Below, piece after piece: positions 1 to 64,000 of a DNA stretch of 64,000 nucleotides; position 1 is the stretch's first letter, and each line of letters opens with the position of its first letter. The stretch is taken from positions 1-64,000 of the forward strand of contig NZ_CAJYGK010000061.1 in NCBI RefSeq assembly GCF_913773725.1, in the 5' to 3' direction. The notes beneath the pieces were generated by a model that was given only the letters and a program-made list of their open reading frames with translations, searched no databases and was not told the DNA's origin. A program made the translations under genes and the position numbers. Source of the stretch: an uncultured Aquabacterium sp. Its GTDB lineage: Bacteria; Pseudomonadota; Gammaproteobacteria; Burkholderiales; Burkholderiaceae_C.

Positions 1-221
1 CCATCGAGCAGCACAAGCGCCGCGCCAACAAGATGATCAGCACGACCACGGCCGAGTCCGCCGCGCTGCAGATCCTGGCTGGGGTCGAGCGCAACGCGCG
101 GCGCGTGCTCGTCGGCCCGGACGCGCGCTTTCTGGACAAGCTCGTGCGCCTGCTGGGCGCACGCTACCAGGCCCTCGTCATCCGTCAGATGCGCAAGCTC
201 AACCGCCGAAAAGCCAGCTGA
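1..221 (+). CDS. C-terminal end of a short-chain dehydrogenase/reductase (partial)
   Basis: The reading frame is already open at the left edge (first full codon at base 3) and stops at 221, so only about 72 C-terminal residues are visible. The tail has an Ala/Leu-rich helix, then RRVLVGPDARFLD and a closing RLLGARYQ segment, which resembles the C-terminal end of classical SDR oxidoreductases where the last strand and helix follow the substrate loop. The Rossmann fold and YxxxK active site lie outside the window, so substrate and exact family cannot be given. An internal ATG at 33 is unlikely to be the start because similarity continues upstream of it. The next gene begins 21 bases downstream on the same strand. 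Confidence 0.6.
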   Translation, partial: IEQHKRRANKMISTTTAESAALQILAGVERNARRVLVGPDARFLDKLVRLLGARYQALVIRQMRKLNRRKAS

Positions 222-242
222 AGCAAGGCATGATGTCGGCCC

Positions 243-1187
243 ATGGAGTGGTTCAAACGTCTGTGGTGGGGCCTGGTGCTGATCGGCATGGCGCTGGCGG
301 CGGTCGTCGTCACCGCCTGGGAGCCTGACCGTCAGCTCGGTCAACTGGTGGCCCGCTGGGCGCCCGATCCGTCCGGCTTCATCGAGCTGGACGGCATGCA
401 GGTGCACTTTCGCGACACCGGGCCGCGTGACGATCCTCAGCCGGTCGTGCTGCTGCACGGCATGGCGTCGAGCCTGCACACCTTCGATGGCTGGCAGCGT
501 GGCCTGCAGGCCCGGCATCGTGTCATCCTGGTCGATCTGCCCGGCTTCGGGCTGACTGGCCCGTCACCGCAGGGCGATTACCGCATCGACGCCTATACAC
601 GCTTCGTGCTCCGCCTGCTGGACAACCTGGGCCTGCAGCAGGTGATCCTCGGTGGCAACGCACTGGGCGGCGAAATTGCCTGGCAGACCGCCGTGCTCGC
701 GCCTGATCGGGTCCGAAAACTCATCCTGGTGGATTCGGATGGCTACGAGCCCTCAGTGCTGTCGATGCCCCTGGCCTTCCAGGTGGCCAGCACGCGTGGG
801 CTGCGGTGGGTGTCCGAACGCATCCTGCCCAAACCCCTGGTTGCGTCCAGCGTGCGCAGCGTGTTCGGCTCACCGGACCGGATGACGCCCGAGCAGGTTG
901 ACCGCTACTTCGAGCTGGCCTTGCGCGTGGGCAACCGTCGCGCCTTGTTTCAGCGCATGGACCAGGCACAGTTCGGCGCGTCGGCCCTGCTCATCAAGCG
1001 CGTTCGTCAGCCCACGCTGGTGATCTGGGGCGAGCGAGACCGCATGATCTCGCCCGAACATGGACGGCTGTTCTGCCGCGACATCCCCCGCTGCACGCTC
1101 GTGACCTTCCCGGATCTCGGTCACCTGCCGCAGGAAGAAGACCCGGCGGCCACCCTGGCTGCAGTCCGCCAGTTTCTCGGACAGTGA
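243..1187 (+). CDS. Alpha/beta hydrolase fold protein with Ala in place of the nucleophile Ser
   Basis: This 314-residue protein has an N-terminal hydrophobic segment (about residues 8-25) that would act as a membrane anchor or signal, then a complete alpha/beta hydrolase fold. The oxyanion strand VVLLHGMASS lies near residue 68, the acid strand VIWGERD and the catalytic His in DLGHLPQEED near the C-terminus are all present. The nucleophile elbow reads GGNALGGE: the Ser expected in GNSLGG is Ala140 (codon GCA at 660-662). Unless another residue substitutes, it should not work as a serine hydrolase. It may be a binding protein or an inactive paralog. It probably shares a transcript with the SDR gene just upstream. 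Substrate unknown. Confidence 0.85.
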   Translation: MEWFKRLWWGLVLIGMALAAVVVTAWEPDRQLGQLVARWAPDPSGFIELDGMQVHFRDTGPRDDPQPVVLLHGMASSLHTFDGWQRGLQARHRVILVDLPGFGLTGPSPQGDYRIDAYTRFVLRLLDNLGLQQVILGGNALGGEIAWQTAVLAPDRVRKLILVDSDGYEPSVLSMPLAFQVASTRGLRWVSERILPKPLVASSVRSVFGSPDRMTPEQVDRYFELALRVGNRRALFQRMDQAQFGASALLIKRVRQPTLVIWGERDRMISPEHGRLFCRDIPRCTLVTFPDLGHLPQEEDPAATLAAVRQFLGQ

Positions 1188-1196
1188 GCGCCCGCG

Positions 1197-1808
1197 TCAG
1201 CCCTGGATGCGCCAGCGGGCCTGGCGCACCACCGACGCCACGAGTTTGCTCAGCATCTGATCGAGGGCATCGCTGCTGAGGCGATCGGGCGTCGTGAACT
1301 GCTGATCGGCGGCAGGCACACCGACCTGCTCAGGCACCACCACCATCGCGAAGTTGGTGCTCAGGAAGGTGCGCACGATGGGCAGGGCGCGCACGCCGCC
1401 CAGCGCACCGGGCGACGCGGCCATCAGGCCAGCCGGTTTGCCGGCCGTGGCCCCCGTGCCGCCCGGCAGATCGCCCTCGACCTGCACCACCGACATCCAG
1501 TCCAGCGCGTTGAGCAGCAGCGGCGTGGGCAGCGCGTTGTACTCGGGGCTGGCCAGCAGCAGGCCGTCATGGGCGGCCATCAGGTCACGCAGCTGGCGTG
1601 CACCAGCCGGCATGCCTTGCGCGGCGATCAGGTCGGCGTCGAACACCGGCAAGGCCAGCGCCCGCAGATCCACAGTGTTGACCTCAGCGCCCAGCGCCTT
1701 GGCTTTGGCGGTGGCCACGGCCAGGAGCTTGCCGTTCAACGAGCCTTCGCGGGCGCTGCCGCTGATCGCCAGAAGGCGCGGAGCACGAGAGGAAGAGGTA
1801 GCAGTCAT
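1197..1808 (-). CDS. NADPH-dependent FMN reductase family protein
   Basis: A 203-residue flavodoxin-fold reductase. The N-terminal phosphate-binding loop reads ISGSAREGSLNGKLL, matching the GSxRxxSxN pattern of NADPH:FMN/azo/chromate reductases, and SPEYNALPTPLLLNALDW is the usual segment contacting the flavin ring. The start is placed at ATG 1808 because everything upstream in the same frame is Arg/Pro-rich and lies before the family's N-terminal strand. It is transcribed with the flavodoxin-like quinone oxidoreductase gene upstream (43-base gap), so the pair probably serves two-electron reduction of quinones or flavin in the cytoplasm. Exact substrate cannot be told. Confidence 0.85.
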   Translation of the reverse strand: MTATSSSRAPRLLAISGSAREGSLNGKLLAVATAKAKALGAEVNTVDLRALALPVFDADLIAAQGMPAGARQLRDLMAAHDGLLLASPEYNALPTPLLLNALDWMSVVQVEGDLPGGTGATAGKPAGLMAASPGALGGVRALPIVRTFLSTNFAMVVVPEQVGVPAADQQFTTPDRLSSDALDQMLSKLVASVVRQARWRIQG

Positions 1809-1851
1809 GCGGGATGTCCTTGAGCGGTCGGAGGGAAGGGCTTGAACGCGG

Positions 1852-2409
1852 TCAGGCGCTGAAACGGGCGGACACGGCCTTGACGCGCTCACCGAACAGG
1901 CGAGCCGTTTCCAGGTCGCCCGGCAGCATCTCGTCCACGCTGGCATCCGACGGCGACGTGGCCATGGCGCCGCTGAACGAAGCCACGTAGTTCACGTCGT
2001 TGCGGGTGGCCGCCTTGCTGTTGCTCGGCATCATGCCGGTGCCAACCCAGATCATGCTGTGCTGTTGCGACAGCGTGAACAGGTAATGCAAGGTCGACAG
2101 CTTGTCGCCGTTCATCGAGGCCGAGTTGGTGAAGCCTGCAGCGATCTTGTCCTTCCATTGCTGGTGGAACCAGACCTTGGACGAGGCATCGGCAAACTTC
2201 TTGAACTGCCAGGGCACGCTGCCCATGTAGGTGGGGGCGCCGAACACGATGGCATCGGCAGCCGCCAGTTGCTCCCAGCCGCCCTCGGGCAGGTTGCCCT
2301 CCTGGTCGACGGCGAGCAGGCTGGCACCCGCGCCCTGGGCCACGGATTCGGCCATGCGCTTGGTGTGGCCATAGCCGGAGAAGTAAACGACGACGATCTG
2401 CTTGCTCAT
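1852..2409 (-). CDS. Flavodoxin-like NAD(P)H:quinone oxidoreductase (WrbA-related)
   Basis: A 185-residue flavodoxin-fold protein. The FMN phosphate loop YFSGYGHTK follows the first beta strand at residue 5, and FGAPTYMGSVPWQFKKF is typical of the WrbA/NQO loop that packs on the isoalloxazine ring. WrbA-type enzymes reduce quinones to quinols by two electrons and protect against oxidative stress. The start is ATG 2409, preceded by a good AGGAAG ribosome site; a further in-frame ATG five codons upstream lies ahead of that site. It is the first gene of a two-gene unit with the FMN reductase. Confidence 0.85.
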   Translation of the reverse strand: MSKQIVVVYFSGYGHTKRMAESVAQGAGASLLAVDQEGNLPEGGWEQLAAADAIVFGAPTYMGSVPWQFKKFADASSKVWFHQQWKDKIAAGFTNSASMNGDKLSTLHYLFTLSQQHSMIWVGTGMMPSNSKAATRNDVNYVASFSGAMATSPSDASVDEMLPGDLETARLFGERVKAVSARFSA

Positions 2410-2511
2410 GGTGCTTCCTTTCAAGGGGCAGTGAAGATTCGAGGGGATCCGGCCAGTCTCAGGCCATCAAAAAAGACACACGATCCGTGGGCCGAATGGC
2501 GGCAAAGCCGT

Positions 2512-2517
2512 TACCCT
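2512..2517 (+). promoter_or_regulatory. -10-like hexamer, possible leaderless start of rlmJ
   Basis: TACCCT lies 7 bases before the rlmJ ATG and there is no Shine-Dalgarno sequence between them. If used, transcription would begin at or next to the start codon. The -35 region is weak, so this rests mainly on the same arrangement at several other genes in the window. Confidence 0.35.
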
Positions 2518-2524
2518 TCGGGTC

Positions 2525-3391
2525 ATGTTCAGTTATCGACACGGCTTCCACGCGGGCAACCATGCCGATGTGCTCAAGCACACGGTGCTGGTGCAGGTGC
2601 TTGAGCACCTGCTGCAGAAAGACAAACCTTTCTGGGTGATCGACACCCACGCCGGCGGCGGCCTGTATGACCTGACCGCCGGGTACGCGGCGCGCAGCGG
2701 CGAGGCCGCTTCGGGCATCCAGGCGCTGTGGCCGCTGCGGGCCGACCCGTCCACGCCCGAGGCCGTGCGCGCCTATCTGGCGCAGGTCGCGGCCGTCAAC
2801 CATGCCGACACGCTGCAGTGGTATCCCGGCTCGCCGCAGCTGGCAGCCCAGATGCTGCGCGAGGGCGACCACCTGCGCCTGTACGAACTGCACCCCACGG
2901 AAAGCAAGCTGCTGGAGCAGCATTTCGCGTCGGTGCGGCGCGGCGTCAGCATCCAGGTGGCCGACGGCTTTGCCGGCCTGCGCGGTGTGCTGCCCCCGCC
3001 GCCGCGCCGCGGGTTGGTCCACATCGACCCGCCCTATGAGGTCAAGGACGACTACCGCCATGTGGTGCAGACACTGAAGGAGGCGGTGCCCCGCTTTGCG
3101 ACCGGCACCTATGCCATCTGGTACCCCGAGGTGGCCCGTCACGAAGCCCAGCAGCTGCCGGCCCAGCTCAAGCGCGTGGCCGCGGCCCTGCCCAAGGTCG
3201 ACTGGCTGCACGCCACGCTGCGCGTGAAAGCGGCCGCGCGCGATGGCGTGGGCCTGTTCGGCTCGGGCATGTTCGTCATCAACCCGCCCTGGACGCTGTA
3301 CGACCGGCTGGCCCAGGCCCTGCCCTGGCTGGTCGAGACCCTGGGCGAAGACGATCACGCGGCCTACACGCTCGAGGCCCAGCAGAACTGA
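2525..3391 (+). CDS. rlmJ: 23S rRNA (adenine-2030 N6)-methyltransferase RlmJ
   Basis: A 288-residue protein of the RlmJ/YhiR family, which methylates N6 of A2030 in 23S rRNA using S-adenosylmethionine. The N-terminus MFSYRHGFHAGNHADVLKH is the family signature, followed by the SAM loop IDTHAGGGLYDL (about residues 38-49) and the catalytic DPPYE motif (about 168-172) of N6-adenine methyltransferases. Length agrees with the E. coli protein (about 280). The gene is monocistronic, divergent from the flavodoxin operon and convergent with the pirin gene. Confidence 0.95.
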   Translation: MFSYRHGFHAGNHADVLKHTVLVQVLEHLLQKDKPFWVIDTHAGGGLYDLTAGYAARSGEAASGIQALWPLRADPSTPEAVRAYLAQVAAVNHADTLQWYPGSPQLAAQMLREGDHLRLYELHPTESKLLEQHFASVRRGVSIQVADGFAGLRGVLPPPPRRGLVHIDPPYEVKDDYRHVVQTLKEAVPRFATGTYAIWYPEVARHEAQQLPAQLKRVAAALPKVDWLHATLRVKAAARDGVGLFGSGMFVINPPWTLYDRLAQALPWLVETLGEDDHAAYTLEAQQN

Positions 3392-3450
3392 ACCTCGCGA
3401 CCGCGGGGCGATACGGGCAGACATCGGCTCGCCTCGGTCCGGGTCAGCGG

Positions 3451-4152
3451 TCACGCGGCCAGGTCGAACACCAGCACTTCGGCCTCGTGTCCGCCGTCCA
3501 GGGTCACGGCGGCCTCGCCCTCGAGCATGGCCGCATCGCCGGCCTTCAGCGGCTGGCCGTTGACGCTGACCTCGCCACGGGCCACATGCACATAGGCCTT
3601 GCGACGCGGGTCCAGCGTGAGGCTCGCAGACTCGTCCCCATCGAACAGGCCCGCGTAGAGCAAGGCATCGGCCGTCATGCTGACCGACCCTTCACGCCCG
3701 TCCGGCGACGCCACCAGACGCAGACGCCCCCGCTTGTCGGCGGCGTCGAAGTGCTTCTGCTCGTAGCCCGGGCGAATGCCGCGTTCGGTCGGCTGGATCC
3801 AGATCTGCAGCAGGTGCGTGGGCTGGGCGGCCTCGTGGTTGAACTCGCTGTGCAGGATGCCCTTGCCCGCGCTCATGCGCTGCACGTCGCCCGGCAGGAT
3901 GGTCGCGCCGTTGCCCAGGCTGTCCTGGTGGGCCAGCGCACCGCTCAGCACGTAGGTGACGATCTCCATGTCGCGGTGGCCGTGCATGCCGAAGCCGCGG
4001 CCCGGGGCGATCACGTCGTCGTTGATGACGCGCAAGGGGCCAAAACCCATGAAGGCCGGGTCGTAGTAATCGGCAAACGAGAAGCTGTGAAAACTCTGCA
4101 GCCAGCCATGGTCGGCGTAGCCGCGTTCGTCGGATCGGCGCAGGGTCAGCAT
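3451..4152 (-). CDS. Pirin family protein (YhhW-like, putative quercetinase)
   Basis: A 233-residue two-domain cupin. The N-terminal domain shows the pirin metal site HGHRDMEIVTYVLSG and a later GILHSEFNHE providing His/Glu ligands; IQPTERGIRPGYEQK is also typical of pirins. The bacterial relative YhhW has quercetin 2,3-dioxygenase activity in vitro; the physiological role is unclear. The gene is divergent from a LysR regulator with 138 bases between the start codons, an arrangement that usually means the regulator controls the pirin gene. Confidence 0.9.
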   Translation of the reverse strand: MLTLRRSDERGYADHGWLQSFHSFSFADYYDPAFMGFGPLRVINDDVIAPGRGFGMHGHRDMEIVTYVLSGALAHQDSLGNGATILPGDVQRMSAGKGILHSEFNHEAAQPTHLLQIWIQPTERGIRPGYEQKHFDAADKRGRLRLVASPDGREGSVSMTADALLYAGLFDGDESASLTLDPRRKAYVHVARGEVSVNGQPLKAGDAAMLEGEAAVTLDGGHEAEVLVFDLAA

Positions 4153-4246
4153 GAGGGGCTCCTGGTAAGGGGTGGGTGCACGGGGTGCATGGCTTCACTG
4201 TAGGCAAAGCCCCCGCCCTGGTGGCTGCGCCGACCTGATGGCATCA

Positions 4247-4261
4247 TTCAAACCAATTGAA
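4247..4261. promoter_or_regulatory. Candidate LysR operator between pirin and lysR
   Basis: A perfect inverted repeat TTCAA-N5-TTGAA sits in the divergent pirin/lysR spacer and contains the T-N11-A core typical of LysR-type operators. It is 29 bases upstream of the lysR start, a usual place for autoregulation and control of the divergent target. Inferred from the sequence and position only. Confidence 0.5.
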
Positions 4262-4290
4262 CGAATGCGCCCGCAAAGGGCCTTCCTCTC

Positions 4291-5235
4291 ATGCCGGATC
4301 GCCGCCACGTCCTCACGCCGGACGCCCTGTTGATGATGGACACCATCGCCCGAACGGGCAGCTTTGCCGCCGCCGCGCGCGAGCTGGGCAAGGTCCCGTC
4401 GGCGCTGACCTACAGCGTGCGCCAGCTGGAAGACGCACTGGACGTGCTGCTGTTCGACCGCCGCAGCCGCCAGGCCCGACTGACTGCGGCCGGCGACGAA
4501 CTGCTGCGCGAAGGCCGTCTGCTGCTGCAACAGATGGACGCGGTGGCGAACCGCGTGCAGCGCGTGGCCTCTGGCTGGGAAGCCGAGCTGACGATCGCCG
4601 TGGACAAGGCCATGGCCCCGCACGCCGTGTTCGACCTGATGGATGCGTTCTACGCGCTCAAGCCGCCCACGCGGCTGCGCATGCGCAGCGAAGTGATGAC
4701 CGGAACCTGGGAAGCCCTCAGCACCGGCCAGGCCGATCTGGCCATCGGCGTGCCGGCCGACCGGGTGGCCGGCCCCGACATGCGCCAGGAGATAATCGGC
4801 GAGGTGAGTTTCATTTTCGCGGTGGCGCCGCACCACCCGCTGGCGCGGGCCCCCGAACCGCTGAGCGCCACAGAAATCGCCAACCACCGCATCGTGGCCG
4901 TGGCCGACACCGCACGCGGCCTGGCGCCGATGACGGTGGGCATCCTGCCCGGGCAGGACGTGTTGACCCTGCCGTCGATGTCGGCCAAGCTCGAAGCCCA
5001 GCTGCGAGGCTTGGGCTGCGGGTACCTGCCCGAGCCCATGCTGCGCCCGTATCTGGAGCAAGGGCGGCTGGTGCACAAGCAGGTGGAAGGACCGGAGCGC
5101 CTGATCCGCATCCTCTATGCCTGGCGCCAAGCCCACGCCCAGCCCGGGATGGCGCTGACCTGGTGGCTGCACCAGCTGGCCAGCCCGGCCACCCGGCGGG
5201 CCTTGCTGGAGCGGCACGAGGGGCTGCTGCTGTGA
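4291..5235 (+). CDS. LysR-family transcriptional regulator
   Basis: A 314-residue LysR regulator: winged helix-turn-helix at about residues 9-68 ([20 protein letters not shown], then the recognition helix [13 protein letters not shown]), a linker helix, and a periplasmic-binding-protein-like effector domain from about residue 95. Its position divergent from the pirin gene suggests it regulates that gene. Its stop codon overlaps the start of gluQ by four bases (GTGA), so the two are translationally coupled. Confidence 0.92.
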
Positions 5236-6194
5236 CGCGCGCCCCTGTGGCCGCCACCGGATCTGCCTACATCGGCCGGTTCGCCCCCTCGCCCACCGGG
5301 CCGCTGCATGCCGGGTCGCTGGTCGCGGCCCTGGCCAGCTGGCTGGACGCGCGCGCCCACGGCGGGCAGTGGCTCGTGCGCATCGAGGATGTCGACACGC
5401 CACGCTGTGTGCCGGGCGCCGATCGGGTCATCCTGCAGCAACTGGCCACCTGTGGCCTGCATCCGGACGCGCCCCCGGTTTGGCAAAGCGAGCGCGGCGC
5501 CCTGTACCAGGCGGCGCTGGACCGGCTCGTCGCCACCGGCGTGGCCTATGGCTGCGCCTGCACGCGCAGCGACATCGCCCGCGCCAATGCCGAACTGGGC
5601 CGCACCAAGCCGCGCCACGGCGACCTGGTCTACCCCGGCACCTGCCGCCCCGACCGCGGCGGCCTGGGCGCACGCACGGCGCGGGCCTGGCGCGTGGCCG
5701 TGCCCGAAGGCACCGCAGGCATGTGGCCCTGGTGCGATCGCCGCCTGGGCCCGCAAAGCCAGGCGCTCGACCAGGCTGTGGGCGATTTCGTCGTGCGCCG
5801 TGCGGACGGGCTCTGGGCCTACCAGCTGGCCGTGGTGGTCGACGATGCCGAACAGGGCGTCACCGACGTGGTGCGTGGCGAGGACCTGGCCGACAACACC
5901 CCGCGCCAGATGTGGCTGCAGGCGCAACTCGGTCTGCCGCACCCGCGCTACCTTCACACGCCACTCGTGCTGGGGGCCAACGGCGAGAAGCTGTCCAAAC
6001 AGAATGGCGCTGCCGCCCTCGACCTGCGCGACCCGGTGGCTGCCTTGCGCCAGGCCGGCGCCGCGCTGGGGCTGGCACTCGGCGACGCAACCCTTCGCCC
6101 CGGCATCACCGTGGCCGATTGGCTCGCCCTGGCCGTCCCGGCCTGGCAGGCCTTGCTGTTGCGGTGGGAAGCGGCCTTGGTGAACGCGGGCTGA
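5232..6194 (+). CDS. gluQ: Glutamyl-Q tRNA(Asp) synthetase
   Basis: A 320-residue truncated glutamyl-tRNA synthetase paralog that attaches glutamate to queuosine at position 34 of tRNA-Asp. The class I signature appears as [14 protein letters not shown] (HIGH-like, near residue 18) and EKLSKQNGA (KMSKS-like, near 257); Cys residues in YGCACTRSD and YPGTCRP form the zinc site. There is no anticodon-binding domain, as expected for GluQ. The start is GTG 5232, overlapping the lysR stop by four bases, because the catalytic core begins only 12 residues later and an ATG further in would delete the HIGH motif. Confidence 0.92.
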
Positions 6195-6240
6195 CACGGC
6201 CCCGGTACGGCCCACACGGACCGCACTCGCCGCGCCCGCC

Positions 6241-6645
6241 TCAGCCGCCCACCACCACGAAGTGCTTGCGCACCGGGGCCATCACCTCGAACGCCCCGAC
6301 GAAGCCACCCGGGATCACAGCCCCTTCGCCGGCGCGCACGTCGGTCCAACCACCCTGTGCGTCATGCAGGCGCACGTGGCCCTCCAGGACGAAGAAGTAC
6401 TCGTGCTTGGCAGGCGGAAACACGATGCGCCAGCGTCCCACCTCGCACGCCCAGATCCCGGCTGACAGCTGTCCATCGGCCGGCTCGTACAGCGTCCACG
6501 TCTCGCGGCGCGGGTTGCCCTGCTCCAGGCGATCGGGACGCGGGTGATCGATCACGCCGCCTGCAGCCGGCGCATCGAAGCGCACGATGACAGGCTGGTC
6601 AGGTGCCGTTTCGGCCGCCGAGGCCGCCACACTTCGGTCCGACAT
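6241..6645 (-). CDS. Small cupin-domain protein
   Basis: A 134-residue single-domain cupin resembling the DUF861-type family: TWTLYEPADGQLSAGIWACE, then RWRIVFPPAKHEYFFVLEGHV and GEGAVIPGGFVGAFEV give the two conserved cupin motifs. Substrate is unknown; relatives include (S)-ureidoglycine aminohydrolase-like and polyamine-related proteins. It starts 23 bases after the orn stop on the same strand and is probably cotranscribed with orn. Confidence 0.8.
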   Translation of the reverse strand: MSDRSVAASAAETAPDQPVIVRFDAPAAGGVIDHPRPDRLEQGNPRRETWTLYEPADGQLSAGIWACEVGRWRIVFPPAKHEYFFVLEGHVRLHDAQGGWTDVRAGEGAVIPGGFVGAFEVMAPVRKHFVVVGG

Positions 6646-6668
6646 GGTGTCTTCTGGGCGCGAACCGC

Positions 6669-7250
6669 TCACTTCACCAGGAAGTGTTCGCGGTAGTAGG
6701 CCAGCTCGTCGATCGACTCGTGGATGTCGGCCAGCGCGGTGTGCTTCTGCGCCTTGCGGAAGCCTTCGGCCAGACCCGGCTTCCAGCGCTTGGCGAGTTC
6801 CTTCAGCGTGCTGACATCCAGGTTGCGGTAATGGAAGAACGCTTCCAGCTTGGGCATGTAGTTCGCCAGAAAGCGGCGATCCTGGCAGATCGAGTTGCCG
6901 CACATCGGCGACTTGTTGGCCGGCACATACTGCTTGAGGAAGTCGATCACGGCCTGGGCCGCTTCGCCTTCGCTCACGGTCGAGGCCTTCACGCGGTCGA
7001 TCAGGCCGCTGCGACCGTGCGTGCCCTTGTTCCAGTTGTCCATCTTGTCGAGCACGGCGTCGCTCTGGTGCACGGCGAACACCGGGCCTTCGACGCGCAC
7101 CGCCAGGTTGGCGTCGGTCACCACCACCGCGATCTCGATGATGCGGTCGCTCTCGGGCTTCAGGCCGGTCATCTCCAGGTCGATCCAGATCAGGTTCTGG
7201 TCGCTCTTGGCCAGCGTGGCGGGGGTGGGGGCGGCGGTCGTGTCGGTCAT
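6669..7250 (-). CDS. orn: Oligoribonuclease
   Basis: A 193-residue DEDDh 3'-5' exoribonuclease that degrades 2-5 nt RNAs and pGpG from cyclic di-GMP turnover. The exonuclease motifs are clear: WIDLEMTGL (first Asp/Glu pair, near residue 23), [11 protein letters not shown] (ExoII) and [14 protein letters not shown] (ExoIII with the catalytic His and Asp). Length matches the family (about 180-200). It is divergent from the M48 protease gene and followed by the small cupin gene. Confidence 0.97.
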
Positions 7251-7333
7251 GGAATGGGCGAAAACAGTCGAAAAAGGGCCCTGTCGGTACGGTCTTGCGC
7301 ACGCTGGCCCGGCCGCCGATTGTGCGGCAAACG

Positions 7334-7339
7334 TACACT
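7334..7339 (+). promoter_or_regulatory. -10 hexamer, possible leaderless start of the M48 protease gene
   Basis: TACACT ends 6 bases before the ATG at 7346 and no ribosome-binding site intervenes, so transcription would start at or within a base of the start codon. The -35 is not well conserved. Confidence 0.5.
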
Positions 7340-7345
7340 CGCGGC

Positions 7346-8650
7346 ATGCCTTCCAGCACCGTCACCCTGCTTTTTGCGTTTTTCGTCGCGGCCTCCGTGC
7401 TCGTCAAGCTCTGGCTCGATACGCGCCAGGCCCGGCACGTGGCGCGCCACCGCGACGCCGTGCCGCCGGCCTTTGCCGACGAGGTGCCGCTGCGCAGCCA
7501 CCAGCGCGCGGCCGATTACACGCTCGACAAGCTGCGCTTCGGCCTGGTCAACACCGCCGTCAGCACGGCGGTGCTGCTGGGCTGGACGCTGCTGGGCGGG
7601 CTGGACGCACTCAACCATGCCGTGCGCGACCTCGTCTTCCCGCAATGGGGCGGGCTGGCCTACCAGCTGGCCCTGCTGGCGGCCTTCAGTGTCATCGGCG
7701 CGCTGATCGAGATGCCGCTGGAAGCCTGGCACACCTTCCGCATCGAGCAACGCCATGGCTTCAACCGCATGACGCCGGGCATGTGGATCGGTGACCACCT
7801 CAAGCAGGGCCTGGTCGGGCTGGTCATCGGGGCCCCGATCGCCGCCCTCATCCTGTGGCTGATGGGCGCGGCAGGATCGGCCTGGTGGCTGTGGGCCTGG
7901 GCGGCCTGGGTGGGCTTCAGCCTGCTCATGATGGTGGTCTTTCCCATCTTCATCGCGCCGCTGTTCAACAAGTTCGAGCCCCTGAACGACGCAGGCCTGG
8001 CCCAGCGCGTGACCGGGCTCATGCAGCGCTGCGGCTTCAAGGCCAAGGGCTTTTTCGTGATGGATGGCAGCCGCCGCTCGGCCCATGCCAACGCCTATTT
8101 CACCGGCCTGGGCTCGTCCAAGCGTGTGGTGTTCTTCGACACGCTGCTGTCCAAGCTGTCCCACGGCGAGGTCGAGGCCGTGCTCGCGCACGAACTGGGG
8201 CACTTCAAGCACAAGCATGTGCTCAAGCGCATGATCATGATGTTCGTGATGAGCCTGATCGGCTTTGCGCTGCTGGGCTGGCTGTCGCGGCTCACGGCGT
8301 TCTACACCGGCCTGGGAGCCTCGCCCAACCTGGGCGCACCGAACGACGCCCTGGCCCTGCTGCTGTTCATGCTGGCCCTGCCGCCCGTGATGTTCTTTGT
8401 GGTGCCCGTGTTCTCCACCTTCTCGCGCCGGGACGAATACCAGGCCGACGCCTACGCCTGCGCACAGGCCAGCGGCACCGACCTGGCCAATGCGCTGATC
8501 AAGCTCTACAAGGACAACTCGTCCACCCTGACGCCGGACCCGCTGTACGTGCGATTCCACTACTCGCACCCGCCGGCTTCCGAGCGCCTGGCCGCCATGG
8601 GCGCCCTCACCCGCGCCCAGGCTCAACCGCCGATGGCGCACCCCGCATGA
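7346..8650 (+). CDS. M48-family integral membrane zinc metalloprotease (Ste24/CAAX-protease-like)
   Basis: A 434-residue polytopic membrane protease. An N-terminal hydrophobic helix, a pair near residues 60-125, another pair near 150-205 and a pair near 285-350 flank the catalytic motif [11 protein letters not shown]; the third zinc ligand is in [12 protein letters not shown]. This is the architecture of Ste24-type M48 peptidases; in bacteria the substrates are generally unknown and may be membrane proteins. The start at ATG 7346 is preferred over an upstream in-frame GTG/ATG extension because a -10 sequence lies directly in front. Its stop overlaps the pterin dehydratase start (ATGA). Confidence 0.9.
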
Positions 8651-8994
8651 GTCCGGCTAGCCCCCTCCCCCTGCACCAGCAACGCTGCGCCCCCCGGGCG
8701 GGCTCGCCCCTGTCGACGGCGGGCCAGCACGCCATGCTGGGGCAGATCCCGGGTTGGCAGGTCGACAGCAGCGTACCCGGTGGCGCCCTCACCCGCACCT
8801 ACACCTTCCCCGATTTCCACCGCACCATGGCCTTCGTGAACGCCGTCGCGTGGATCGCCCACGAGCAGGATCATCACCCCGACATGGCCGTGTCCTACAA
8901 CCGCTGCACGCTGCGCTGGTCTACCCATTCGGTGGGCGGCGTCTCCCTCAACGACTTCATCTGCGCCGCCCGCGTGGATGCCCTCGGCGCATGA
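8647..8994 (+). CDS. Pterin-4a-carbinolamine dehydratase
   Basis: A 115-residue protein of the PCD/PhhB family, which regenerates the pterin cofactor by dehydrating 4a-hydroxytetrahydropterin. The conserved core HEQDHHPDMAVSYNRC followed by THSVGGVSLNDF matches the HHP...N...TH...GG...D signature. It is joined by four-base ATGA overlaps to both the M48 protease gene upstream and rsgA downstream, indicating a translationally coupled operon. Confidence 0.93.
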   Translation: MSPASPLPLHQQRCAPRAGSPLSTAGQHAMLGQIPGWQVDSSVPGGALTRTYTFPDFHRTMAFVNAVAWIAHEQDHHPDMAVSYNRCTLRWSTHSVGGVSLNDFICAARVDALGA

Positions 8995-9959
8995 AGCGCG
9001 GCCATCCGGGTGCGCCGAACGGGCGCCGCGGCCGCCCTGTGCGCGAAGCCGACACCTCGGGCTGCACGTCCGGGCTGGTGGTCTCGACCCATGGCCGGCA
9101 CGTGGTGGTCGAAGCCGAAGACGGCAGCCGTCTCATCTGCCACCCGCGCGGCAAGAAGAGCGAGGCCGTGGTCGGTGACCGGGTCATGTGGCAGCCCACG
9201 CTGGACGGCGGCGACGAAGGCCTGATCGTGCAGGTCCAGGAACGGCGCAACCTGCTGTGGCGGCAGGACGAGTGGCGCAGCAAGTCGTTTGCGGCCAACC
9301 TCGACCAGCTGCTGATGTGGATTGCGGTGGAGCCGGTGTTCAGCGAGGCGCAACTGACGCGCGCGCTGATCGCGGCCGAATCGGCCGACATCCCTGCCAC
9401 CATCGTGCTCAACAAGGTCGACCTGCCCGGTGCCGATGCGGCCCGTGCGCGCCTGGCCCCGTACACGGCCATGGGCTACCGCGTGGTCGAGCTCTCGCTG
9501 AAGGCCGACACCGAGGCCGCACGCGCCCAGATGGCGCCTCTGCTGGACGGCAAGGCCACGCTGGTCCTGGGCCCCTCGGGCGCAGGCAAGAGCACGCTGA
9601 TCAACACGCTGCTGCCCGACGCCCGCGCCGAGGTCGGCGAGATTTCGCAGGCCCTGAATTCCGGCCGCCACACCACGACGACCAGCCTTTGGTACTGGCT
9701 GGACAAGGCGCAGGGCACGGCCGTGATCGACTCACCGGGCTTTCAGGAGTTCGGCCTGCACCACATTCCGCCGACCGAGCTCGCGCGCTGGATGCCCGAC
9801 ATCGGCCGGCACGTGGCCGACTGCCGCTTCCACAACTGCACGCACCGGCAGGAGCCCGGCTGCGCCGTGCGGGCCGCCGTGGAACGCGGCGAGGTCAGCC
9901 CCATTCGGCTCAGCCTGTTCAACGACCTGTTCGAGGAACTGAGCCAACCCCGCTGGTGA
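8991..9959 (+). CDS. rsgA: Ribosome small-subunit biogenesis GTPase RsgA
   Basis: A 322-residue circularly permuted GTPase that assists 30S maturation. The order is an N-terminal OB fold, then G4 (VLNKVDLP), then G1 (LGPSGAGKSTLIN, near residue 194) and G3 (DSPGFQEF), then a C-terminal zinc knuckle CRFHNCTHRQEPGC. This permuted order is diagnostic of RsgA/YjeQ. The start ATG 8991 overlaps the preceding stop. Confidence 0.96.
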   Translation: MKRGHPGAPNGRRGRPVREADTSGCTSGLVVSTHGRHVVVEAEDGSRLICHPRGKKSEAVVGDRVMWQPTLDGGDEGLIVQVQERRNLLWRQDEWRSKSFAANLDQLLMWIAVEPVFSEAQLTRALIAAESADIPATIVLNKVDLPGADAARARLAPYTAMGYRVVELSLKADTEAARAQMAPLLDGKATLVLGPSGAGKSTLINTLLPDARAEVGEISQALNSGRHTTTTSLWYWLDKAQGTAVIDSPGFQEFGLHHIPPTELARWMPDIGRHVADCRFHNCTHRQEPGCAVRAAVERGEVSPIRLSLFNDLFEELSQPRW

Positions 9960-10032
9960 GCCCGACGCCCGAGACCGGCCTTGTCTCACCCAACCCCTTC
10001 CGGCCCCCTCTTTCTGCGCCCCCTGCCTCGCC

Positions 10033-10296
10033 ATGCCTGACGCCCTCGCCGCCCTGCCCGTCACCCTCGTCGCCTTCCAGTCGGGGCAACTGCCCCTGAA
10101 CGACCTGACCCGGCAGTGGCGCGAGGCCGCGCGCACACACGAGCCTGCGCTGCCGCCGCGTTACACCGAGGTGCTGGAACGGGTGCTCTCGCAGTTGGAA
10201 AGCGCCGCGTTGTTCACTGAAGAAAGCTGCTCGTTCAGCCAGGGGGACATGGTCGCCGCGCTGGGCGACTGGCTGGCGCGCGCACGGGCGCTCTGA
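10033..10296 (+). CDS. Small conserved-looking protein of unknown function
   Basis: An 87-residue acidic-to-neutral helical protein with no motif I recognise. It begins 73 bases after rsgA on the same strand and ends shortly before the convergent CobD-like gene. The codon pattern (G/C third positions) matches the neighbours, which supports a real gene. Being tied to the end of the rsgA operon suggests a housekeeping role, but no function can be assigned. Confidence 0.6.
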   Translation: MPDALAALPVTLVAFQSGQLPLNDLTRQWREAARTHEPALPPRYTEVLERVLSQLESAALFTEESCSFSQGDMVAALGDWLARARAL

Positions 10297-10380
10297 GCCG
10301 CTCGCGTCACGCCGCATCCGCCACGGCAGATGGCGTCGGGCGTTCGCCCCGCGCCATCCCGGTCGCGGAGCAGCTTTGGC

Positions 10381-11379
10381 TCACCCTACCAGGTTGGCCA
10401 ACGACAGCAGCGCCAGCAGCAGCATCCACAGCACCACCGAGCGCCACACCAGGCCCACCACGCTGCGCAGGTGGGCCATCTCGGGCACGGCACCTGTCGT
10501 GCTGCCCTCGGCATCGATCACATCGGGCGAATCCCCGTCGACCACGGTGCGGCTCACATCGCCGAATGCACGGCCCGTGGCCGGCGCGACCTGCCCCCCC
10601 AGTCGCACGCCGATCGCGCCCGAGGCCGCCGACAGAATCGTGCCCTCGTTCGGGTGCGACCACAGCACCGCATGGCGCCGCCATGCATCGATCGCGTCCT
10701 CGAAGTTGCCGACCACGGCAAAGCCGAATGCCGTCAGCCGGGCCGGCACATGGTCGATCAGACCGAACAGCCACTGCGACAGCGCCATCAACCGATCGTG
10801 CGTCGGCGCGCCGGTCACCCGGCTCTTGTACGACCAGTAGCGGCTGGCGAACTCGGCCATGCGGTAGAGCACCGCGCCCGCCGGGCCCAGCCCGAAGGTG
10901 GACAGTGCCACGAACCAGAAGAACACGCCGAACACGTGCCGGTGCGCCGCCAGCAGCGAGAACTCGATGACGTGCCGCAGGATTTCGGTGCGCGGCAGAT
11001 CGCTGGCGTCGACGTTCTGCCAGTGGGCCAACAGCTCGCGCGCACGCTCTTCACGCCCTTGCTCGAGGGCGTCACGGATGTCGGTGTAGTGGTGGCTGAA
11101 CTGCCGGAAGCCCAGCGTCAGGTACAGCACGGCGACGTCGAACGCCAGCGCCAGCAGCGTGCTGTAGCGGTTGACGAAGACGTAGAGGATGGCCACGAGT
11201 GCCGCCGACGCCACCACGGTGATCCCCCAGACCACGCGCGCGTGCACCTCGGCCCCCGCGTCGAAATTGCGCCCGACCCAGCGCACCCAGGCCGTCAGAC
11301 CGTGGTGGATGGGGTTGAGGTTCGACAGGGGTTTGAGCTGTTCGGCCAGCAAGGCGAACAGCACGGCAAAAAAGCTCAT
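10381..11379 (-). CDS. CobD/CbiB family membrane protein
   Basis: A 332-residue membrane protein resembling the CobD/CbiB (adenosylcobinamide-phosphate synthase) family: an N-terminal LFALLAEQLKPLS, a helix pair near residues 48-90, and the GVFFWFVALSTFGLGPAGA hydrophobic segment followed by the conserved aromatic tail RYW. No cobalamin genes are nearby, and in Burkholderiales this homolog sits in a fixed place beside the NUDIX gene and the rpsP operon, so it may not act in B12 synthesis. A TATGAT element lies 8 bases before the start codon. Confidence 0.75.
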   Translation of the reverse strand: MSFFAVLFALLAEQLKPLSNLNPIHHGLTAWVRWVGRNFDAGAEVHARVVWGITVVASAALVAILYVFVNRYSTLLALAFDVAVLYLTLGFRQFSHHYTDIRDALEQGREERARELLAHWQNVDASDLPRTEILRHVIEFSLLAAHRHVFGVFFWFVALSTFGLGPAGAVLYRMAEFASRYWSYKSRVTGAPTHDRLMALSQWLFGLIDHVPARLTAFGFAVVGNFEDAIDAWRRHAVLWSHPNEGTILSAASGAIGVRLGGQVAPATGRAFGDVSRTVVDGDSPDVIDAEGSTTGAVPEMAHLRSVVGLVWRSVVLWMLLLALLSLANLVG

Positions 11380-11387
11380 GGCTCAGG

Positions 11388-11393
11388 ATCATA
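11388..11393 (-). promoter_or_regulatory. -10-like TATGAT just ahead of the CobD-like gene
   Basis: On the minus strand TATGAT lies 8 bases before the ATG. It would give a leader of about one or two bases. No clear -35 element is visible. Confidence 0.35.
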
Positions 11394-11437
11394 GCGGGGT
11401 GTACCGCCCCCCGCGCGACAGAAGCCCGCACCCTGCC

Positions 11438-12154
11438 TCAGGCCGAAAGGAAGCGGTATAAATTTCGCAACATCGCGGCGGTTGCACCCCAGATGAAATA
11501 CTCCCGGTCGGGCTCGCCCACGGGCCGCCACGGCATCGAGAAGAACTCGATGCGCGGGTTGTCGCGGCCCATCTCGAGGGACGGCACCCCGAACGCGCGA
11601 CGCTGGTGATGTTGCGGGTCCATCAGGAAGGACAGCGGCACCTCGAACACCTCGGCCACTTCACCGGGGTCGGGCCGCAGGTCCAGCCTCGGCGTCTCGT
11701 GCGGGTGCGGGGCGATCAACCCGACCACAGGCGTGACGACAAAGCCGGTGCCGGTGGTGTACTCGGGCAACTCGCCCAGCACGTGCACGCGTGGCGGCGC
11801 CAGTCCGACCTCTTCCTGCGCCTCGCGCAGCGCGGTGGCCACGGCATCCGGGTCTTCGGGCTCGCTGCGCCCGCCGGGAAAGCTGATCTGGCCAGCATGC
11901 TTGCGCAGCGTGGCCGTGCGCTGGGTCAGCAGCACGGCCGGCTCCGGCCGCATCACGATGGGCACCAGCACCGCCGCGCGCACCGGGTCGGGCGGGCTCG
12001 CCCAGCGCTCGATGGACACATCGGGCGCCCACACCGGCGGCGTCAGGAAACGCTCGACCAGGGCCTGCTGGGACAGGCGCTGCGGGTCGACCGCCGGCAG
12101 ATGGTGGTCGTGGCCGAGCAGTTCGGCAACGCGGGGGTCGATGGAAACGGCCAT
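11438..12154 (-). CDS. NUDIX hydrolase, probable CoA pyrophosphatase
   Basis: A 238-residue NUDIX protein. The NUDIX box GGRSEPEDPDAVATALREAQ-EEVGL fits Gx5Ex7REUxEExGU; the preceding LLTQRTATLRKHAGQISFPG is characteristic of the CoA pyrophosphatase (NudL) subgroup, which cleaves CoA to 3',5'-ADP and phosphopantetheine. Two ATG starts are possible (12154 and 12166) and neither has a good ribosome site; the upstream one lies 4 bases from the rplS terminator stem. Expression could come from readthrough of that terminator. Confidence 0.87.
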   Translation of the reverse strand: MAVSIDPRVAELLGHDHHLPAVDPQRLSQQALVERFLTPPVWAPDVSIERWASPPDPVRAAVLVPIVMRPEPAVLLTQRTATLRKHAGQISFPGGRSEPEDPDAVATALREAQEEVGLAPPRVHVLGELPEYTTGTGFVVTPVVGLIAPHPHETPRLDLRPDPGEVAEVFEVPLSFLMDPQHHQRRAFGVPSLEMGRDNPRIEFFSMPWRPVGEPDREYFIWGATAAMLRNLYRFLSA

Positions 12155-12170
12155 GACAGGCACCATAGCA

Positions 12171-12203
12171 AAAGCCGCCTGGGCTTGCGCAGCAGGCGGC
12201 TTT
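12171..12203 (-). terminator. Rho-independent terminator after rplS
   Basis: A perfect 10-bp inverted repeat (AAAGCCGCCT / AGGCGGCTTT) with a 13-base loop lies 35 bases after the rplS stop; on the minus strand it ends in TTTT. It closes the rpsP-rimM-trmD-rplS operon. Confidence 0.85.
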
Positions 12204-12238
12204 GAGGGGGGTGGCGTGGCGCCACCGCTGAGCCATGC

Positions 12239-12595
12239 TCAGGCGAGCTTTTCCTTGATGCGAGCCGACTTGCCCGAACGCTGGCGGAGGTAGTACAGCT
12301 TGGCGCGGCGGACGTCACCGCGGCGCTTGACTTCGATCGAAGCGATCAGCGGGCTGTACAGCTGGAACGTACGCTCCACGCCTTCGCCGCTCGAGATCTT
12401 GCGGACGATGAAGCTGGAGTTCAGGCCGCGGTTGCGCTTGGCGATCACGACGCCTTCGTAGGCCTGCACGCGCTTGCGGGTGCCTTCGACCACGTTCACG
12501 TTCACGATCACGGTGTCGCCAGGGGCGAACGACGGGATGGTCTTGTTCAGACGAGCGATTTCTTCTTGCTCGAGCTGTTGGATGATGTTGGACAT
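12239..12595 (-). CDS. rplS: Large ribosomal subunit protein bL19
   Basis: A 118-residue L19 protein located at the 30S-50S interface. The sequence is canonical, from [15 protein letters not shown] through [25 protein letters not shown] and the basic [20 protein letters not shown] tail. The start is ATG 12595, preceded by AGGAGC. It is the last gene of the rpsP operon, 107 bases after trmD. Confidence 0.98.
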
Positions 12596-12702
12596 CAAGG
12601 GCTCCTAGGGTGATCTTGCCCGCGCCAGGATGGTCTCGAAAGCTGCCCCACTGTGAAGCAGCCCCGCAATGAAGCCGGGTAGAGGATCTGAAAAACCGCA
12701 GA

Positions 12703-13491
12703 TTATAGCGTGAGTCCGCGAAGAAAGTCTTCATCTTTCTTCGACAGCTCGCCGCGCGCCCGCGCAGCCTCGATCAGTTCAGGGCGACGGCGGGCCGTGA
12801 TGGCCAGCTGCTGCTCGCGGCGCCAGCGCGCGATGTGGGCGTGATGGCCCGACAGCAGCACCGGCGGCACGGGCTGCTCGGCGGGCTCGCCGCCTTCGCG
12901 CACCGGCAACGCCAGCACTTCGGGCCGGCTGTAATGGGGGCAATCCAGCAGCCCATCCGAAAAGCTGTCCTGCTGGTGCGACGCCGCGTCGTGCAGCACG
13001 CCGGGCTGCAGACGCGCCACCGCATCCATCAGCGTCAGGGCGGGCAACTCCCCACCCGACAGCACGTAATCGCCCAGGCTGATTTCTTCGTCGACAAAGG
13101 TGTCGATGAAGCGCTGGTCGATGCCCTCGTAGCGCCCGCACAGCAGCACTGCGCCGGGTGAAGCGGCCAGCGCCTCCACACGCTGCTGCGTCAAGGGCTT
13201 GCCAGCCGGGCTGAACAGCACCACCGGCAGGCGCTCGGCCCCGTCGGCCTGCTGCGACGCGCGGATGGCCGACAGACAGCGCACCAGCGGCTCGACCAGC
13301 ATGACCATGCCGGGCCCGCCCCCGAAGGGCCGGTCGTCCACGCGGCGGTACACGCCTTCCGCATGGTCACGCAGCGGCCACAGGCGGACGTCGACGGCGC
13401 GCGTTTCGAAGGCGCGGCGCGTCACACCCACCGTCTGGAACGGGGCGAACAGCTCGGGAAACAGGGTGATGACGTCGAAGCGGACGGCCAT
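12703..13491 (-). CDS. trmD: tRNA (guanine-37 N1)-methyltransferase
   Basis: A 262-residue SPOUT methyltransferase that makes m1G37 in tRNAs reading CCN, CUN and CGG, preventing frameshifting. It begins MAVRFDVITLFPELF and carries the trefoil-knot SAM site LCGRYEGIDQRFID and ISLGDYVLSGGE; the C-terminal domain has GHHAHIARWRREQ. Length is typical (about 250). The upstream in-frame extension is not homologous and was rejected. It sits 19 bases downstream of rimM. Confidence 0.97.
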   Translation of the reverse strand: MAVRFDVITLFPELFAPFQTVGVTRRAFETRAVDVRLWPLRDHAEGVYRRVDDRPFGGGPGMVMLVEPLVRCLSAIRASQQADGAERLPVVLFSPAGKPLTQQRVEALAASPGAVLLCGRYEGIDQRFIDTFVDEEISLGDYVLSGGELPALTLMDAVARLQPGVLHDAASHQQDSFSDGLLDCPHYSRPEVLALPVREGGEPAEQPVPPVLLSGHHAHIARWRREQQLAITARRRPELIEAARARGELSKKDEDFLRGLTL

Positions 13492-13510
13492 GCGCGGCTC
13501 GCTTCGCGTG

Positions 13511-14173
13511 TCAGTAGTCGAGGCCCCAGTCGGCCACGATGCGCTTGTCGGCCAGGCTGACGCTGTCGATGTAGGCGGAGACAAAGGGAATCAAGCGCTC
13601 ACCTTCAGCCTTGCCGTCGACCTCGACCACGCAACGCAGCACGCAGTGCGGCCCGGTGTCGATCAGATCGACCACCTTGCCCAGGGCCTGGCCCTCGCGG
13701 TTGACGACGTCCAGACCGATCAGGTCGACCCAGTAGAACTCGTCCTCGTCGGGCGTGGGAAAAGCGGTGCGCGAGACGAACACGCGGGCACCCTTCAGGG
13801 CCTCGGCCGCGTTGCGGTCGTCCAGCCCCTCGGCGGTGGCCACCACCACCTCGCCCTGCTCACGGGCCTGCTTGATCTGCAGGAAGCGCGGCGCACTCAG
13901 GCGGGCGGGCACGGTGGCCGCAGCCGGCGAGGCAGACCCCGCGGAGGCCGTCCGACCGGCAGCCGGACGCGCCACAGCGCCCGGCGCGACATCGGCCGGA
14001 CGCAAGAACCATTTCTTGGTGCAGAAGAGCGCCTGGGGATCGCTCGAGAAGGGCATCACCTTGATGCCGCCCTTCACACCCCAGGCGTCCACGACGCGCC
14101 CGACTTCCACCGCATCATCTGGCCAGACGACACCGTCTTCCAGCACGAGGGGGCTTGCAGCGCGTTCGTTCAT
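13511..14173 (-). CDS. rimM: Ribosome maturation factor RimM with an Ala/Pro-rich insert
   Basis: A 220-residue 16S rRNA processing protein that binds the 30S head. The N-terminal RimM barrel (VEVGRVVDAWGVKGGIKV) and the PRC-barrel half (FYWVDLIGLDV, IPFVSAYIDSV) are intact. Between them, about residues 61-92 form a low-complexity Ala/Pro/Ser stretch (PGAVARPAAGRTASAG and following) that makes the protein roughly 40-50 residues longer than the common 170-180. It likely loops out without disrupting the fold. The gene is 9 bases downstream of rpsP. Confidence 0.95.
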   Translation of the reverse strand: MNERAASPLVLEDGVVWPDDAVEVGRVVDAWGVKGGIKVMPFSSDPQALFCTKKWFLRPADVAPGAVARPAAGRTASAGSASPAAATVPARLSAPRFLQIKQAREQGEVVVATAEGLDDRNAAEALKGARVFVSRTAFPTPDEDEFYWVDLIGLDVVNREGQALGKVVDLIDTGPHCVLRCVVEVDGKAEGERLIPFVSAYIDSVSLADKRIVADWGLDY

Positions 14174-14182
14174 GCAGACCGA

Positions 14183-14440
14183 TCAGGCAGCAGCGGCCTT
14201 GGCCTTGGCCTGACGCAGCAGACGGGCCACGGTTTCCGAAACCTGGGCGCCGTTGTTGGTCCAGTACTCGACGCGGTCGAATGCCACGCGCAGCGACTCG
14301 GCGTTGCCGGAAGCCACGGGGTTGTAGAAGCCCACGCGCTCCAGGAAGCGGCCGTCACGGCGGTTGCGCGAGTCAGCGGCAACGATGTTGTAGAAAGGGC
14401 GCTTCTTGGAGCCGCCACGTGCGAGTCGAATCACGACCAT
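14183..14440 (-). CDS. rpsP: Small ribosomal subunit protein bS16
   Basis: An 85-residue S16 protein with the canonical start [20 protein letters not shown] and the [14 protein letters not shown] motif, ending in an Ala/Lys tail. AAGGACAC before the ATG is a reasonable ribosome site. It is first in the rpsP-rimM-trmD-rplS operon, with a leader of roughly 200 bases if the TATAAT at 14657-14662 is used. Confidence 0.98.
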
Positions 14441-14656
14441 GATGTGTCCTTCAGTTGGTTTGGGCGACCTGTCCTCCCGGGAGACACTCGGGGATGACCG
14501 GCCAGGGTTCGCGCAGGCGTCTGGGTTTCATCCGACCTGCCCGCACCAGAAATTCGGCGCCGATTAGATACGCGCCACGCACCTCCTCACGCACGCGCCG
14601 ACTCTCGTCCGCAACATGTCCAAGGAAAGCCCGCAGCTCGGGCCGGAAAACCGCGC

Positions 14657-14664
14657 ATTATAGT
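14657..14664. promoter_or_regulatory. Overlapping divergent -10 elements for rpsP and the TM2-like gene
   Basis: On the minus strand TATAAT (14662-14657) faces rpsP; on the plus strand TATAGT (14659-14664) faces the gene at 14696. The two boxes share four base pairs, so RNA polymerase could occupy only one direction at a time. The -35 elements are weak. Confidence 0.5.
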
Positions 14665-14695
14665 CTCCCGAAACGGCTTTGTGTGAGCCCTGCCG

Positions 14696-15163
14696 ATGCC
14701 CAACGCCACCTCCCCCTGGAAATCCAAGACAGCCGCCACCTGGCTGGCCCTGATCGGCGGCCCTCTTGGGCTGCATCGCTTCTATCTGCATGGCTTCAAG
14801 GACAAGGTGGGATGGCTGCTGCCGGTGCTCACGCTCATCGGCCTGGCCGGGCTGCGGCGCGTCGAACTCTACGGGCAGGACGACCAGTTGTCCTGGCTGT
14901 TGCTGCCCGTGCTCGGTTTCACCGTGGCCGCGACCATGCTGCAGGCCATCCTGTACGGCCTGACGCCCGACGAACGCTGGCACGCGCGCCACAACCCGGA
15001 ACTGCCGGACCCGGCCGACGTGGCGCCGAGCGGATGGGGTGTCGTCATCGGGATGGCCCTGGCCCTGATGGTGGGGGCGACGGTGCTGATGGCCACGATC
15101 GCCTTCTCGGGTCAGCGCTATTTCGAGTACCAGGTCGAGGAAGCGCGCAAGCTCAGCCAGTGA
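14696..15163 (+). CDS. TM2-domain-like membrane protein
   Basis: A 155-residue membrane protein. The N-terminal hairpin contains GGPLGLHRFYLHGFKDKVGW, close to the TM2-domain pattern (G-x-H-x-F-Y with a basic turn between two helices). Hydrophobic stretches lie near residues 13-30, 41-52, 66-86 and 113-136. TM2 proteins have no settled biochemical function. It is followed by a 170-base gap before the PurM-like gene. Confidence 0.75.
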   Translation: MPNATSPWKSKTAATWLALIGGPLGLHRFYLHGFKDKVGWLLPVLTLIGLAGLRRVELYGQDDQLSWLLLPVLGFTVAATMLQAILYGLTPDERWHARHNPELPDPADVAPSGWGVVIGMALALMVGATVLMATIAFSGQRYFEYQVEEARKLSQ

Positions 15164-15333
15164 ATCTGGTCGCCCCCCGCTGCGCATCGCCTCGCCACAC
15201 CGCGCGCCTCTGCCGGATAATCCCGCCTTTGCGCACACACCGCCGGGTGGGCCGCGTGGGCTCGGAGACGTCTGACGCCGCCCGCTCACCCGCTCTGTCG
15301 CCGCCCCGGATTCAACCGCTTCCCTGTACCGCC

Positions 15334-16452
15334 ATGACTTCTGCCACGCCCTCCTCCCCGCTGACGTACGACCAGGCCGGCGTCAACTACGACCTGATCG
15401 ACCCGTTGAAGGTGGCCGCCCAGCGTGCCGCGGCGGAAACCGGCACCCACCTGGCCAGCCACGGCTTCAGCGAGGTGCTGGCCTCGCGCGGCGAGTCGGC
15501 CTACGTGGTGGATGTGGGCCCGATGTACCTGGCTTCGATCGTGGAATGCCTGGGCACCAAGACGCTCGTGGCCGACGAGATGGCCACGCTGACGGGCAAG
15601 AGCTACTACGACGGCATCGCGCAGGACACCATCGCCATGGCGGTGAACGACCTGATCACCGTGGGTGCCACGCCGCTGGTGGTGCAGGCGTACTGGGCCG
15701 CGGGCGGTTCGGACTGGTTCGGCGACAAGGTGCGCGCCAACGCGCTGGTGGCCGGCTGGAAGAAGGCCTGCGAGGTGTGCAACGTGGCCTGGGGCGGCGG
15801 TGAAACCCCCGCGCTGGCCGGCATCGTGGCCGATGGCCGCGTCGACCTGGCCGCCTCGTGCACCGGCATCATCAGCCCCAAGGAGCGCCTGTCGGTGGGC
15901 GACAAGCTGGAAGCCGGCGACGCCATCGTCCTGCTGGCCTCCAGTGGCATCCACGCCAACGGCCTGTCGCTGGCCCGCAAGCTGGCCGAGCGCCTGCCGC
16001 AGGGCTACCTGACCGACATCGGCAACGGCCAGACCTATGGCGAAGCCCTGCTGGCCCCCACGGTGCTGTATTCGCCCGTGACGGAAGCGCTGGCCAAGGA
16101 AGGCATCATTCCGCACTACTGCGCGAACGTGACCGGCCACGGCTGGCGCAAGCTGCTGCGCCACCCGAAGGCGCTGACCTACCGCATCACCGCCCTGCCC
16201 GAGAAGACGCCCGTGCTGGCCTTCATGCAGAAGGAGTGCGGCCTGGACGACCACGAAGCCTACGGCACGCTGAACATGGGCGCCGGCTTTGCGCTGTACG
16301 TGGCCGCCGACCAGGCCGAGCGCGTGGTGGCCGTGGCCCAGTCGCTGGGCATCCCGGCCCTGGTGGCCGGCCGCGTGGAAGAAGGCCCCAAGCAGGTCGT
16401 GATCGAGCCGCTGGGCGTGACCTACGGCGCCGACGAGCTGCAGCTGCGCTGA
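15334..16452 (+). CDS. PurM-like (AIR synthase family) ATP-binding protein
   Basis: A 372-residue protein with the two-domain AIR synthase fold. It starts TYDQAGVNYDLIDPLK, comparable to the SYKDAGVDIDAGN start of PurM, and has IAMAVNDLITVGATPLVVQ, the GGGETPAL loop, LLASSGIHANGLSLARKL and ANVTGHGWRKLLRH, which line up with the PurM core in order. However, the glycine loop and the metal/substrate segment (CLGTKTLVADEMATLTG) are diverged from classical PurM (SGTDGVGTKL). It is either a divergent aminoimidazole-ribotide synthase or a paralog with another ATP-dependent reaction. It is followed after four bases by slyX. Confidence 0.8.
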   Translation: MTSATPSSPLTYDQAGVNYDLIDPLKVAAQRAAAETGTHLASHGFSEVLASRGESAYVVDVGPMYLASIVECLGTKTLVADEMATLTGKSYYDGIAQDTIAMAVNDLITVGATPLVVQAYWAAGGSDWFGDKVRANALVAGWKKACEVCNVAWGGGETPALAGIVADGRVDLAASCTGIISPKERLSVGDKLEAGDAIVLLASSGIHANGLSLARKLAERLPQGYLTDIGNGQTYGEALLAPTVLYSPVTEALAKEGIIPHYCANVTGHGWRKLLRHPKALTYRITALPEKTPVLAFMQKECGLDDHEAYGTLNMGAGFALYVAADQAERVVAVAQSLGIPALVAGRVEEGPKQVVIEPLGVTYGADELQLR

Positions 16453-16456
16453 GCGC

Positions 16457-16690
16457 ATGCCTGACACGCCCACGCCCCGGGAGGCCGAGACGGCCGCCCG
16501 GCTTGAATCGCTGGAGATCAAGGCCGTCTACCTGGAAGACCTGGTCGACAGCCTGAACACCGTGGTCGCCCGGCAGCAGGCCCACATCGACCTGCTGCTG
16601 CACGAGGTGCGCCGTCTGCGGGAGCAGACCGACGAGGGCGCACCGCCTGCCTTCCGCAGCCTGCGCGACGAGCTGCCGCCGCACTACTGA
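16457..16690 (+). CDS. slyX: SlyX family protein
   Basis: A 77-residue coiled-coil protein of the SlyX family: an N-terminal heptad region (RLESLEIKAVYLEDLVDSLN, then VVARQQAHIDLLLHEVRRLR) and the characteristic end ELPPHY. Function is unknown in all organisms. It sits 4 bases after the PurM-like gene and is likely cotranscribed. Confidence 0.9.
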   Translation: MPDTPTPREAETAARLESLEIKAVYLEDLVDSLNTVVARQQAHIDLLLHEVRRLREQTDEGAPPAFRSLRDELPPHY

Positions 16691-16781
16691 GGCCATCGTG
16701 GTGGCCTAGAGGCGGCGACCGCAGAGGCCTTCCCGTGCACAAGGACACCACACCCGCCACGGGCAGGCGCGACGGATCGCT

Positions 16782-16787
16782 TACAAT
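16782..16787 (+). promoter_or_regulatory. -10 element of the 4.5S RNA gene
   Basis: TACAAT ends 5 bases before the first base of the predicted 4.5S RNA stem (GGTGACGGG), the correct distance for its transcription start. No strong -35 is visible. Confidence 0.6.
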
Positions 16788-16791
16788 CCGC

Positions 16792-16892
16792 GGTGACGGG
16801 CCTCCCTGCATGGGGGCGCGGCCAACCGGGTCAGGTCGGGAACGAAGCAGCCCCAACCGTTAGCCAACAGTGCCAGGTCAAGGCTCGTCACC
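16792..16892 (+). ncRNA. ffs: Small bacterial signal recognition particle RNA (4.5S RNA)
   Basis: About 100 bases that fold into one long hairpin: the 5' end GGTGACGGGCCT pairs with the 3' end AGGCTCGTCACC. The apical loop holds the universally conserved SRP domain IV sequence GGTCAGGTCGGGAACGAAGC with the matching CAGCC side, which binds Ffh. It partners with Ffh for co-translational targeting of inner-membrane proteins. A TACAAT box lies just upstream and a pyrimidine-rich CCCTTTCCTTTCC follows the stem. Confidence 0.95.
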
Positions 16893-16998
16893 CTTTCCTT
16901 TCCAGATGCCCCCTGCGTCGCGGCCGGGACCGAACTTCCGCGAAGTTCGGGGCGCTTGAACAGCCCGTTCAACCCCGCTGAGACCGACGACCGCGTTC

Positions 16999-18123
16999 AT
17001 GGCATCCACGCACCTACCCCCCGCTTCTCCCGCCCCCGCCGGCACGGCCAACGTGGCCATCGACCTGGGCGACCGGAGTTACGACATCCTGATCGGCGAG
17101 GGCCTGCTGGACGACCCGGCCACGTTTGCCGGATTGCCCAAGTCCACCAAGGCGCTGATCGTCACCAACACCACGGTGGGCCCCCTCTACACCGCCAGGC
17201 TGCGCGCGGCCATTGCCCCGCTGCACAAGCAGGTGCTCGACATCGAACTGCCCGACGGCGAGCAGTACAAGGACTGGCCGGCGTTGAACCAGGTGTTCAC
17301 CCGCCTGCTGGAAGAAGCCGCCGACCGCAAGACGGTGCTGTACGCACTGGGCGGCGGCGTGATCGGCGACATGACGGGCTTTGCCGCGGCCTGCTACATG
17401 CGCGGCGTGCCCTTTGTGCAGGTGCCCACCACGCTGCTGGCCCAGGTGGATTCGAGCGTGGGCGGCAAGACCGCCATCAACCACCCCGCCGGCAAGAACA
17501 TGATCGGCGCGTTCTACCAGCCGCTGCGTGTGGTGTGCGACATGAGCACGCTCGACACCCTGCCGCAGCGCGAGCTGCTGGCCGGCCTGGCCGAGGTGAT
17601 CAAGTATGGCCCGATTGCCGATGCCGCCTTTCTGGGCTGGCTGGAAAACAACCTGGACGCCCTGCTGGCCCGTGACCGCCAGGCGCTGAAGTACGCGGTG
17701 CAGCGCTCGTGTCAGATCAAGGCCTGGGTGGTGGGCCAGGACGAGAAGGAAGCCGGCCTGCGGGCCATCCTGAACTACGGCCACACCTTCGGCCACGCCA
17801 TCGAGGCGGGGCTGGGCTATGGCGAATGGCTGCACGGCGAGGCCGTGGGCTGCGGCATGGTGATGGCCGCCGACCTGTCGGCCCGCCTGGGCCTGATCGA
17901 CACGGCCACGGCCGACCGCATCATCGCGCTGATCAAACGGGCCGGGCTGCCGACCCGGGGCCCCGATCTGGGCGCCGACCGCTACATCGAACTGATGCAG
18001 GTCGACAAGAAGGCCGAGGGCGGCGAGATCCGCTTCGTGGTGATCGGCCCGCTGGGACAGGCGGGCATGCGCGGGGCGCCGGACGCCCTGGTACGCGATG
18101 TGATTGCCGCCCACACCCGCTGA
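16999..18123 (+). CDS. aroB: 3-dehydroquinate synthase
   Basis: A 374-residue enzyme of the shikimate pathway converting DAHP to 3-dehydroquinate with NAD and a divalent metal. The NAD/substrate core [20 protein letters not shown] and [20 protein letters not shown] is intact, as are the metal ligands in [19 protein letters not shown] and LHGEAV. The N-terminus carries about 15 extra Ala/Pro residues. It is followed after 21 bases by dgt; no aroK lies upstream in this window. Confidence 0.97.
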
Positions 18124-18144
18124 CACCGCCGGAAACGAGACACC

Positions 18145-19272
18145 ATGTGGTTAGCCCCTTACGCCAGTCATCCTGAGCAGACCAAGGGGCGCCGCCACCC
18201 CGAGCCGGCGGCCCCGACGCGCAGCGACTTCCAGCGCGACCGCGACCGCATCGTGCACAGCACGGCGTTCCGGCGGCTGGTCTACAAGACGCAGGTGTTC
18301 CTGAACCACGAGGGCGACCTGTTCCGCACGCGGCTGACGCACTCGCTGGAGGTGGCGCAGCTGGGTCGCTCGGTGGCGCGGTCGCTGGGGCTCAATGAAG
18401 ACCTGGTGGAAGCCATTGCGCTGGCGCATGACCTGGGCCACACGCCGTTCGGCCATGCGGGCCAGGACGCGCTGAATGCCTGCATGCAGGGCCACGGTGG
18501 CTTCGAGCACAACCTGCAGTCGCTGCGGGTGGTGGACAAGCTGGAAGAGCGCTACCTGGGCTACGACGGCCTGAACCTGAGCTTCGAGACGCGGGAGGGC
18601 ATCCTCAAGCACTGCTCGCGCGCCCACGCCGAGGCGCTGGAACTGGCCGAACCCGGCGGCGTCGGGCGGCGCTTCATCAAGGGCCATCAGCCTGGTCTGG
18701 AGGCCCAGTTGTGCAATCTGGCCGACGAGATCGCCTACAACGCGCACGACATCGACGACGGCGTGCGCTCGGGCCTGATCACCATGGAGCAACTGGAAGC
18801 CGTGCCGCTGTTCGTGCGATTCCGAGACGAGACGCTGAGCGAGTTCCCGCACGCCAAGGGCCGGCGCCTGCTGTTCGACACCATCCGCCGGATGCTGTCA
18901 CAGCAGGTGTACGACGTGATCGACGCGACGCGCGCCCAGATTGCCGAGCACCTGCCCGTGAACGCCGACGAAGCCCGCCGCTGCCCGCCGCTGGTGCGGT
19001 TCAGCCCCCACATGCGTGAAGCCAGCACACAGCTCAAGCGCTTCCTGTTCAAGGAGCTGTACCGGCATCCACAGGTCAACGAGATGACGGCCAAGGGCCG
19101 GCGGGTGATCACCGAGCTGTTCCAGGCCTACGTGGCCGATCCGAAGGCGATGCCGGCCGACTATGCGGCGCGGGAAGACCTGCACCGGGCGGTGGCGGAT
19201 TACATCGCGGGGATGACGGATCGGTTTGCGGTGAAGGAGCACGAACGGCTCACGGGGGAGAGTGTGTTTTGA
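18145..19272 (+). CDS. dgt: Deoxyguanosinetriphosphate triphosphohydrolase-like protein
   Basis: A 375-residue HD-domain protein. The metal site is formed by RLTHSLEVAQLGRS, then ALAHDLGHTPFGHAGQDALN and NLADEIAYNAHDIDDG, all conserved in the Dgt-like class that hydrolyses dNTPs to deoxynucleoside and triphosphate. The N-terminus MWLAPYASHPEQTKGRR and RTEFQRDRDRI-like segment (RSDFQRDRDRI) are family hallmarks. The last codon overlaps the first glycosyltransferase gene of the next block (TTGA). Confidence 0.93.
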   Translation: MWLAPYASHPEQTKGRRHPEPAAPTRSDFQRDRDRIVHSTAFRRLVYKTQVFLNHEGDLFRTRLTHSLEVAQLGRSVARSLGLNEDLVEAIALAHDLGHTPFGHAGQDALNACMQGHGGFEHNLQSLRVVDKLEERYLGYDGLNLSFETREGILKHCSRAHAEALELAEPGGVGRRFIKGHQPGLEAQLCNLADEIAYNAHDIDDGVRSGLITMEQLEAVPLFVRFRDETLSEFPHAKGRRLLFDTIRRMLSQQVYDVIDATRAQIAEHLPVNADEARRCPPLVRFSPHMREASTQLKRFLFKELYRHPQVNEMTAKGRRVITELFQAYVADPKAMPADYAAREDLHRAVADYIAGMTDRFAVKEHERLTGESVF

Positions 19273-20318
19273 CGACCACGGCCCCGCCGGATCCGGGCCG
19301 CTACACGGTGGCGCTCGTCATGATCGTGCGCGACGAGGCACGATGCCTGCGCCGGTGCATCGACAGCGTCCGAGCGCACGTTGACCAGATCGTCGTGGTC
19401 GATACCGGGTCGGTCGACGACACGGTTGCCATTGCCCGGTCTGCGGGCGCAGAGGTGTCGCACTTCACCTGGATCAACGATTTCTCCGCCGCGCGTAACG
19501 CAGCGCTGGCGCTCAGCCGATGTGACTGGAACCTCGTGCTGGATGCGGACGAGACCGTCTACAGCGGACATCACATCCTGGACAGCCTAAGGCGCGAACC
19601 GCCACAGTTCATCGGTCGCATCGAGGTGTGCAGCGCCTTCTCCCAGGCGCACGGACAGTCTGCCGTGCAGGAGGCCTCCTCCTGGATCTCTCGCATTCTC
19701 CCGCGGACCGTTCGCTTCGAGGGAACGGTCCACGAACAGGCGGTCAGCGATCTTCCTCGTAAAGACCTGCCCGTGGTCGTCCACCACGACGGATACATGC
19801 CTGAACAGATGCGCGGAAAGCAAGGACGTAACGCGGCGTTGCTGGCTCAAGCGGTTGCCAGCCACCCCGACGATCCATATCTGCTGTACCAACTGGGCAA
19901 GGAGCACGAGGTTCGTGACCGATTCGCAGAGGCGGGGCACGCCTATGAGCAAGCCATGCGGCTGCTCGACAGCGCGTCACCCAGAGAGCCTGGCTGGCGG
20001 CACGATCTGTTGCTACGCCACTTGTTTGTGCTCAAGGCGCTGGGTAGAACCGCTCAGGCACTGGGCGAGGCGGAAAAGGCGATGGCGCACTGGCAAGACT
20101 CGCCCGATTTCTTCTTCGTTCTTGGCGATCTGCTGCTGGAGCACGCGATACAGAATCCCGAAGGCGCGACGGAGATCATCCCCATGGCCAGACAGGCGTG
20201 GCAACGGTGTCTGGAGATTGGAGAAAACCCGCGGCTCGAAGGCGCGGTGAAAGGCCGCGGCAGCCACCTGGCAAGGCATAACCTCGACGCGTTGAGCAAA
20301 ACCCTCCCGGGCCTGTAA
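19269..20318 (+). CDS. GT2 glycosyltransferase with C-terminal TPR-like region
   Basis: A 349-residue protein. The N-terminal GT-A domain has VALVMIVRDEARCLRRCIDS, VVVDTGSVDDT and the metal-binding VLDADE motif (near residue 95). From about residue 190 to the end, helical repeats with LYQLGKEHEVRDRFAEAGHA resemble TPRs. This arrangement is common in bacterial protein or cell-surface glycosyltransferases. The start is TTG 19269, overlapping the dgt stop; the next ATG (19320) would cut into the first strand of the fold. It opens a lower-GC sugar gene block whose probable target is flagellin. Confidence 0.83.
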   Translation: MTTTAPPDPGRYTVALVMIVRDEARCLRRCIDSVRAHVDQIVVVDTGSVDDTVAIARSAGAEVSHFTWINDFSAARNAALALSRCDWNLVLDADETVYSGHHILDSLRREPPQFIGRIEVCSAFSQAHGQSAVQEASSWISRILPRTVRFEGTVHEQAVSDLPRKDLPVVVHHDGYMPEQMRGKQGRNAALLAQAVASHPDDPYLLYQLGKEHEVRDRFAEAGHAYEQAMRLLDSASPREPGWRHDLLLRHLFVLKALGRTAQALGEAEKAMAHWQDSPDFFFVLGDLLLEHAIQNPEGATEIIPMARQAWQRCLEIGENPRLEGAVKGRGSHLARHNLDALSKTLPGL

Positions 20319-20404
20319 AGACGGCCCCGAATTGGCATTAGTCCCGGGGGAATCGGCCTTTCATCCGCGGATCACAAGCCCGTCGGGGTGGAGATCATGG
20401 CGGC

Positions 20405-21799
20405 ATGAACGCTGCTGCACCGTCCGCCCATCCCCGCCCTGCCCTGATCGTGGTGAGTGGCGGCGGTGTTCGGCCGGATGCCGGCCCCCCGGAAGAAGGA
20501 TCTCGCCTCCTTCATCTGCTGGACGCGCTTCCCCCAGCGAGCAGGGTCCTGGAAATCGGGGGCCGCGAAACCCGGCTTTCGTCGCAGTACACGGCACGCC
20601 ACCCCCATGCCGAATGGATGCGCATCGCACCGGCATCGCTTGCGCAGAGCGCGCCCACGCAGCCGTTCGACCTGATTGTCATTGACCGGCTCGATGAGCT
20701 GCACGATCCCGTTTCAGCCCTCGAGGCGCTCGCGCCACTCGTGAAAGCCGAAGGCGAGTTGTATGCATCGGTCTCGAACAAGGCAACGCTGTCCAGCATG
20801 GCCCGCCTGATCGAGGGCGACCTTTCTTCGGGTGTTGCCGCATACCACGGCAGCGCCTTCACGCTGGACCAGGCCCTTCCCCGCTGGCACTCTCCCTCCA
20901 CCGTTTTCAAGCTGATGCTTGACGCGGGCTGGACGCCTCACGTGGTCCATTGCGAGGCTGCATCCGAGCCTGATGCCAGATTGGCCTCGGCCGCCAGAGC
21001 CATGGGCGAAGCACTCGGCGTTCCCCAAGGCGTGGTCGACAAGATCCACAGGACGGAGAGCTTCGTTGTCCGGGGAAGACGTCAGTTCGAAGAACCTGTG
21101 CAGGTCTCGTATGAAGCTGTCTTCGACGTGCTCGTCCCCACCAACAAAGAGCAGCAGTTGCGTGTGAATGTCGAGCAGTCTCCCGGACTGAGCGAGGTGG
21201 CCGCACGCATCATCTCCTATCGTGGCGCGGCCACACCCGCGGAGGCGCTGGAGGGGGCACAAGCCTGTCTGCAGCGCGACTGGGTGCTGCTCTGCCATCA
21301 GGACGTCTACTTCCCAAGGCACTTCGGTCACCGTCTCAATGCCCTGCTGAGCAGCATCCCTGAAGAGGAAAGGGCCAGAACCCTGATCGGCTTTGTCGGC
21401 ATGGGAGTGAATCGTTCGACGGAAGCGCCCGAACCGGCAGGGTTTGTGGTCGACCGGCTTCACACCGCAGACCATCCGGAGTCGGATGCGGCCATTTCGA
21501 TCGACGAACTCGCGATCGTCGTGGCACGCGACTCCCTTCACCGGATCGACCCCCGGATAGGCTGGCACCTGTGGGCGACCGATCTGTGCCTTACGGCGAT
21601 CTGCGAGCACCGCGTATTCCCACGCATCGTGCGCATGCCTGTGTTCCACAACAGCCAGACAGGCTGGCATCTGCCCGACGCGTTCGTCGAGTCGGCGGCC
21701 TATCTGCTGGAGAAGTTTCCTGCATTCACCACGATTCACTCGCTCTGCGGGCAGCTCGACAAGGCCTTCGTGAATCAGCATCGAAAGGCCAAGACATGA
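20405..21799 (+). CDS. Fusion of a SAM-methyltransferase-like domain and a StrF-type glycosyltransferase domain
   Basis: A 464-residue two-domain protein. Residues about 35-225 resemble a class I methyltransferase (ASRVLEIGGRETRLSS as motif I, FDLIVIDRLDELHDPVSALE in the place of motif IV), though the glycine motif is poor and it may be inactive. Residues about 230-455 match the StrF-type GT2-like domain: FDVLVPTNKEQQL, DWVLLCHQDVYFP (the conserved HQDV) and FVGMGVN. The stop overlaps the following glycosyltransferase start (ATGA). It is probably part of glycan assembly on flagellin. Confidence 0.72.
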   Translation: MNAAAPSAHPRPALIVVSGGGVRPDAGPPEEGSRLLHLLDALPPASRVLEIGGRETRLSSQYTARHPHAEWMRIAPASLAQSAPTQPFDLIVIDRLDELHDPVSALEALAPLVKAEGELYASVSNKATLSSMARLIEGDLSSGVAAYHGSAFTLDQALPRWHSPSTVFKLMLDAGWTPHVVHCEAASEPDARLASAARAMGEALGVPQGVVDKIHRTESFVVRGRRQFEEPVQVSYEAVFDVLVPTNKEQQLRVNVEQSPGLSEVAARIISYRGAATPAEALEGAQACLQRDWVLLCHQDVYFPRHFGHRLNALLSSIPEEERARTLIGFVGMGVNRSTEAPEPAGFVVDRLHTADHPESDAAISIDELAIVVARDSLHRIDPRIGWHLWATDLCLTAICEHRVFPRIVRMPVFHNSQTGWHLPDAFVESAAYLLEKFPAFTTIHSLCGQLDKAFVNQHRKAKT

Positions 21800-22803
21800 G
21801 CCACATCACCACCCTCATCCCGGCCTACAAGAAGGAGCACCTGGGGGCCGTCTTTCTGGGTCTGCGCAGACAAAGTTTCAAGGACTTTGAGGTCATCCTG
21901 TCCGATGACAGCCCGGATGACGCCATCACGCACCTGATTCGCAGTGGTCACTGGGCCAGACTGACGGACGGGCTTCGTCTGACTGTGGTCAGAGGCCCCA
22001 AGAATGCAAGACGGAATCACGAGCAACTGCTCGATCTGTGGGGTGAACGCTCTCCCCTGGTTCACTTCCACCTCGACGACGACATCATCTATCCCGAGTT
22101 CTACAGGCAGCATGTCAACGCGCACCTGCTCGCCCCATGCTGTGCATCGGTCAGCCAGCGGTGGCTCAGCCATGACGACGGGGTGCCCGCATGGACGCTC
22201 CCTCTTCCGGACCTGATCACGCAATGCGAAGGTCATTTGCTGCAACTGGATCGACAGGAGCTGTTCGCGAGCACTGTCGCCGTTTGCCAGAACTGGCTTG
22301 GCGAGCTGTCCAACATGGTCTTTTCCTTGGAAGGCGCCAGAGCCTACCCTCGCCCGCCCGCTCATGACCTGAGCTACTACGCCTTGCTCGACATCGGTGC
22401 CTTGCTGTCAGCCAGCGCCAGTGCACCCGTGACATACATACGAGAGTACCTTGGCGTATTTCGCCAGAACGCGGGGCAGACCACCCACGACATGGCTCGC
22501 CCCACTCATGGCGGGCGGGTGGGCTTCCTCGCCTGGGTCACCTATGCGCTTGCAGCATGGCGTGATGGCCTCATCGAAGGACCCGCTGCAGCGGCAGCCA
22601 TCGGCGTCGCAACAAAAAGAATCCTGCAGCACTTTGCCGACGACACCCAGATGGCCGCCTTCTTCTCCATCCTGGAAACACAGGCCGGCTCCATGGAAGA
22701 GCTCTATCTGGCGTATCGGCCCTTCTGGCTGAAGCTGCTCGACAGCCACCCCGGAACTGCTCATCACGTTGTGACCGAGTTCCGCTCGCCCATTCCCGCG
22801 TGA
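21796..22803 (+). CDS. GT2 family glycosyltransferase
   Basis: A 335-residue GT-A glycosyltransferase. It begins with ITTLIPAYKKEHLGAVFLGL, followed by VILSDDSPDDA and the DxD motif HFHLDDDIIYPEFY (near residue 95). The middle and C-terminal parts are less typical, so acceptor and donor are unknown. It overlaps the preceding gene by four bases and is followed by the aminotransferase gene, placing it inside the same coupled operon. Confidence 0.82.
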   Translation: MSHITTLIPAYKKEHLGAVFLGLRRQSFKDFEVILSDDSPDDAITHLIRSGHWARLTDGLRLTVVRGPKNARRNHEQLLDLWGERSPLVHFHLDDDIIYPEFYRQHVNAHLLAPCCASVSQRWLSHDDGVPAWTLPLPDLITQCEGHLLQLDRQELFASTVAVCQNWLGELSNMVFSLEGARAYPRPPAHDLSYYALLDIGALLSASASAPVTYIREYLGVFRQNAGQTTHDMARPTHGGRVGFLAWVTYALAAWRDGLIEGPAAAAAIGVATKRILQHFADDTQMAAFFSILETQAGSMEELYLAYRPFWLKLLDSHPGTAHHVVTEFRSPIPA

Positions 22804-22811
22804 GGTTCCCC

Positions 22812-24002
22812 ATGAGCTCCCCCCGCCCACCCGTGTATGTCACCCAGCCGGACCTCCCGCCTTTCGAGGAGTTCGTTCCATATCTGCGCGAGATCTGGGA
22901 CAGCCGCATTCTGACCAACGGTGGCCCGTTCCACCAAAGGCTGGAAGCCGAACTGGCGGACTACCTCGGGGTTCCCTACATCTCCCTTTTCACGAACGCG
23001 ACCGTGGCACTGGTGACGGCGCTCCAGGCACTGCGCATTCAGGGGGAGGTGATCACCACGCCTTACTCGTTTGTCGCGACCGCCCATTCCCTGCTGTGGA
23101 ACGGGATCAAGCCGGTCTTCGTCGACATCGACGAGCGCACGTTCAACCTCGATCCCGAGAAGATCGAGGCGGCGATCACCCCGTCCACGACAGCCATCCT
23201 TCCCACCCACTGCTATGGCCGGCCTTGTGATGTCGCGGCCATTCGGCGCATCGCGGATGACTACAACCTGAAAGTCATCTATGACGCCGCACACGCCTTC
23301 GGTGTACGGCAGAACGGCCAGAGCATCCTCCGGCACGGAGACCTCTCCGTGATCAGCTTCCACGCCACCAAGGTCTTCAACACCTTCGAGGGGGGGGCCA
23401 TCGTGAGCCCGGACGCCAGGACGAAGCAGCACATAGACCATCTGAAGAACTTCGGCTTCGTGAACGAAACGACGGTCGTGGCGGCAGGCATCAACGGAAA
23501 GATGAGCGAGTTCAACGCAGCGCTGGGTCTGCTCCAGCTCAAGCACGTGGACAGCGCCATCGGAAAGCGTCGCTCGCTCGATGCCCTCTATCGTCACGCG
23601 CTGAAAGACATCCCCGGCATCACGGTGCCCGAATGCGACACGAGCGCAGAGGCCAATCACTCGTATTTTCCAATCCTGGTCGAGCCCTCGTACGCGATAA
23701 GCCGCGACGATCTCTATGCACGACTGCGGGCATCTGGATTCCACGGAAGACGCTACTTCTTCCCGCTCATCTCCGAGTTCCCGATGTACCGAGGTCTGCC
23801 ATCCTCTTCGAACTCGAACCTTCCCGTTGCCAAGAGCGTCTCCTCGAAGGTGATCTGTCTTCCTCTGTACCCGTCCATGGAAGAGTCCGTGGTCCACGGG
23901 ATCACGAAGATCATCCGCGAATGCGGCTGTCCCACGTCTCCTTCCGACGTGCCGGGCTTGCAAGACGTGTCCCCTGTGGGATTGGCAACAACGTCGATCT
24001 GA
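22812..24002 (+). CDS. DegT/DnrJ/EryC1/StrS-family nucleotide-sugar aminotransferase
   Basis: A 396-residue PLP enzyme that transfers an amino group to a keto-sugar nucleotide. The PLP lysine is K187 in SFHATKVFNTFEGGAI, with D158 in YDAAHAFGV stacking on the cofactor; GVPYISLFTNATVALVTAL and VITTPYSFVATAHS are family motifs. The closest named relatives by pattern are 4-aminotransferases such as ArnB/VioA/FdtB types. The start is ATG 22812 (GAGG six bases upstream). No dehydratase or nucleotidyltransferase accompanies it, so the keto-sugar must be made by genes elsewhere. Confidence 0.9.
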   Translation: MSSPRPPVYVTQPDLPPFEEFVPYLREIWDSRILTNGGPFHQRLEAELADYLGVPYISLFTNATVALVTALQALRIQGEVITTPYSFVATAHSLLWNGIKPVFVDIDERTFNLDPEKIEAAITPSTTAILPTHCYGRPCDVAAIRRIADDYNLKVIYDAAHAFGVRQNGQSILRHGDLSVISFHATKVFNTFEGGAIVSPDARTKQHIDHLKNFGFVNETTVVAAGINGKMSEFNAALGLLQLKHVDSAIGKRRSLDALYRHALKDIPGITVPECDTSAEANHSYFPILVEPSYAISRDDLYARLRASGFHGRRYFFPLISEFPMYRGLPSSSNSNLPVAKSVSSKVICLPLYPSMEESVVHGITKIIRECGCPTSPSDVPGLQDVSPVGLATTSI

Positions 24003-24018
24003 TCGACTGGAGAACATC

Positions 24019-24786
24019 ATGGCCTTCTGTTGCATCTGCCGAGCTCACGTCAGTGAATGGCTTCCCCACCCGAACCGCGACAAGCGCAGCCCGCTCATGG
24101 CGATGCTGGGTACCGTAGGGTCGAACCTCACGCGCTACGGCTGCCCTGCATGTCACTGCAACGATCGCTTGCGTCACCTCTGGTTGTACATGGACAAGAC
24201 CGGGCTGGCGACACGTCTGGCCGGCTCGGATGTTCTGCATCTTGCGCCTGAACCGGGACTGGAACGCATCATTGCGGACCTGGAGCCCGCGACATACGTG
24301 CGAGGGGACCTCAATCCGACGCAGCCGGGCCACCAGCGGCTTGATGTCGAATCACTTCCCTTCGCCGATGAAACATTTGATCTGGCGATCTGCAATCATG
24401 TCCTGGAGCACGTGAACAGTCCCATGCGGGCATTGCACGAGCTGTTCAGATGCCTGCGTCCAGGGGGTCTGTTGATCGCCCAGACACCTTTTGCTCCGGC
24501 CATGCACAACACGTTGGAGCTCCACGAACGCCCCGACCCCCAGACCGCCCACCTCCTGTTCGGGCAGGAAGACCATGTTCGGCTGTTCGGTGGTGACATC
24601 ACACGCTATTTCCATGCGGCCGGCTTTGAAGGCGAGTTGCTGCAACACACGACGTTGCTGCCCGACTTCTCGCCGACCGAGTACGGCTGTAACGAGCATG
24701 AGCCGTTCTTCGTATTCTGGAAGCCAGCCACACACGCTGCAGAACGAGCCAATCGGACTGCAGGTGAAGCGGCGACGGTCTGCTGA
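24019..24786 (+). CDS. SAM-dependent methyltransferase with N-terminal Cys cluster
   Basis: A 255-residue class I methyltransferase. The N-terminal 55 residues hold Cys pairs (FCCICRAHV and YGCPACHCNDR) that could bind zinc. The catalytic half has VLHLAPEPGLERII as motif I, LDVESLPFADETFDLAICNHVLEHV as motif IV and LFRCLRPGGLLI as the post-methylation strand, all of the Methyltransf_11 type. Lying between the aminotransferase and two acyltransferases, it probably methylates the amino sugar or its acyl group. Confidence 0.83.
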   Translation: MAFCCICRAHVSEWLPHPNRDKRSPLMAMLGTVGSNLTRYGCPACHCNDRLRHLWLYMDKTGLATRLAGSDVLHLAPEPGLERIIADLEPATYVRGDLNPTQPGHQRLDVESLPFADETFDLAICNHVLEHVNSPMRALHELFRCLRPGGLLIAQTPFAPAMHNTLELHERPDPQTAHLLFGQEDHVRLFGGDITRYFHAAGFEGELLQHTTLLPDFSPTEYGCNEHEPFFVFWKPATHAAERANRTAGEAATVC

Positions 24787-24800
24787 TCGGCGGCACGGCC

Positions 24801-25766
24801 ATGTCCAGACATCAGCTCAACCGCCAGCAGATCGAAGACGCGCTGCGCTCCCTGGGCATAGCGTACGAGGCGAGATGGGGGAGCGACCCGATTCAGGTTC
24901 ACTTCTGCAGCTACTTCGCACAAGAGCGCAACGGCTTCTACTTCTGGGAAGCGCAGAACGCCGAGCACCCGGTCTTCGCACATGCTGACATCATTGTCCT
25001 TGCATCGCGCGAGTGGCCCGGCAGCGAGCTCATCGGCGACGTGATCCTGGTGGAACACCCACAAGCGGTGTACTACATGCTGATGCGGCACTTCCTCGAT
25101 GAGCCAGCTTCGGCAACGCCAGCGATCCACCCAACGGCCATCATCGCGCCCAGTGCCAGCATCGGCAGGAACGCCGTGATCGGCCCCTATTGCGTCATTG
25201 AGGACGATTGCGTCATCGGTGATCAGGCGAAGCTTGACTCCCATGTGGTGGTCAAGAAAGGCAGCGTCATCGGACATCGAACCCACATCGAGTCGCATTC
25301 GACAATCGGCGCAACCGGGGTTGCATGGGTCTGGTATGAAGGCCAGCGCATCCGGCAGCCCCAGATTGGCGGCGCCGTCGTCGGAGACGACTGCTTTCTC
25401 GGAACGGACATCACGATCGTCCGGGGTTCCATCAATGAAGTCACCTCGCTGGGTCGCGGGTGCGTGCTGGCACATGGCACCAAGATCGGTCATGGATGCC
25501 GTGTTGGCGAAGATGTTCACTTCGCCAACAACGTCTCCATCGCAGGCAACTGCACCATCGGGGACCGGGCCTTCCTCAGCGCCGCCAGCGTGCTTCGCCC
25601 ACGCATCAGCCTGGCCCGAGGCGTGGTGGTTGGCGCGGGAGCCGTTGTGACCAGGAACGTGAATGAAGAGTTCGTTGTCGTCTCCGGTGTACCAGCCAGA
25701 AGGATGGACATCAAGGAGCATCATGCGGGGGTCCCCCGCCTGTCGGGGGCTCACCCCAATCGCTGA
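24801..25766 (+). CDS. Left-handed beta-helix acyltransferase (LpxD-like)
   Basis: A 321-residue protein with an N-terminal alpha/beta domain (about residues 1-105) and hexapeptide repeats from about 108 to 300 (IHPTAIIAPSASIGRNAVIG and many further [IV]G turns). KIGHGCRVGEDVHFANNVSI matches the segment of LpxD that holds the catalytic His. The architecture is that of UDP-sugar N-acyltransferases. In this context it most likely N-acylates the amino sugar made by the DegT aminotransferase rather than lipid A, since no lpx genes are near. Confidence 0.8.
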   Translation: MSRHQLNRQQIEDALRSLGIAYEARWGSDPIQVHFCSYFAQERNGFYFWEAQNAEHPVFAHADIIVLASREWPGSELIGDVILVEHPQAVYYMLMRHFLDEPASATPAIHPTAIIAPSASIGRNAVIGPYCVIEDDCVIGDQAKLDSHVVVKKGSVIGHRTHIESHSTIGATGVAWVWYEGQRIRQPQIGGAVVGDDCFLGTDITIVRGSINEVTSLGRGCVLAHGTKIGHGCRVGEDVHFANNVSIAGNCTIGDRAFLSAASVLRPRISLARGVVVGAGAVVTRNVNEEFVVVSGVPARRMDIKEHHAGVPRLSGAHPNR

Positions 25767-25778
25767 AGGAGCTACATC

Positions 25779-26423
25779 ATGAGCTACACCGGATCGATCA
25801 TCTCGGAATCCGCGAGCATCGGACACAACGTCCGAATCGGTCGCTTCTGCATCGTCGAAGACGGTGTAAGCCTCGCGGATGACGTCATCCTGGAGGACTA
25901 CGCGATGGTGCTCGCAGGCAGCAGGATCGGCCCACGAACCCGGATCGGCACCTACACGAAGGTAGGGAAAAGCGTTGTGATCGGAAGCGACTGCTCCTTC
26001 ACATCGTTCTGCGAGATCCGGGACCGGTGCAAGCTCGGCGATCGCGTTCTGATGGGAAGCCGGGGCACCTTGTCCGCTGGAACGGTTGTGGAAGACGATG
26101 TCGTCATGAAGTACGCATTCGTCGTGACAGACACCCCGGACCTGCAGAAGAACGATGAGAAGATTGTCGGCCATCTGAAGCGTGGCTCCCGATTTGGCGC
26201 GAGTGTGGTCATCATGCCGGGCGTCACGGTCGGAGTGAACGCAGAGATCGGCGCTTGCTCTCAGGTCCGCAAGAATGTCCCTGACAACGAGGTCTGGTTC
26301 GGCATTCCTGCCAAGTTCTATCGCACGACGCAGCTGGGCAACACGGATGCACAAGTCCCATTGCCGGTGATGATCGGCCAGGCGATGCAGCAGCACCAGC
26401 ATGAGACTGGCCAGGTTCAGTGA
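25779..26423 (+). CDS. Hexapeptide-repeat acyltransferase
   Basis: A 214-residue left-handed beta-helix protein: repeats such as IISESASIGHNVRIGRFCIV and ILEDYAMVLAGSRIGPRTRIG, then a loop (PDLQKNDEKIVGHLKRGSRF) and a second repeat block VVIMPGVTVGVNAEIGACS. This is the shape of sugar N- or O-acetyltransferases (WbbJ/PglD-like). It has a good GGAG ribosome site (AGGAGCTACATC before ATG) and ends the plus-strand sugar operon just before a strong terminator. Confidence 0.82.
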   Translation: MSYTGSIISESASIGHNVRIGRFCIVEDGVSLADDVILEDYAMVLAGSRIGPRTRIGTYTKVGKSVVIGSDCSFTSFCEIRDRCKLGDRVLMGSRGTLSAGTVVEDDVVMKYAFVVTDTPDLQKNDEKIVGHLKRGSRFGASVVIMPGVTVGVNAEIGACSQVRKNVPDNEVWFGIPAKFYRTTQLGNTDAQVPLPVMIGQAMQQHQHETGQVQ

Positions 26424-26449
26424 CGAGATCACACGCTGCTCAGCGAAAC

Positions 26450-26487
26450 GAGGCCCCGATCAGGATCAAGTGCCTGATCGGGGCCTC
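26450..26487. terminator. Strong bidirectional terminator between convergent sugar operons
   Basis: A perfect 15-bp GC-rich inverted repeat (stems 26450-26464 and 26473-26487, 8-base loop) is followed by TTT on the plus strand and by GTTT on the minus strand. It separates the plus-strand sugar operon from the convergent methyltransferase gene. Confidence 0.9.
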
Positions 26488-26575
26488 TTTGATTCTGGCT
26501 CGCTCTCTGGGCTAACGGGTCAGGGCTGCTGGTTCGAGACTTCAGGCAGAGCGACCACAGTCGCCCTGTCGACCA

Positions 26576-28033
26576 TCACGCGACGTCGTCTGGAATACCG
26601 CCAAAGTGGGACTGAAAGGTCCGGGCCGTCATGCGCTCGGACAGGCTGGTGGTGGCCTTGGTCAGCCGCACCCGCATGAAGTGCGCCACAGTCTTTTCAC
26701 AGGGCTTCAGGTGCGCGTCCAGGTATGTGAACTCGGTCAGGTGGAACCTGTGGTGGAACCATCCCAGATACCAGAACCAGTCGGTGTAGTAGAGCCAGGA
26801 CGCCTCGTTCATCGCCCTGATGTGCGTCGGGTCCTGCCATGCAGTTCGAGCATGCTCGTAAGGCACCTCGATCTCCATCACGCCGCCGTCGCGCAGCAAT
26901 GTCAGGCAGTTCGTCATCAGGGTCGGCAGATCAGGAACGTGCTCGAGCACATTGTTGGCATACACCAGGTCGATCGACCCTGGCTCGAGGATGACCGGAC
27001 CCACGACCGGGCTCTGAAAAGACAGGGGCCATGCACAAGACTCGGCAAGGTTGAGCAGGACATCGGGCTCAGCACGCTCGAGAATGTCCACATTGAGCCA
27101 TCCCGGCCGATAGTCCTTGCCCGAGCCGATGTGCAGTCGCGTCGGACGCCAAGGCTCTGACGGCAACGACGACAGGTGCGCTTCGGCAAACGACTGCATG
27201 AAGACGAATGCATCCGCATACTCGTCAGTCAAGTCGTGCTCGGCAAAGAGAGACAACGCGGCCTGAACGCGATAAGGCAGCTCGGGGTCATTCAGCAGAC
27301 CTCGGATCGTCCGCCCCCAGTCGCCATCGTCCACCCAGAAGACCGACTGCTCGAACTGCGGAGGCGGACAAGTGGCCGCCGTTCGTTCGCTGACGAATCC
27401 TGCGCCCAAGGAGAGGCATTGAAATGCCCGCGCCTGCTCGAAGCGGGCGGCCTCATAGAAATGGCAGTTGAGCACCAGCTTGGATTGCTGGATCAACTCG
27501 TCGCGCTCTGGCCCGTAGACAGCACTGTCCACCAGGGTCACAGAGGTGCCGCCAGCTTCGATGGCATCGATGATCTTGCGTCGCCGCTCGTTCATGCTGC
27601 CAAGAAAGAGCACATCGATCGGGCGGTCACTGAACGCCAGGGCATCAGCCTTCAGGTAGGGCGCGTGACCGAAGCCGATGATCGGCACGTCGTCGACATG
27701 GCTGGTGTAATGCTTCGGGTTGCTCTGGTTGTAGTCGATCACTGCCGATGTCGCCAGCAGATCGAGGTAGCTCGACGGCAGGGAGGCGCCGTCAGGCCCC
27801 ATCTGTTCCAGGTTGAAGAAGACGCACGCATACCGCTTCCTGAGTTCTGGATCGAACCCCAGATGTGCACCGAAGATCACGTTCACAGCGTCGTGCCGCA
27901 GTCGGTTCTTCGACATGGTGACGTCGACCCCGAAGCGGCGGAACTGGTGGCGTAGGTACCTCGCCTGATCCAGGAAGCCGAGTGCGTGAACGTAGCCGAG
28001 CGGCTGGATGATGCAAAGATGAATGGAGCGCAT
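26576..28033 (-). CDS. Fusion of a CgeB-like glycosyltransferase domain and a SAM methyltransferase
   Basis: A 485-residue protein. Residues about 1-290 resemble the CgeB/spore-maturation type GT-B proteins (PIDVLFLGSMNERRRKIIDA, LVLNCHFYEAARFEQARAFQ, LSLGAGFVSE). Residues about 305-450 form a Methyltransf_11-type domain: RLHIGSGKDYRPGWLNVDIL as motif I and DLVYANNVLEHVPDLPTLM as motif IV. The start is ATG 28033; an upstream in-frame extension to 28090 lacks family similarity. Its likely role is transfer and methylation of a surface or flagellin glycan. The domain order is the reverse of the fusion at 20405-21799. Confidence 0.75.
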   Translation of the reverse strand: MRSIHLCIIQPLGYVHALGFLDQARYLRHQFRRFGVDVTMSKNRLRHDAVNVIFGAHLGFDPELRKRYACVFFNLEQMGPDGASLPSSYLDLLATSAVIDYNQSNPKHYTSHVDDVPIIGFGHAPYLKADALAFSDRPIDVLFLGSMNERRRKIIDAIEAGGTSVTLVDSAVYGPERDELIQQSKLVLNCHFYEAARFEQARAFQCLSLGAGFVSERTAATCPPPQFEQSVFWVDDGDWGRTIRGLLNDPELPYRVQAALSLFAEHDLTDEYADAFVFMQSFAEAHLSSLPSEPWRPTRLHIGSGKDYRPGWLNVDILERAEPDVLLNLAESCAWPLSFQSPVVGPVILEPGSIDLVYANNVLEHVPDLPTLMTNCLTLLRDGGVMEIEVPYEHARTAWQDPTHIRAMNEASWLYYTDWFWYLGWFHHRFHLTEFTYLDAHLKPCEKTVAHFMRVRLTKATTSLSERMTARTFQSHFGGIPDDVA

Positions 28034-28187
28034 GTGCGGGGCACCTTCCTGGCAGATGAACGAAAGCATGAGAAACCGATGCGCCCGCAAGCCGCGAGCA
28101 ACGCAGTCCCTTCGATGCTAGGCAAGGCAATCGCCGGTCAGTCGGCCGATATCACGCGGAGACGAGCCCCATTTGTCCAGGCACCCG

Positions 28188-30158
28188 TCACGTCAGATGG
28201 TCCGGCGCGAGGCCGGATCGGTGGCGATCGGCCATGCGTTCGAGAAGCGCCCCGAACTGCTGCGCATACTGAACGCTGTCGAACAAGGGCGCCGTACTGC
28301 GTGCTGCGACCAGCTTGTCCCGAAGTGAGGCCCTGAGCTGCGGCCCGTGGCAAAGGCGGAGCACCGCTTGTTCATACTCGCTGACCGACTCGCACACCAT
28401 GTCCGGCATGCCAACGTTATGCAGCAGACTGGCCGCAACCCTGGACGCGAAAGTCCGTCCTCGGTAGGTGACGACGGGTACGCCTGCCCACAGCGCATCA
28501 CTGACGGTTGTGTGCCCGTTGCAAGGCCAGGAATCCAGGAAGACATCGGCCAGTGCAAAGCGGCTGATGTGCTGTTCGAAAGAGACTTTCGGGGCAAACA
28601 CGAGTCTGCTCGGGTCGATGCCACGCCGCGATGCCTCGCTGCGAACTGCATCGGCCATAGAGTCGTTCCACGCAAGAAGCCACAGCACGGCTCGCGGCAC
28701 GGATTGCAGAATCCGGCACCAGCTGTCGAACACCTCGCCTGAGAGCTTGAACGGCTGATTGAAGCCACACAGCACGAGGGCGCCATCGGGAAGTCCGTGC
28801 TCCGACCTCGAGGTCACGCCTGGCAACGCCCGTCTGCGATCGTTGGGCTGATAGCACTGCGGCATGAGCGCGAGCTTCTCGGTGTAGTGCTGTGCCTCGC
28901 TGGCAGGCGAGGCAATCGCGTCGCCGATGAAGTAATCGATGTAGGTGGCACCAGTTGTGCCAGGGAAGGCGAGCCAGGTCACCTGTATCGGTGCCGGACG
29001 GTAGGCGAAGATCGCCAGCCGACTACCCGACGTGTGTCCCTTGACGTCGATCAGGATGTCGATCTGGTCCTCTCTGATCCGGCGTGCGGCCAGTGCATCG
29101 CCCACAAGCCGGAGATCGACGAAATGATCCGCCGCACGACGGATGCGAGCGTGCATGTCGTCATTGTCGATCGGCCCATGCGAGTACAGCGTGACTTCGA
29201 AGCGCTCCTTGTCCATGAGCTCCACCAGCTCTGCCATCAGGATGGAGGTTGCATGCTGGTGGAAGTCGGCGGAAACGAAGCCGATGCGGAGCTTTCCGCC
29301 CTGCCCCACCGGGGTATCCCGAGCGGGCAGCGGCTTCGCATGTCGCGCGATGAATCGGCTGCAGGCCTTCGCCCCAACCAGGGTCATCTGCGGGTCGGGG
29401 TCGAGCGTGGCGAGCGCGAACACGGAGACCCATGCCACCGCATCAGAAGGCAGATCGCGGAGATACGCACGCAGCGACTCGAGGTGCTGCTGCGCCTCAT
29501 CCCACTGACACAGCTCTCGCTCCGTCAGCGCGATCAGGCTGTGCAACGTCCCTGTGCCATTCTCATAGTCCAGCGCCAGTGCAGTCTTGAAGCACTCGAT
29601 TGCCTGCTGCTTGTTCCCGAGCTCATTGAGTGACACACCCAGCAGATAGTGAGACTGCGCGTGATCGACACGCACGCCGAGCGCCTGGAGGCACACCTGG
29701 ATGCACTCGGGGTATCGACGGGCGTTGAAGAGCGTCAGAGACAGGCCCTCGAGATAGTCCAGGTTGTGCAACTGCTGAGGCAGCTGCTCCAGCAAGCAAG
29801 CAGCCGCTGCAGCGGAGTCCCCTTGCTGGGCGAGACATTCACCGAGCAGGCTGCGAGCCAGGGCCTGCTCGGGGTCCTTGGCCAGCACGCCGCGGAGCAG
29901 CTCGACGGCCTCATCCAGCTGCGTCAGCTCGCGGTGCGCTCGAGCGAGGTTGATCGCGTAAAGCACGTCAGACGGAACAAGCTGGTGGGCCTTCTTGAAC
30001 CCGTTCAGCGCCGATTGCCAGTCGCCCTTCTTGCTCGCATGGCGAGCTTGCTCCCAATGCGCGTGAGCCGCCTTCAAGTTCCCGGAAGCCCGGCCGATAG
30101 AGGACATTGGCGTTGAGCGCATGTTGCGATGGGCATGAAGCCGAGTGTGATCCCGCAT
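28188..30158 (-). CDS. TPR/OGT-type (GT41, SPINDLY-like) glycosyltransferase, candidate flagellin glycosyltransferase
   Basis: A protein of up to 656 residues. About residues 20-240 are tetratricopeptide repeats (QSALNGFKKAHQLVPSDVLY and following); the rest is an O-GlcNAc-transferase-like catalytic region: LRIGFVSADFHQHATSILM, IDVKGHTSGSRLAIFAYRPA, PIQVTWLAFPGTTGATYIDY and VFLDSWPCNGHTTVSDALWA. Such TPR-OGT proteins glycosylate flagellin in some bacteria (for example FlmG of Caulobacter). It is divergent from the first flagellin gene, 309 bases apart. Three ATGs (30158, 30122, 30107) are possible and none has a clear ribosome site. Confidence 0.88.
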   Translation of the reverse strand: MRDHTRLHAHRNMRSTPMSSIGRASGNLKAAHAHWEQARHASKKGDWQSALNGFKKAHQLVPSDVLYAINLARAHRELTQLDEAVELLRGVLAKDPEQALARSLLGECLAQQGDSAAAAACLLEQLPQQLHNLDYLEGLSLTLFNARRYPECIQVCLQALGVRVDHAQSHYLLGVSLNELGNKQQAIECFKTALALDYENGTGTLHSLIALTERELCQWDEAQQHLESLRAYLRDLPSDAVAWVSVFALATLDPDPQMTLVGAKACSRFIARHAKPLPARDTPVGQGGKLRIGFVSADFHQHATSILMAELVELMDKERFEVTLYSHGPIDNDDMHARIRRAADHFVDLRLVGDALAARRIREDQIDILIDVKGHTSGSRLAIFAYRPAPIQVTWLAFPGTTGATYIDYFIGDAIASPASEAQHYTEKLALMPQCYQPNDRRRALPGVTSRSEHGLPDGALVLCGFNQPFKLSGEVFDSWCRILQSVPRAVLWLLAWNDSMADAVRSEASRRGIDPSRLVFAPKVSFEQHISRFALADVFLDSWPCNGHTTVSDALWAGVPVVTYRGRTFASRVAASLLHNVGMPDMVCESVSEYEQAVLRLCHGPQLRASLRDKLVAARSTAPLFDSVQYAQQFGALLERMADRHRSGLAPDHLT

Positions 30159-30257
30159 CAGTCTAGAGAAGGGTGGCGAGATTAATGCACGGATATGAAC
30201 GATCTTCCTGCAGCTCTTCGAGCGCTCCTCGACAAGAGGGTTGACTTTAAAAAAAAC

Positions 30258-30284
30258 TCAAGTCGAAACGCCAGGCTCCGATAA
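30258..30284 (+). promoter_or_regulatory. Sigma-28 (FliA) promoter of the first flagellin gene
   Basis: TCAAGTCG-N11-TCCGATAA closely matches the FliA consensus (TAAAGTTT-N11-GCCGATAA; TCAAG at -35 is common in other proteobacteria). It would start a leader of about 175 bases before the flagellin ATG. The 309-base gap between the OGT-type gene and this flagellin otherwise contains an AT-rich stretch at 30244-30262 and no further gene. Confidence 0.85.
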
Positions 30285-30467
30285 ACAAAGCAACGGCTCG
30301 AAGAACAAACGGGCACGTGGTCCGGTTAGCCGGCCGAAGCTTCTGGTGATTGCTCACACGGAGACAGCGGTTGACTAGCGTCGGGCAGGCACGCTGCGGT
30401 GCACACCGCAACACCTTCTTGTCGGCGCTTTTCGCCGGGTTTCTAGGACACTTTTTAGGAGCGCAAA

Positions 30468-31313
30468 ATGCCTTCGATCATCAACACCAACATCAACTCG
30501 CTGAATGCTCAGCGCAACATGTCCACTTCGCAGTCCTCGCTGGCAACGTCCATGCAGCGACTGTCGTCGGGTCTGCGCGTGAACTCCGCAAAGGACGACG
30601 CTGCCGGCCTGGCGATCGCCGAGCGGATGAACGCCCAGGTCCGTGGCATGAACGTGGCGCAACGCAACGCCAACGACGGCATCTCGATGGCGCAGACGGC
30701 TGAAGGCGCTCTGGGTAAGGTGGGCGACGCGCTGCAACGGATGCGTGAACTCGCGGTTCAGGCTCGCAACGCCACCAACGGCTCGTCCGACAAGGACTCC
30801 CTGAACAAGGAGTTCCAGGAACTGAGCAAGGAAATCACCCGCGTTCTGGGCGGCACCACCTTCAACGGCCAAGCCATCCTGGGTGGTGGTGCTGGTGCCA
30901 AGGACTTCCAGGTCGGCGCCAACACGACCACCGACGACGTGATCACCGTGACCACGACTAACATGACCAGCGATGCATCGATCACCGCGGTGACCGGCAG
31001 CACCTCGTCGATCGGTTCTGCCGCCACCTCGGCAAGCCTGAAGGTTGTCATCGACAACATCGACCAGGCCATCGACAAGGTGAACTCCGAGCGAGCCATG
31101 TACGGTGCGACGCAGTCTCGGTTTGACTCGGTGATCTCCAACCTGCAGGTCTCGGTCGAGAACCAGACTGCCGCTCGCAGCCGCATCATGGACGCCGACT
31201 TCGCCTCTGAAACGGCCAACCTGTCGCGGGCCCAGATCCTGCAGCAGGCCGGCAACGCGATGGTTGCCCAGGCGAACCAGCTGCCGCAGCAGGTCATGTC
31301 CCTCCTGCGCTGA
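30468..31313 (+). CDS. fliC: Flagellin 1
   Basis: A 281-residue flagellin, the filament subunit. The conserved N-terminal D0/D1 region (NTNINSLNAQRNMSTSQSSL, QRLSSGLRVNSAKDDAAGLA) and C-terminal region (NQTAARSRIMDADFASETAN, QILQQAGNAMVAQANQLPQQ) are intact; the surface domain between them is very short and Thr/Ser-rich (about residues 150-190), offering O-glycosylation sites. TAGGAG lies 9 bases before the ATG. It is preceded by a sigma-28 promoter and followed by a rho-independent terminator. Confidence 0.97.
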   Translation: MPSIINTNINSLNAQRNMSTSQSSLATSMQRLSSGLRVNSAKDDAAGLAIAERMNAQVRGMNVAQRNANDGISMAQTAEGALGKVGDALQRMRELAVQARNATNGSSDKDSLNKEFQELSKEITRVLGGTTFNGQAILGGGAGAKDFQVGANTTTDDVITVTTTNMTSDASITAVTGSTSSIGSAATSASLKVVIDNIDQAIDKVNSERAMYGATQSRFDSVISNLQVSVENQTAARSRIMDADFASETANLSRAQILQQAGNAMVAQANQLPQQVMSLLR

Positions 31314-31361
31314 TCTTGAACGGGGCGACCTGGTCGCCTCGGCAAGCACCCGCACTCGCAG

Positions 31362-31390
31362 AAGCCGCTCCAACCGGAGCGGCTTTTTCA
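31362..31390 (+). terminator. Rho-independent terminator after flagellin 1
   Basis: Perfect 10-bp stem AAGCCGCTCC / GGAGCGGCTT with a 4-base AACC loop and a T-rich tail. It makes flagellin 1 a monocistronic transcript and means flagellin 2 needs its own promoter or readthrough. Confidence 0.93.
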
Positions 31391-31565
31391 TTTCAGGCCC
31401 CACAGATCGCAAATGCAGGCATAGATCCCCCTTATTCCGCGCTTCGCCCCCCGCATGACGTCCGAATAATTCACTCACAGGTCAACGCTACAGATCGCAG
31501 GTTGGCCAGCAGCAACCCAAGGTCGGCGCTCATGCCGAACGCCGTCTGAATCATTAGGAGTGCTC

Positions 31566-32414
31566 ATGCCACAGACCATCAACACCAACCTGAATTCGCT
31601 CAACGCGCAGCGGAATCTGAACGGATCACAGATGTCTCTGTCTGTGTCCATGCAGCGACTGTCCTCCGGTTTGCGCGTGAACTCCGCCAAGGACGACGCG
31701 GCCGGTCTTGCCATCGCCGAGCGGATGAACTCCCAGATCAAGGGAATGAACGTCGCGGTTCGCAACGCCAACGACGGCATCTCGATGGCGCAAACAGCCG
31801 AAGGTGCTCTGGGCAAGGTCAGCGATGCGCTTCAACGCATGCGTGAACTGGCAGTCCAGGCGCGTAACGCGTCCAACGGTTCTTCCGACCGCGACTCGCT
31901 CGACAAGGAATTCCAGGAGCTGTCCAAGGAAATCAACCGGGTTCTGGGCGCCACCACCTTCAACGGCAAGGCGATTCTCGCGGGCGGAGCGGGCCAGCTC
32001 GACTTCCAGGTCGGCGCGAACACGACGTCCGACGACCTGATCTCGATCACGACGGTGAACATGCAGACGAACGCATCGATCACCGCCGTGACCACGACGG
32101 CTTCCAGCTCGATCGGCTCCACGGCCACAACGGCGTCACTCAAGACGGTGATCGACCAGATCGACGGTGCCATCGACAAGGTGAACCAGGAGCGTGCGGT
32201 TTACGGCGCCACGCAGTCCCGCTTTGACGCCATCATCTCGAACCTCCAGGTCTCGGCAGAAAACCAGACCGCAGCACGCAGCCGCATCATGGACGCCGAC
32301 TTCGCTGCAGAAACGGCCAACCTCTCGCGCGCGCAGATCCTGCAGCAGGCAGGCAACGCCATGATCGCTCAGGCGAACCAGTTGCCTCAGCAGGTGATGA
32401 AGCTTCTGGGATAA
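31566..32414 (+). CDS. Flagellin 2
   Basis: A 282-residue flagellin closely similar to flagellin 1 over its whole length (identical blocks such as QRLSSGLRVNSAKDDAAGLA and NQTAARSRIMDADFAAETAN), with most changes in the short Ser/Thr-rich middle (TASITAV-like to NASITAVTTTASSSIGSTAT). AGGAG lies 5 bases before ATG 31566; an in-frame GTG at 31560 lies inside that ribosome site and was rejected. No convincing sigma-28 box was found in the 150 bases upstream. It is probably a minor or alternative filament subunit. Confidence 0.95.
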   Translation: MPQTINTNLNSLNAQRNLNGSQMSLSVSMQRLSSGLRVNSAKDDAAGLAIAERMNSQIKGMNVAVRNANDGISMAQTAEGALGKVSDALQRMRELAVQARNASNGSSDRDSLDKEFQELSKEINRVLGATTFNGKAILAGGAGQLDFQVGANTTSDDLISITTVNMQTNASITAVTTTASSSIGSTATTASLKTVIDQIDGAIDKVNQERAVYGATQSRFDAIISNLQVSAENQTAARSRIMDADFAAETANLSRAQILQQAGNAMIAQANQLPQQVMKLLG

Positions 32415-32443
32415 GCGTACCGGCCTCCAGCGTGATGTGGGGC

Positions 32444-32471
32444 TCAAGGATGGGGCGACTCATGCCGATAC
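32444..32471 (+). promoter_or_regulatory. Sigma-28 promoter of fliD
   Basis: TCAAGGAT-N12-GCCGATAC, with TCAAG and GCCGATA both exact, about 84 bases before the fliD ATG. The core and spacing are the same as at the fliS promoter. Confidence 0.85.
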
Positions 32472-32554
32472 TCAATGACGTTTCAAAGAGCGCACCGTCC
32501 TCGAGGTCGAGGATGCGTGTGCTCCTGTGCTGATCTGGATCGAAGGGCATCCCC

Positions 32555-34006
32555 ATGGCTACGACATCTTCCATTTCCTCACTGGGCGTCGGCAGCGGTC
32601 TTGATGCGGAGAGCATCGTCACGAAACTGGTGGCGCTCGAGCGTCAGCCGATCGCGAACCTGAAGACCCAGGCCAGCAAGATCCAGACGAAGATATCGGA
32701 GTACGGGAAGATACAGTCCGCCCTGTCATCGTTCAAGGATGCGGCGGCCGCGCTGGCAACGCCCACCCTGTGGAACACGACGACAGCGGCATCGTCGGAC
32801 TCCAGCGTCGCGAGCGTCAGCACGGGCGACGGCGCGCTGGCCGGCACGTACAGTCTGTCTGTCAGCAAGCTGGCCAGCGTTCAATCGGTGGTCAGCAACA
32901 CGTCGATACGATCCACCTCAACGGTGGGCGCCGGGTCGCTTTCCATCGAGTTGGGCTCCTGGAGCTCCAGTACTCCCCCTGCATTCAGTGCACAGACCGG
33001 CAAGGCGGCAGTCCGGATCGATATCGCGTCTTCCGATACCCTCGACGATATCCGAAGCAAGATCAACAGCAGCGGTGCAGGTGTATCGGCGTCCATTGTT
33101 CAGGACGGGAGCGGCTCGAGGCTGGTCATCCAGTCCCGAGGTACCGGCGCCGCAAACGGATTCCGGATTCAGACGACCGATTCGCAACCCACCACACCGG
33201 GCTCGCCCGGCCTGTCGATGTTTGCGTACGATCCGGAATCGGGATCGTCTGGCACGACGCTGACACAGACGGCTTCGGACGCTTCGGCCACGATCAACGG
33301 GATCTCGGTCACCTCGGCGTCCAATGTGCTGACCAATGTCCTGACAGGCGTCACGTTGACGCTGAACAAGACAACAGGGCAGAACGCCATCAACATATCC
33401 GTTGCACAGGACAAGGACGCCATCTCCAAGGCCGTCAACACGTTCGCAACATCGTTCACGGCACTGGCCACGCTCATCAAGAACGACACGAAGTACGACG
33501 CCGGAACAAAGACAGGCGGCGTGCTGCAAGGTGAAGGCACCGCACTCAGCATCCAGTCTCAATTGCGGGCCATCCTGTCGGGTGGGACGGGCAGCGCATC
33601 GTCGTTCAAGAACCTGTCGAGCCTGGGCCTCGAGATGTCGTCGGCTGGAACGCTGACCGTCAATCAGACCAAGCTGTCGAGCGCGCTCAACAACACGGAC
33701 GAGATGAAGAAGGCGTTCGCCTACGCCTCTGGTGCAACCGACGCCGAAAATGGCATCGCGGTCAGGCTCCGGTCGCTGGTCGGCTCGTTCCTGGACTCGA
33801 ACGGCGCACTCGCGATCAAGACTGCAGGCCTCAACACAACGCTCAAGAACAACCAGAATCAGCAGGACCGATACGATCAGCGTGCAGACCTGTACGAGAA
33901 GCGCCTCAGAGCGCAGTACACGGCGCTGGATGAAAAAATGGCGAAGATCAGTGGTACGAGCAACTATGTGACGCAGATGATTAATTCACTGAATTCATCG
34001 AAGTGA
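32555..34006 (+). CDS. fliD: Flagellar filament cap protein FliD (HAP2)
   Basis: A 483-residue filament cap protein that guides flagellin folding at the filament tip. The N-terminal coiled-coil segment (SSLGVGSGLDAESIVTKLVA, LERQPIANLKTQASKIQTKI) and the C-terminal coiled coil (NQNQQDRYDQRADLYEKRLR, AQYTALDEKMAKISGTSNYV) are both present, with FliD_N (AGTYSLSVSKLASVQSVVS) and FliD_C domains between. Length is typical. It has its own sigma-28 promoter. Confidence 0.96.
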   Translation: MATTSSISSLGVGSGLDAESIVTKLVALERQPIANLKTQASKIQTKISEYGKIQSALSSFKDAAAALATPTLWNTTTAASSDSSVASVSTGDGALAGTYSLSVSKLASVQSVVSNTSIRSTSTVGAGSLSIELGSWSSSTPPAFSAQTGKAAVRIDIASSDTLDDIRSKINSSGAGVSASIVQDGSGSRLVIQSRGTGAANGFRIQTTDSQPTTPGSPGLSMFAYDPESGSSGTTLTQTASDASATINGISVTSASNVLTNVLTGVTLTLNKTTGQNAINISVAQDKDAISKAVNTFATSFTALATLIKNDTKYDAGTKTGGVLQGEGTALSIQSQLRAILSGGTGSASSFKNLSSLGLEMSSAGTLTVNQTKLSSALNNTDEMKKAFAYASGATDAENGIAVRLRSLVGSFLDSNGALAIKTAGLNTTLKNNQNQQDRYDQRADLYEKRLRAQYTALDEKMAKISGTSNYVTQMINSLNSSK

Positions 34007-34069
34007 TTGCACTTACTGGAAAACGCGCGTTTTAAGCCGCGATTCTTGCAATCTGTCACACGCAGGGGC

Positions 34070-34096
34070 TAAAGCCCGGTGCGGGAAGACCGAAAC
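34070..34096 (+). promoter_or_regulatory. Tentative sigma-28 promoter of the FliD-like gene
   Basis: TAAAGCCC-N11-ACCGAAAC: the -35 core TAAAG and CCGA of the -10 match at the right spacing, but the -10 is imperfect. Located about 66 bases before the gene. Confidence 0.4.
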
Positions 34097-34162
34097 AACC
34101 GTTGAGGATGCCTTGCTTCGGAAGGCGTCCATCTAGCCGTTTCGTCCCGCCTGGAGAACGCC

Positions 34163-35476
34163 ATGTCATCGGTGCAGTCAGCGGGCCTGGCCGGCGGCAT
34201 TGCGCTGCACCAGTCAGGCACGATATCCCGCTCCCCCATCGAGGGAGACACAGTCACGTCGGCTTCGACCCGGAGCCCGACCGTCGCGGTCTCGGCCTCT
34301 GGCCGTGAGCACGAGGCGGTGGCTGCAGCCCTTGAGTCGGCAATGAGGCTCATGGGTGAGGCCGTGTGGTCCGCCACCAAGGCCACCAGTGAGAGACCCG
34401 ACATCGTCGAGGCTGTGGCAGGAGCGAGAAGTACGCCCGGGATCTATTTGGTCAAGGTCGACAAGACAGCGACAGCACAGATGCTCGAAAGCCCGGTCTT
34501 CTCCGGCCTGGGCACCACTGTCGGCCTGGGCACGCTTAACCTCGACATCGGAACATGGGGCGGCTCCGATTCCGCGTTCGTGACGAACCCCAACTGGCCC
34601 AAGGCCGCGGTCTGGACGGGACCGAAGGACACGTCCCTGGAACGTGTGAGAGACAGGATCAATGCAGCCGGGGTTGGCGTGAGCGCCATGGTCGTCAGCG
34701 ACGCAAGCGGCTCCAGGCTCATCCTGAGAGCGTCCGCGACGGGCGGTGCAAACGGCTTCAAGGTCACGGCAACGCCAGACCCTCAGTCACCGGACATCCC
34801 GAATTCGGCTCGCATCGAGTTGAGTGAGCTGGCTTACTCGGATCCGCAATCAGGCCAAGGCATGAAGCTGCTACAGGCCGGCAGCGACGCCATGCTGCAG
34901 ATCAACGGCAGGTCCGTCACAACCAACAGCAACGTGGTCCATGATGATCTTTCGGACATCACATTCAGAGTGCACAAGCCCGACGCGGATGTGATCTCGA
35001 TTCGGGTGGAACCCGATCGAGAAGCCGCGGTGAAAGCAACAGCCTCATTGCTGGGTGCGGTCAATCATCTGACACGCATCTCGTCCGATCATGAATCGCC
35101 CCTGGATGCTGAGTCTCCACGAGAAAGCGTCGCGCCGCCACGCCAGGGCCTGATCAGACCCATTGCCGAATCCCTCAATGAGATCGGCGTCACGCAACGC
35201 ACGGACGGTATCCTGGAGCTGGATGCTCAGCGGCTGCGGGATCGCATGGAGCAGTCCCCTGATGCCGTCAACCGGCTGCTTGCTGGACCTGGCGGCCTTG
35301 CCGCAAGACTGGCTGCGGACTTGAGCCAGGCAAGCCAGTCGCTTCCGCGGATCCGGGATACGCCGCCGTCTCCAACACCCGCCGAAAGCCAGCCGGATCC
35401 GGCTCTTAGCCAAGCGGCAAGGTTGCGGCTGCTGGACGCGTATCAGACCAGCGAATCGGCTCAATACGGGGATTGA
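34163..35476 (+). CDS. FliD-like protein lacking the terminal coiled-coil domains
   Basis: A 437-residue protein clearly related to the central part of FliD. TPGIYLVKVDKTATAQMLES, VGLGTLNLDIGTWGGSDSAF, GVGVSAMVVSDASGSRLILR and GGANGFKVTATP align in order with the neighbouring FliD segments around residues 100-200, and LELDAQRLRDRMEQSPDAVN matches the FliD_C region. The N-terminal LGVGSGLD coiled-coil part and the C-terminal coiled coil that plug FliD into the filament are missing. It could be a decayed duplicate or a specialised accessory cap or secreted protein. Open frame and normal codon use suggest it is maintained. Confidence 0.75.
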   Translation: MSSVQSAGLAGGIALHQSGTISRSPIEGDTVTSASTRSPTVAVSASGREHEAVAAALESAMRLMGEAVWSATKATSERPDIVEAVAGARSTPGIYLVKVDKTATAQMLESPVFSGLGTTVGLGTLNLDIGTWGGSDSAFVTNPNWPKAAVWTGPKDTSLERVRDRINAAGVGVSAMVVSDASGSRLILRASATGGANGFKVTATPDPQSPDIPNSARIELSELAYSDPQSGQGMKLLQAGSDAMLQINGRSVTTNSNVVHDDLSDITFRVHKPDADVISIRVEPDREAAVKATASLLGAVNHLTRISSDHESPLDAESPRESVAPPRQGLIRPIAESLNEIGVTQRTDGILELDAQRLRDRMEQSPDAVNRLLAGPGGLAARLAADLSQASQSLPRIRDTPPSPTPAESQPDPALSQAARLRLLDAYQTSESAQYGD

Positions 35477-35532
35477 TTTCAATAGGCAGGCGAACGCCCC
35501 TTTGTTCGCAGGTTGCTCGAGTCGCAATGCAT

Positions 35533-35560
35533 TCAAGCTTGACTCCCGTGATGCCGATAC
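35533..35560 (+). promoter_or_regulatory. Sigma-28 promoter of fliS-fliT-ycgR
   Basis: TCAAGCTT-N12-GCCGATAC, an excellent FliA match; its TCAAG-N15-GCCGATAC core is the same as at fliD. Transcription would begin about 20-35 bases before the fliS start. Confidence 0.88.
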
Positions 35561-35587
35561 ACATTCAGAGCTGTTGATCAGCGCTCA

Positions 35588-36064
35588 ATGAGAGTCATCA
35601 CGATGTTTGCCACTCGCACCTCCTCCGCCGTGTACGTTCAGACCCCCAAGCACCTGAGCAGCGCATACCGTCAGATCGGCCTGGAAACAGGCGTCATCGG
35701 TGCATCGCCACATCAACTCATCACCATGCTCTTCGATGGCGCGCTGGAGTGCATCGCTCGCGCACAGGGCGCAATCCGGGATGGTCAACTGGAGACCAAG
35801 TTACAGAACATCGGCAAGTCGATTGACATCGTCGACCAGGGCCTGCGTTCTTGCCTCGACCTTCAGAACGGTGGCGAACTGGCAGCCAACCTCAGCGACC
35901 TGTATGCCTACATGAGCATGAGGCTGCTGCACGCCAATCTGCGCAACGACGTGGACGCGCTGGATGAAGTATCCAAACTGCTGACCTCCCTGCGCACAGC
36001 GTGGGTTGCGATCACGCCCTCTCAATCAGCTGCAGCCCCCTCACAAATGGAGCTCCGCGCATGA
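35588..36064 (+). CDS. fliS: Flagellin export chaperone FliS
   Basis: Up to 158 residues. FliS binds the C-terminus of unpolymerised flagellin in the cytoplasm. The conserved start of the fold SAYRQIGLETGVIGASPHQL and ITMLFDGALECIARAQGAI are typical, followed by LSDLYAYMSMRLLHANLRND. Two ATGs (35588 and 35603) are possible; neither has a strong ribosome site. The stop overlaps the fliT start (ATGA). Confidence 0.94.
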   Translation: MRVITMFATRTSSAVYVQTPKHLSSAYRQIGLETGVIGASPHQLITMLFDGALECIARAQGAIRDGQLETKLQNIGKSIDIVDQGLRSCLDLQNGGELAANLSDLYAYMSMRLLHANLRNDVDALDEVSKLLTSLRTAWVAITPSQSAAAPSQMELRA

Positions 36065-36408
36065 ACGCCCCCGAGATCCTCGGCCAGCCCGACGACGAGC
36101 TCTTCACCGGTAGCCTGCTGGGCTACTACGAAGCCATCGAAACCGCGAGCCACGACATGCTCAGCGCTGCCCGCAAGGGTGACTGGGACACCGTCGTGAA
36201 ACTCGAAGGCGCGTGTGCGGTACTGATCGCTCAGCTCAAGCACGCATCCGAAGAGCATCCGATGGGTCCCAATGAACTGGCCCTCAAGACGCGCATCATG
36301 CAGCGCATCCTGGTCAACGATGCCGAGATCCGCAACCTCGCGGAGCCCTGGATCAACGACCTCAGCCGCATGATGGGCAATGCTGCCGATCCCACCAAAA
36401 TGCACTGA
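36061..36408 (+). CDS. fliT: FliT-like flagellar chaperone
   Basis: A 115-residue helical protein coupled to fliS by a 4-base overlap, the standard place for fliT, whose product chaperones FliD and inhibits FlhDC in enterics. The sequence has LLGYYEAIETASHDMLSAAR, GDWDTVVKLEGACAVLIAQL and KTRIMQRILVNDAEIRNLAE, in line with the FliT helical bundle. Sequence conservation in this family is low, so the call rests partly on position. Confidence 0.82.
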   Translation: MNAPEILGQPDDELFTGSLLGYYEAIETASHDMLSAARKGDWDTVVKLEGACAVLIAQLKHASEEHPMGPNELALKTRIMQRILVNDAEIRNLAEPWINDLSRMMGNAADPTKMH

Positions 36409-36422
36409 CGAGACGGCTGCCC

Positions 36423-37193
36423 ATGGACGCTCGCCCCCCTTCCACGCCCGCCTCGCGCGGGCGTGATGCCGATCTGGACGACTTCCGCATCGGATCCAGT
36501 GTCGAGGTGCTTGCCCTGCTGCGTCAGATGTACGAAGCGCGCGCACTGGTGACGCTGAGCACGCCTGCCGGCGACAGCTACACCACGGTCCTCGAGGCCG
36601 TGGACGCCCAACGACGCACCCTGCAATTCGGCGCAGGCGAAGCGCATCGCCTCCGCCCCCTTCTGGACAACAGCGAGGTCACCGCCGTGGCCTACCTGGA
36701 CAGCATCAAGGTGCAGTTCGATGTCGATGGACTCGTTCGCGTTCACGGCGACCACGCGGTCGGCGCGTTGAACGCACGCCTGCCTGATGTCGTCTATCGC
36801 TTCCAGCGGCGCGGAGCCTTCCGTGTTCAGCCGTTGGCTTCGACCAGCCCGGTGGCTCGGATCGAGCATCACGCCGCGACCCAATCGCCGCTCGCGTTGC
36901 GCGTGCTCGACGTCAGCCTGCAGGGCGTCGCGCTGCTTCTGCCGGAAGGCGCGCCGGCCTTCGAGCCCGGTATGCGACTTGAAGGTGTCGACCTCGAGTT
37001 GGACGACGAAACGCGCCTGACTTGCGACATCGCCATTCAGCACATCACCGTGATCGGAACGGGAGGCCGAGGCAAGCGCCTTGGTTGCCAGTTGCTCGGG
37101 CTGGATCCACGAGACCGAACGCTGGCCCTCTACGTCAACCAGACCCAGAAGCGCCGGCTCGCCACCCTGGGCAGCGCCAAGGGACAGGCCTGA
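36423..37193 (+). CDS. ycgR: Flagellar brake protein YcgR (PilZ, c-di-GMP receptor)
   Basis: A 256-residue protein with an N-terminal YcgR domain (about residues 15-115) and a C-terminal PilZ domain. The c-di-GMP motif is visible as FQRRGAFRV (RxxxR, near residue 125) and LDVSLQGVALLLPEG (D/NxSxxG, near 162). When bound to c-di-GMP, YcgR slows the motor and biases swimming. It lies 14 bases after fliT, so it should be made with the late flagellar genes under sigma-28. Confidence 0.92.
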   Translation: MDARPPSTPASRGRDADLDDFRIGSSVEVLALLRQMYEARALVTLSTPAGDSYTTVLEAVDAQRRTLQFGAGEAHRLRPLLDNSEVTAVAYLDSIKVQFDVDGLVRVHGDHAVGALNARLPDVVYRFQRRGAFRVQPLASTSPVARIEHHAATQSPLALRVLDVSLQGVALLLPEGAPAFEPGMRLEGVDLELDDETRLTCDIAIQHITVIGTGGRGKRLGCQLLGLDPRDRTLALYVNQTQKRRLATLGSAKGQA

Positions 37194-37202
37194 GGCACAG
37201 CG

Positions 37203-37208
37203 GATAAT
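37203..37208 (+). promoter_or_regulatory. -10 hexamer, possible leaderless start of hemC
   Basis: GATAAT ends 6 bases before the hemC ATG, which would put the transcription start on the A of the start codon. It lies in the 21-base gap after ycgR. A GGGG run precedes the ATG but is too close to act as a ribosome site. Confidence 0.5.
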
Positions 37209-37214
37209 GCGGGG

Positions 37215-38168
37215 ATGAGCACCAACGCCCCCGCCTCCTCTCCCTGGATCATTGCCACCCGCGAAAGTCGCCTTGCACTGTGGCAGGCCGAGCATGTTCG
37301 CGATATCCTGTCGCGCCGGTTCGCCCGGCCGGTCACGTTGCTGGGCATGACCACCCAGGGCGATCAGATCCTGGACCGCGCCCTGTCCAAGGTGGGCGGC
37401 AAGGGGCTGTTCGTCAAGGAACTCGAAGTGGCGCTGCAAGAGGGGCGCGCCCACCTGGCGGTGCATTCGCTGAAAGACGTTCCGATGGAGCTGCCCGATG
37501 GCTTTGTCCTCGCGGCCGTCATGGAGCGAGAAGACCCGCGCGACGCCCTCGTTTCGCCCCACCACGCCTCGCTGGAAGCACTGCCTGCCGGCGCGGTGGT
37601 GGGCACCTCCAGCCTGCGTCGGCTTGCCCAGTTGCGTGCGCTGCGGCCGGATCTGAAGATCGAGCCCCTGCGGGGCAACCTCGACACCCGCCTGCGCAAG
37701 CTCGACGAGGGCCAGTACGACGCAATCATCCTCGCTGCGGCGGGCCTCAAGCGGTTGGGCCTGGAAAGCCGCATCCGCGCCCTGATCGCCCCCACGGTGA
37801 TGTTGCCCGCTGCTGGCCAGGGCGCATTGGGCATCGAGATCCGGTCCAACGACCCCGAACTGACGACAGCCGTCGCCACCCTTGCCCACATGCCGACCTG
37901 GCTGGCCACGCTGGCCGAGCGGGCCGTCTCGCGTGCGCTGGGCGGCAGCTGCTCGATGCCACTGGCCGCCTTCGCCCAATGGCGCGAGGGCCAGCTGGTT
38001 CTGGACGCTCGCCTGGGTCACCCCGAAAGCGGGGAACTCGTGGCCGCTTCGCTCAGCGGCGCCGCCACCACCGCCGCAGAGGCCGAAGCCCTGGGCATGA
38101 CCGTGGCCCAGGAGTTGAAGCAGCTCGCTGGTCCAGCCTGGCTGGCCGCACTGCATCCCGCGGCCTGA
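37215..38168 (+). CDS. hemC: Porphobilinogen deaminase (hydroxymethylbilane synthase)
   Basis: A 317-residue haem-pathway enzyme that polymerises four porphobilinogens. Conserved elements: [66 protein letters not shown] and the dipyrromethane-cofactor loop [13 protein letters not shown] with its cysteine. Length is typical. It starts the hemC-hemD-hemX-hemY group. Confidence 0.98.
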
Positions 38169-38185
38169 GCCCGGTGACGCCGGCG

Positions 38186-38986
38186 ATGCGCCTGCTGGTG
38201 ACACGTCCGCAACCGCAGGCCGACGAGTGGGTCGCCCGGCTGCGCACTTCCGGCATCGATGCCCGGGCCCTGCCCCTCATCGCCATCGGCCCTCCGGCCG
38301 ATGCCTCGGCCGTCCACGACACATGGCACGCCCTGCAGTCCCACCGCTTGCTGATGTTCGTCAGTCCTGCCGCAGTCGAGTGGTTCTTCAAGCTCAGGCC
38401 GGCTGACGCTGCATGGCCACCTCATTGTCTGGCGGCCACCCCGGGGCCGGGAACCGCACGGGCTTTGCTGGAGGCGGGCCACGCAGTCGGGCTCCGCGAA
38501 GCCCAGCTTTGCGTTCCACCGCCCGATGCCGGCCAATTCGACTCCGAGCACCTCTGGCCCGTGCTCGCCCCGCTGGACTGGAAGGGGCAGCGCGTCACCA
38601 TCGTAGGGGGCGGCGAAGGCCAGTCCGTCAAAGGACGCAGCTGGTTGATGGCCCGCCTGCAGGAGCGCGGTGCCATCGTGACCACGCTGCTCGCGTACGA
38701 GCGCGGTCCGGGCACATGGCAGGCCGATGACGTTGCCCTGGCGCGCGATGCCATGGCCGAGCCGGCGCAACACATGTGGCTGTTCAGCAGCTCCCAGGCC
38801 ATCGCATACCTGATCGATCACCACCTGCCACGATGGTCCTTTGCCGTACCCGCCTGGCAGGCCCACCATGCCCTGACCACGCACCCGCGGATCGCTGAAC
38901 AGGCGCGCCGCATGGGTTTCGGGCACGTCGAGGAAGTCCGCCCGACGCTCGAGGCCGTCGTTCAGGCACGACGGCCAGGCGGCTGA
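38186..38986 (+). CDS. hemD: Uroporphyrinogen-III synthase
   Basis: A 266-residue enzyme that closes and inverts ring D of hydroxymethylbilane. The family is poorly conserved, but MRLLVTRPQPQADEWVARLR at the start, LLMFVSPAAVEWFF, RVTIVGGGEGQSVKGRSWLM and MWLFSSSQAIAYL fit the two-domain fold. The start is ATG 38186; GTG 38174 is an alternative. It follows hemC by 17 bases and precedes hemX. Confidence 0.92.
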   Translation: MRLLVTRPQPQADEWVARLRTSGIDARALPLIAIGPPADASAVHDTWHALQSHRLLMFVSPAAVEWFFKLRPADAAWPPHCLAATPGPGTARALLEAGHAVGLREAQLCVPPPDAGQFDSEHLWPVLAPLDWKGQRVTIVGGGEGQSVKGRSWLMARLQERGAIVTTLLAYERGPGTWQADDVALARDAMAEPAQHMWLFSSSQAIAYLIDHHLPRWSFAVPAWQAHHALTTHPRIAEQARRMGFGHVEEVRPTLEAVVQARRPGG

Positions 38987-39032
38987 ACCCCGCGCCCGTT
39001 TTTTTGGTCACGGCGCGGCCGGGCACGGTCTA

Positions 39033-39038
39033 TACAAT
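39033..39038 (+). promoter_or_regulatory. -10 hexamer, possible leaderless start of hemX
   Basis: TACAAT (in TATACAAT) ends 6 bases before the GTG start of hemX, with no ribosome-binding site between. Transcription would begin on the start codon. Confidence 0.5.
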
Positions 39039-39044
39039 CAAGCT

Positions 39045-40199
39045 GTGACCGATACCACCCCTCCTCAAGCCACCGAGCCCACGCCGCCCGTGTCGCCGCG
39101 CGCGGCCGATGACTTCGACGCGACATCCGCCCCCTCCGGCTGGATGCGCATGGCCGTGCTCGTGCTGAGCGCGGCCACAGCCGGCGTTGGCTGGCTGGCC
39201 TGGCAGAGCCAGCAACGGGTGCATGGCCTCGAACAGGAACTCGTACGCCGCCAGCAGGAGAGCCAGGCCCAGGCCACCGAGGCACGGGTGCTGGCCCGCC
39301 AGGCACAAGACCTGTCACGCGAGGCTGCAGCCCGTGCCACCCTGCTGGAAACCCGCCTGACCGAGGTTGCGTTACAGCGCAACCAGGTCGAAGACCTGCT
39401 CAAGAACCTGAGCCAGTCGCGTGACGAGAACCTGCTGGCCGACATCGAGTCGAGCCTGCGCGTGGCCGCACAGCAGGCTTCGCTGACCGGCAGCGCTGAT
39501 CCGCTGGTCTCGGCCCTGCAGTCGGCCGACGAGCGTCTGGCTCGCGTGCGCCAACCGCGCCTGGACAACATCCGTCGCGCCGTCGCGCGCGACCTGGATC
39601 GCATCAAGGGCACCCGCGTGGCCGACCTCATCACGCTCGGCATCCGTCTGGACGAAGCCATCCGCCTGATCGACGACGTCCCCTTGCTGAACCAGCCCGA
39701 AGCCACGATGGCGCGCCCACCGGCCCCGCCTACATCGGCCAAGGCCGCCGCGCGCGCCGGCAAGCCGACAGCAGCCCGCCCGGCTCAGGACGCCGCATCC
39801 GAACCGACCGATCTCAATTGGGCCGATCACGTCTGGACGTGGGTCGGGCATTCGGCGCGCGTGGTGTGGGATGAAACCCGTGGCCTGGTGCGCCTGACGC
39901 GCGTCGACCGCCCTGAAGCGATGCTGATCTCGCCGGAGCAGGGCTTCTTCCTGCGCGAGAACCTGAAGCTGCGCCTGCTGAATGCCCGCGTGGCCTTGCT
40001 CAGCCGGCAGACGCACACCGCCGTGGCCGACCTGCAGGCCACACAGCAGGCCGTGACCCGATACTTCGACGCCACCTCGCGCAAGACACAGTTGCTGCAG
40101 TCTCTTCTGGCCGAAGTAAGCGGTCAGGGGCAACACACCGTCGTGCCTCGCCCGGACGACACGCTGGCCGCTCTGATCGCGGTCAATGGCGGCCGCTGA
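39045..40199 (+). CDS. hemX: HemX-family membrane protein
   Basis: A 384-residue protein of the HemX family, long annotated as uroporphyrinogen-III methyltransferase but without SAM motifs. It has a Pro/Thr-rich cytoplasmic N-terminus, one transmembrane helix (about residues 34-52, MRMAVLVLSAATAGVGWLAW), then a long coiled coil (LEQELVRRQQESQAQ and following) and a periplasmic helical domain. The start is GTG 39045. It follows hemD and is followed by hemY at 21 bases. Possible role: scaffold in haem synthesis. Confidence 0.9.
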   Translation: MTDTTPPQATEPTPPVSPRAADDFDATSAPSGWMRMAVLVLSAATAGVGWLAWQSQQRVHGLEQELVRRQQESQAQATEARVLARQAQDLSREAAARATLLETRLTEVALQRNQVEDLLKNLSQSRDENLLADIESSLRVAAQQASLTGSADPLVSALQSADERLARVRQPRLDNIRRAVARDLDRIKGTRVADLITLGIRLDEAIRLIDDVPLLNQPEATMARPPAPPTSAKAAARAGKPTAARPAQDAASEPTDLNWADHVWTWVGHSARVVWDETRGLVRLTRVDRPEAMLISPEQGFFLRENLKLRLLNARVALLSRQTHTAVADLQATQQAVTRYFDATSRKTQLLQSLLAEVSGQGQHTVVPRPDDTLAALIAVNGGR

Positions 40200-40220
40200 C
40201 CCCCGGGAAGGACACAAGGC

Positions 40221-41477
40221 ATGCGTTCCATTGTCTGGCTGCTGCTGCTGGCTGTCGTTGCCGTGGTCGGGGCCTCGGCCCTCGGCGCCAACGACGGACT
40301 CGTCACGCTCTACTGGATGGGCTGGCGGGCCGATCTGTCCCTCAACCTCTTCCTGATCAGCCTCGTGCTGATCTACCTGGCGGTGTATTCGCTGGTACGG
40401 GGTCTCGACAGCCTGCTGGGCCTGCCCCGGCGCGCCCGCCAGTGGCGGTTGAACCAGCGCGATCGGCTGGCACAGGCTGCGCTGCGAGAGGGCCTGGCCT
40501 TGTACATGGCAGGCCGCTACACCCGTGCCCATCGCGCCTGCCAGAAGGCCATCACGATCCAGGCCGACACCCCCGAACTGGCGCTGGATGCCGAGTTCAC
40601 GGCACTGGCCCACCTGCTGTCGGCCGGCAGCCTGCATCGCCTGCAAGACCGCGCTCGTCGTGACGAGCAACTGCGGCGCGCCATCGAGCTGTCGCAACTC
40701 ACGCGCAAGCCCCGCCCCACCGAAGAGGGCGCCCGTCTGCTTGCCGCTGAATGCGCACTGGAAGACCGCGACGCCAACCGCGCCCTCCGCGATCTGGCCG
40801 AATTGCCGCCTGGCGTGGCGCGTCGCACCCAGGCCCTGCGCCTCAAGCTGCAAGCAGCGCGACTGGCAAGGCAGCCCGTCGAAGCCCTGCGTACGGCGCG
40901 CCTTCTGGCCAAACACCAGGGATTCACGGTCGCCGCGGCCGAAGGCCTGTTGCGCAGCCTCGCCACCGAAACGCTGGACTCGGCGCGGGATGCCGATCAG
41001 CTGCGCGGCATCTGGGCCAATCTGGATGCGGCCGATCGGCGCGACCCCCTGATCGTGGCCCATGCAGCCGAACGCATGGCCACCCTGGGAGCCGTGGCTG
41101 AGGCCCGTCAGTGGCTGGCACCGCTGTGGGACCGCATGGCCGAGCACCCGCCGGAGGCTGTGGATGCGCTGGCTCAGGCCCTGACCCACAGCCTGCTGGG
41201 GCTGGAAGCCGAGTGGCTGCCTCGCCTGGACGCCTGCACGCAACAAGCCCTGCGCCACCCCGGTCTGGCGCTGGTGCTGGGCCTCGCCCTGGCAGAACGG
41301 CAACTGTGGGGCAAGGCCCGGGGCATGCTGCTGTCGGCCGCGAACGATCAGAGCCTCGATCTGGGACGTCGCCGCACTGCATGGGCGGCACTGGGCCAAC
41401 TCGCCGAACGCGAGCACCGTGACGACGAGGCCGCACGCTTCTACCGTCGCGCCGCGTTGCCCGGGGAGCGCGATTGA
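40221..41477 (+). CDS. hemY: HemY-family membrane protein with TPR-like repeats
   Basis: A 418-residue HemY N-domain protein: two transmembrane helices (about residues 4-24 and 41-61) with the signature DGLVTLYWMGWRADLSLNLF between them, then TPR-like helical repeats facing the cytoplasm to the end. This proteobacterial HemY is not protoporphyrinogen oxidase; its role with HemX is unsettled. AAGGA lies before the ATG. A terminator follows 30 bases after the stop. Confidence 0.93.
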   Translation: MRSIVWLLLLAVVAVVGASALGANDGLVTLYWMGWRADLSLNLFLISLVLIYLAVYSLVRGLDSLLGLPRRARQWRLNQRDRLAQAALREGLALYMAGRYTRAHRACQKAITIQADTPELALDAEFTALAHLLSAGSLHRLQDRARRDEQLRRAIELSQLTRKPRPTEEGARLLAAECALEDRDANRALRDLAELPPGVARRTQALRLKLQAARLARQPVEALRTARLLAKHQGFTVAAAEGLLRSLATETLDSARDADQLRGIWANLDAADRRDPLIVAHAAERMATLGAVAEARQWLAPLWDRMAEHPPEAVDALAQALTHSLLGLEAEWLPRLDACTQQALRHPGLALVLGLALAERQLWGKARGMLLSAANDQSLDLGRRRTAWAALGQLAEREHRDDEAARFYRRAALPGERD

Positions 41478-41507
41478 GAGAGCCCTGCCGGTGTCACATC
41501 CGACCCA

Positions 41508-41534
41508 CGCCGGTGCGGGATGCCGGCGCTTTTT
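41508..41534 (+). terminator. Rho-independent terminator of the hem operon
   Basis: CGCCGG / CCGGCG stem with a 9-base loop and five T's. The T-run overlaps the -35 box of the tRNA promoter. Confidence 0.75.
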
Positions 41535-41562
41535 GACTGCGGCATCAAAAACATGCTATAGT
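41533..41562 (+). promoter_or_regulatory. Sigma-70 promoter of the tRNA-Arg pair
   Basis: TTGACT (41533-41538), 18-base spacer, TATAGT (41557-41562), 11 bases before the first tRNA base. This is the best sigma-70 match in the window. Confidence 0.8.
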
Positions 41563-41573
41563 TTCACTTCTCG

Positions 41574-41650
41574 GCGGCTGTAGCTCAGTTGGATAGAGTA
41601 CTTGGCTACGAACCAAGGGGTCGTGGGTTCGAATCCTGCCAGCCGCGCCA
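41574..41650 (+). tRNA. tRNA-Arg(ACG), copy 1
   Basis: A 77-base cloverleaf. Acceptor stem GCGGCTG pairs with CAGCCGC, the anticodon loop CTACGAA carries ACG (wobble A normally becomes inosine and reads CGU/CGC/CGA), the T-loop is GGGTTCGAATCC and CCA is encoded. It closely resembles tRNA-Arg(ACG) of E. coli. Confidence 0.97.
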
Positions 41651-41679
41651 GTTTCATTCTGGCAGCCGAGACCATTTTT

Positions 41680-41756
41680 GCGGCTGTAGCTCAGTTGGAT
41701 AGAGTACTTGGCTACGAACCAAGGGGTCGTGGGTTCGAATCCTGCCAGCCGCGCCA
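41680..41756 (+). tRNA. tRNA-Arg(ACG), copy 2
   Basis: Identical over all 77 bases to copy 1, 29 bases downstream. The spacer shows no promoter, so the two are processed from one transcript ended by the hairpin at 41790. Confidence 0.97.
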
Positions 41757-41789
41757 AACGTCATTGATCATTCATTGAATTGGCACCAG

Positions 41790-41829
41790 AAGGTCAGATG
41801 TCATCAGGCATCTGGCCTTTTGTGTTTTT
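41790..41829 (+). terminator. Rho-independent terminator of the tRNA pair
   Basis: An 11-bp stem (AAGGTCAGATG / CATCTGGCCTT, one G-U pair) with an 8-base loop and a T-rich tail ending TTTTT. Confidence 0.88.
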
Positions 41830-41975
41830 GTCTCGGCTTTCCTGCACGCCCGGGCGGCGTCCGATGCCCCTTCGGTCCATCGGCGGTACACGCGGCGCGT
41901 ATGCTGTCGTGCATTCAACCGAAGGCTGGCCATCGACCAGCCTCACCGCGCCCCACGCGCCGATGGAGACACGCC

Positions 41976-42830
41976 ATGCCCTCTCGCCTTCCTGCCCCTC
42001 TTCTCGGGGCCGCCCGCCTCCGCGCCCTGGCCTGCGGCATGCTGACCACGGTCGCCCTCCTGGGCACCGCGTCCGCACAGGACAGCAACCGGGCGGATTG
42101 GCTGCGCAATCCGGCCATGGGCAACTACAAGGCCTATGCCGAATTCAAGATGGGGCATTACGCGGAAGCGCGCCACGTCTGGGAAACGCTGACCGAGGTG
42201 GGCAATGGGGATGCGCTGTTCAATCTGGGCGTGCTGGCCGAAGATGGCCTGGGCGAGTCACGCGATCTTCGCAAGGCCGAAACCCTCTATACCGCGGCCG
42301 CCCGGGCGGGCAACTTCAAGGCGCAGTACCGACTGGGTCTGCTCTACAGCACCGGCGACACCCTGCCCCATGATCCCGAGAAGGCCCGCCTGTATCTCGG
42401 GATGGCAGCCCAGGCGGGCGATGCCGACGCGCGCGCGCGCCTGGCCTCACTCGATGAGCCAGGCCGGGCCCTGTCGCCCTTCCAGGAAGCCGAGTCCCTG
42501 TCGGCCCGAGGGCGCCACGCCGAAGCCGCCGTGCTGTATGGCCGGCTCGCCGAGGCGGGCGATCAGGCAGCCCAGACCCGCCTGGCCTGGATGTACGAAG
42601 CCGGGCGCGGGGTGCCGCGCAACCTGTCGGAAGCAGCGCGCCGCTTCCGTCTGGCGGCCGAAGCCGGGGAAGCCGAAGCGCAGTATGCGCTTGCCGTGAT
42701 GCACCGCACCGGTGTCGGCCAGGACAAGGACCTGGCAGCCAGCCTGGCGTGGCTGAAGCGCGCGGCCGCGCAGGGCTACCCGGCTGCGGTGGCGGCCCTG
42801 CAGTCGGGCAGCGCTGCAGGCGTGTACTGA
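41976..42830 (+). CDS. Secreted Sel1-repeat protein
   Basis: A 284-residue protein with a signal peptide (hydrophobic core LACGMLTTVALLGTASAQD, cleavage likely after ASA near residue 35) and at least four Sel1-like repeats (ALFNLGVLAEDGLGESRDLR, AQYRLGLLYSTGDTLPHDPE, TRLAWMYEAGRGVPRNLSEA, AQYALAVMHRTGVGQDKDLA). Sel1 proteins are periplasmic or outer-membrane adaptors. The start is ATG 41976 with GGAGA six bases upstream. Function unknown. Confidence 0.88.
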   Translation: MPSRLPAPLLGAARLRALACGMLTTVALLGTASAQDSNRADWLRNPAMGNYKAYAEFKMGHYAEARHVWETLTEVGNGDALFNLGVLAEDGLGESRDLRKAETLYTAAARAGNFKAQYRLGLLYSTGDTLPHDPEKARLYLGMAAQAGDADARARLASLDEPGRALSPFQEAESLSARGRHAEAAVLYGRLAEAGDQAAQTRLAWMYEAGRGVPRNLSEAARRFRLAAEAGEAEAQYALAVMHRTGVGQDKDLAASLAWLKRAAAQGYPAAVAALQSGSAAGVY

Positions 42831-42834
42831 GCCA

Positions 42835-43554
42835 CTAGGCCGCCGCGCGGCCCAGGCGCCGATGCGTCCACCACAGCGCCGCCCCCACCGCGGCGCCCAT
42901 GCCGGCCAGGCTCGCCCAAGCGACAGGCCCGGGGTCTCGCCACAAGGCCACCAGGCGGTCCATGAACAGGCCGAGCCCCACCGTGCCGGGCAAGAGCCCC
43001 AGGAAGCTGCCCAGCACATAGTCGCGCAGCCGCACCCCGAGTGCACCGGCGGTCACGTTGACCAGCAGAAACGGGGCCACAGGCAACACGCGCACAGCGA
43101 CGATGGCCCACAGCCCCCGACGCTGCAATCGGTCCTGCAGCAGGGCCAGGCGCCCTCCCGCCGCGGGCCGCACGAACACGGGCCCGCTCAAGCGGCCCAC
43201 TCCCCAGGCCAGCGTCGCCCCGCTCAGCATGCCGGCCATCGCGTACGACACCCCCCACAGCGGACCGAACACCAGCACGCCGACAGTCACCAGCACCGCG
43301 ACCGGAACCGCCAGGAAAACGGCGATCACATAGCCACCCAGCACCGCGAGCGGGCCGAGCGGCATCTGCAGCAGAGCACGGCCCGCGGTCGAGAGCGCAT
43401 CCAGGCTCAGCAAGGCCTGCGCCCAGGGCTGTTGCCACAGCCACAGCAAGACGCACGCGACACCGGCATAGACGGCCAGCACCAGCCCGCGGACAACATG
43501 CAACCAGCCGGACGGCGTAGAAAAGAAGGGGGTCAAGAAGGTCTCCGGGCGCAT
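42835..43554 (-). CDS. TVP38/TMEM64 (SNARE-associated/DedA-like) membrane protein
   Basis: A 239-residue polytopic membrane protein. Helices lie near residues 19-40, 68-100 (GPLAVLGGYVIAVFLAVPVA), 101-125, 150-180 and 200-225. The core FGPLWGVSYAMAGMLSGATL and LWAIVAVRVLPVAPFLLVNV, then GLLPGTVGLGLF, match the conserved VTT domain motifs. The family includes lipid scramblase/flippase-like proteins. It is convergent with the Sel1 gene (4-base gap). Confidence 0.88.
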   Translation of the reverse strand: MRPETFLTPFFSTPSGWLHVVRGLVLAVYAGVACVLLWLWQQPWAQALLSLDALSTAGRALLQMPLGPLAVLGGYVIAVFLAVPVAVLVTVGVLVFGPLWGVSYAMAGMLSGATLAWGVGRLSGPVFVRPAAGGRLALLQDRLQRRGLWAIVAVRVLPVAPFLLVNVTAGALGVRLRDYVLGSFLGLLPGTVGLGLFMDRLVALWRDPGPVAWASLAGMGAAVGAALWWTHRRLGRAAA

Positions 43555-43653
43555 GGCCAGGGCCTGTCTGTGCCGCCCCCGCCTGCGCTGGCAACGATGC
43601 TCGGCCGTGGCGCCCCGGCTCACCATGCGGAGATGCCCCCGAAAACAGACCGA

Positions 43654-43670
43654 ACCCCGTATATCGGGGT
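43654..43670. repeat. Palindrome ACCCCG-TATAT-CGGGGT
   Basis: A perfect 6-bp inverted repeat around TATAT lies between the histidine kinase stop (43703) and the TVP38 start (43554). It could be an operator for the TVP38 gene or a weak end-of-transcript hairpin for the kinase operon; there is no T-run. Confidence 0.4.
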
Positions 43671-43702
43671 GCAGAGGATGATGCGCGTCAGGCCCGCGGC
43701 CC

Positions 43703-46477
43703 TCAGGTGGCGTCCGCCAGTGCGGCAGACAGTGCGGGCACCCCACCCATGCCGACCACGGGCAGCCACAGCACCACGGTCGTCCCCACGCCGAACTGGC
43801 TGGTCAGCATCACCTGCCCGCCGTGCAACTCGATGATCTCTTTGACGATGGTCATGCCCAGCCCTGTGCCCGGGATGTTGCCCGACGTGTCGGCACGGAA
43901 GAAGCGCTCGAACACCCGCTCCAGCTGGTCGGGCGTCATGCCGATGCCGTGGTCGGTGACGTGAATGCCGCACTCGCGCGAGCCCGCCTGATCCCGCCAC
44001 AACAGGGACAGTTCGATGGCACCGCCGCCCGGCGAGTACTTGTAGGCGTTGGACAGCACGTTGGTCAGCGCCAGCGACAGCTTTTCGCCGTCGACATCGA
44101 CGAGGATGGGCTGCGCGGGCAGACTGAAGTCGACCTTGCGCGGGTCGTTGTGCACCAACAGACCGGCCAGCGTGCCCTCGATGATGGGCTGCAGGACCTG
44201 CTTTTCCCGTTTGAAATCCTTGCCACGGCGCGACTCGATCCGGGCCAGATCCAGCAGTTCGTTGACCAGGTTGATCAGAATCTGCGCCTGCCTGTGGATG
44301 GTCGACAGCATGTCGTTGCGGCGCTCGTCGTTGAACTGGCGCTTGAGCAGCAATTCCGTGAAGCCGAAGATGCTGGCCATCGGCGTGCGCAGTTCATGGG
44401 CCGCGATCGACAGGAATTCGCTCTTCATGCGATCCACCTCGCGTTCGTGGGTGACATCGCGGAAATACAGGGCCGTCTCGTTGTCGTGCCCGCCGTGTCG
44501 CACGCGCCGGCTCAGGGTGCGCTTGCAGGGGGTGTGCAGGTGCAGCAGCTCGCGCGCGCCCGACAACCGGCCGTCGCCATCGCTGCCCGGCAGATCATTG
44601 ACCGTGCCCGGATCGGTCTCGACCCACTCGCATCGCAGCATGAGCTGCTCTTCGAGCGCGTCCATGGATTGCCCGACCAGGTCGGCCGCCAGCAAGCCGG
44701 TCATGCGCTCGAAGGCCGGGTTCACGATGCTGACCTCGCCTCGCTTGTCGAGCACCACGAAGCCATCGGGACTGAGGTCGAACACGGCATTGAGCCGTTC
44801 TGTGCGCAGGTGCAGCACCTGCTCGGCGGCAATCCGGTCGGTGATGTCGCTCTGCACGCCGACGTAATGCGTGAGCACGCCTTCCGCATTGAGCACCGGC
44901 GAGACCGCAAGTTCGTTGTAGAACAGGCTCCCATCCTTGCGGTAGTTGCGCACCACCACCTGGCACGGACGGCCTTCCCGGATGGCCGCACGCATGGCAT
45001 GGATGCCGGGCTGATCCGTGTCCTGACGCTGCAAGAGGTTGCAGTTGAGCCCCAGGATCTCGTGCGCCTCGTAGCCTGTGATCTTCTCGAACGCCGCATT
45101 GACGTAGATGACCGGCTGGTTCGGCAGGGTCATCGAGGCGATCACCACCCCATCGGCCGAGGACGCCAGTGCACGATCCCGCAGCAACAGCTCCTGTTCG
45201 GCCCACTTGGCATCGGTCGTGTCCCGCACGATGAAGGTCTGGATCAGCTCCCCATCGAGCATGACCCGGCTGGCCGACACCGCCACCGGAAAGGCCGTGC
45301 CCTCGTTGCGCAGCCCCGTGGTCTCATGACCCAGCACCCGGTTCGAAAACCCGTGACAGGCAAACCAGTCGTCCAGACCCTCGGCGGACAGGGTGGGCAG
45401 CACGCTGCCGATGGGCTGCCCGATCAGCACCTCTGGCGGGCGTCCGAAAATGCTCGTGCTGGCCTGGTTGCACCAGCGCACCACGCCCTGCACATCGACC
45501 AGCACGATGGCGTCGGCCGCCGCGTCCATCACCGCCTGATTGCGCGATTGCGTGCGCTCCAGCTCTGCGGCCATCTCGCTGGCCATGCGGGCGGCGCGAC
45601 GGCGGGTCGAGATCAGCATCAGGTAGACATGCAGCGCTGTCAGCGTGCAGACCAGCCCGAACAGGGCGGCGCTCCACACGCTGGCATGCCGCCACACGCG
45701 CGCCCATCCGCTTCGATCGGGCTCACGCCCCTCCAGGGTGAGCGTGACCGGCTCACCGGCCAGGGTGAGCCGCATCGCGCGCTGCCATCGCATCTCGCTG
45801 CCTGGCGCGGCCGGATAGGCCGCACCCCGGACACCGCCAGGCACGTCGTTCAAGGACACGCTCTCCTGACCGAACAACTTCGCCCGGAATCGCCATGCCC
45901 CCTCGGGCAGCCTCACCGGCAGGAGCACACCATCGGTCAGGCGGGACACCACCCAGCCACGCCCAGCCGGCAAGGCCGCCACAAGAAAGCGCGAGGACGA
46001 TGCACCGCCGGTGGCCGGCGGACACAAGACGCCCGATGAGCGGTGAGCCTGAAGCAGACAGGCTGCCAGGGCCTCAGCCTCCGCCTGCGGGTAGCCGGTC
46101 AGCCGGACCAGGCTGGCGGGCGACGCGGCTTCGGCGGGCACCCGGTGCAGCTGAGCGGCCGACCAGCTCTCATGGGCATTGTGGGCGCTGCCCGACGCGA
46201 ACCACGCTGCTGCCTGTTCCGTCAGGGCAACACGCTGGGTGAGTCGGTCCTGAACCAGCATCTGCAGGCGGGCGGCATCGGCCTCGAATTCATGCGCCGT
46301 GCGCTCGGCCTCGATCTGCCAGACCGTCCACACCGCGGCTGCCGTCAGGCCCGCGCCGATGACCCCGATCAGGCCCATGGCATGGCCCAATGGAATCCGA
46401 CCCGTCAGCCGCTCCAGCCCCATGATGAGCCGCTCGATCGGCGCCGGCAGCTCGACAGGATCGCGTCGGTCGTTCAT
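43703..46477 (-). CDS. Membrane sensor histidine kinase with PAS-LOV-PAS sensor array
   Basis: A 924-residue kinase. Two transmembrane helices (about 29-51 and 265-289) bracket a periplasmic domain of about 210 residues. Then come PAS1 (about 308-420), a LOV-type PAS (about 431-546), PAS3 (about 555-675), HisKA with H694 in IAAHELRTPMASIFG, and an intact HATPase (N-box N810 in TNVLSNAYKYS, G1 TDHGIGM, G2 GTGLGMTIV). The LOV calls: GLNCNLLQ with the photo-adduct cysteine C479, NYRKDGSLFYNEL and GVQSDIT holding the flavin glutamine. It likely senses blue light plus a periplasmic signal. It is the last gene of a four-gene minus-strand operon. Confidence 0.88.
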   Translation of the reverse strand: MNDRRDPVELPAPIERLIMGLERLTGRIPLGHAMGLIGVIGAGLTAAAVWTVWQIEAERTAHEFEADAARLQMLVQDRLTQRVALTEQAAAWFASGSAHNAHESWSAAQLHRVPAEAASPASLVRLTGYPQAEAEALAACLLQAHRSSGVLCPPATGGASSSRFLVAALPAGRGWVVSRLTDGVLLPVRLPEGAWRFRAKLFGQESVSLNDVPGGVRGAAYPAAPGSEMRWQRAMRLTLAGEPVTLTLEGREPDRSGWARVWRHASVWSAALFGLVCTLTALHVYLMLISTRRRAARMASEMAAELERTQSRNQAVMDAAADAIVLVDVQGVVRWCNQASTSIFGRPPEVLIGQPIGSVLPTLSAEGLDDWFACHGFSNRVLGHETTGLRNEGTAFPVAVSASRVMLDGELIQTFIVRDTTDAKWAEQELLLRDRALASSADGVVIASMTLPNQPVIYVNAAFEKITGYEAHEILGLNCNLLQRQDTDQPGIHAMRAAIREGRPCQVVVRNYRKDGSLFYNELAVSPVLNAEGVLTHYVGVQSDITDRIAAEQVLHLRTERLNAVFDLSPDGFVVLDKRGEVSIVNPAFERMTGLLAADLVGQSMDALEEQLMLRCEWVETDPGTVNDLPGSDGDGRLSGARELLHLHTPCKRTLSRRVRHGGHDNETALYFRDVTHEREVDRMKSEFLSIAAHELRTPMASIFGFTELLLKRQFNDERRNDMLSTIHRQAQILINLVNELLDLARIESRRGKDFKREKQVLQPIIEGTLAGLLVHNDPRKVDFSLPAQPILVDVDGEKLSLALTNVLSNAYKYSPGGGAIELSLLWRDQAGSRECGIHVTDHGIGMTPDQLERVFERFFRADTSGNIPGTGLGMTIVKEIIELHGGQVMLTSQFGVGTTVVLWLPVVGMGGVPALSAALADAT

Positions 46478-46546
46478 GGCCTGACTCCTGTGCCCGACGA
46501 GCGGGCGGCAGCGGGGCAGCGATCGCGCCCCGATGGGACGACACGC

Positions 46547-46924
46547 TCAGGCTACGGTGGCGACCATCGCCTCCACGCGCTCGATCAGCTCCAGCGGGCT
46601 GAAGGGCTTGACCAGATAGGCATCGGCACCCGCGCTTTCGCCGGCGGCCAGGTCGGTGGCCTGTCCCCGCGCCGTGAGCATCACCACCTGGATGGCCTTG
46701 AGGTCGGCATCCTGCTTGATGCGCGTGCACACCTGGTAGCCGTCCAGCAGGCCCGGCATCATCACGTCGAGCAGCATCACGGCCGGCCGGATGGCGCGGG
46801 CCATGGCGAGGCCCGACTCGCCATCGTGTGCTTCATGGATTTCGAAGTCGCCGAACTCCAGCGTCATGCGAATGAGCTTGCGGATGTCCGCCTGGTCTTC
46901 CACGATGAGGATGCGATGGCCCAT
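46547..46924 (-). CDS. Single-domain CheY-like response regulator
   Basis: A 125-residue receiver domain with all active residues: acid pocket E9-D10 (VEDQADIRK), phospho-acceptor D53 (LLDVMMPG), T84 (MLTA) and K106 (LVKPF). There is no output domain, so it must act by protein contact. It lies between the pseudo-kinase gene (39 bases upstream) and the LOV kinase gene (69 bases downstream) and is the natural partner of the LOV kinase. Confidence 0.95.
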   Translation of the reverse strand: MGHRILIVEDQADIRKLIRMTLEFGDFEIHEAHDGESGLAMARAIRPAVMLLDVMMPGLLDGYQVCTRIKQDADLKAIQVVMLTARGQATDLAAGESAGADAYLVKPFSPLELIERVEAMVATVA

Positions 46925-46963
46925 GATGGTCTCCTGTGCGTTTTCGACGGCCGGGCCGGGAGG

Positions 46964-48073
46964 TCATTCCCCTTTGCCACCGGCCAGATTCACCTTCTTG
47001 CTCATGCTGCGAGCCAGCAACTCGGACATGTCCTTGGCATAGCGCTGCGCCTGCTCGACCGACAACTGTGCGTCTTGCGTTGCGGGCGCTCCCGCCGGAA
47101 TCTCGAGCACGAAGTCCACGCCATCGAAATCGTCCTCGATGCGCACCGAGCCGCCGTGCTGTTCCAGGATGCGCTGGCTCAGCGCCAGCCCAATGCCTTG
47201 ACGCGTCCCCGGCTTGGGTGAATCCCCCACGCCGAAGGGCACATAGGCGCTGCGCCGTTCATGGTTGGACACGAACAGGCCCTGGTTGCGCGCCCGCACC
47301 ATCACCCGAGTGCCGACGGCCTGGACGGCCAGGTTGATCAGCCCACCCGGCTGGGCGCTGCGGATCGACTGCTCGAGGTACTCCGACACGGCCTTGCCCA
47401 GCCAGTGCACACTGCCATAGACCGGCGGCAACTCTGTGTCGAGGCCATGGGTGGCGATCGTCACATTGCGCGCGTCCGCCAGGTGGATGACCTCGTCGAG
47501 CGCCTTGCGCAGCAGATCGGGCAGCAGGATGCGCTCGTCGCGCCGGATGGCACTCGCGCCGAAGACATTGACGAGGTCATGCAACTTGCCCAGCTTCACC
47601 GACAGTCCCGCTGCCTCATCGGCCAGCGCATGCAGCTCGGGCCCCGCCCCGGGACGGGACAGCATCTGGCCGATGGCCGGCAGCTTGCCAGCCAGGGTCT
47701 GGATCGGCTGCGCCATCTCGGCATCGATGTAACCGATCAGGTTTTCCAGCGCCTGCGAGTACCAGCGTTCTTCCGACACGTTGTTGAGCACCACCATCAG
47801 GTCGTTGCCCACCGGCGCGTTGATCACGACGGCCCGGATCGAGTCGGGGTGCGCCTCCTGCGTCGTCAGCTCGAACTGGAAAGGCAGCGTGAGCATGTTC
47901 TGGCCGGCGGCCTTCACCGTGCGCTCGGCCACAGGGTCCATCATGGGCTGCCCGAGCATCACCGGGGTCATCTGCACCGCCGCCTTGTTGGCATAACGGA
48001 CCACGCCGTTGCGCTGCACCCAGACCACGCCACTCTTGACCTGGTCGAACAGCATGCGGAATGCGTCGTTCAT
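46964..48073 (-). CDS. PAS protein with degenerate histidine-kinase core (pseudo-kinase)
   Basis: A 369-residue protein with no transmembrane segment. It has an N-terminal PAS domain (about 5-100), a HisKA-like helix where the phospho-acceptor His is replaced by Ala118 (YIDAEMAQPIQTL instead of SHELRTPL), and a HATPase-like domain whose N-box Asn is Gln235 (SEYLEQSIR) and whose G1 box lacks the Asp-x-Gly pattern (RARNQGLFV). The G2 box GTRQGIGLALSQRILEQHGG is intact. It can hardly autophosphorylate and may bind the kinase or the receiver as a modulator. Confidence 0.82.
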   Translation of the reverse strand: MNDAFRMLFDQVKSGVVWVQRNGVVRYANKAAVQMTPVMLGQPMMDPVAERTVKAAGQNMLTLPFQFELTTQEAHPDSIRAVVINAPVGNDLMVVLNNVSEERWYSQALENLIGYIDAEMAQPIQTLAGKLPAIGQMLSRPGAGPELHALADEAAGLSVKLGKLHDLVNVFGASAIRRDERILLPDLLRKALDEVIHLADARNVTIATHGLDTELPPVYGSVHWLGKAVSEYLEQSIRSAQPGGLINLAVQAVGTRVMVRARNQGLFVSNHERRSAYVPFGVGDSPKPGTRQGIGLALSQRILEQHGGSVRIEDDFDGVDFVLEIPAGAPATQDAQLSVEQAQRYAKDMSELLARSMSKKVNLAGGKGE

Positions 48074-48094
48074 GTCGTGCCTCGCCTTCGTGTT

Positions 48095-48784
48095 TCAGCC
48101 GGCGTGCTGCCCCAGGAGGTGCCGTCCCACCCTGACCGCGACCGCCTCGGGCGTGACCGGCAGCCTCATCAGTTCGGCACAGGTCGGCAGGCCACCTCGC
48201 CGCGCAATCTCGTGGTCGCTGGCTGCGCTCAGCACCAGCACGCGCATGCCGGCCATCTGTTCGCACCGCTCCAGCGTCCGGAGCATGCCCATCCCGTCCA
48301 TGCCGGGCAAGTCGAGATGGGTCACCAGCAGATCCGGCACGCGCTGGCCGATCTGCAGCAGCGCCAGGTAACCTGTCTCCGCCGTGCGCATGTGCACCGA
48401 AGGGCCGAACGGCAGCAGCGCGTGCTCGCAACGCTGCTGCCACGCGGTGTCGTCGGCCACCAGCAGCACATCCAGCGGGCGCGTGCCCTTCACGGCATCG
48501 CGCGAGGCGGGGGCCGCCGATTGCGTCTCAGGCACCGCGGCCAGCGCGGCCTGGCGCTGAGCCAGCGCGCGCGGCACGGGCTCGCCACCCAGGCCGGTGC
48601 TCAGGGCCAGCGCCTCGACGGCGTTGTGGGGAATGCGCCGGTGTCCGCCCGGCGTGCGGGCCGCCGGCAGGATGTCGGCCTCCACCCACAACTGCACGGT
48701 GCGCAAGGACACACCCAGACGCAGCGCCGCCTCGCGGGTCGTCAGCATGCGGGCACCCGGGCCCAGAGGAATGACTTGAGACAT
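48095..48784 (-). CDS. MerR/BldC-type HTH protein fused to a degenerate receiver domain
   Basis: A 229-residue protein. Residues about 13-53 form a winged HTH of the MerR/BldC/excisionase kind (LTTREAALRLGVSLRTVQLW, ending TPGGHRRI). Residues about 105-220 are a receiver fold with the acid pair D111-D112, but the phospho-acceptor position holds H156 (VTHLDLPGMDG, Asp two places late at D158) and the conserved Lys before Pro is Leu208 (MRLPV). The start is ATG 48784 with GGAG upstream; GTG 48811 is an alternative. First gene of the operon and its likely DNA-binding output. Confidence 0.85.
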   Translation of the reverse strand: MSQVIPLGPGARMLTTREAALRLGVSLRTVQLWVEADILPAARTPGGHRRIPHNAVEALALSTGLGGEPVPRALAQRQAALAAVPETQSAAPASRDAVKGTRPLDVLLVADDTAWQQRCEHALLPFGPSVHMRTAETGYLALLQIGQRVPDLLVTHLDLPGMDGMGMLRTLERCEQMAGMRVLVLSAASDHEIARRGGLPTCAELMRLPVTPEAVAVRVGRHLLGQHAG

Positions 48785-48943
48785 GGGGGAAGACTCCGTC
48801 GCACGGTTCACCGGCTCTCAGATGGGATGTCGGCAGGTATTTCATTTTTTCGAGATGCCGGTGTGAAGGACAGCCCCCGCGCCGTGCTGAAACACCCGCT
48901 CAGCGTGAAGAAGTCGCGTTTGCCGCCCTGTGTCGCGATTCGG

Positions 48944-48949
48944 CACAAT
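48944..48949 (+). promoter_or_regulatory. -10-like hexamer ahead of greB, possible leaderless start
   Basis: CACAAT ends 7 bases before the greB ATG, with no ribosome-binding site between. Same arrangement as hemC, hemX and the M48 gene. Confidence 0.4.
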
Positions 48950-48956
48950 GCCGCCC

Positions 48957-49529
48957 ATGAGCAAAGCCTTCACCAAGGAACCCGAGGGCGACGAGGACGA
49001 CGACCTCGCGCTGCCGCCATTGCCGGCCGGCACCAAGAACTACATGACCCCCCAGGGCTACCAGCGCCTGCGTGCCGAACTGGTCAGCCTGATCGACGTG
49101 GAGCGGCCCAAGGTGGTCGAGGTGGTGCACTGGGCCGCCTCCAACGGCGACCGCTCTGAAAACGGCGATTACCTGTACGGCAAGAAGCGGCTGCGTGAAA
49201 TCGACCGCCGCATCCGCTTCCTCACGAAGCGGCTGGACCGGGCCGAAGTCGCCGATCCGAGCGCCCACCACGGCAACGACCAGATCTTCTTCGGCGCCAC
49301 CGTGACATACGCCAACCAGGCCGGCGTGGAGCGCACCATCACGATCAAGGGCATCGACGAAGTCGACAACCTGCAGGGCGAGGTGAGCTGGATCTCGCCG
49401 ATTGCCCGGGCGCTGCTCAAGGCGCGCGAGGGCGACGAAGTGCAGTTGATGACGCCCGGCGGCCTGGAACGGCTCGAAGTCCTGGAGGTGCGCTACCCGG
49501 CCCCGGGCGAGCCGCAGGACGCGGCGTGA
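48957..49529 (+). CDS. greB: Transcription elongation factor GreB
   Basis: A 190-residue Gre factor that rescues backtracked RNA polymerase by stimulating transcript cleavage. The N-terminal coiled coil (LRAELVSLIDVERPKVVEVV, SNGDRSENGDYLYGKKRLRE) carries the acidic tip, and the C-terminal FKBP-like domain has FGATVTYANQAG and GEVSWISPIARALL. WISPIA and length point to GreB rather than GreA. An extra acidic N-terminal tail precedes the core. Start ATG 48957 chosen because upstream in-frame sequence is non-homologous. Confidence 0.92.
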   Translation: MSKAFTKEPEGDEDDDLALPPLPAGTKNYMTPQGYQRLRAELVSLIDVERPKVVEVVHWAASNGDRSENGDYLYGKKRLREIDRRIRFLTKRLDRAEVADPSAHHGNDQIFFGATVTYANQAGVERTITIKGIDEVDNLQGEVSWISPIARALLKAREGDEVQLMTPGGLERLEVLEVRYPAPGEPQDAA

Positions 49530-49534
49530 GGCGC

Positions 49535-49556
49535 GCCAGGCACGGGCGTGCCTGGC
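49535..49556. terminator. Hairpin between convergent greB and spoT
   Basis: A perfect 10-bp inverted repeat (GCCAGGCACG / CGTGCCTGGC) with a 2-base gap lies 6 bases after the greB stop and 8 bases after the spoT stop. No T-run on either side, so termination strength is uncertain. Confidence 0.55.
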
Positions 49557-49563
49557 ATCGGGC

Positions 49564-51807
<2,244 letters not shown>

Positions 51808-51853
51808 CGGACTCTCGGAAAGCAACGGCAAACGTGCGCAACGCCAACGACAA

Positions 51854-51873
51854 AGGCCCGCCTAGGCGGGCCT
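51854..51873 (-). terminator. Hairpin between rpoZ and spoT
   Basis: A 20-base perfect palindrome (AGGCCCGCCT / AGGCGGGCCT) followed on the minus strand by TTTG. It may attenuate readthrough from rpoZ into spoT. The T-run is short. Confidence 0.6.
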
Positions 51874-51924
51874 CGGTGGATCAGCGGGCGGCGTGAGCGC
51901 TCGAGATCGGCAGACCGACCCGGA

Positions 51925-52128
51925 TCAGGTCGGCACCTTGCGCAGCATCTCCACGCCGACCTGGCCGGCGGCGATCTCGCGCAGGGCGGTCACGCTGGGC
52001 TTGTTGCGGGTCTCGATCTTCGGGGTGTGACCCTGGCTCAGCATGCGGGCGCGGTAGGTCGCGGCCAGCACCAGCTGGAAGCGGTTGGGGATCTTTTGCA
52101 GGCAGTCTTCGACGGTGATGCGGGCCAT
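51925..52128 (-). CDS. rpoZ: RNA polymerase omega subunit
   Basis: A 67-residue omega subunit that assists assembly of RNA polymerase and forms part of a ppGpp site. The sequence [30 protein letters not shown] and [20 protein letters not shown] is canonical; this short form is typical of Burkholderiales. It lies 67 bases after gmk. Confidence 0.97.
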
Positions 52129-52195
52129 GAGGCTCTCCGAAGGATGAACTGGTTGCCCAGTTCGTGTTCAAGGTGTGTCCAGGACGAGGCCGGGC

Positions 52196-52816
52196 TCAGA
52201 CCAGATCGAGGGCGCGAAACACAGCGGACTTGTTTCGGCGCTGAGCCGCGTATTTTAACCGCTGCGCGTGAACAATGGCTTTCAGATCGAACAAAGCCGA
52301 CTCGAACAGGGCATTGACCACCACGAAATCGAAGTGCTGCGCCTGGGCCACCTCGATGCGCGCGTTGGCCATGCGCAGGTCGATCACGTCCTGCGGGTCC
52401 TCGCCGCGGCGGTTCAGGCGCTGCAGCAGCTCTTCGTAACTGGGCGGCAGGATGAAGATCAGGATCGCGGTCGGGAAAATCTGCTTGATCTGCAGTGCCC
52501 CCTGCCAGTCGATCTCCAGCACCACGTCCTCGCCGTGCTGGATGCGCTCCTCGATCGCCTTGCGCGACGTGCCGTAGCAGTTGCCGTGCACCTCGGCGTG
52601 CTCGAAGAAGTCGCCGCGGGCCACCATGGCGTCGAACTCGTCCTTCGAGACAAACCAGTACTCGCGCCCGTGCTGTTCCTGGCCGCGCGGCTTGCGGGTG
52701 GTGTGCGACACGCTGACCTGCAGGCGCGAATCGAGTTCGAGCAAGGCCTTCACCAGGCTCGACTTGCCCGTGCCACTGGGGGCCGAGACCACGAAGAGGT
52801 TGCCGGGATAGTCCAT
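52196..52816 (-). CDS. gmk: Guanylate kinase
   Basis: A 206-residue kinase phosphorylating GMP to GDP. The P-loop [15 protein letters not shown] starts at residue 10, followed by [20 protein letters not shown] (GMP binding) and the lid and C-terminal regions. The start ATG 52816 gives the usual length; a GTG at 52864, directly after the yicC stop, would add 16 residues and cannot be excluded because neither start has a good ribosome site. Part of yicC-gmk-rpoZ-spoT. Confidence 0.95.
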
Positions 52817-52864
52817 GTCGCTGACGGGCGCGTAAGAAAGGGGTTGCGTCACGTTATCGGCCAC

Positions 52865-53803
52865 TCATTCGAGGTTCTGAACCTGTTCGCGCATCTGCTC
52901 GATCAGGACCTTCATTTCAACGGAAATCTGTGTCAGCTCCAGGGCAGCGGCCTTCGATCCCAGCGTGTTGGCCTCGCGGTGCAGCTCCTGGATCAGGAAG
53001 TCCAGGCGCTTGCCGACCTCGCCGCCCTTCTTCAGCAGCCGCCCGATCTCGTCGAGGTGGGCCTTCAGGCGCTGCAGTTCTTCGTCCACGTCGATGCGCA
53101 GGGCGTAGGCTGCGGCCTCGCTCAGGGCGCGCTCCTGTGCGGCTTCGGGCGTCACGGCGCCTCCCACGGCCTGCAGCGCGTCCTGGTACTTCTGCACAAA
53201 GCGCTCCTGCTGGCGCTGCACCGCCTGCGGCACCAGCGGCTCGGCCTGCGAGGCCAGCGCCTTCAGCCCCTTGAGCTTGTCCTGCAGCACGGCCACCAGG
53301 CGGGCGCCTTCGCGCTCACGGGCTTCTTTCATGGCCTCGATGCACTGACGGGCCGCCTCCATGGCGACCTCTTCCAGGCGGGCTGCGGGTGCCGCTGCAC
53401 GGCACCAGTTCAGCACCTCATTGACGCTCAGAGGGGCCGCCTTGGGCAACCAGTTCTGCACCGTGCCCTCAAGTCGGGCCAGTGTGTGCAGTTGGTCGGG
53501 CTGGGGCTGGGGCCATCCGGCATCCGCGGCACGCTGAGGCTGCAGACGCAACTCCATCTTGCCGCGCTTGAACGAGGCGGTCACCAGGTCGCGCAGCGCC
53601 GGCTCGAGGGCCCGGAACTCGTCCGCCAGCTTGAAGCTCAGGTCGAGAAAGCGGCTGTTGACCGAACGCAGTTCGGCCCCGACAGAGCCGCTGACGCCCT
53701 TGCGCGACGCCCCTGGCGTGTCGGAATCCTCGCCGTGCTCACCCGATTGGTCGGGCAGGGATGCCACCGCACTGGCGAAGCCGGTCATACTGTAGACTGA
53801 CAT
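52865..53803 (-). CDS. yicC: YicC/YloC family endoribonuclease with an acidic N-terminal insert
   Basis: A 312-residue YicC-family protein, an RNase-like factor reported to act on small RNAs. The ends are conserved: MTGFASA at the start, ELRSVNSRFLDLSFKL, and the C-terminal RLDFLIQELHREANTLGSKA. Between MTGFASA and ELRSVN lies an extra stretch of about 25 residues rich in Gly/Asp/Glu/Ser (SLPDQSGEHGEDSDTPGAS) that is absent from most relatives (about 290 residues). It is divergent from the Ser/Thr kinase gene by only 29 bases. Confidence 0.93.
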   Translation of the reverse strand: MSVYSMTGFASAVASLPDQSGEHGEDSDTPGASRKGVSGSVGAELRSVNSRFLDLSFKLADEFRALEPALRDLVTASFKRGKMELRLQPQRAADAGWPQPQPDQLHTLARLEGTVQNWLPKAAPLSVNEVLNWCRAAAPAARLEEVAMEAARQCIEAMKEAREREGARLVAVLQDKLKGLKALASQAEPLVPQAVQRQQERFVQKYQDALQAVGGAVTPEAAQERALSEAAAYALRIDVDEELQRLKAHLDEIGRLLKKGGEVGKRLDFLIQELHREANTLGSKAAALELTQISVEMKVLIEQMREQVQNLE

Positions 53804-53832
53804 GGTTACTTGACACCGGACAAAACTCGATT

Positions 53833-54801
53833 ATGTCAAAGCCCAAACCCGCCCCGTTGCCCTCGGGCACCGTCGTGGGGGGCTACCAGGTGGTCAAGAA
53901 GCTTGCGGCCGGCGGCTTCGGCGTGGTTTACCTGGCCGAAGACCCCGAAAAACGCCTGGTCGCCCTCAAGGAATACCTGCCCGCCTCGCTCGCCGAGCGC
54001 TCTCCCGGCGAGCTGATCCCGCGCGTCAAGCCGGACAAACAGCCCCTGTATCGGCTGGGGCTCAAGAGCTTCTTCGAAGAAGGTCGTTCGCTGGCTCAGA
54101 TCGCACACCCCAGTGTGGTCTCGGTGCTCAACTTCTTCCGCGAGAACGAAACCGTCTACATGGTGATGAACTACCTGCAGGGCGACACCCTTCAGGACTT
54201 CATCGTCACAGCACGAGACCTCAAGCGCGACAAGGTCTTCCGCGAATCGACCATCCGCAGCCTGTTCGACGAAATCCTCCGCGGCTTGCGCATCGTGCAC
54301 CAGCACAAGATGCTGCACCTCGACATCAAGCCCGCCAACGTCTTCGTCACGAACGACAACAAGGCCGTGCTCCTGGACTTCGGTGCCGCGCGCGAGGTGC
54401 TGTCCAAGGAAGGCAACTTCATCCGCCCGATGTACACCCCCGGCTTTGCCGCGCCAGAGATGTACCGCCGCGACGGCTCGCTGGGGCCGTGGACCGACAT
54501 CTATGCCATCGGCGCGTGCATCTATGCCTGCATGCAGGGCTACCCCCCGAACGATGCGCCGCAGCGCCTTGAAAAAGACCGTCTGGGCCTGTCGCTCTCG
54601 CGCCTGCGCAACGTCTATTCCGACAACCTGCTGGAGGTGACCGAGTGGTGCATGTCGCTGGACCCCCTCGCCCGCCCGCAAAGCGTGTTCGCCCTGCAGA
54701 AGGAGCTCGCCCGCGAAACCGAGCGCCGCTACTCGAAGCTCACGTTCGCCGAACGCGTGAAGCTGCAGCTTGAAAACCTCAAGACCGGTACCAAAGCATG
54801 A
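53833..54801 (+). CDS. Hanks-type Ser/Thr protein kinase
   Basis: A 322-residue soluble kinase. Subdomains are clear: Gly loop KLAAGGFGVVYLAE, the ATP-binding Lys in LVALKEYLP, catalytic loop MLHLDIKPANVFV (HxDxKxxN), DFGAAR, and PGFAAPEMYRRDGSLGPWTD as the APE segment. There is no transmembrane or PASTA domain; the C-terminus ends in a basic helix. It overlaps the PP2C phosphatase gene by four bases (ATGA), a classic kinase/phosphatase pair. Substrates unknown. Confidence 0.94.
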   Translation: MSKPKPAPLPSGTVVGGYQVVKKLAAGGFGVVYLAEDPEKRLVALKEYLPASLAERSPGELIPRVKPDKQPLYRLGLKSFFEEGRSLAQIAHPSVVSVLNFFRENETVYMVMNYLQGDTLQDFIVTARDLKRDKVFRESTIRSLFDEILRGLRIVHQHKMLHLDIKPANVFVTNDNKAVLLDFGAAREVLSKEGNFIRPMYTPGFAAPEMYRRDGSLGPWTDIYAIGACIYACMQGYPPNDAPQRLEKDRLGLSLSRLRNVYSDNLLEVTEWCMSLDPLARPQSVFALQKELARETERRYSKLTFAERVKLQLENLKTGTKA

Positions 54802-55733
54802 GGTTCTCCGTCTACCAGATCAGTCGCAAGGGCGGCCGCGAAAAGAACGAAGACCGCATGGGCTACTGCTACACGCGGGACGCCGGTCTGTTCGCGCTGG
54901 CCGATGGCATGGGCGGGCACCCGGAGGGCGAAATGGCCTCGCAGCTGGCCCTGCAGACCATGGCGGCCCTGTTCCAGCGCGATGCCCGGCCGACCCTGTC
55001 CGAGCCCATCCGGTTCCTGCAGGACGCCATCATGGCAGGCCACCACCAGTTGCTGCGCTACGCCAGCGAGAAGGGCCTGATCGACACCCCCCGCACCACG
55101 CTGGTCGCCTGCATCCTGCAGGGCAATGCGGCCTACTGGGCGCACTGCGGCGATTCACGCCTCTACTTCGTCCGCGGCGACAAGCTGATCGCCCGCACAC
55201 GCGACCACTCCTACTCCGAGCTGCAACAGACACTGTCGACCGTGGTGCCCATCAACGAGCGCTACAACCGCAACGTGCTGTTCACGTGCCTGGGCAGCCC
55301 CGGCAAGCCGGTGGTCGACACGGCCGGCCCGCTGCTGCTCCAGAAGGGCGACCGGGTGCTGCTGTGCTCCGACGGACTGTGGGGCACGGTCGATGACGAG
55401 GTCATCACCCAGCACCTGGCCACCCACGCCATTGCCGACGCCGTGCCCGAACTCGTCGAAGAGGCACTGCGCAACGGCGGGCCCAAGTGCGACAACGTCA
55501 CCGTCATCGCCATGGAGTGGGAATCCGCCGGGCACGAAGACCCGGCCGGCGTCTCGACCGACACCCTGGGCGAAGAGGTGTTCGCCTCCACCATCCAGGC
55601 CAGCGTGGGCAATGCCGGCGGGCCGGGTAACATCGCCGACGCCGACGACCTGGACGAAGCCGAGATCGAGCGCTCCATCCGCGAGATCAACGAAGCCATA
55701 CGCCGATCCGCCGCCGCTGCGCGCAAGACCTGA
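54798..55733 (+). CDS. PP2C-type Ser/Thr protein phosphatase
   Basis: A 311-residue PPM phosphatase. Metal-binding motifs are intact: [12 protein letters not shown] (first Asp), [43 protein letters not shown] and [15 protein letters not shown]-terminal tail of about 60 residues (Asp/Glu/Ala-rich) is extra and ends in a helix. It reverses the action of the coupled Ser/Thr kinase. A strong terminator follows. Confidence 0.95.
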
Positions 55734-55754
55734 CGGCGGCCCGACGCCATTCCC

Positions 55755-55792
55755 GAGGGCACGGCATCGCGCGCGTGCCCTCTTTGTTTTTT
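55755..55792 (+). terminator. Rho-independent terminator after the kinase/phosphatase pair
   Basis: A 9-bp stem GAGGGCACG / CGTGCCCTC with a 10-base loop followed by TTTGTTTTTT, 22 bases after the PP2C stop. Confidence 0.93.
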
Positions 55793-55822
55793 CACCTGAC
55801 CCCTTTCCTGACAGGAGCCACC

Positions 55823-56557
<735 letters not shown>

Positions 56558-56588
56558 AGCCCACCCGTCCCGCCCGCATGAGGCCGCC

Positions 56589-57281
56589 ATGTCACGACAA
56601 CTGATTCTTGCTTCCAACAACGCCAAGAAACTGCGCGAGCTGCAGGCCCTCATCGCGCCGCTGGGCGTCGACCTGGTGACGCAGGGGTCTCTCGGCATTT
56701 CCGAGGCCGAAGAGCCCCACGTCACCTTTGTCGAAAACGCGCTGGCCAAGGCCCGGCACGCCGCCCGCGAGGGCAACGGCCCGGCCCTGGCGGACGACTC
56801 CGGCCTGTGCGTCGACGCCCTGGGCGGGGCACCCGGTGTGCGCTCGGCACGCTACGCGGTCGATGCGGGACGCGTGCCGGAAGGCGCAGGACGGGACGTG
56901 ATCGACCCGGCCAACAATGCGTGGCTCCTGGCGCAGATGGCCCACCTGCCCGCGCCCGCGCAGCGCCGCGCCCACTTCACCTGTCTGCTGGTGGCCGTGC
57001 GCCATGCCGACGACCCCGAGCCCCTGATCGCCGAGGGCCACTGGTCAGGCGAGTTGCTACAGGCCCCGCAAGGCGAGCACGGCTTCGGCTATGACCCGCT
57101 GCTGTGGATCCCCTCGCACGGCCTGAGCGCCGCCCAGCTCGACCCGGAGACCAAGAACGGCATCAGCCACCGCGCCGCGGCCTGCAGGACGCTGCTGGCG
57201 ATGATGCGGGCGCGCTGGGGTCTGGCCAACGACGCGGCAGGAGCCGGTTCGCCAGCCCTTTGGCCCTGGCTGGCCCCCTGA
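56589..57281 (+). CDS. rdgB: XTP/dITP pyrophosphatase (Ham1/RdgB)
   Basis: A 230-residue house-cleaning pyrophosphatase removing non-canonical purine triphosphates. Motifs: LILASNNAKKLRELQALIAP, FVENALAKARHAA, ALADDSGLCVDALGGAPGVR, GFGYDPLLWIP and KNGISHRAAA (the SHR motif). A C-terminal tail of about 25 residues is extra. It follows rph by 31 bases. Confidence 0.97.
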   Translation: MSRQLILASNNAKKLRELQALIAPLGVDLVTQGSLGISEAEEPHVTFVENALAKARHAAREGNGPALADDSGLCVDALGGAPGVRSARYAVDAGRVPEGAGRDVIDPANNAWLLAQMAHLPAPAQRRAHFTCLLVAVRHADDPEPLIAEGHWSGELLQAPQGEHGFGYDPLLWIPSHGLSAAQLDPETKNGISHRAAACRTLLAMMRARWGLANDAAGAGSPALWPWLAP

Positions 57282-57309
57282 CCTCGCCCACGCCCTTGCG
57301 CACCCTCTC

Positions 57310-58509
57310 ATGATCACGCTGCAACGCCCCGGCACCCTCGCGGCCCTGCCCCCGCTGTCGCTCTACGTGCACCTGCCCTGGTGTCTGCGTAAGTGCCCGT
57401 ACTGCGATTTCAACAGCCACGAGGTCCGGCAACCGGACGGCAGCCCGTCCGCCCTGCCAGCCGACACGGAAGCCCGTTACCTCAACGCCCTGTGCGCGGA
57501 CCTGGAAAGCGCCCTGCCGCAGATCTGGGGGCGTCGTGTGCACTCCATCTTCATCGGCGGGGGCACGCCCAGCCTGTTCAGCCCCGCCGGCATCGATCGG
57601 CTGCTGGCCGACATCCGCGCCCGCCTGCCACTCGATGCCGACGCCGAAATCACGCTCGAGGCCAATCCCGGCACGTTCGAGAAGGACCGCTTCCGCGCCT
57701 TCCGGGCCGCTGGCGTGACCCGGCTGTCCATCGGTGTGCAGAGCTTTGACGACGCCAAGCTCAAGGCGCTGGGCCGTGTGCACAGCCGTGATCAGGCGCT
57801 GGCGGCCATCGACGAAGCCCGCGCCTGCTTCGACACCTTCAACATCGACCTGATGTACGCCCTGCCCGGCCAGACCCTGACCGAGCTGCATGCCGATCTG
57901 GATCAGGCCCTGGCCTTGCAGCCGCCGCACCTGTCGCTCTACCACCTGACGATGGAGCCCAACACGGTGTTCGGCACCCGCCCGCCGCCCGACCTGCCCG
58001 ACGACGACACCGCCTTCGACATGCTTGACGCCGTCGTGGCCCGCACGGCCGCTGCCGGCCTGCAACGCTATGAAGTGTCCGCGTATGCCCGGCCCGGACA
58101 CCGCTGCTGGCACAACCTCAACTACTGGCAGTACGGCGACTACCTCGGCATCGGCGCGGGCGCGCACAGCAAGATCAGCTTTCCGGACCGCATCGTGCGG
58201 CAGGTACGCTGGCGCGAGCCCGCCACCTACATGGACAAGGCGCAACAGGGGCAAGCCTGCTCCAACGAGACCCCAGTCTCCCTGACCGACCGCCCCTTCG
58301 AGTTCATGATGAACGCCCTGCGCCTGAAGGACGGCTTCGAGCTCGTGCGCTTCACCGAGCGCACCGGCCTCACGCTGGCCAGCATCCAGGCCGCGCTGGA
58401 CCAGGCCGAGGCCAAGGGCCTGCTTCAGCGCGATCTGGCACGCGCCTGGCCCACCGACAAGGGATTCGACTTCCTCAGCGACCTGCAGGCCCTGTTCCTG
58501 AAGGACTGA
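57310..58509 (+). CDS. hemW: Radical SAM haem chaperone HemW
   Basis: A 399-residue radical SAM protein. The cluster motif is in WCLRKCPYCDFNSHE (CxxxCxxC), followed by FIGGGTPSLFSP, TLEANPGTFEKDRFRAFRAA and RLSIGVQSFDDAKL. The HemW-type C-terminal domain is present. HemW inserts haem into respiratory enzymes and should not be confused with coproporphyrinogen dehydrogenase HemN, which has an extra cysteine and N-terminal part. It follows rdgB by 28 bases. Confidence 0.94.
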   Translation: MITLQRPGTLAALPPLSLYVHLPWCLRKCPYCDFNSHEVRQPDGSPSALPADTEARYLNALCADLESALPQIWGRRVHSIFIGGGTPSLFSPAGIDRLLADIRARLPLDADAEITLEANPGTFEKDRFRAFRAAGVTRLSIGVQSFDDAKLKALGRVHSRDQALAAIDEARACFDTFNIDLMYALPGQTLTELHADLDQALALQPPHLSLYHLTMEPNTVFGTRPPPDLPDDDTAFDMLDAVVARTAAAGLQRYEVSAYARPGHRCWHNLNYWQYGDYLGIGAGAHSKISFPDRIVRQVRWREPATYMDKAQQGQACSNETPVSLTDRPFEFMMNALRLKDGFELVRFTERTGLTLASIQAALDQAEAKGLLQRDLARAWPTDKGFDFLSDLQALFLKD

Positions 58510-58602
58510 CGCGGAATGACGTCGCCCAGCGGCCGTCCCGAGGCCTTGGTGAGGATGGATTCCGCGTCGATCCTGAGCAAGCCCTGCCCTTGAAAAGAAG
58601 AA

Positions 58603-58630
58603 AGGCCGCTGCCCGGAAGGACAGCGGCCT
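58603..58630 (-). terminator. Rho-independent terminator of the acyl-CoA ligase gene
   Basis: A 9-bp stem (AGGCCGCTG / CAGCGGCCT) with a 10-base loop; on the minus strand it is followed by TTCTTCTTTTC. It lies 63 bases after the ligase stop. Confidence 0.88.
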
Positions 58631-58693
58631 CGTGACGGCAACGCATCGGGTGTGAAAGCCACCGGCGGGCAGATCCCCGCCGGCCTCGCCCAC

Positions 58694-60397
58694 TCAGGCG
58701 GCCTTCTTCTCGTCGCGCAGTTCGCGGCGCAGGATCTTGCCCACGTTGGTCTTGGGCAGATCGGTGCGGAACTCGATGTGCTTCGGGCACTTGTAGCCGG
58801 TCAGCTGCTCGTGGCAGTAGGCCTTGAGCTGCTCTTCCGTCAGCGTGGTGTCCTTGCGGACCACGAACAGCTTCACCGCCTCGCCCGACTTGCTGTCCGG
58901 CACGCCCACGGCCGCGCACTCCAGCACGCCGGGGTGCAGGTTCACCACCTGCTCCACTTCGTTGGGGTACACGTTGAAGCCCGACACCAGGATCATGTCC
59001 TTCTTGCGGTCCACGATCTTCACCAGGCCGGTCTCGTCCATCACACCGATGTCTCCGGTGCGGAAGAAGCCGTCGGCCGTCATGACTTTGGCGGTCTCAT
59101 CCGGACGGTTCCAGTAGCCGGCCATCACCTGCGGGCCGCGGATCGCGATCTCGCCGATGCCGCCGATGGGCAGGTGGTTGCCGTCGTCATCCAGGATGGC
59201 GACATCGGTCGACGGGATGGGCAAGCCGATCGCGCCATTGAAGCCCTTGTTGTCCAGGCGGTTCACGGTGGCCACGGGCGAGGTCTCCGACAAGCCATAG
59301 CCTTCCACGATGGGGCAGCCGGTGAGCTTCTGCCACTTCTCGGCCGTGGCCTGCTGCACGGCCATGCCACCGCCGTTGGACACCTTCAGGCCCGAGAAGT
59401 CGAGCTTGGCGAACTCGGGGTCGTTGGCCAGCGCGTTGTACAGCGTATTGACCGCCGGGAACTGGTTGACGCGGTAGTTCTTCAGCGTCTTCACGAAACC
59501 CGGGATGTCGCGCGGGTTGGCGATCAGGATGTTCATGCTGCCCATGCGCGCGCCCATCATGTAGCAGGCCGTCAGGGCGAAGATGTGGTACAGCGGCAGC
59601 GCACACACGGCCACCAGCGGCTCGTTGCCCAGCTTGCCCAGCTCGGGCTTGAACCAGGCTTCGCACTGCAGGATGTTGGCCACGATGTTGCGATGAATCA
59701 GCGTCGCCCCCTTCGAGACACCGGTCGTGCCGCCGGTGTACTGCAGGAAGGCGATGTCGTCGGGCTTGAGCGCCGGACGGGTGTACTTGGCCGAACGGCC
59801 CTGCGCCAGCGCCTGCTTGAACGACACAACCTTGATGCCGCCGCTGTTGGGCAGGCTGTAGGCGGGCACCATCTTCTTGACGTGGCGGACCACGAAGTTC
59901 ACCAGCGGCCCCTTCAGCCCAGGCAGCATGTCTCCCATCGAGGCCACGACGATGTGCTTGATCGGGGTGCGCTTGACGACTTCCTGCAGCGTCGTCGCGA
60001 AGTTCTCCAGGATCACGATGGCTTCCGCGCCGGAATCCTTCAGCTGATGCTCGAGCTCACGCGGCGTGTACAGCGGATTCACGTTGACCACGACGTAGCC
60101 GGCGCGCAGCACCGCCGCGATCGCCACCACGTACTGCGGCACGTTGGGCATCATCAGGGCCACGCGAGCGCCTTTGGCCAGGCCCAGCGATTGCAGCCAC
60201 GCCGCCATGGCGCGCGACATGTCGTCCACCTGTTCGTAGGTGTAATGCGCCCCCATGAAGGCCGCCATGTCGCGCCGGGCGAACTGCTTGAAAGACTGGT
60301 CGAGCAGGTCCACCAGCGAATCGTATTCCGCGGGGTTGATCTCGGCCGGCACGCCGGGTTCGTAATGGGCCAGCCAGGGCTTGGAGCTCGTCGTCAT
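58694..60397 (-). CDS. fadD: Long-chain fatty acid--CoA ligase
   Basis: A 567-residue adenylate-forming enzyme activating fatty acids to acyl-CoA. The AMP-binding motif FLQYTGGTTGVSKGATLIHR is near residue 210, then VEGYGLSETSPVAT and the hinge VDRKKDMILVSGFNVYPNEV. The C-terminal K in PKTNVGKILRRELR is the catalytic lysine. The start is ATG 60397 with GAGGA 7 bases upstream. It is the only gene in its transcript; 274 bases separate it from the divergent Tat-signal gene. Confidence 0.93.
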   Translation of the reverse strand: MTTSSKPWLAHYEPGVPAEINPAEYDSLVDLLDQSFKQFARRDMAAFMGAHYTYEQVDDMSRAMAAWLQSLGLAKGARVALMMPNVPQYVVAIAAVLRAGYVVVNVNPLYTPRELEHQLKDSGAEAIVILENFATTLQEVVKRTPIKHIVVASMGDMLPGLKGPLVNFVVRHVKKMVPAYSLPNSGGIKVVSFKQALAQGRSAKYTRPALKPDDIAFLQYTGGTTGVSKGATLIHRNIVANILQCEAWFKPELGKLGNEPLVAVCALPLYHIFALTACYMMGARMGSMNILIANPRDIPGFVKTLKNYRVNQFPAVNTLYNALANDPEFAKLDFSGLKVSNGGGMAVQQATAEKWQKLTGCPIVEGYGLSETSPVATVNRLDNKGFNGAIGLPIPSTDVAILDDDGNHLPIGGIGEIAIRGPQVMAGYWNRPDETAKVMTADGFFRTGDIGVMDETGLVKIVDRKKDMILVSGFNVYPNEVEQVVNLHPGVLECAAVGVPDSKSGEAVKLFVVRKDTTLTEEQLKAYCHEQLTGYKCPKHIEFRTDLPKTNVGKILRRELRDEKKAA

Positions 60398-60671
60398 CGG
60401 GTCATCCTCGTCTCTTCGGTCAGTCATTCACGCATGGTCCCACCCGGGGGTGCACCACACGACAATCCTGCATGCATTCTGCAACATGTGCAGCCAGGGG
60501 TAATCCCTAGTACCAGTCAGATACCAGCCCCTGGTTGACAGCGTATTGGACATTCATGTGGGGGTCACCCGTGTTAACCGGGACAGACACACATCACACG
60601 GAAAGGCACAATAGCATCAATGTGACTATAAGCGTTTCCCGTTTGACCCTCATTCGGACGCCCTGCAGATC

Positions 60672-61208
60672 ATGGTTGACCGTGCGATAGACCACCCGCT
60701 GACCCCTCGTCGCCGCTGGTTCCTGAAGACCGCCCTGGCCATTGGCGCCGTGGGCGCCACCCTCGGGGGTGTCGTCTACTGGCATCGCGGCATGCGCGAG
60801 GGCCGCCTGACGCCTCACGGCCGCGCGGTATTCCGAGCGCTGGCCATCGGCTTTGTCGGGCCGATGCTGCCCTCGGACCCTGACCAGCGCGAGGCCGCGC
60901 TGCAACGCCATGTCGATGGCATCGAGCCCTTTCTCAACAACCTTCCCCAGGTCCTGCAGGTCCAGGTCAACAGCATCGTGGGCCTGCTGGCCAACGGGCT
61001 CACGCGCCGCATGCTGACCGGTCTGGATACCGACTGGGACCATGCCACGCCGGAGCAGCTCGACGCCGCATTTGACAACATGCGGCTTCACCCCCTCCCC
61101 AGCAACCGGCTCACCTACCAGGTCGTGCGCTCTGTCACCTGCATGACATTCTTTGCCAACCGCGAGCACTGGACCCTGACCGGCTACCCCGGCCCCACCG
61201 AACTATGA
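60672..61208 (+). CDS. Tat-signal protein, probable small subunit partner of the GMC oxidoreductase
   Basis: A 178-residue protein with a twin-arginine signal: TPRRRWFLKTALAIGAVGAT contains RRxFLK followed by a hydrophobic core. The rest is helical and resembles the small partner subunits of membrane-bound GMC dehydrogenases (gluconate 2-dehydrogenase subunit 3 type), though similarity is weak. It overlaps the GMC oxidoreductase start by four bases. Because the large enzyme has no signal peptide, this subunit may carry it across the membrane. Confidence 0.72.
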   Translation: MVDRAIDHPLTPRRRWFLKTALAIGAVGATLGGVVYWHRGMREGRLTPHGRAVFRALAIGFVGPMLPSDPDQREAALQRHVDGIEPFLNNLPQVLQVQVNSIVGLLANGLTRRMLTGLDTDWDHATPEQLDAAFDNMRLHPLPSNRLTYQVVRSVTCMTFFANREHWTLTGYPGPTEL

Positions 61209-62815
61209 GCAAACTCCCAGACCCCTTCCGCGAAGGCCTTGCGCGAGGCTGGAAAGCGATCCATGGCGAAGCCGGCCTGCCCGATCGCGTCGAGTGTGAT
61301 GTCGCCATCGTGGGCAGCGGCGCCGGCGCCGGCGTCACGGCTGAACTGCTGGTCAAGGCGGGCCTCGATGTGGTGCTCATCGAAGAAGGCCCGCTGCGCA
61401 CCAGCAGCGACTTCAACCAGCGCGAATCCGAGGCCTATGCCGCGCTCTACCAGGACGGCGCCGGCCGCCGCACCGCCGATGGCGCCCTGACCATCCTGCA
61501 GGGCCGCTGCGTGGGCGGCACCACAGTCATCAACTGGACCAGCTCCTTCCGAACGCCAGCTCAGACCCTGGCGTACTGGCAGCGCGAGTTCGAGCTCAAG
61601 GACTTCACCGAGGCCGCGATGGCGCCGTGGTTCGCCCAGGCCGAGGCCCGGCTGAACATGGCGCGCTGGGAAGTACCGGCGAACGCGAACAACGAGGTGC
61701 TGCGCACGGGCGCACGCAAGCTCGGCATCCAGGCCGACGTCATCCCCCGCAATGTCAAGGGCTGCTGGAACCTCGGCTCGTGCGGCATGGGCTGCCCGAC
61801 CAATGCCAAGCAGTCGATGCTGGTGACCACGCTGCCCGTTGCACTCGAGGGAGGTGCGCGGCTGTTCCATCAGACGCGGGCAGAGGCTTTCGAGATCGAG
61901 AACGGCGAGGTCAAGGCCCTGCTGTGCGCCCCCATTCGCATCAACGGACAGAAAGTGTCCGACCGGCTCATGCGGGTCACAGCCCGGCATTACGTGGTGG
62001 CGGGCGGCGCGATCAACTCACCGGCGCTGCTCAAGCGCTCCAAGGCCCCCGACCCCCATGGTCTGCTCGGCACGCGGACCTTTCTGCATCCGGTGGCCTT
62101 CTCGTCGGCCGTGTTCGACCACAAGATCGAAGGCTGGGCCGGCGCCCCGCAGTCGATCTACTCGGACCATTTCGTTCACGACGTACCACTCGACGGGCCC
62201 ATCGGCTACAAGCTCGAAGCCACGCCCATGCACCCGGGCCTGACCTCCATCCTGCTGGGCGGCCACGGCAAAGACCTGGCCGAGCGCTTCGCACAGTATC
62301 CTCACACCCAGATGATGCTGGCGCTGCTGCGAGACGGCTTCCACCCGGAATCGCAGGGTGGCACGGTGTACCTGAACCTCGACGGCTCACCTTTGCTGCA
62401 CTACCCGTTGAACGACTACGTACTGGAAGGCTTCCGCCAGGCCCTGCTGAGCATGGCGGAGGTGCAGTTCGCCGCCGGCGCCCGCAAGGTGCTGCCGCTG
62501 CACGAACAGGGGCAACACTATGAGAGCTGGGCGCAGGCTCGCCAGGCGATCCTCGGCTTCGACATGAAGCCCTACCTGGTCGGGGGCGGCAGCGCCCACG
62601 TGATGGGGGGATGCCGGATGGGCGGCAATGAGCGGCTGGGCGTCGTACGCCCTGATGGGGTGCACTGGCAGGTCCAGAACCTCTCCGTGCACGACGGCTC
62701 ACTCTTTCCGACCAGCATCGGCGCCAACCCGCAGCTCTCGATCTACGGCACGGTCAACCGCATGGCCACGCAGCTGGCCAAGCGCCTCAGCGGCAAAGCG
62801 GTGTCGCTCGCCTGA
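61205..62815 (+). CDS. GMC-family FAD-dependent oxidoreductase
   Basis: A 536-residue flavoenzyme. The dinucleotide motif CDVAIVGSGAGAGVTAELLV is near residue 38, GRCVGGTTVINWTSSF follows as in GMC oxidoreductases, and the C-terminal active-site region HVMGGCRMG then SIGANPQLSIYGTVNRMATQ is the GMC_oxred_C signature. Three Cys residues in CWNLGSCGMGCPTNAK are typical of the gluconate/alcohol dehydrogenase-like branch. Substrate unknown, probably an alcohol, sugar or sterol; electron acceptor unknown. No signal peptide. Confidence 0.9.
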   Translation: MSKLPDPFREGLARGWKAIHGEAGLPDRVECDVAIVGSGAGAGVTAELLVKAGLDVVLIEEGPLRTSSDFNQRESEAYAALYQDGAGRRTADGALTILQGRCVGGTTVINWTSSFRTPAQTLAYWQREFELKDFTEAAMAPWFAQAEARLNMARWEVPANANNEVLRTGARKLGIQADVIPRNVKGCWNLGSCGMGCPTNAKQSMLVTTLPVALEGGARLFHQTRAEAFEIENGEVKALLCAPIRINGQKVSDRLMRVTARHYVVAGGAINSPALLKRSKAPDPHGLLGTRTFLHPVAFSSAVFDHKIEGWAGAPQSIYSDHFVHDVPLDGPIGYKLEATPMHPGLTSILLGGHGKDLAERFAQYPHTQMMLALLRDGFHPESQGGTVYLNLDGSPLLHYPLNDYVLEGFRQALLSMAEVQFAAGARKVLPLHEQGQHYESWAQARQAILGFDMKPYLVGGGSAHVMGGCRMGGNERLGVVRPDGVHWQVQNLSVHDGSLFPTSIGANPQLSIYGTVNRMATQLAKRLSGKAVSLA

Positions 62816-62840
62816 TCCGAGGCCACGCGGCGCACCAAAA

Positions 62841-62868
62841 ACAAAACCCCGCCAAGGCGGGGTTTTGT
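62841..62868. terminator. Bidirectional terminator between the GMC gene and ompA
   Basis: A perfect 13-bp inverted repeat ACAAAACCCCGCC / GGCGGGGTTTTGT with a 2-base loop. The A- and T-rich ends give a T-run on both strands, so it serves both converging genes. Confidence 0.93.
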
Positions 62869-62909
62869 CGTCGCGGTGTCAGGCCAGATAACCGGCCTGA
62901 CGCCATCGA

Positions 62910-63566
62910 TCACTTGTTGCGGGTGCCGACCACTTCGATTTCCACGCGGCGGTTCTTGGCGCGGCCTTCGGCGGTCTTGTTGTCGGCGACGGGCTGCTTC
63001 TCGCCCTTGCCTTCGGTGTAGACGCGAGCAGCGTCGATGCCCTTGCCGGTCAGATAGGTCTTGACGGCTTCCGAACGACGGATCGACAGCTTCTGGTTGT
63101 AAGCGTCCGAACCCACCGAGTCGGTGTGACCCACGGCGATGATGACTTCCAGGTTCAGGTCCTTGACCTTGTCAGCCAGGTCGTCCAGCTTGGCCTTGCC
63201 TTCGGGCTTCAGCACAGCCTTGTCGAAGTCGAAGAAGGCGTCGGCAGCGAAGCTGACCTTCTCGGTGGCAGGGGCTGCGACCACAGGAGCGGGAGCCGGA
63301 GCGGGTGCAGGAGCCGGAGCGGCAGCGGGGGCAGGAGCCGGGGCCGGAGCGGGAGCCGGGGCCGGAGCAGGCACGCCGTCGCAACCCTGAACGCCCGTCT
63401 GCGGGGTCCAGAAGTTGTCACGCCAGCAGTATTCGTTGGTGCCGTTCTTCCAGACGGTGCCATCCGTGCCACGCCAGTTGTCGACGGTGGACTGGGTCTG
63501 GGCAATGGCACCACCAGCCAGTGCAACGGTGGCAAACAGCGCGGCAACTTTATTGAGTTTGTTCAT
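62910..63566 (-). CDS. ompA: OmpA-family peptidoglycan-associated outer membrane protein
   Basis: A 218-residue protein: signal peptide (LNKVAALFATVALAGGAIAQ, cleavage after AIA), a short Trp/Cys-containing domain (residues about 25-62), an Ala/Pro repeat linker (about 66-100), and a C-terminal OmpA domain with FFDFDKAVLKPEGKAKLDDL, IIAVGHTDSVGSDAYNQKLS and GEKQPVADNKTAEGRAKNRR. There is no eight-stranded barrel. GAGGA lies before the ATG. It is the usual neighbour of gyrA in Burkholderiales. Confidence 0.94.
   Translation of the reverse strand: MNKLNKVAALFATVALAGGAIAQTQSTVDNWRGTDGTVWKNGTNEYCWRDNFWTPQTGVQGCDGVPAPAPAPAPAPAPAPAAAPAPAPAPAPAPVVAAPATEKVSFAADAFFDFDKAVLKPEGKAKLDDLADKVKDLNLEVIIAVGHTDSVGSDAYNQKLSIRRSEAVKTYLTGKGIDAARVYTEGKGEKQPVADNKTAEGRAKNRRVEIEVVGTRNK
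63285..63371 (-). repeat. ompA: Imperfect 6/12-base tandem repeat coding the Ala/Pro linker of ompA
   Basis: Repeating units of GCTCCGGCTCCC type on the minus strand (Ala-Pro pairs) cover about 87 bases. Interrupted Ala runs show drift. Slippage here would change linker length in frame by two residues per unit. Confidence 0.8.
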
Positions 63567-63890
63567 TCTGAATCCTCACGTGTAAGACGCAGCATTGGAC
63601 TGCGAAGCGCCCTGCCTGGGCAATTAGCCAAAAAGCTAACCAGAAAAGGGGTTAACCCTTGGAGGGGTCTGACGCGAACCATTGTGCCATAGAGGTCTTG
63701 GCGCTCAATGGAGCGGCCATGCTGCACGAAGGCCGGCGCTTACTTGTTGCGCGAGGGCGACAACCCAGGCCAATTACAATGGCTTGTTTGCCCTGTCCTC
63801 CTCTGACACACGGGGTGGCGGGGCCATGGAAGCCCGTGCCGGGCCGGCACCTTACGCCAGGCCCGTCCCTTCTCCCCCGATCGAGTCCGC
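63567..63890. other. 324-base ompA-gyrA divergent spacer
   Basis: No gene seen. It holds the ompA leader (GAGGATTCAG ribosome site next to the ATG), an inverted TTAGC/GCTAA pair near 63626-63641, and on the plus strand a TACAAT box for gyrA. Nothing else clear. Confidence 0.6.
63776..63781 (+). promoter_or_regulatory. -10 element, probable gyrA promoter
   Basis: TACAAT about 110 bases before the gyrA ATG. No consensus -35 at 17 bases; the assignment rests on the -10 and location. Confidence 0.45.
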
Positions 63891-64000
63891 ATGACGCCAT
63901 TCGCCAAGGAAACCCTGCCCATCAGCCTCGAAGAGGAGATGCGGCGCTCGTACCTCGATTACGCGATGAGCGTGATCGTGGGTCGCGCCCTGCCCGATGC
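63891..64000 (+). CDS. gyrA: DNA gyrase subunit A (N-terminal fragment, continues past window)
   Basis: Only the first 36 residues are visible: the segment [20 protein letters not shown], then RALPDA, is the invariant GyrA/ParC N-terminus leading to the catalytic tyrosine domain. GyrA rather than ParC is chosen from the typical ompA-gyrA neighbourhood. Start ATG 63891. Confidence 0.92.

Follow-up and report, generated by a model that had tools for sequence, protein, structure and literature searches.

The window analysed here is a 64,000-nucleotide stretch of DNA from an uncultured Aquabacterium sp. On its minus strand lie four adjacent signalling genes, for which the ORF list gives intergenic gaps of 21, 39 and 69 bases. 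Read along that strand, they encode an HTH-receiver protein with an excisionase/MerR-type HTH and a degenerate receiver (48095–48784; from ORF, Pfam and structure model), a pseudo-histidine kinase (46964–48073; from the same sources and an alignment), a CheY-like single-domain response regulator (46547–46924; Pfam Response_reg and alignment), and a membrane sensor histidine kinase of 924 amino acids with the architecture PAS-LOV-PAS-HisKA-HATPase_c (43703–46477; ORF, Pfam and hydropathy). All features described below are on the same strand.

The HTH-receiver gene could begin either at a GTG (48095–48811) or at an ATG (48095–48784), and the ATG at 48784 encodes the Met aligned by most Aquabacterium-clade relatives. 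Upstream of it, a footprint across the Aquabacterium clade marks a conserved element, CTCG(A/C)AAAAATGAAA (48840–48854). A search of the whole genome found one exact site, which is the operon's own, and one site with a single mismatch. The element was therefore rejected as a guide to the regulon, none having been found by this route, and it is probably the promoter or operator of the operon itself and nothing more.

Products of the four genes

The Pfam search of the kinase gave three PAS stretches together with HisKA and HATPase_c. A simple hydropathy scan predicts two membrane helices (residues 34–52 and 271–289), which with the segment between them, presumably periplasmic, are encoded by 45611–46378; this 218-residue segment matched no Pfam family. 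The first PAS domain (45203–45526; Pfam, with the limits used in the comparison of domain conservation), the LOV domain (residues 431–556; 44810–45187; structure matches and alignment) and the third PAS domain (44483–44800; best Pfam stretch from residue 560, with the end used in the same comparison) precede a kinase core (43757–44428; Pfam and alignment) in which the phospho-His, N, G1 and G2 boxes are all present (H694, N810, D842 and GTGLGM). The phospho-His is kept in all 72 kinase rows of the alignment.

The LOV motifs in the kinase are exact: C479 in GLNCNLLQ, which is the presumed flavin-adduct Cys (codon 45041–45043; ORF and alignment), N511 in NYRKDGSLF, N521, and Q542 in GVQSDIT. Residues 438–555 were compared with solved structures, and the best matches were LOV-FixL fusions and 'sensory box' proteins, the best stretch having an E value of 3.9e-33 against LOV structures; several of the matches are titled chimeric LOV-histidine kinase. 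In the genome of the window, 11 stretches match the LOV profile (E ≤ 1e-6), and the full set of C, N, N and Q is found in one of them, namely the window kinase, and not in the other 10. From this complete set of photosensor residues we infer a flavin photocycle. One residue counts against the LOV photosensor model in this kinase: the residue after the adduct Cys is usually Arg, and here it is Asn480.

The pseudo-kinase matched HATPase_c and, weakly, PAS_8 in Pfam. It consists of a PAS domain, a helical hairpin without phospho-His, a degenerate ATPase lobe, and a conserved C-terminal helix carrying QAQRYAxD. The phospho-His position is occupied by A118 (codon 47720–47722; alignment), and His is absent in 82 of the 84 rows that have a residue there, relatives having A, D, S, T or others; the Tyr of DivL is not what the window protein has there. 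The structure model has no more than moderate confidence (pLDDT 79.3, pTM 0.61). It matches histidine-kinase folds, and the pseudokinase DivL is among the matches, at ranks 20 and 27 rather than at the top. As modelled, the protein fits a DivL-like kinase fold that lacks the phospho-His. The catalytic residues of the CheY-like protein are intact in the window (E9/D10, D53, T84 and K106), as they are in 80 of 83 rows.

The HTH-receiver protein contains a DNA-binding domain, HTH_17 (48608–48748; Pfam, 1.4e-11), and a Response_reg domain (48122–48469; Pfam and alignment), whose receiver fold was also found by structure model. The ED, D and K set of a phosphorylatable receiver is absent: the first acid is Ala (giving A-D), the phospho-Asp position is H165 (numbered from 48811), and the Lys is replaced. 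The receiver is degenerate in all 19 members of the Aquabacterium-Sphaerotilus clade, whereas outside this clade ED-D-K is kept in 48/48 HTH-receivers. Phosphorylation at the usual site would not be possible in the Aquabacterium clade, and because that site is lost, control of the HTH protein must, to judge from its residues, be by binding. A transcriptional output via this protein is plausible.

These results confirm what the original prediction, made from the DNA alone, had observed, and support its interpretation in part. The ORFs bear out the four genes on the minus strand and their spacing of 21–69 bases. The LOV assignment is supported by its exact residues, its closest structures and the profile search, and the pseudo-kinase by A118 and its relatives. 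The predicted pseudo-receiver, and with it the idea of partly non-phosphorylated partners, stands for the Aquabacterium-Sphaerotilus clade and fails elsewhere.

Conservation of the operon

In a homology search, the CheY gene comes after the pseudo-kinase gene in 79 of the 80 loci with room for it, and a kinase of the window type follows in 64 of 68. In 44 of the 57 loci with room, a gene for an HTH-receiver is near the module. The pseudo-kinase and CheY genes overlap by 4 bases in 26 of 81 cases, and the order HTH, pseudo-kinase, CheY, kinase is kept in 19 Aquabacterium-Sphaerotilus loci. It is concluded from this gene order that the four genes are a real betaproteobacterial module, and that their co-conservation was rightly expected. 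The HTH-receiver may not be an obligatory partner, because it was not found in 13 of the 57 loci with room.

The same loci bear on the suggestion that the operon is an ordinary photosensory two-component system, in which CheY~P acts elsewhere (on motility, c-di-GMP or another kinase) and the pseudo-kinase and HTH protein form a separate regulator in the same operon. Three loci (L079, L110 and L125) would fit this, as they hold the pseudo-kinase and CheY genes together with no such kinase after them within the stretch read (in L110 a kinase of the window type sits upstream instead), and so would the HTH gene, which shifts its place or is not found. The almost invariable adjacency of pseudo-kinase and CheY, with their frequent overlap, suggests however that these two proteins work together, and the 19 loci hold all four genes in fixed order. 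We therefore regard the ordinary system as rather unlikely.

Clear similarity of the N-terminal sensor of the kinase is limited to the Aquabacterium clade, and hydropathy predicted no membrane helix in the kinases of four loci (L071, L090, L093 and L118). Ten neighbour proteins of a Rubrivivax locus (L076) and a Comamonadaceae locus (L109) gave no common target; the neighbours there include further kinases, an HD domain, peptidases, CorA and an MCP.

Erosion of the LOV residues

All four LOV residues are kept in 22 of 68 modules, the window included. Another 21 lack the Gln alone (replaced by Leu, Ala or Ile, with the Cys and both Asn kept), and the Cys is missing in 23. Among the relatives, Aquabacterium commune has Ala in place of the Gln and Rubrivivax gelatinosus has Leu. 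Four further module kinases (L089, L091, L092 and L120) gave no LOV match. The erosion is seen on two trees, a quick one of the kinase and a careful one of the pseudo-kinase and CheY, both of which carry long-branch warnings and give change counts that are minima; on the second tree the Cys position has changed at least 5 times across the 68 modules. The four residues are all present in the window, L049 and L050; in a sister lineage of two rows, Sphaerotilus has F/L/N/H and L063 has C/N/N/Q. Sphaerotilus shares the spoT-greB flank with the window, yet its LOV residues are lost.

The 23 modules without Cys and the residues of Sphaerotilus show that sensing light is not what the operon is conserved for; a working LOV domain in the window is not refuted by this. 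Homologs lacking the Cys and keeping the rest had been named at the outset as evidence against the original prediction, and they are common. The N-terminal sensor, too, lacks clear conservation beyond the Aquabacterium clade. The proposal of an operon that converts blue light plus a periplasmic cue is thus not supported as stated, neither input being fixed across modules; the operon seems to be a signalling circuit of general use, with light as one input that can be lost.

Loss of the Cys might also mean a changed input, if the LOV domain sensed primarily flavin redox state or oxygen and only secondarily light, a role that has been proposed for LOV proteins without the Cys. Flavin reduction can evoke a response in natural LOV-like proteins of this kind, as described in PMC4682037, and LovK is described as sensing both light and redox state (PMC6530869). 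However, 22 of the 23 Cys-less modules also lack at least one of the two flavin-contacting Asn. This suggests that flavin is no longer bound, not that it has been put to a new use, and makes the redox explanation improbable. The exception is L085 (W/N/N/L), which keeps both Asn; L098 (F/N/N/Q) would be a second, and was excluded from the counts with its ORFs split; in its deposited form it is also an exception to a loss of Gln ahead of Cys. Independent-pair tests of joint loss of Cys with Asn or Gln gave medians of 0.125 to 0.5, from 5 pairs, with which 0.05 is unreachable.

Identity in the LOV domain was compared with that in the first and third PAS domains. In several clades with the Cys it is the higher, which speaks for the LOV model: it is 76 vs 71 and 70% in eight Aquabacterium-clade rows with Gln and 65 vs 30 and 47% in six Rhodocyclaceae-side rows. 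It is only level with its neighbours in Cys-containing Piscinibacter and in the Roseateles group. In the Cys-less Curvibacter/Rhodoferax clade (15 rows) it is level (61 vs 61 and 59), and in the Cys-less pair L072/L073 it is higher (97 vs 92 and 90). On these comparisons LOV conservation is no clean marker of function, because it is high without the Cys in L072/L073 and only level with the Cys in Piscinibacter and Roseateles. A LOV domain that is vestigial in the window too, with the kinase sensing an N-terminal or other PAS signal, would suit the repeated changes at the Cys, the kinases with no LOV match and the Sphaerotilus residues, but we consider it very unlikely, given that the window, L049 and L050 retain all four residues, that identity between the window and L049 is 95% in the LOV domain, compared with 83% and 94% in the first and third PAS domains, and that in the compared groups with Cys the LOV domain is the most conserved PAS domain or level with one.

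Proposed circuit and known systems

Our best model of the whole, for which belief and doubt are about balanced, runs from the LOV kinase to CheY, which is read by the DivL-like pseudo-kinase to give an HTH output, with light as one input. The membrane PAS-LOV-PAS kinase would autophosphorylate and hand the phosphate to the adjacent CheY-like protein. CheY~P would not itself be the output; the co-encoded pseudo-kinase would read it in the way that DivL reads DivK~P, a binding for which the adjacency of the genes was examined. The resulting complex would set the activity of the HTH-receiver, which would be the transcriptional output and, in the Aquabacterium clade, would be steered by binding instead of receiver phosphorylation. 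Blue light would tune the kinase, an input retained in the window and lost several times elsewhere with the module kept.

A search of the literature found no description of such a light-linked module with conserved composition. We suggest, tentatively, that the operon combines two things: a light message that reaches the output not through phosphotransfer but through one protein reading another (from the LOV kinase via CheY~P and a dead kinase to a transcription factor whose receiver is dead in this clade), and a series of photoreceptor decay in one operon, in which the Gln tends to go first, then the Cys and Asn, so that the light input is repeatedly switched off and the circuit kept. The genome of the window has no reaction-centre match and no phytochrome PHY match, and one BLUF match; no phototrophic role is therefore assumed.

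The best matches to residues 438–555, namely Pseudomonas putida short LOV proteins, engineered LOV-kinase fusions built from these, and the fusion 4gcz (derived from YtvA), have the same Cys, Asn and Gln. They stand alone or are artificially fused to the FixL kinase, whereas the window has a natural membrane multi-PAS kinase. The P. putida origin of the matched short proteins is given in PMC13322254. EmbRS of Rubrivivax was rejected as a name for the module: its regulator is of the LuxR type, and its kinase is of another kind, with ten helices (PMC3684757). Natural glutamine-deficient LOV receptors are described in PMC9098866, where a Mesorhizobium diguanylate cyclase was tested; the 21 modules without Gln are of the same kind, although the window itself keeps its Gln, and the passages of that paper on these receptors name no betaproteobacterial kinase operon.

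LovK-LovR of Caulobacter crescentus, as described in PMC6530869, likewise has a LOV histidine kinase gene beside that of a single-domain regulator without a DNA-binding part, and in both systems control of transcription therefore needs further proteins. LovK is however soluble and of the HWE/HisKA_2 type, whereas the window kinase is a membrane protein with three PAS domains, a Pfam HisKA and two predicted helices, and its operon encodes a pseudo-kinase and an HTH-receiver as well. Among the relatives, a single photoreceptor domain occurs in complete, Gln-less and Cys-less form within the same kinase and operon. This allows a direct comparison, which bears on the natural need for the LOV Gln and on the role of a sensor kinase once its light input is lost.

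The pseudo-kinase resembles DivL of Caulobacter (PMC5361649; PDB 4q20), a PAS-bearing pseudo-histidine kinase of similar fold that partners the single-domain regulator DivK, binding DivK~P and leaving DivK phosphorylation unchanged. In DivL the His site holds Tyr, and the passages on it mention no operon shared with DivK, whereas the window pseudo-kinase has Ala and lies in the same operon as the CheY-like regulator. Together with the pseudo-receiver, it may provide another example, in addition to DivL, of a response regulator being read by a dead kinase.

Layout of the operon and its surroundings

Four minus-strand genes occupy positions 43703-48784 and are separated by 21, 39, and 69 bases by ORF reading, in agreement with the gaps of 21-69 bases in the original prediction. 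By Pfam and NCBIfam, the first gene (48095-48784 or 48095-48811) encodes an excisionase/MerR-type HTH joined to a receiver (HTH-receiver); the second, at 46964-48073, a pseudo-kinase combining a weak PAS with a degenerate ATPase domain of the kinase type; the third, at 46547-46924, a CheY-like receiver; and the fourth, at 43703-46477, a LOV kinase with HisKA, HATPase_c and three stretches of PAS. The N-terminal segment of the kinase is bounded by two hydrophobic helices, residues 34-52 and 271-289, and no Pfam family was found for the segment between them. The operon is flanked upstream by greB-like and relA/spoT-family genes, and downstream by a VTT-domain gene.

Between the operon and greB lies the element CTCG(A/C)AAAAATGAAA (48840-48854, minus strand), which has one exact match in the genome and is kept in Aquabacterium relatives, again upstream, as is a second conserved block around TTGTTCACG. 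The first element may be the operon promoter or an autoregulatory site.

Conservation of the module and of its active sites

When 200 genomes from the family were scanned with the pseudo-kinase, 169 had a match (E <= 1e-5), mostly to other kinases, and at least 11 clear relatives, matching over most of the pseudo-kinase length or its kinase-like part, lay in 10 genomes besides the window's own. A profile scan of a GTDB-based collection gave 88 relatives, of which 80 were retained; these loci were read to at most about 8 kb on each side of the pseudo-kinase. Most of the named records belong to the Betaproteobacteria (Aquabacterium, Sphaerotilus, Rubrivivax, Piscinibacter, Ideonella, Roseateles, Curvibacter, Rhodoferax, Thauera, Zoogloea and others); the remainder are broadly labelled, for example as Proteobacteria, with one MAG labelled Gammaproteobacteria.

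The module is conserved, as the homology check proposed for the four genes together confirmed. Among 83 loci, all picked via the pseudo-kinase only, CheY lies 3' of the pseudo-kinase in 79 of the 80 with room (823 bases away in one of these and 999 in another), a kinase that fits the PAS-HisKA core profile follows in 64/68, and an HTH-receiver occurs anywhere within the region read, whichever its strand, in 44/57. The 19 loci read from the window's own Aquabacterium-Sphaerotilus clade all share the order HTH, pseudo-kinase, CheY, kinase. The nearest named locus, L049, from a MAG labelled Aquabacterium olei, has a pseudo-kinase 96% identical to the window's, which makes Aquabacterium the probable source of the window. 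Within the genus, 20 of 42 genomes, the window's own included, have a pseudo-kinase match (E <= 1e-20; one only 27% identical); roughly half thus either lack the module or were missed.

Some loci carry additional genes. A second, divergent HTH-receiver adjoins the module in six Rhodoferax/Comamonadaceae loci (L109, L111, L115, L117, L122, L123), accompanied in L109 by another kinase and a gene for a chemoreceptor. In Rubrivivax L075, L076, and L083 another receiver protein comes after the HTH-receiver, which also adjoins a second PAS kinase; in L076 it adjoins an HD-domain gene as well.

The kinase phospho-His is present in 72/72 rows, and its other boxes in every row without a gap there. The CheY acids, Asp, Thr, and Lys are all present in 80/83, the exceptions being a gap at Lys in two and Ser for Thr in one. 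The pseudo-kinase was correctly named: 82 of the 84 rows with a residue at the phosphorylation site have no His (exceptions L084 and L089), and its model (pLDDT 79.3, pTM 0.61), composed of a PAS domain, a hairpin of helices and a lobe resembling an ATPase, retrieves histidine kinases in Foldseek, among them the pseudokinase DivL (ranks 20 and 27). The ATP-site Asn is also gone in the window's clade, while parts of the site remain in other clades; a conserved C-terminal helix with QAQRYAxD marks the family. The HTH protein has a clear receiver fold in its model (pLDDT 86.4). Its description as a pseudoreceiver holds in the Aquabacterium-Sphaerotilus clade, where the first acid and Lys are lost in 19/19 and Asp in 16/19, but not elsewhere, where the first acid is Glu and 48/48 receivers, second copies included, are intact.

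The LOV domain and its erosion

The LOV domain of the window kinase appears real from its sequence. As predicted, the middle PAS has C479 and Q542, together with N511 and N521, and the solved structures that match it best are LOV proteins and LOV-kinase fusions. Of 11 stretches in the genome that match the LOV profile (E <= 1e-6), this is the one with all four residues. Arg follows the Cys in many LOV domains; here the residue is Asn, and it varies among relatives with the Cys. The genome also contains one BLUF-domain match (L129, C15), a second possible blue-light sensor.

LOV states were counted over the pseudo-kinase and CheY tree, which holds 68 modules and excludes L098 for its split frames. 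All four residues are present in 22, Gln alone is missing in 21, Cys is present without Asn or Gln in two, both Asn are kept with Cys and Gln gone in one, and Cys, Gln, and at least one Asn are gone in 22. Module kinases of L089, L091, L092, and L120 gave no LOV match; L092 is a metagenome bin labelled Bordetella parapertussis, a label that may well be wrong. Homologues without the Cys and with the rest kept, named beforehand as evidence against the light-operon reading, thus exist, the Cys being gone in 23 of the 68. The losers include the isolates Sphaerotilus hippei DSM 566 and Curvibacter delicatus NBRC 14919, so that the loss is not merely a MAG artefact.

On this tree at least 5 changes of the Cys state are needed (5-5 over bootstraps) and 8 of the Gln; on a kinase tree without the LOV part (69 rows, including L098) the minimum is 6 for each. 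The root is midpoint only, and change counts alone cannot separate gain from loss, but both trees place complete LOV domains on either side of their deepest split, which makes an ancestral LOV, lost repeatedly, the simpler reading. Gln tends to go before Cys, to judge from the residues: none of the 68 rows keeps Gln without Cys. L098, outside the 68, does so (F/N/N/Q), making this order a tendency rather than a rule. It is a Piscinibacter aquaticus module whose pseudo-kinase and kinase frames are split, by sequencing error or decay.

LOV is better conserved than the other PAS domains in several groups with the Cys. In the Gln-less Rubrivivax group it is 73% against 62 and 57% for its neighbours, while in the Cys-less Curvibacter/Rhodoferax group it is only level (61 against 61 and 59). 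There are counter-cases: the Cys-less pair L072/L073 has 97 against 92 and 90, and both in Piscinibacter with the Cys and in the Roseateles group LOV is level with its neighbours. Signalling is still possible for LOV proteins without glutamine (PMC9098866), and the 21 modules lacking only the Gln may therefore include functional photoreceptors.

Proposed signalling and comparison with known systems

The LOV kinase would pass phosphate to CheY, since both partners are intact and adjacent. The pseudo-kinase most likely reads CheY~P, given its linkage to CheY in nearly all loci and its DivL-like kinase fold, much as DivL reads DivK~P (PMC5361649). The output would be the HTH protein, which in the window's clade has lost the usual phosphorylation site and so would have to be controlled by binding.

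The proposed conversion of blue light into a transcriptional response survives in part: light sensing is a strong prediction for the window's kinase, but across the family light appears to be a losable input and not what the operon is conserved for. The papers searched showed no account of such an operon. The nearest described pairing found of a LOV kinase with a single-domain regulator is LovK-LovR (PMC6530869), from which the module differs in kinase class, topology, and partners.
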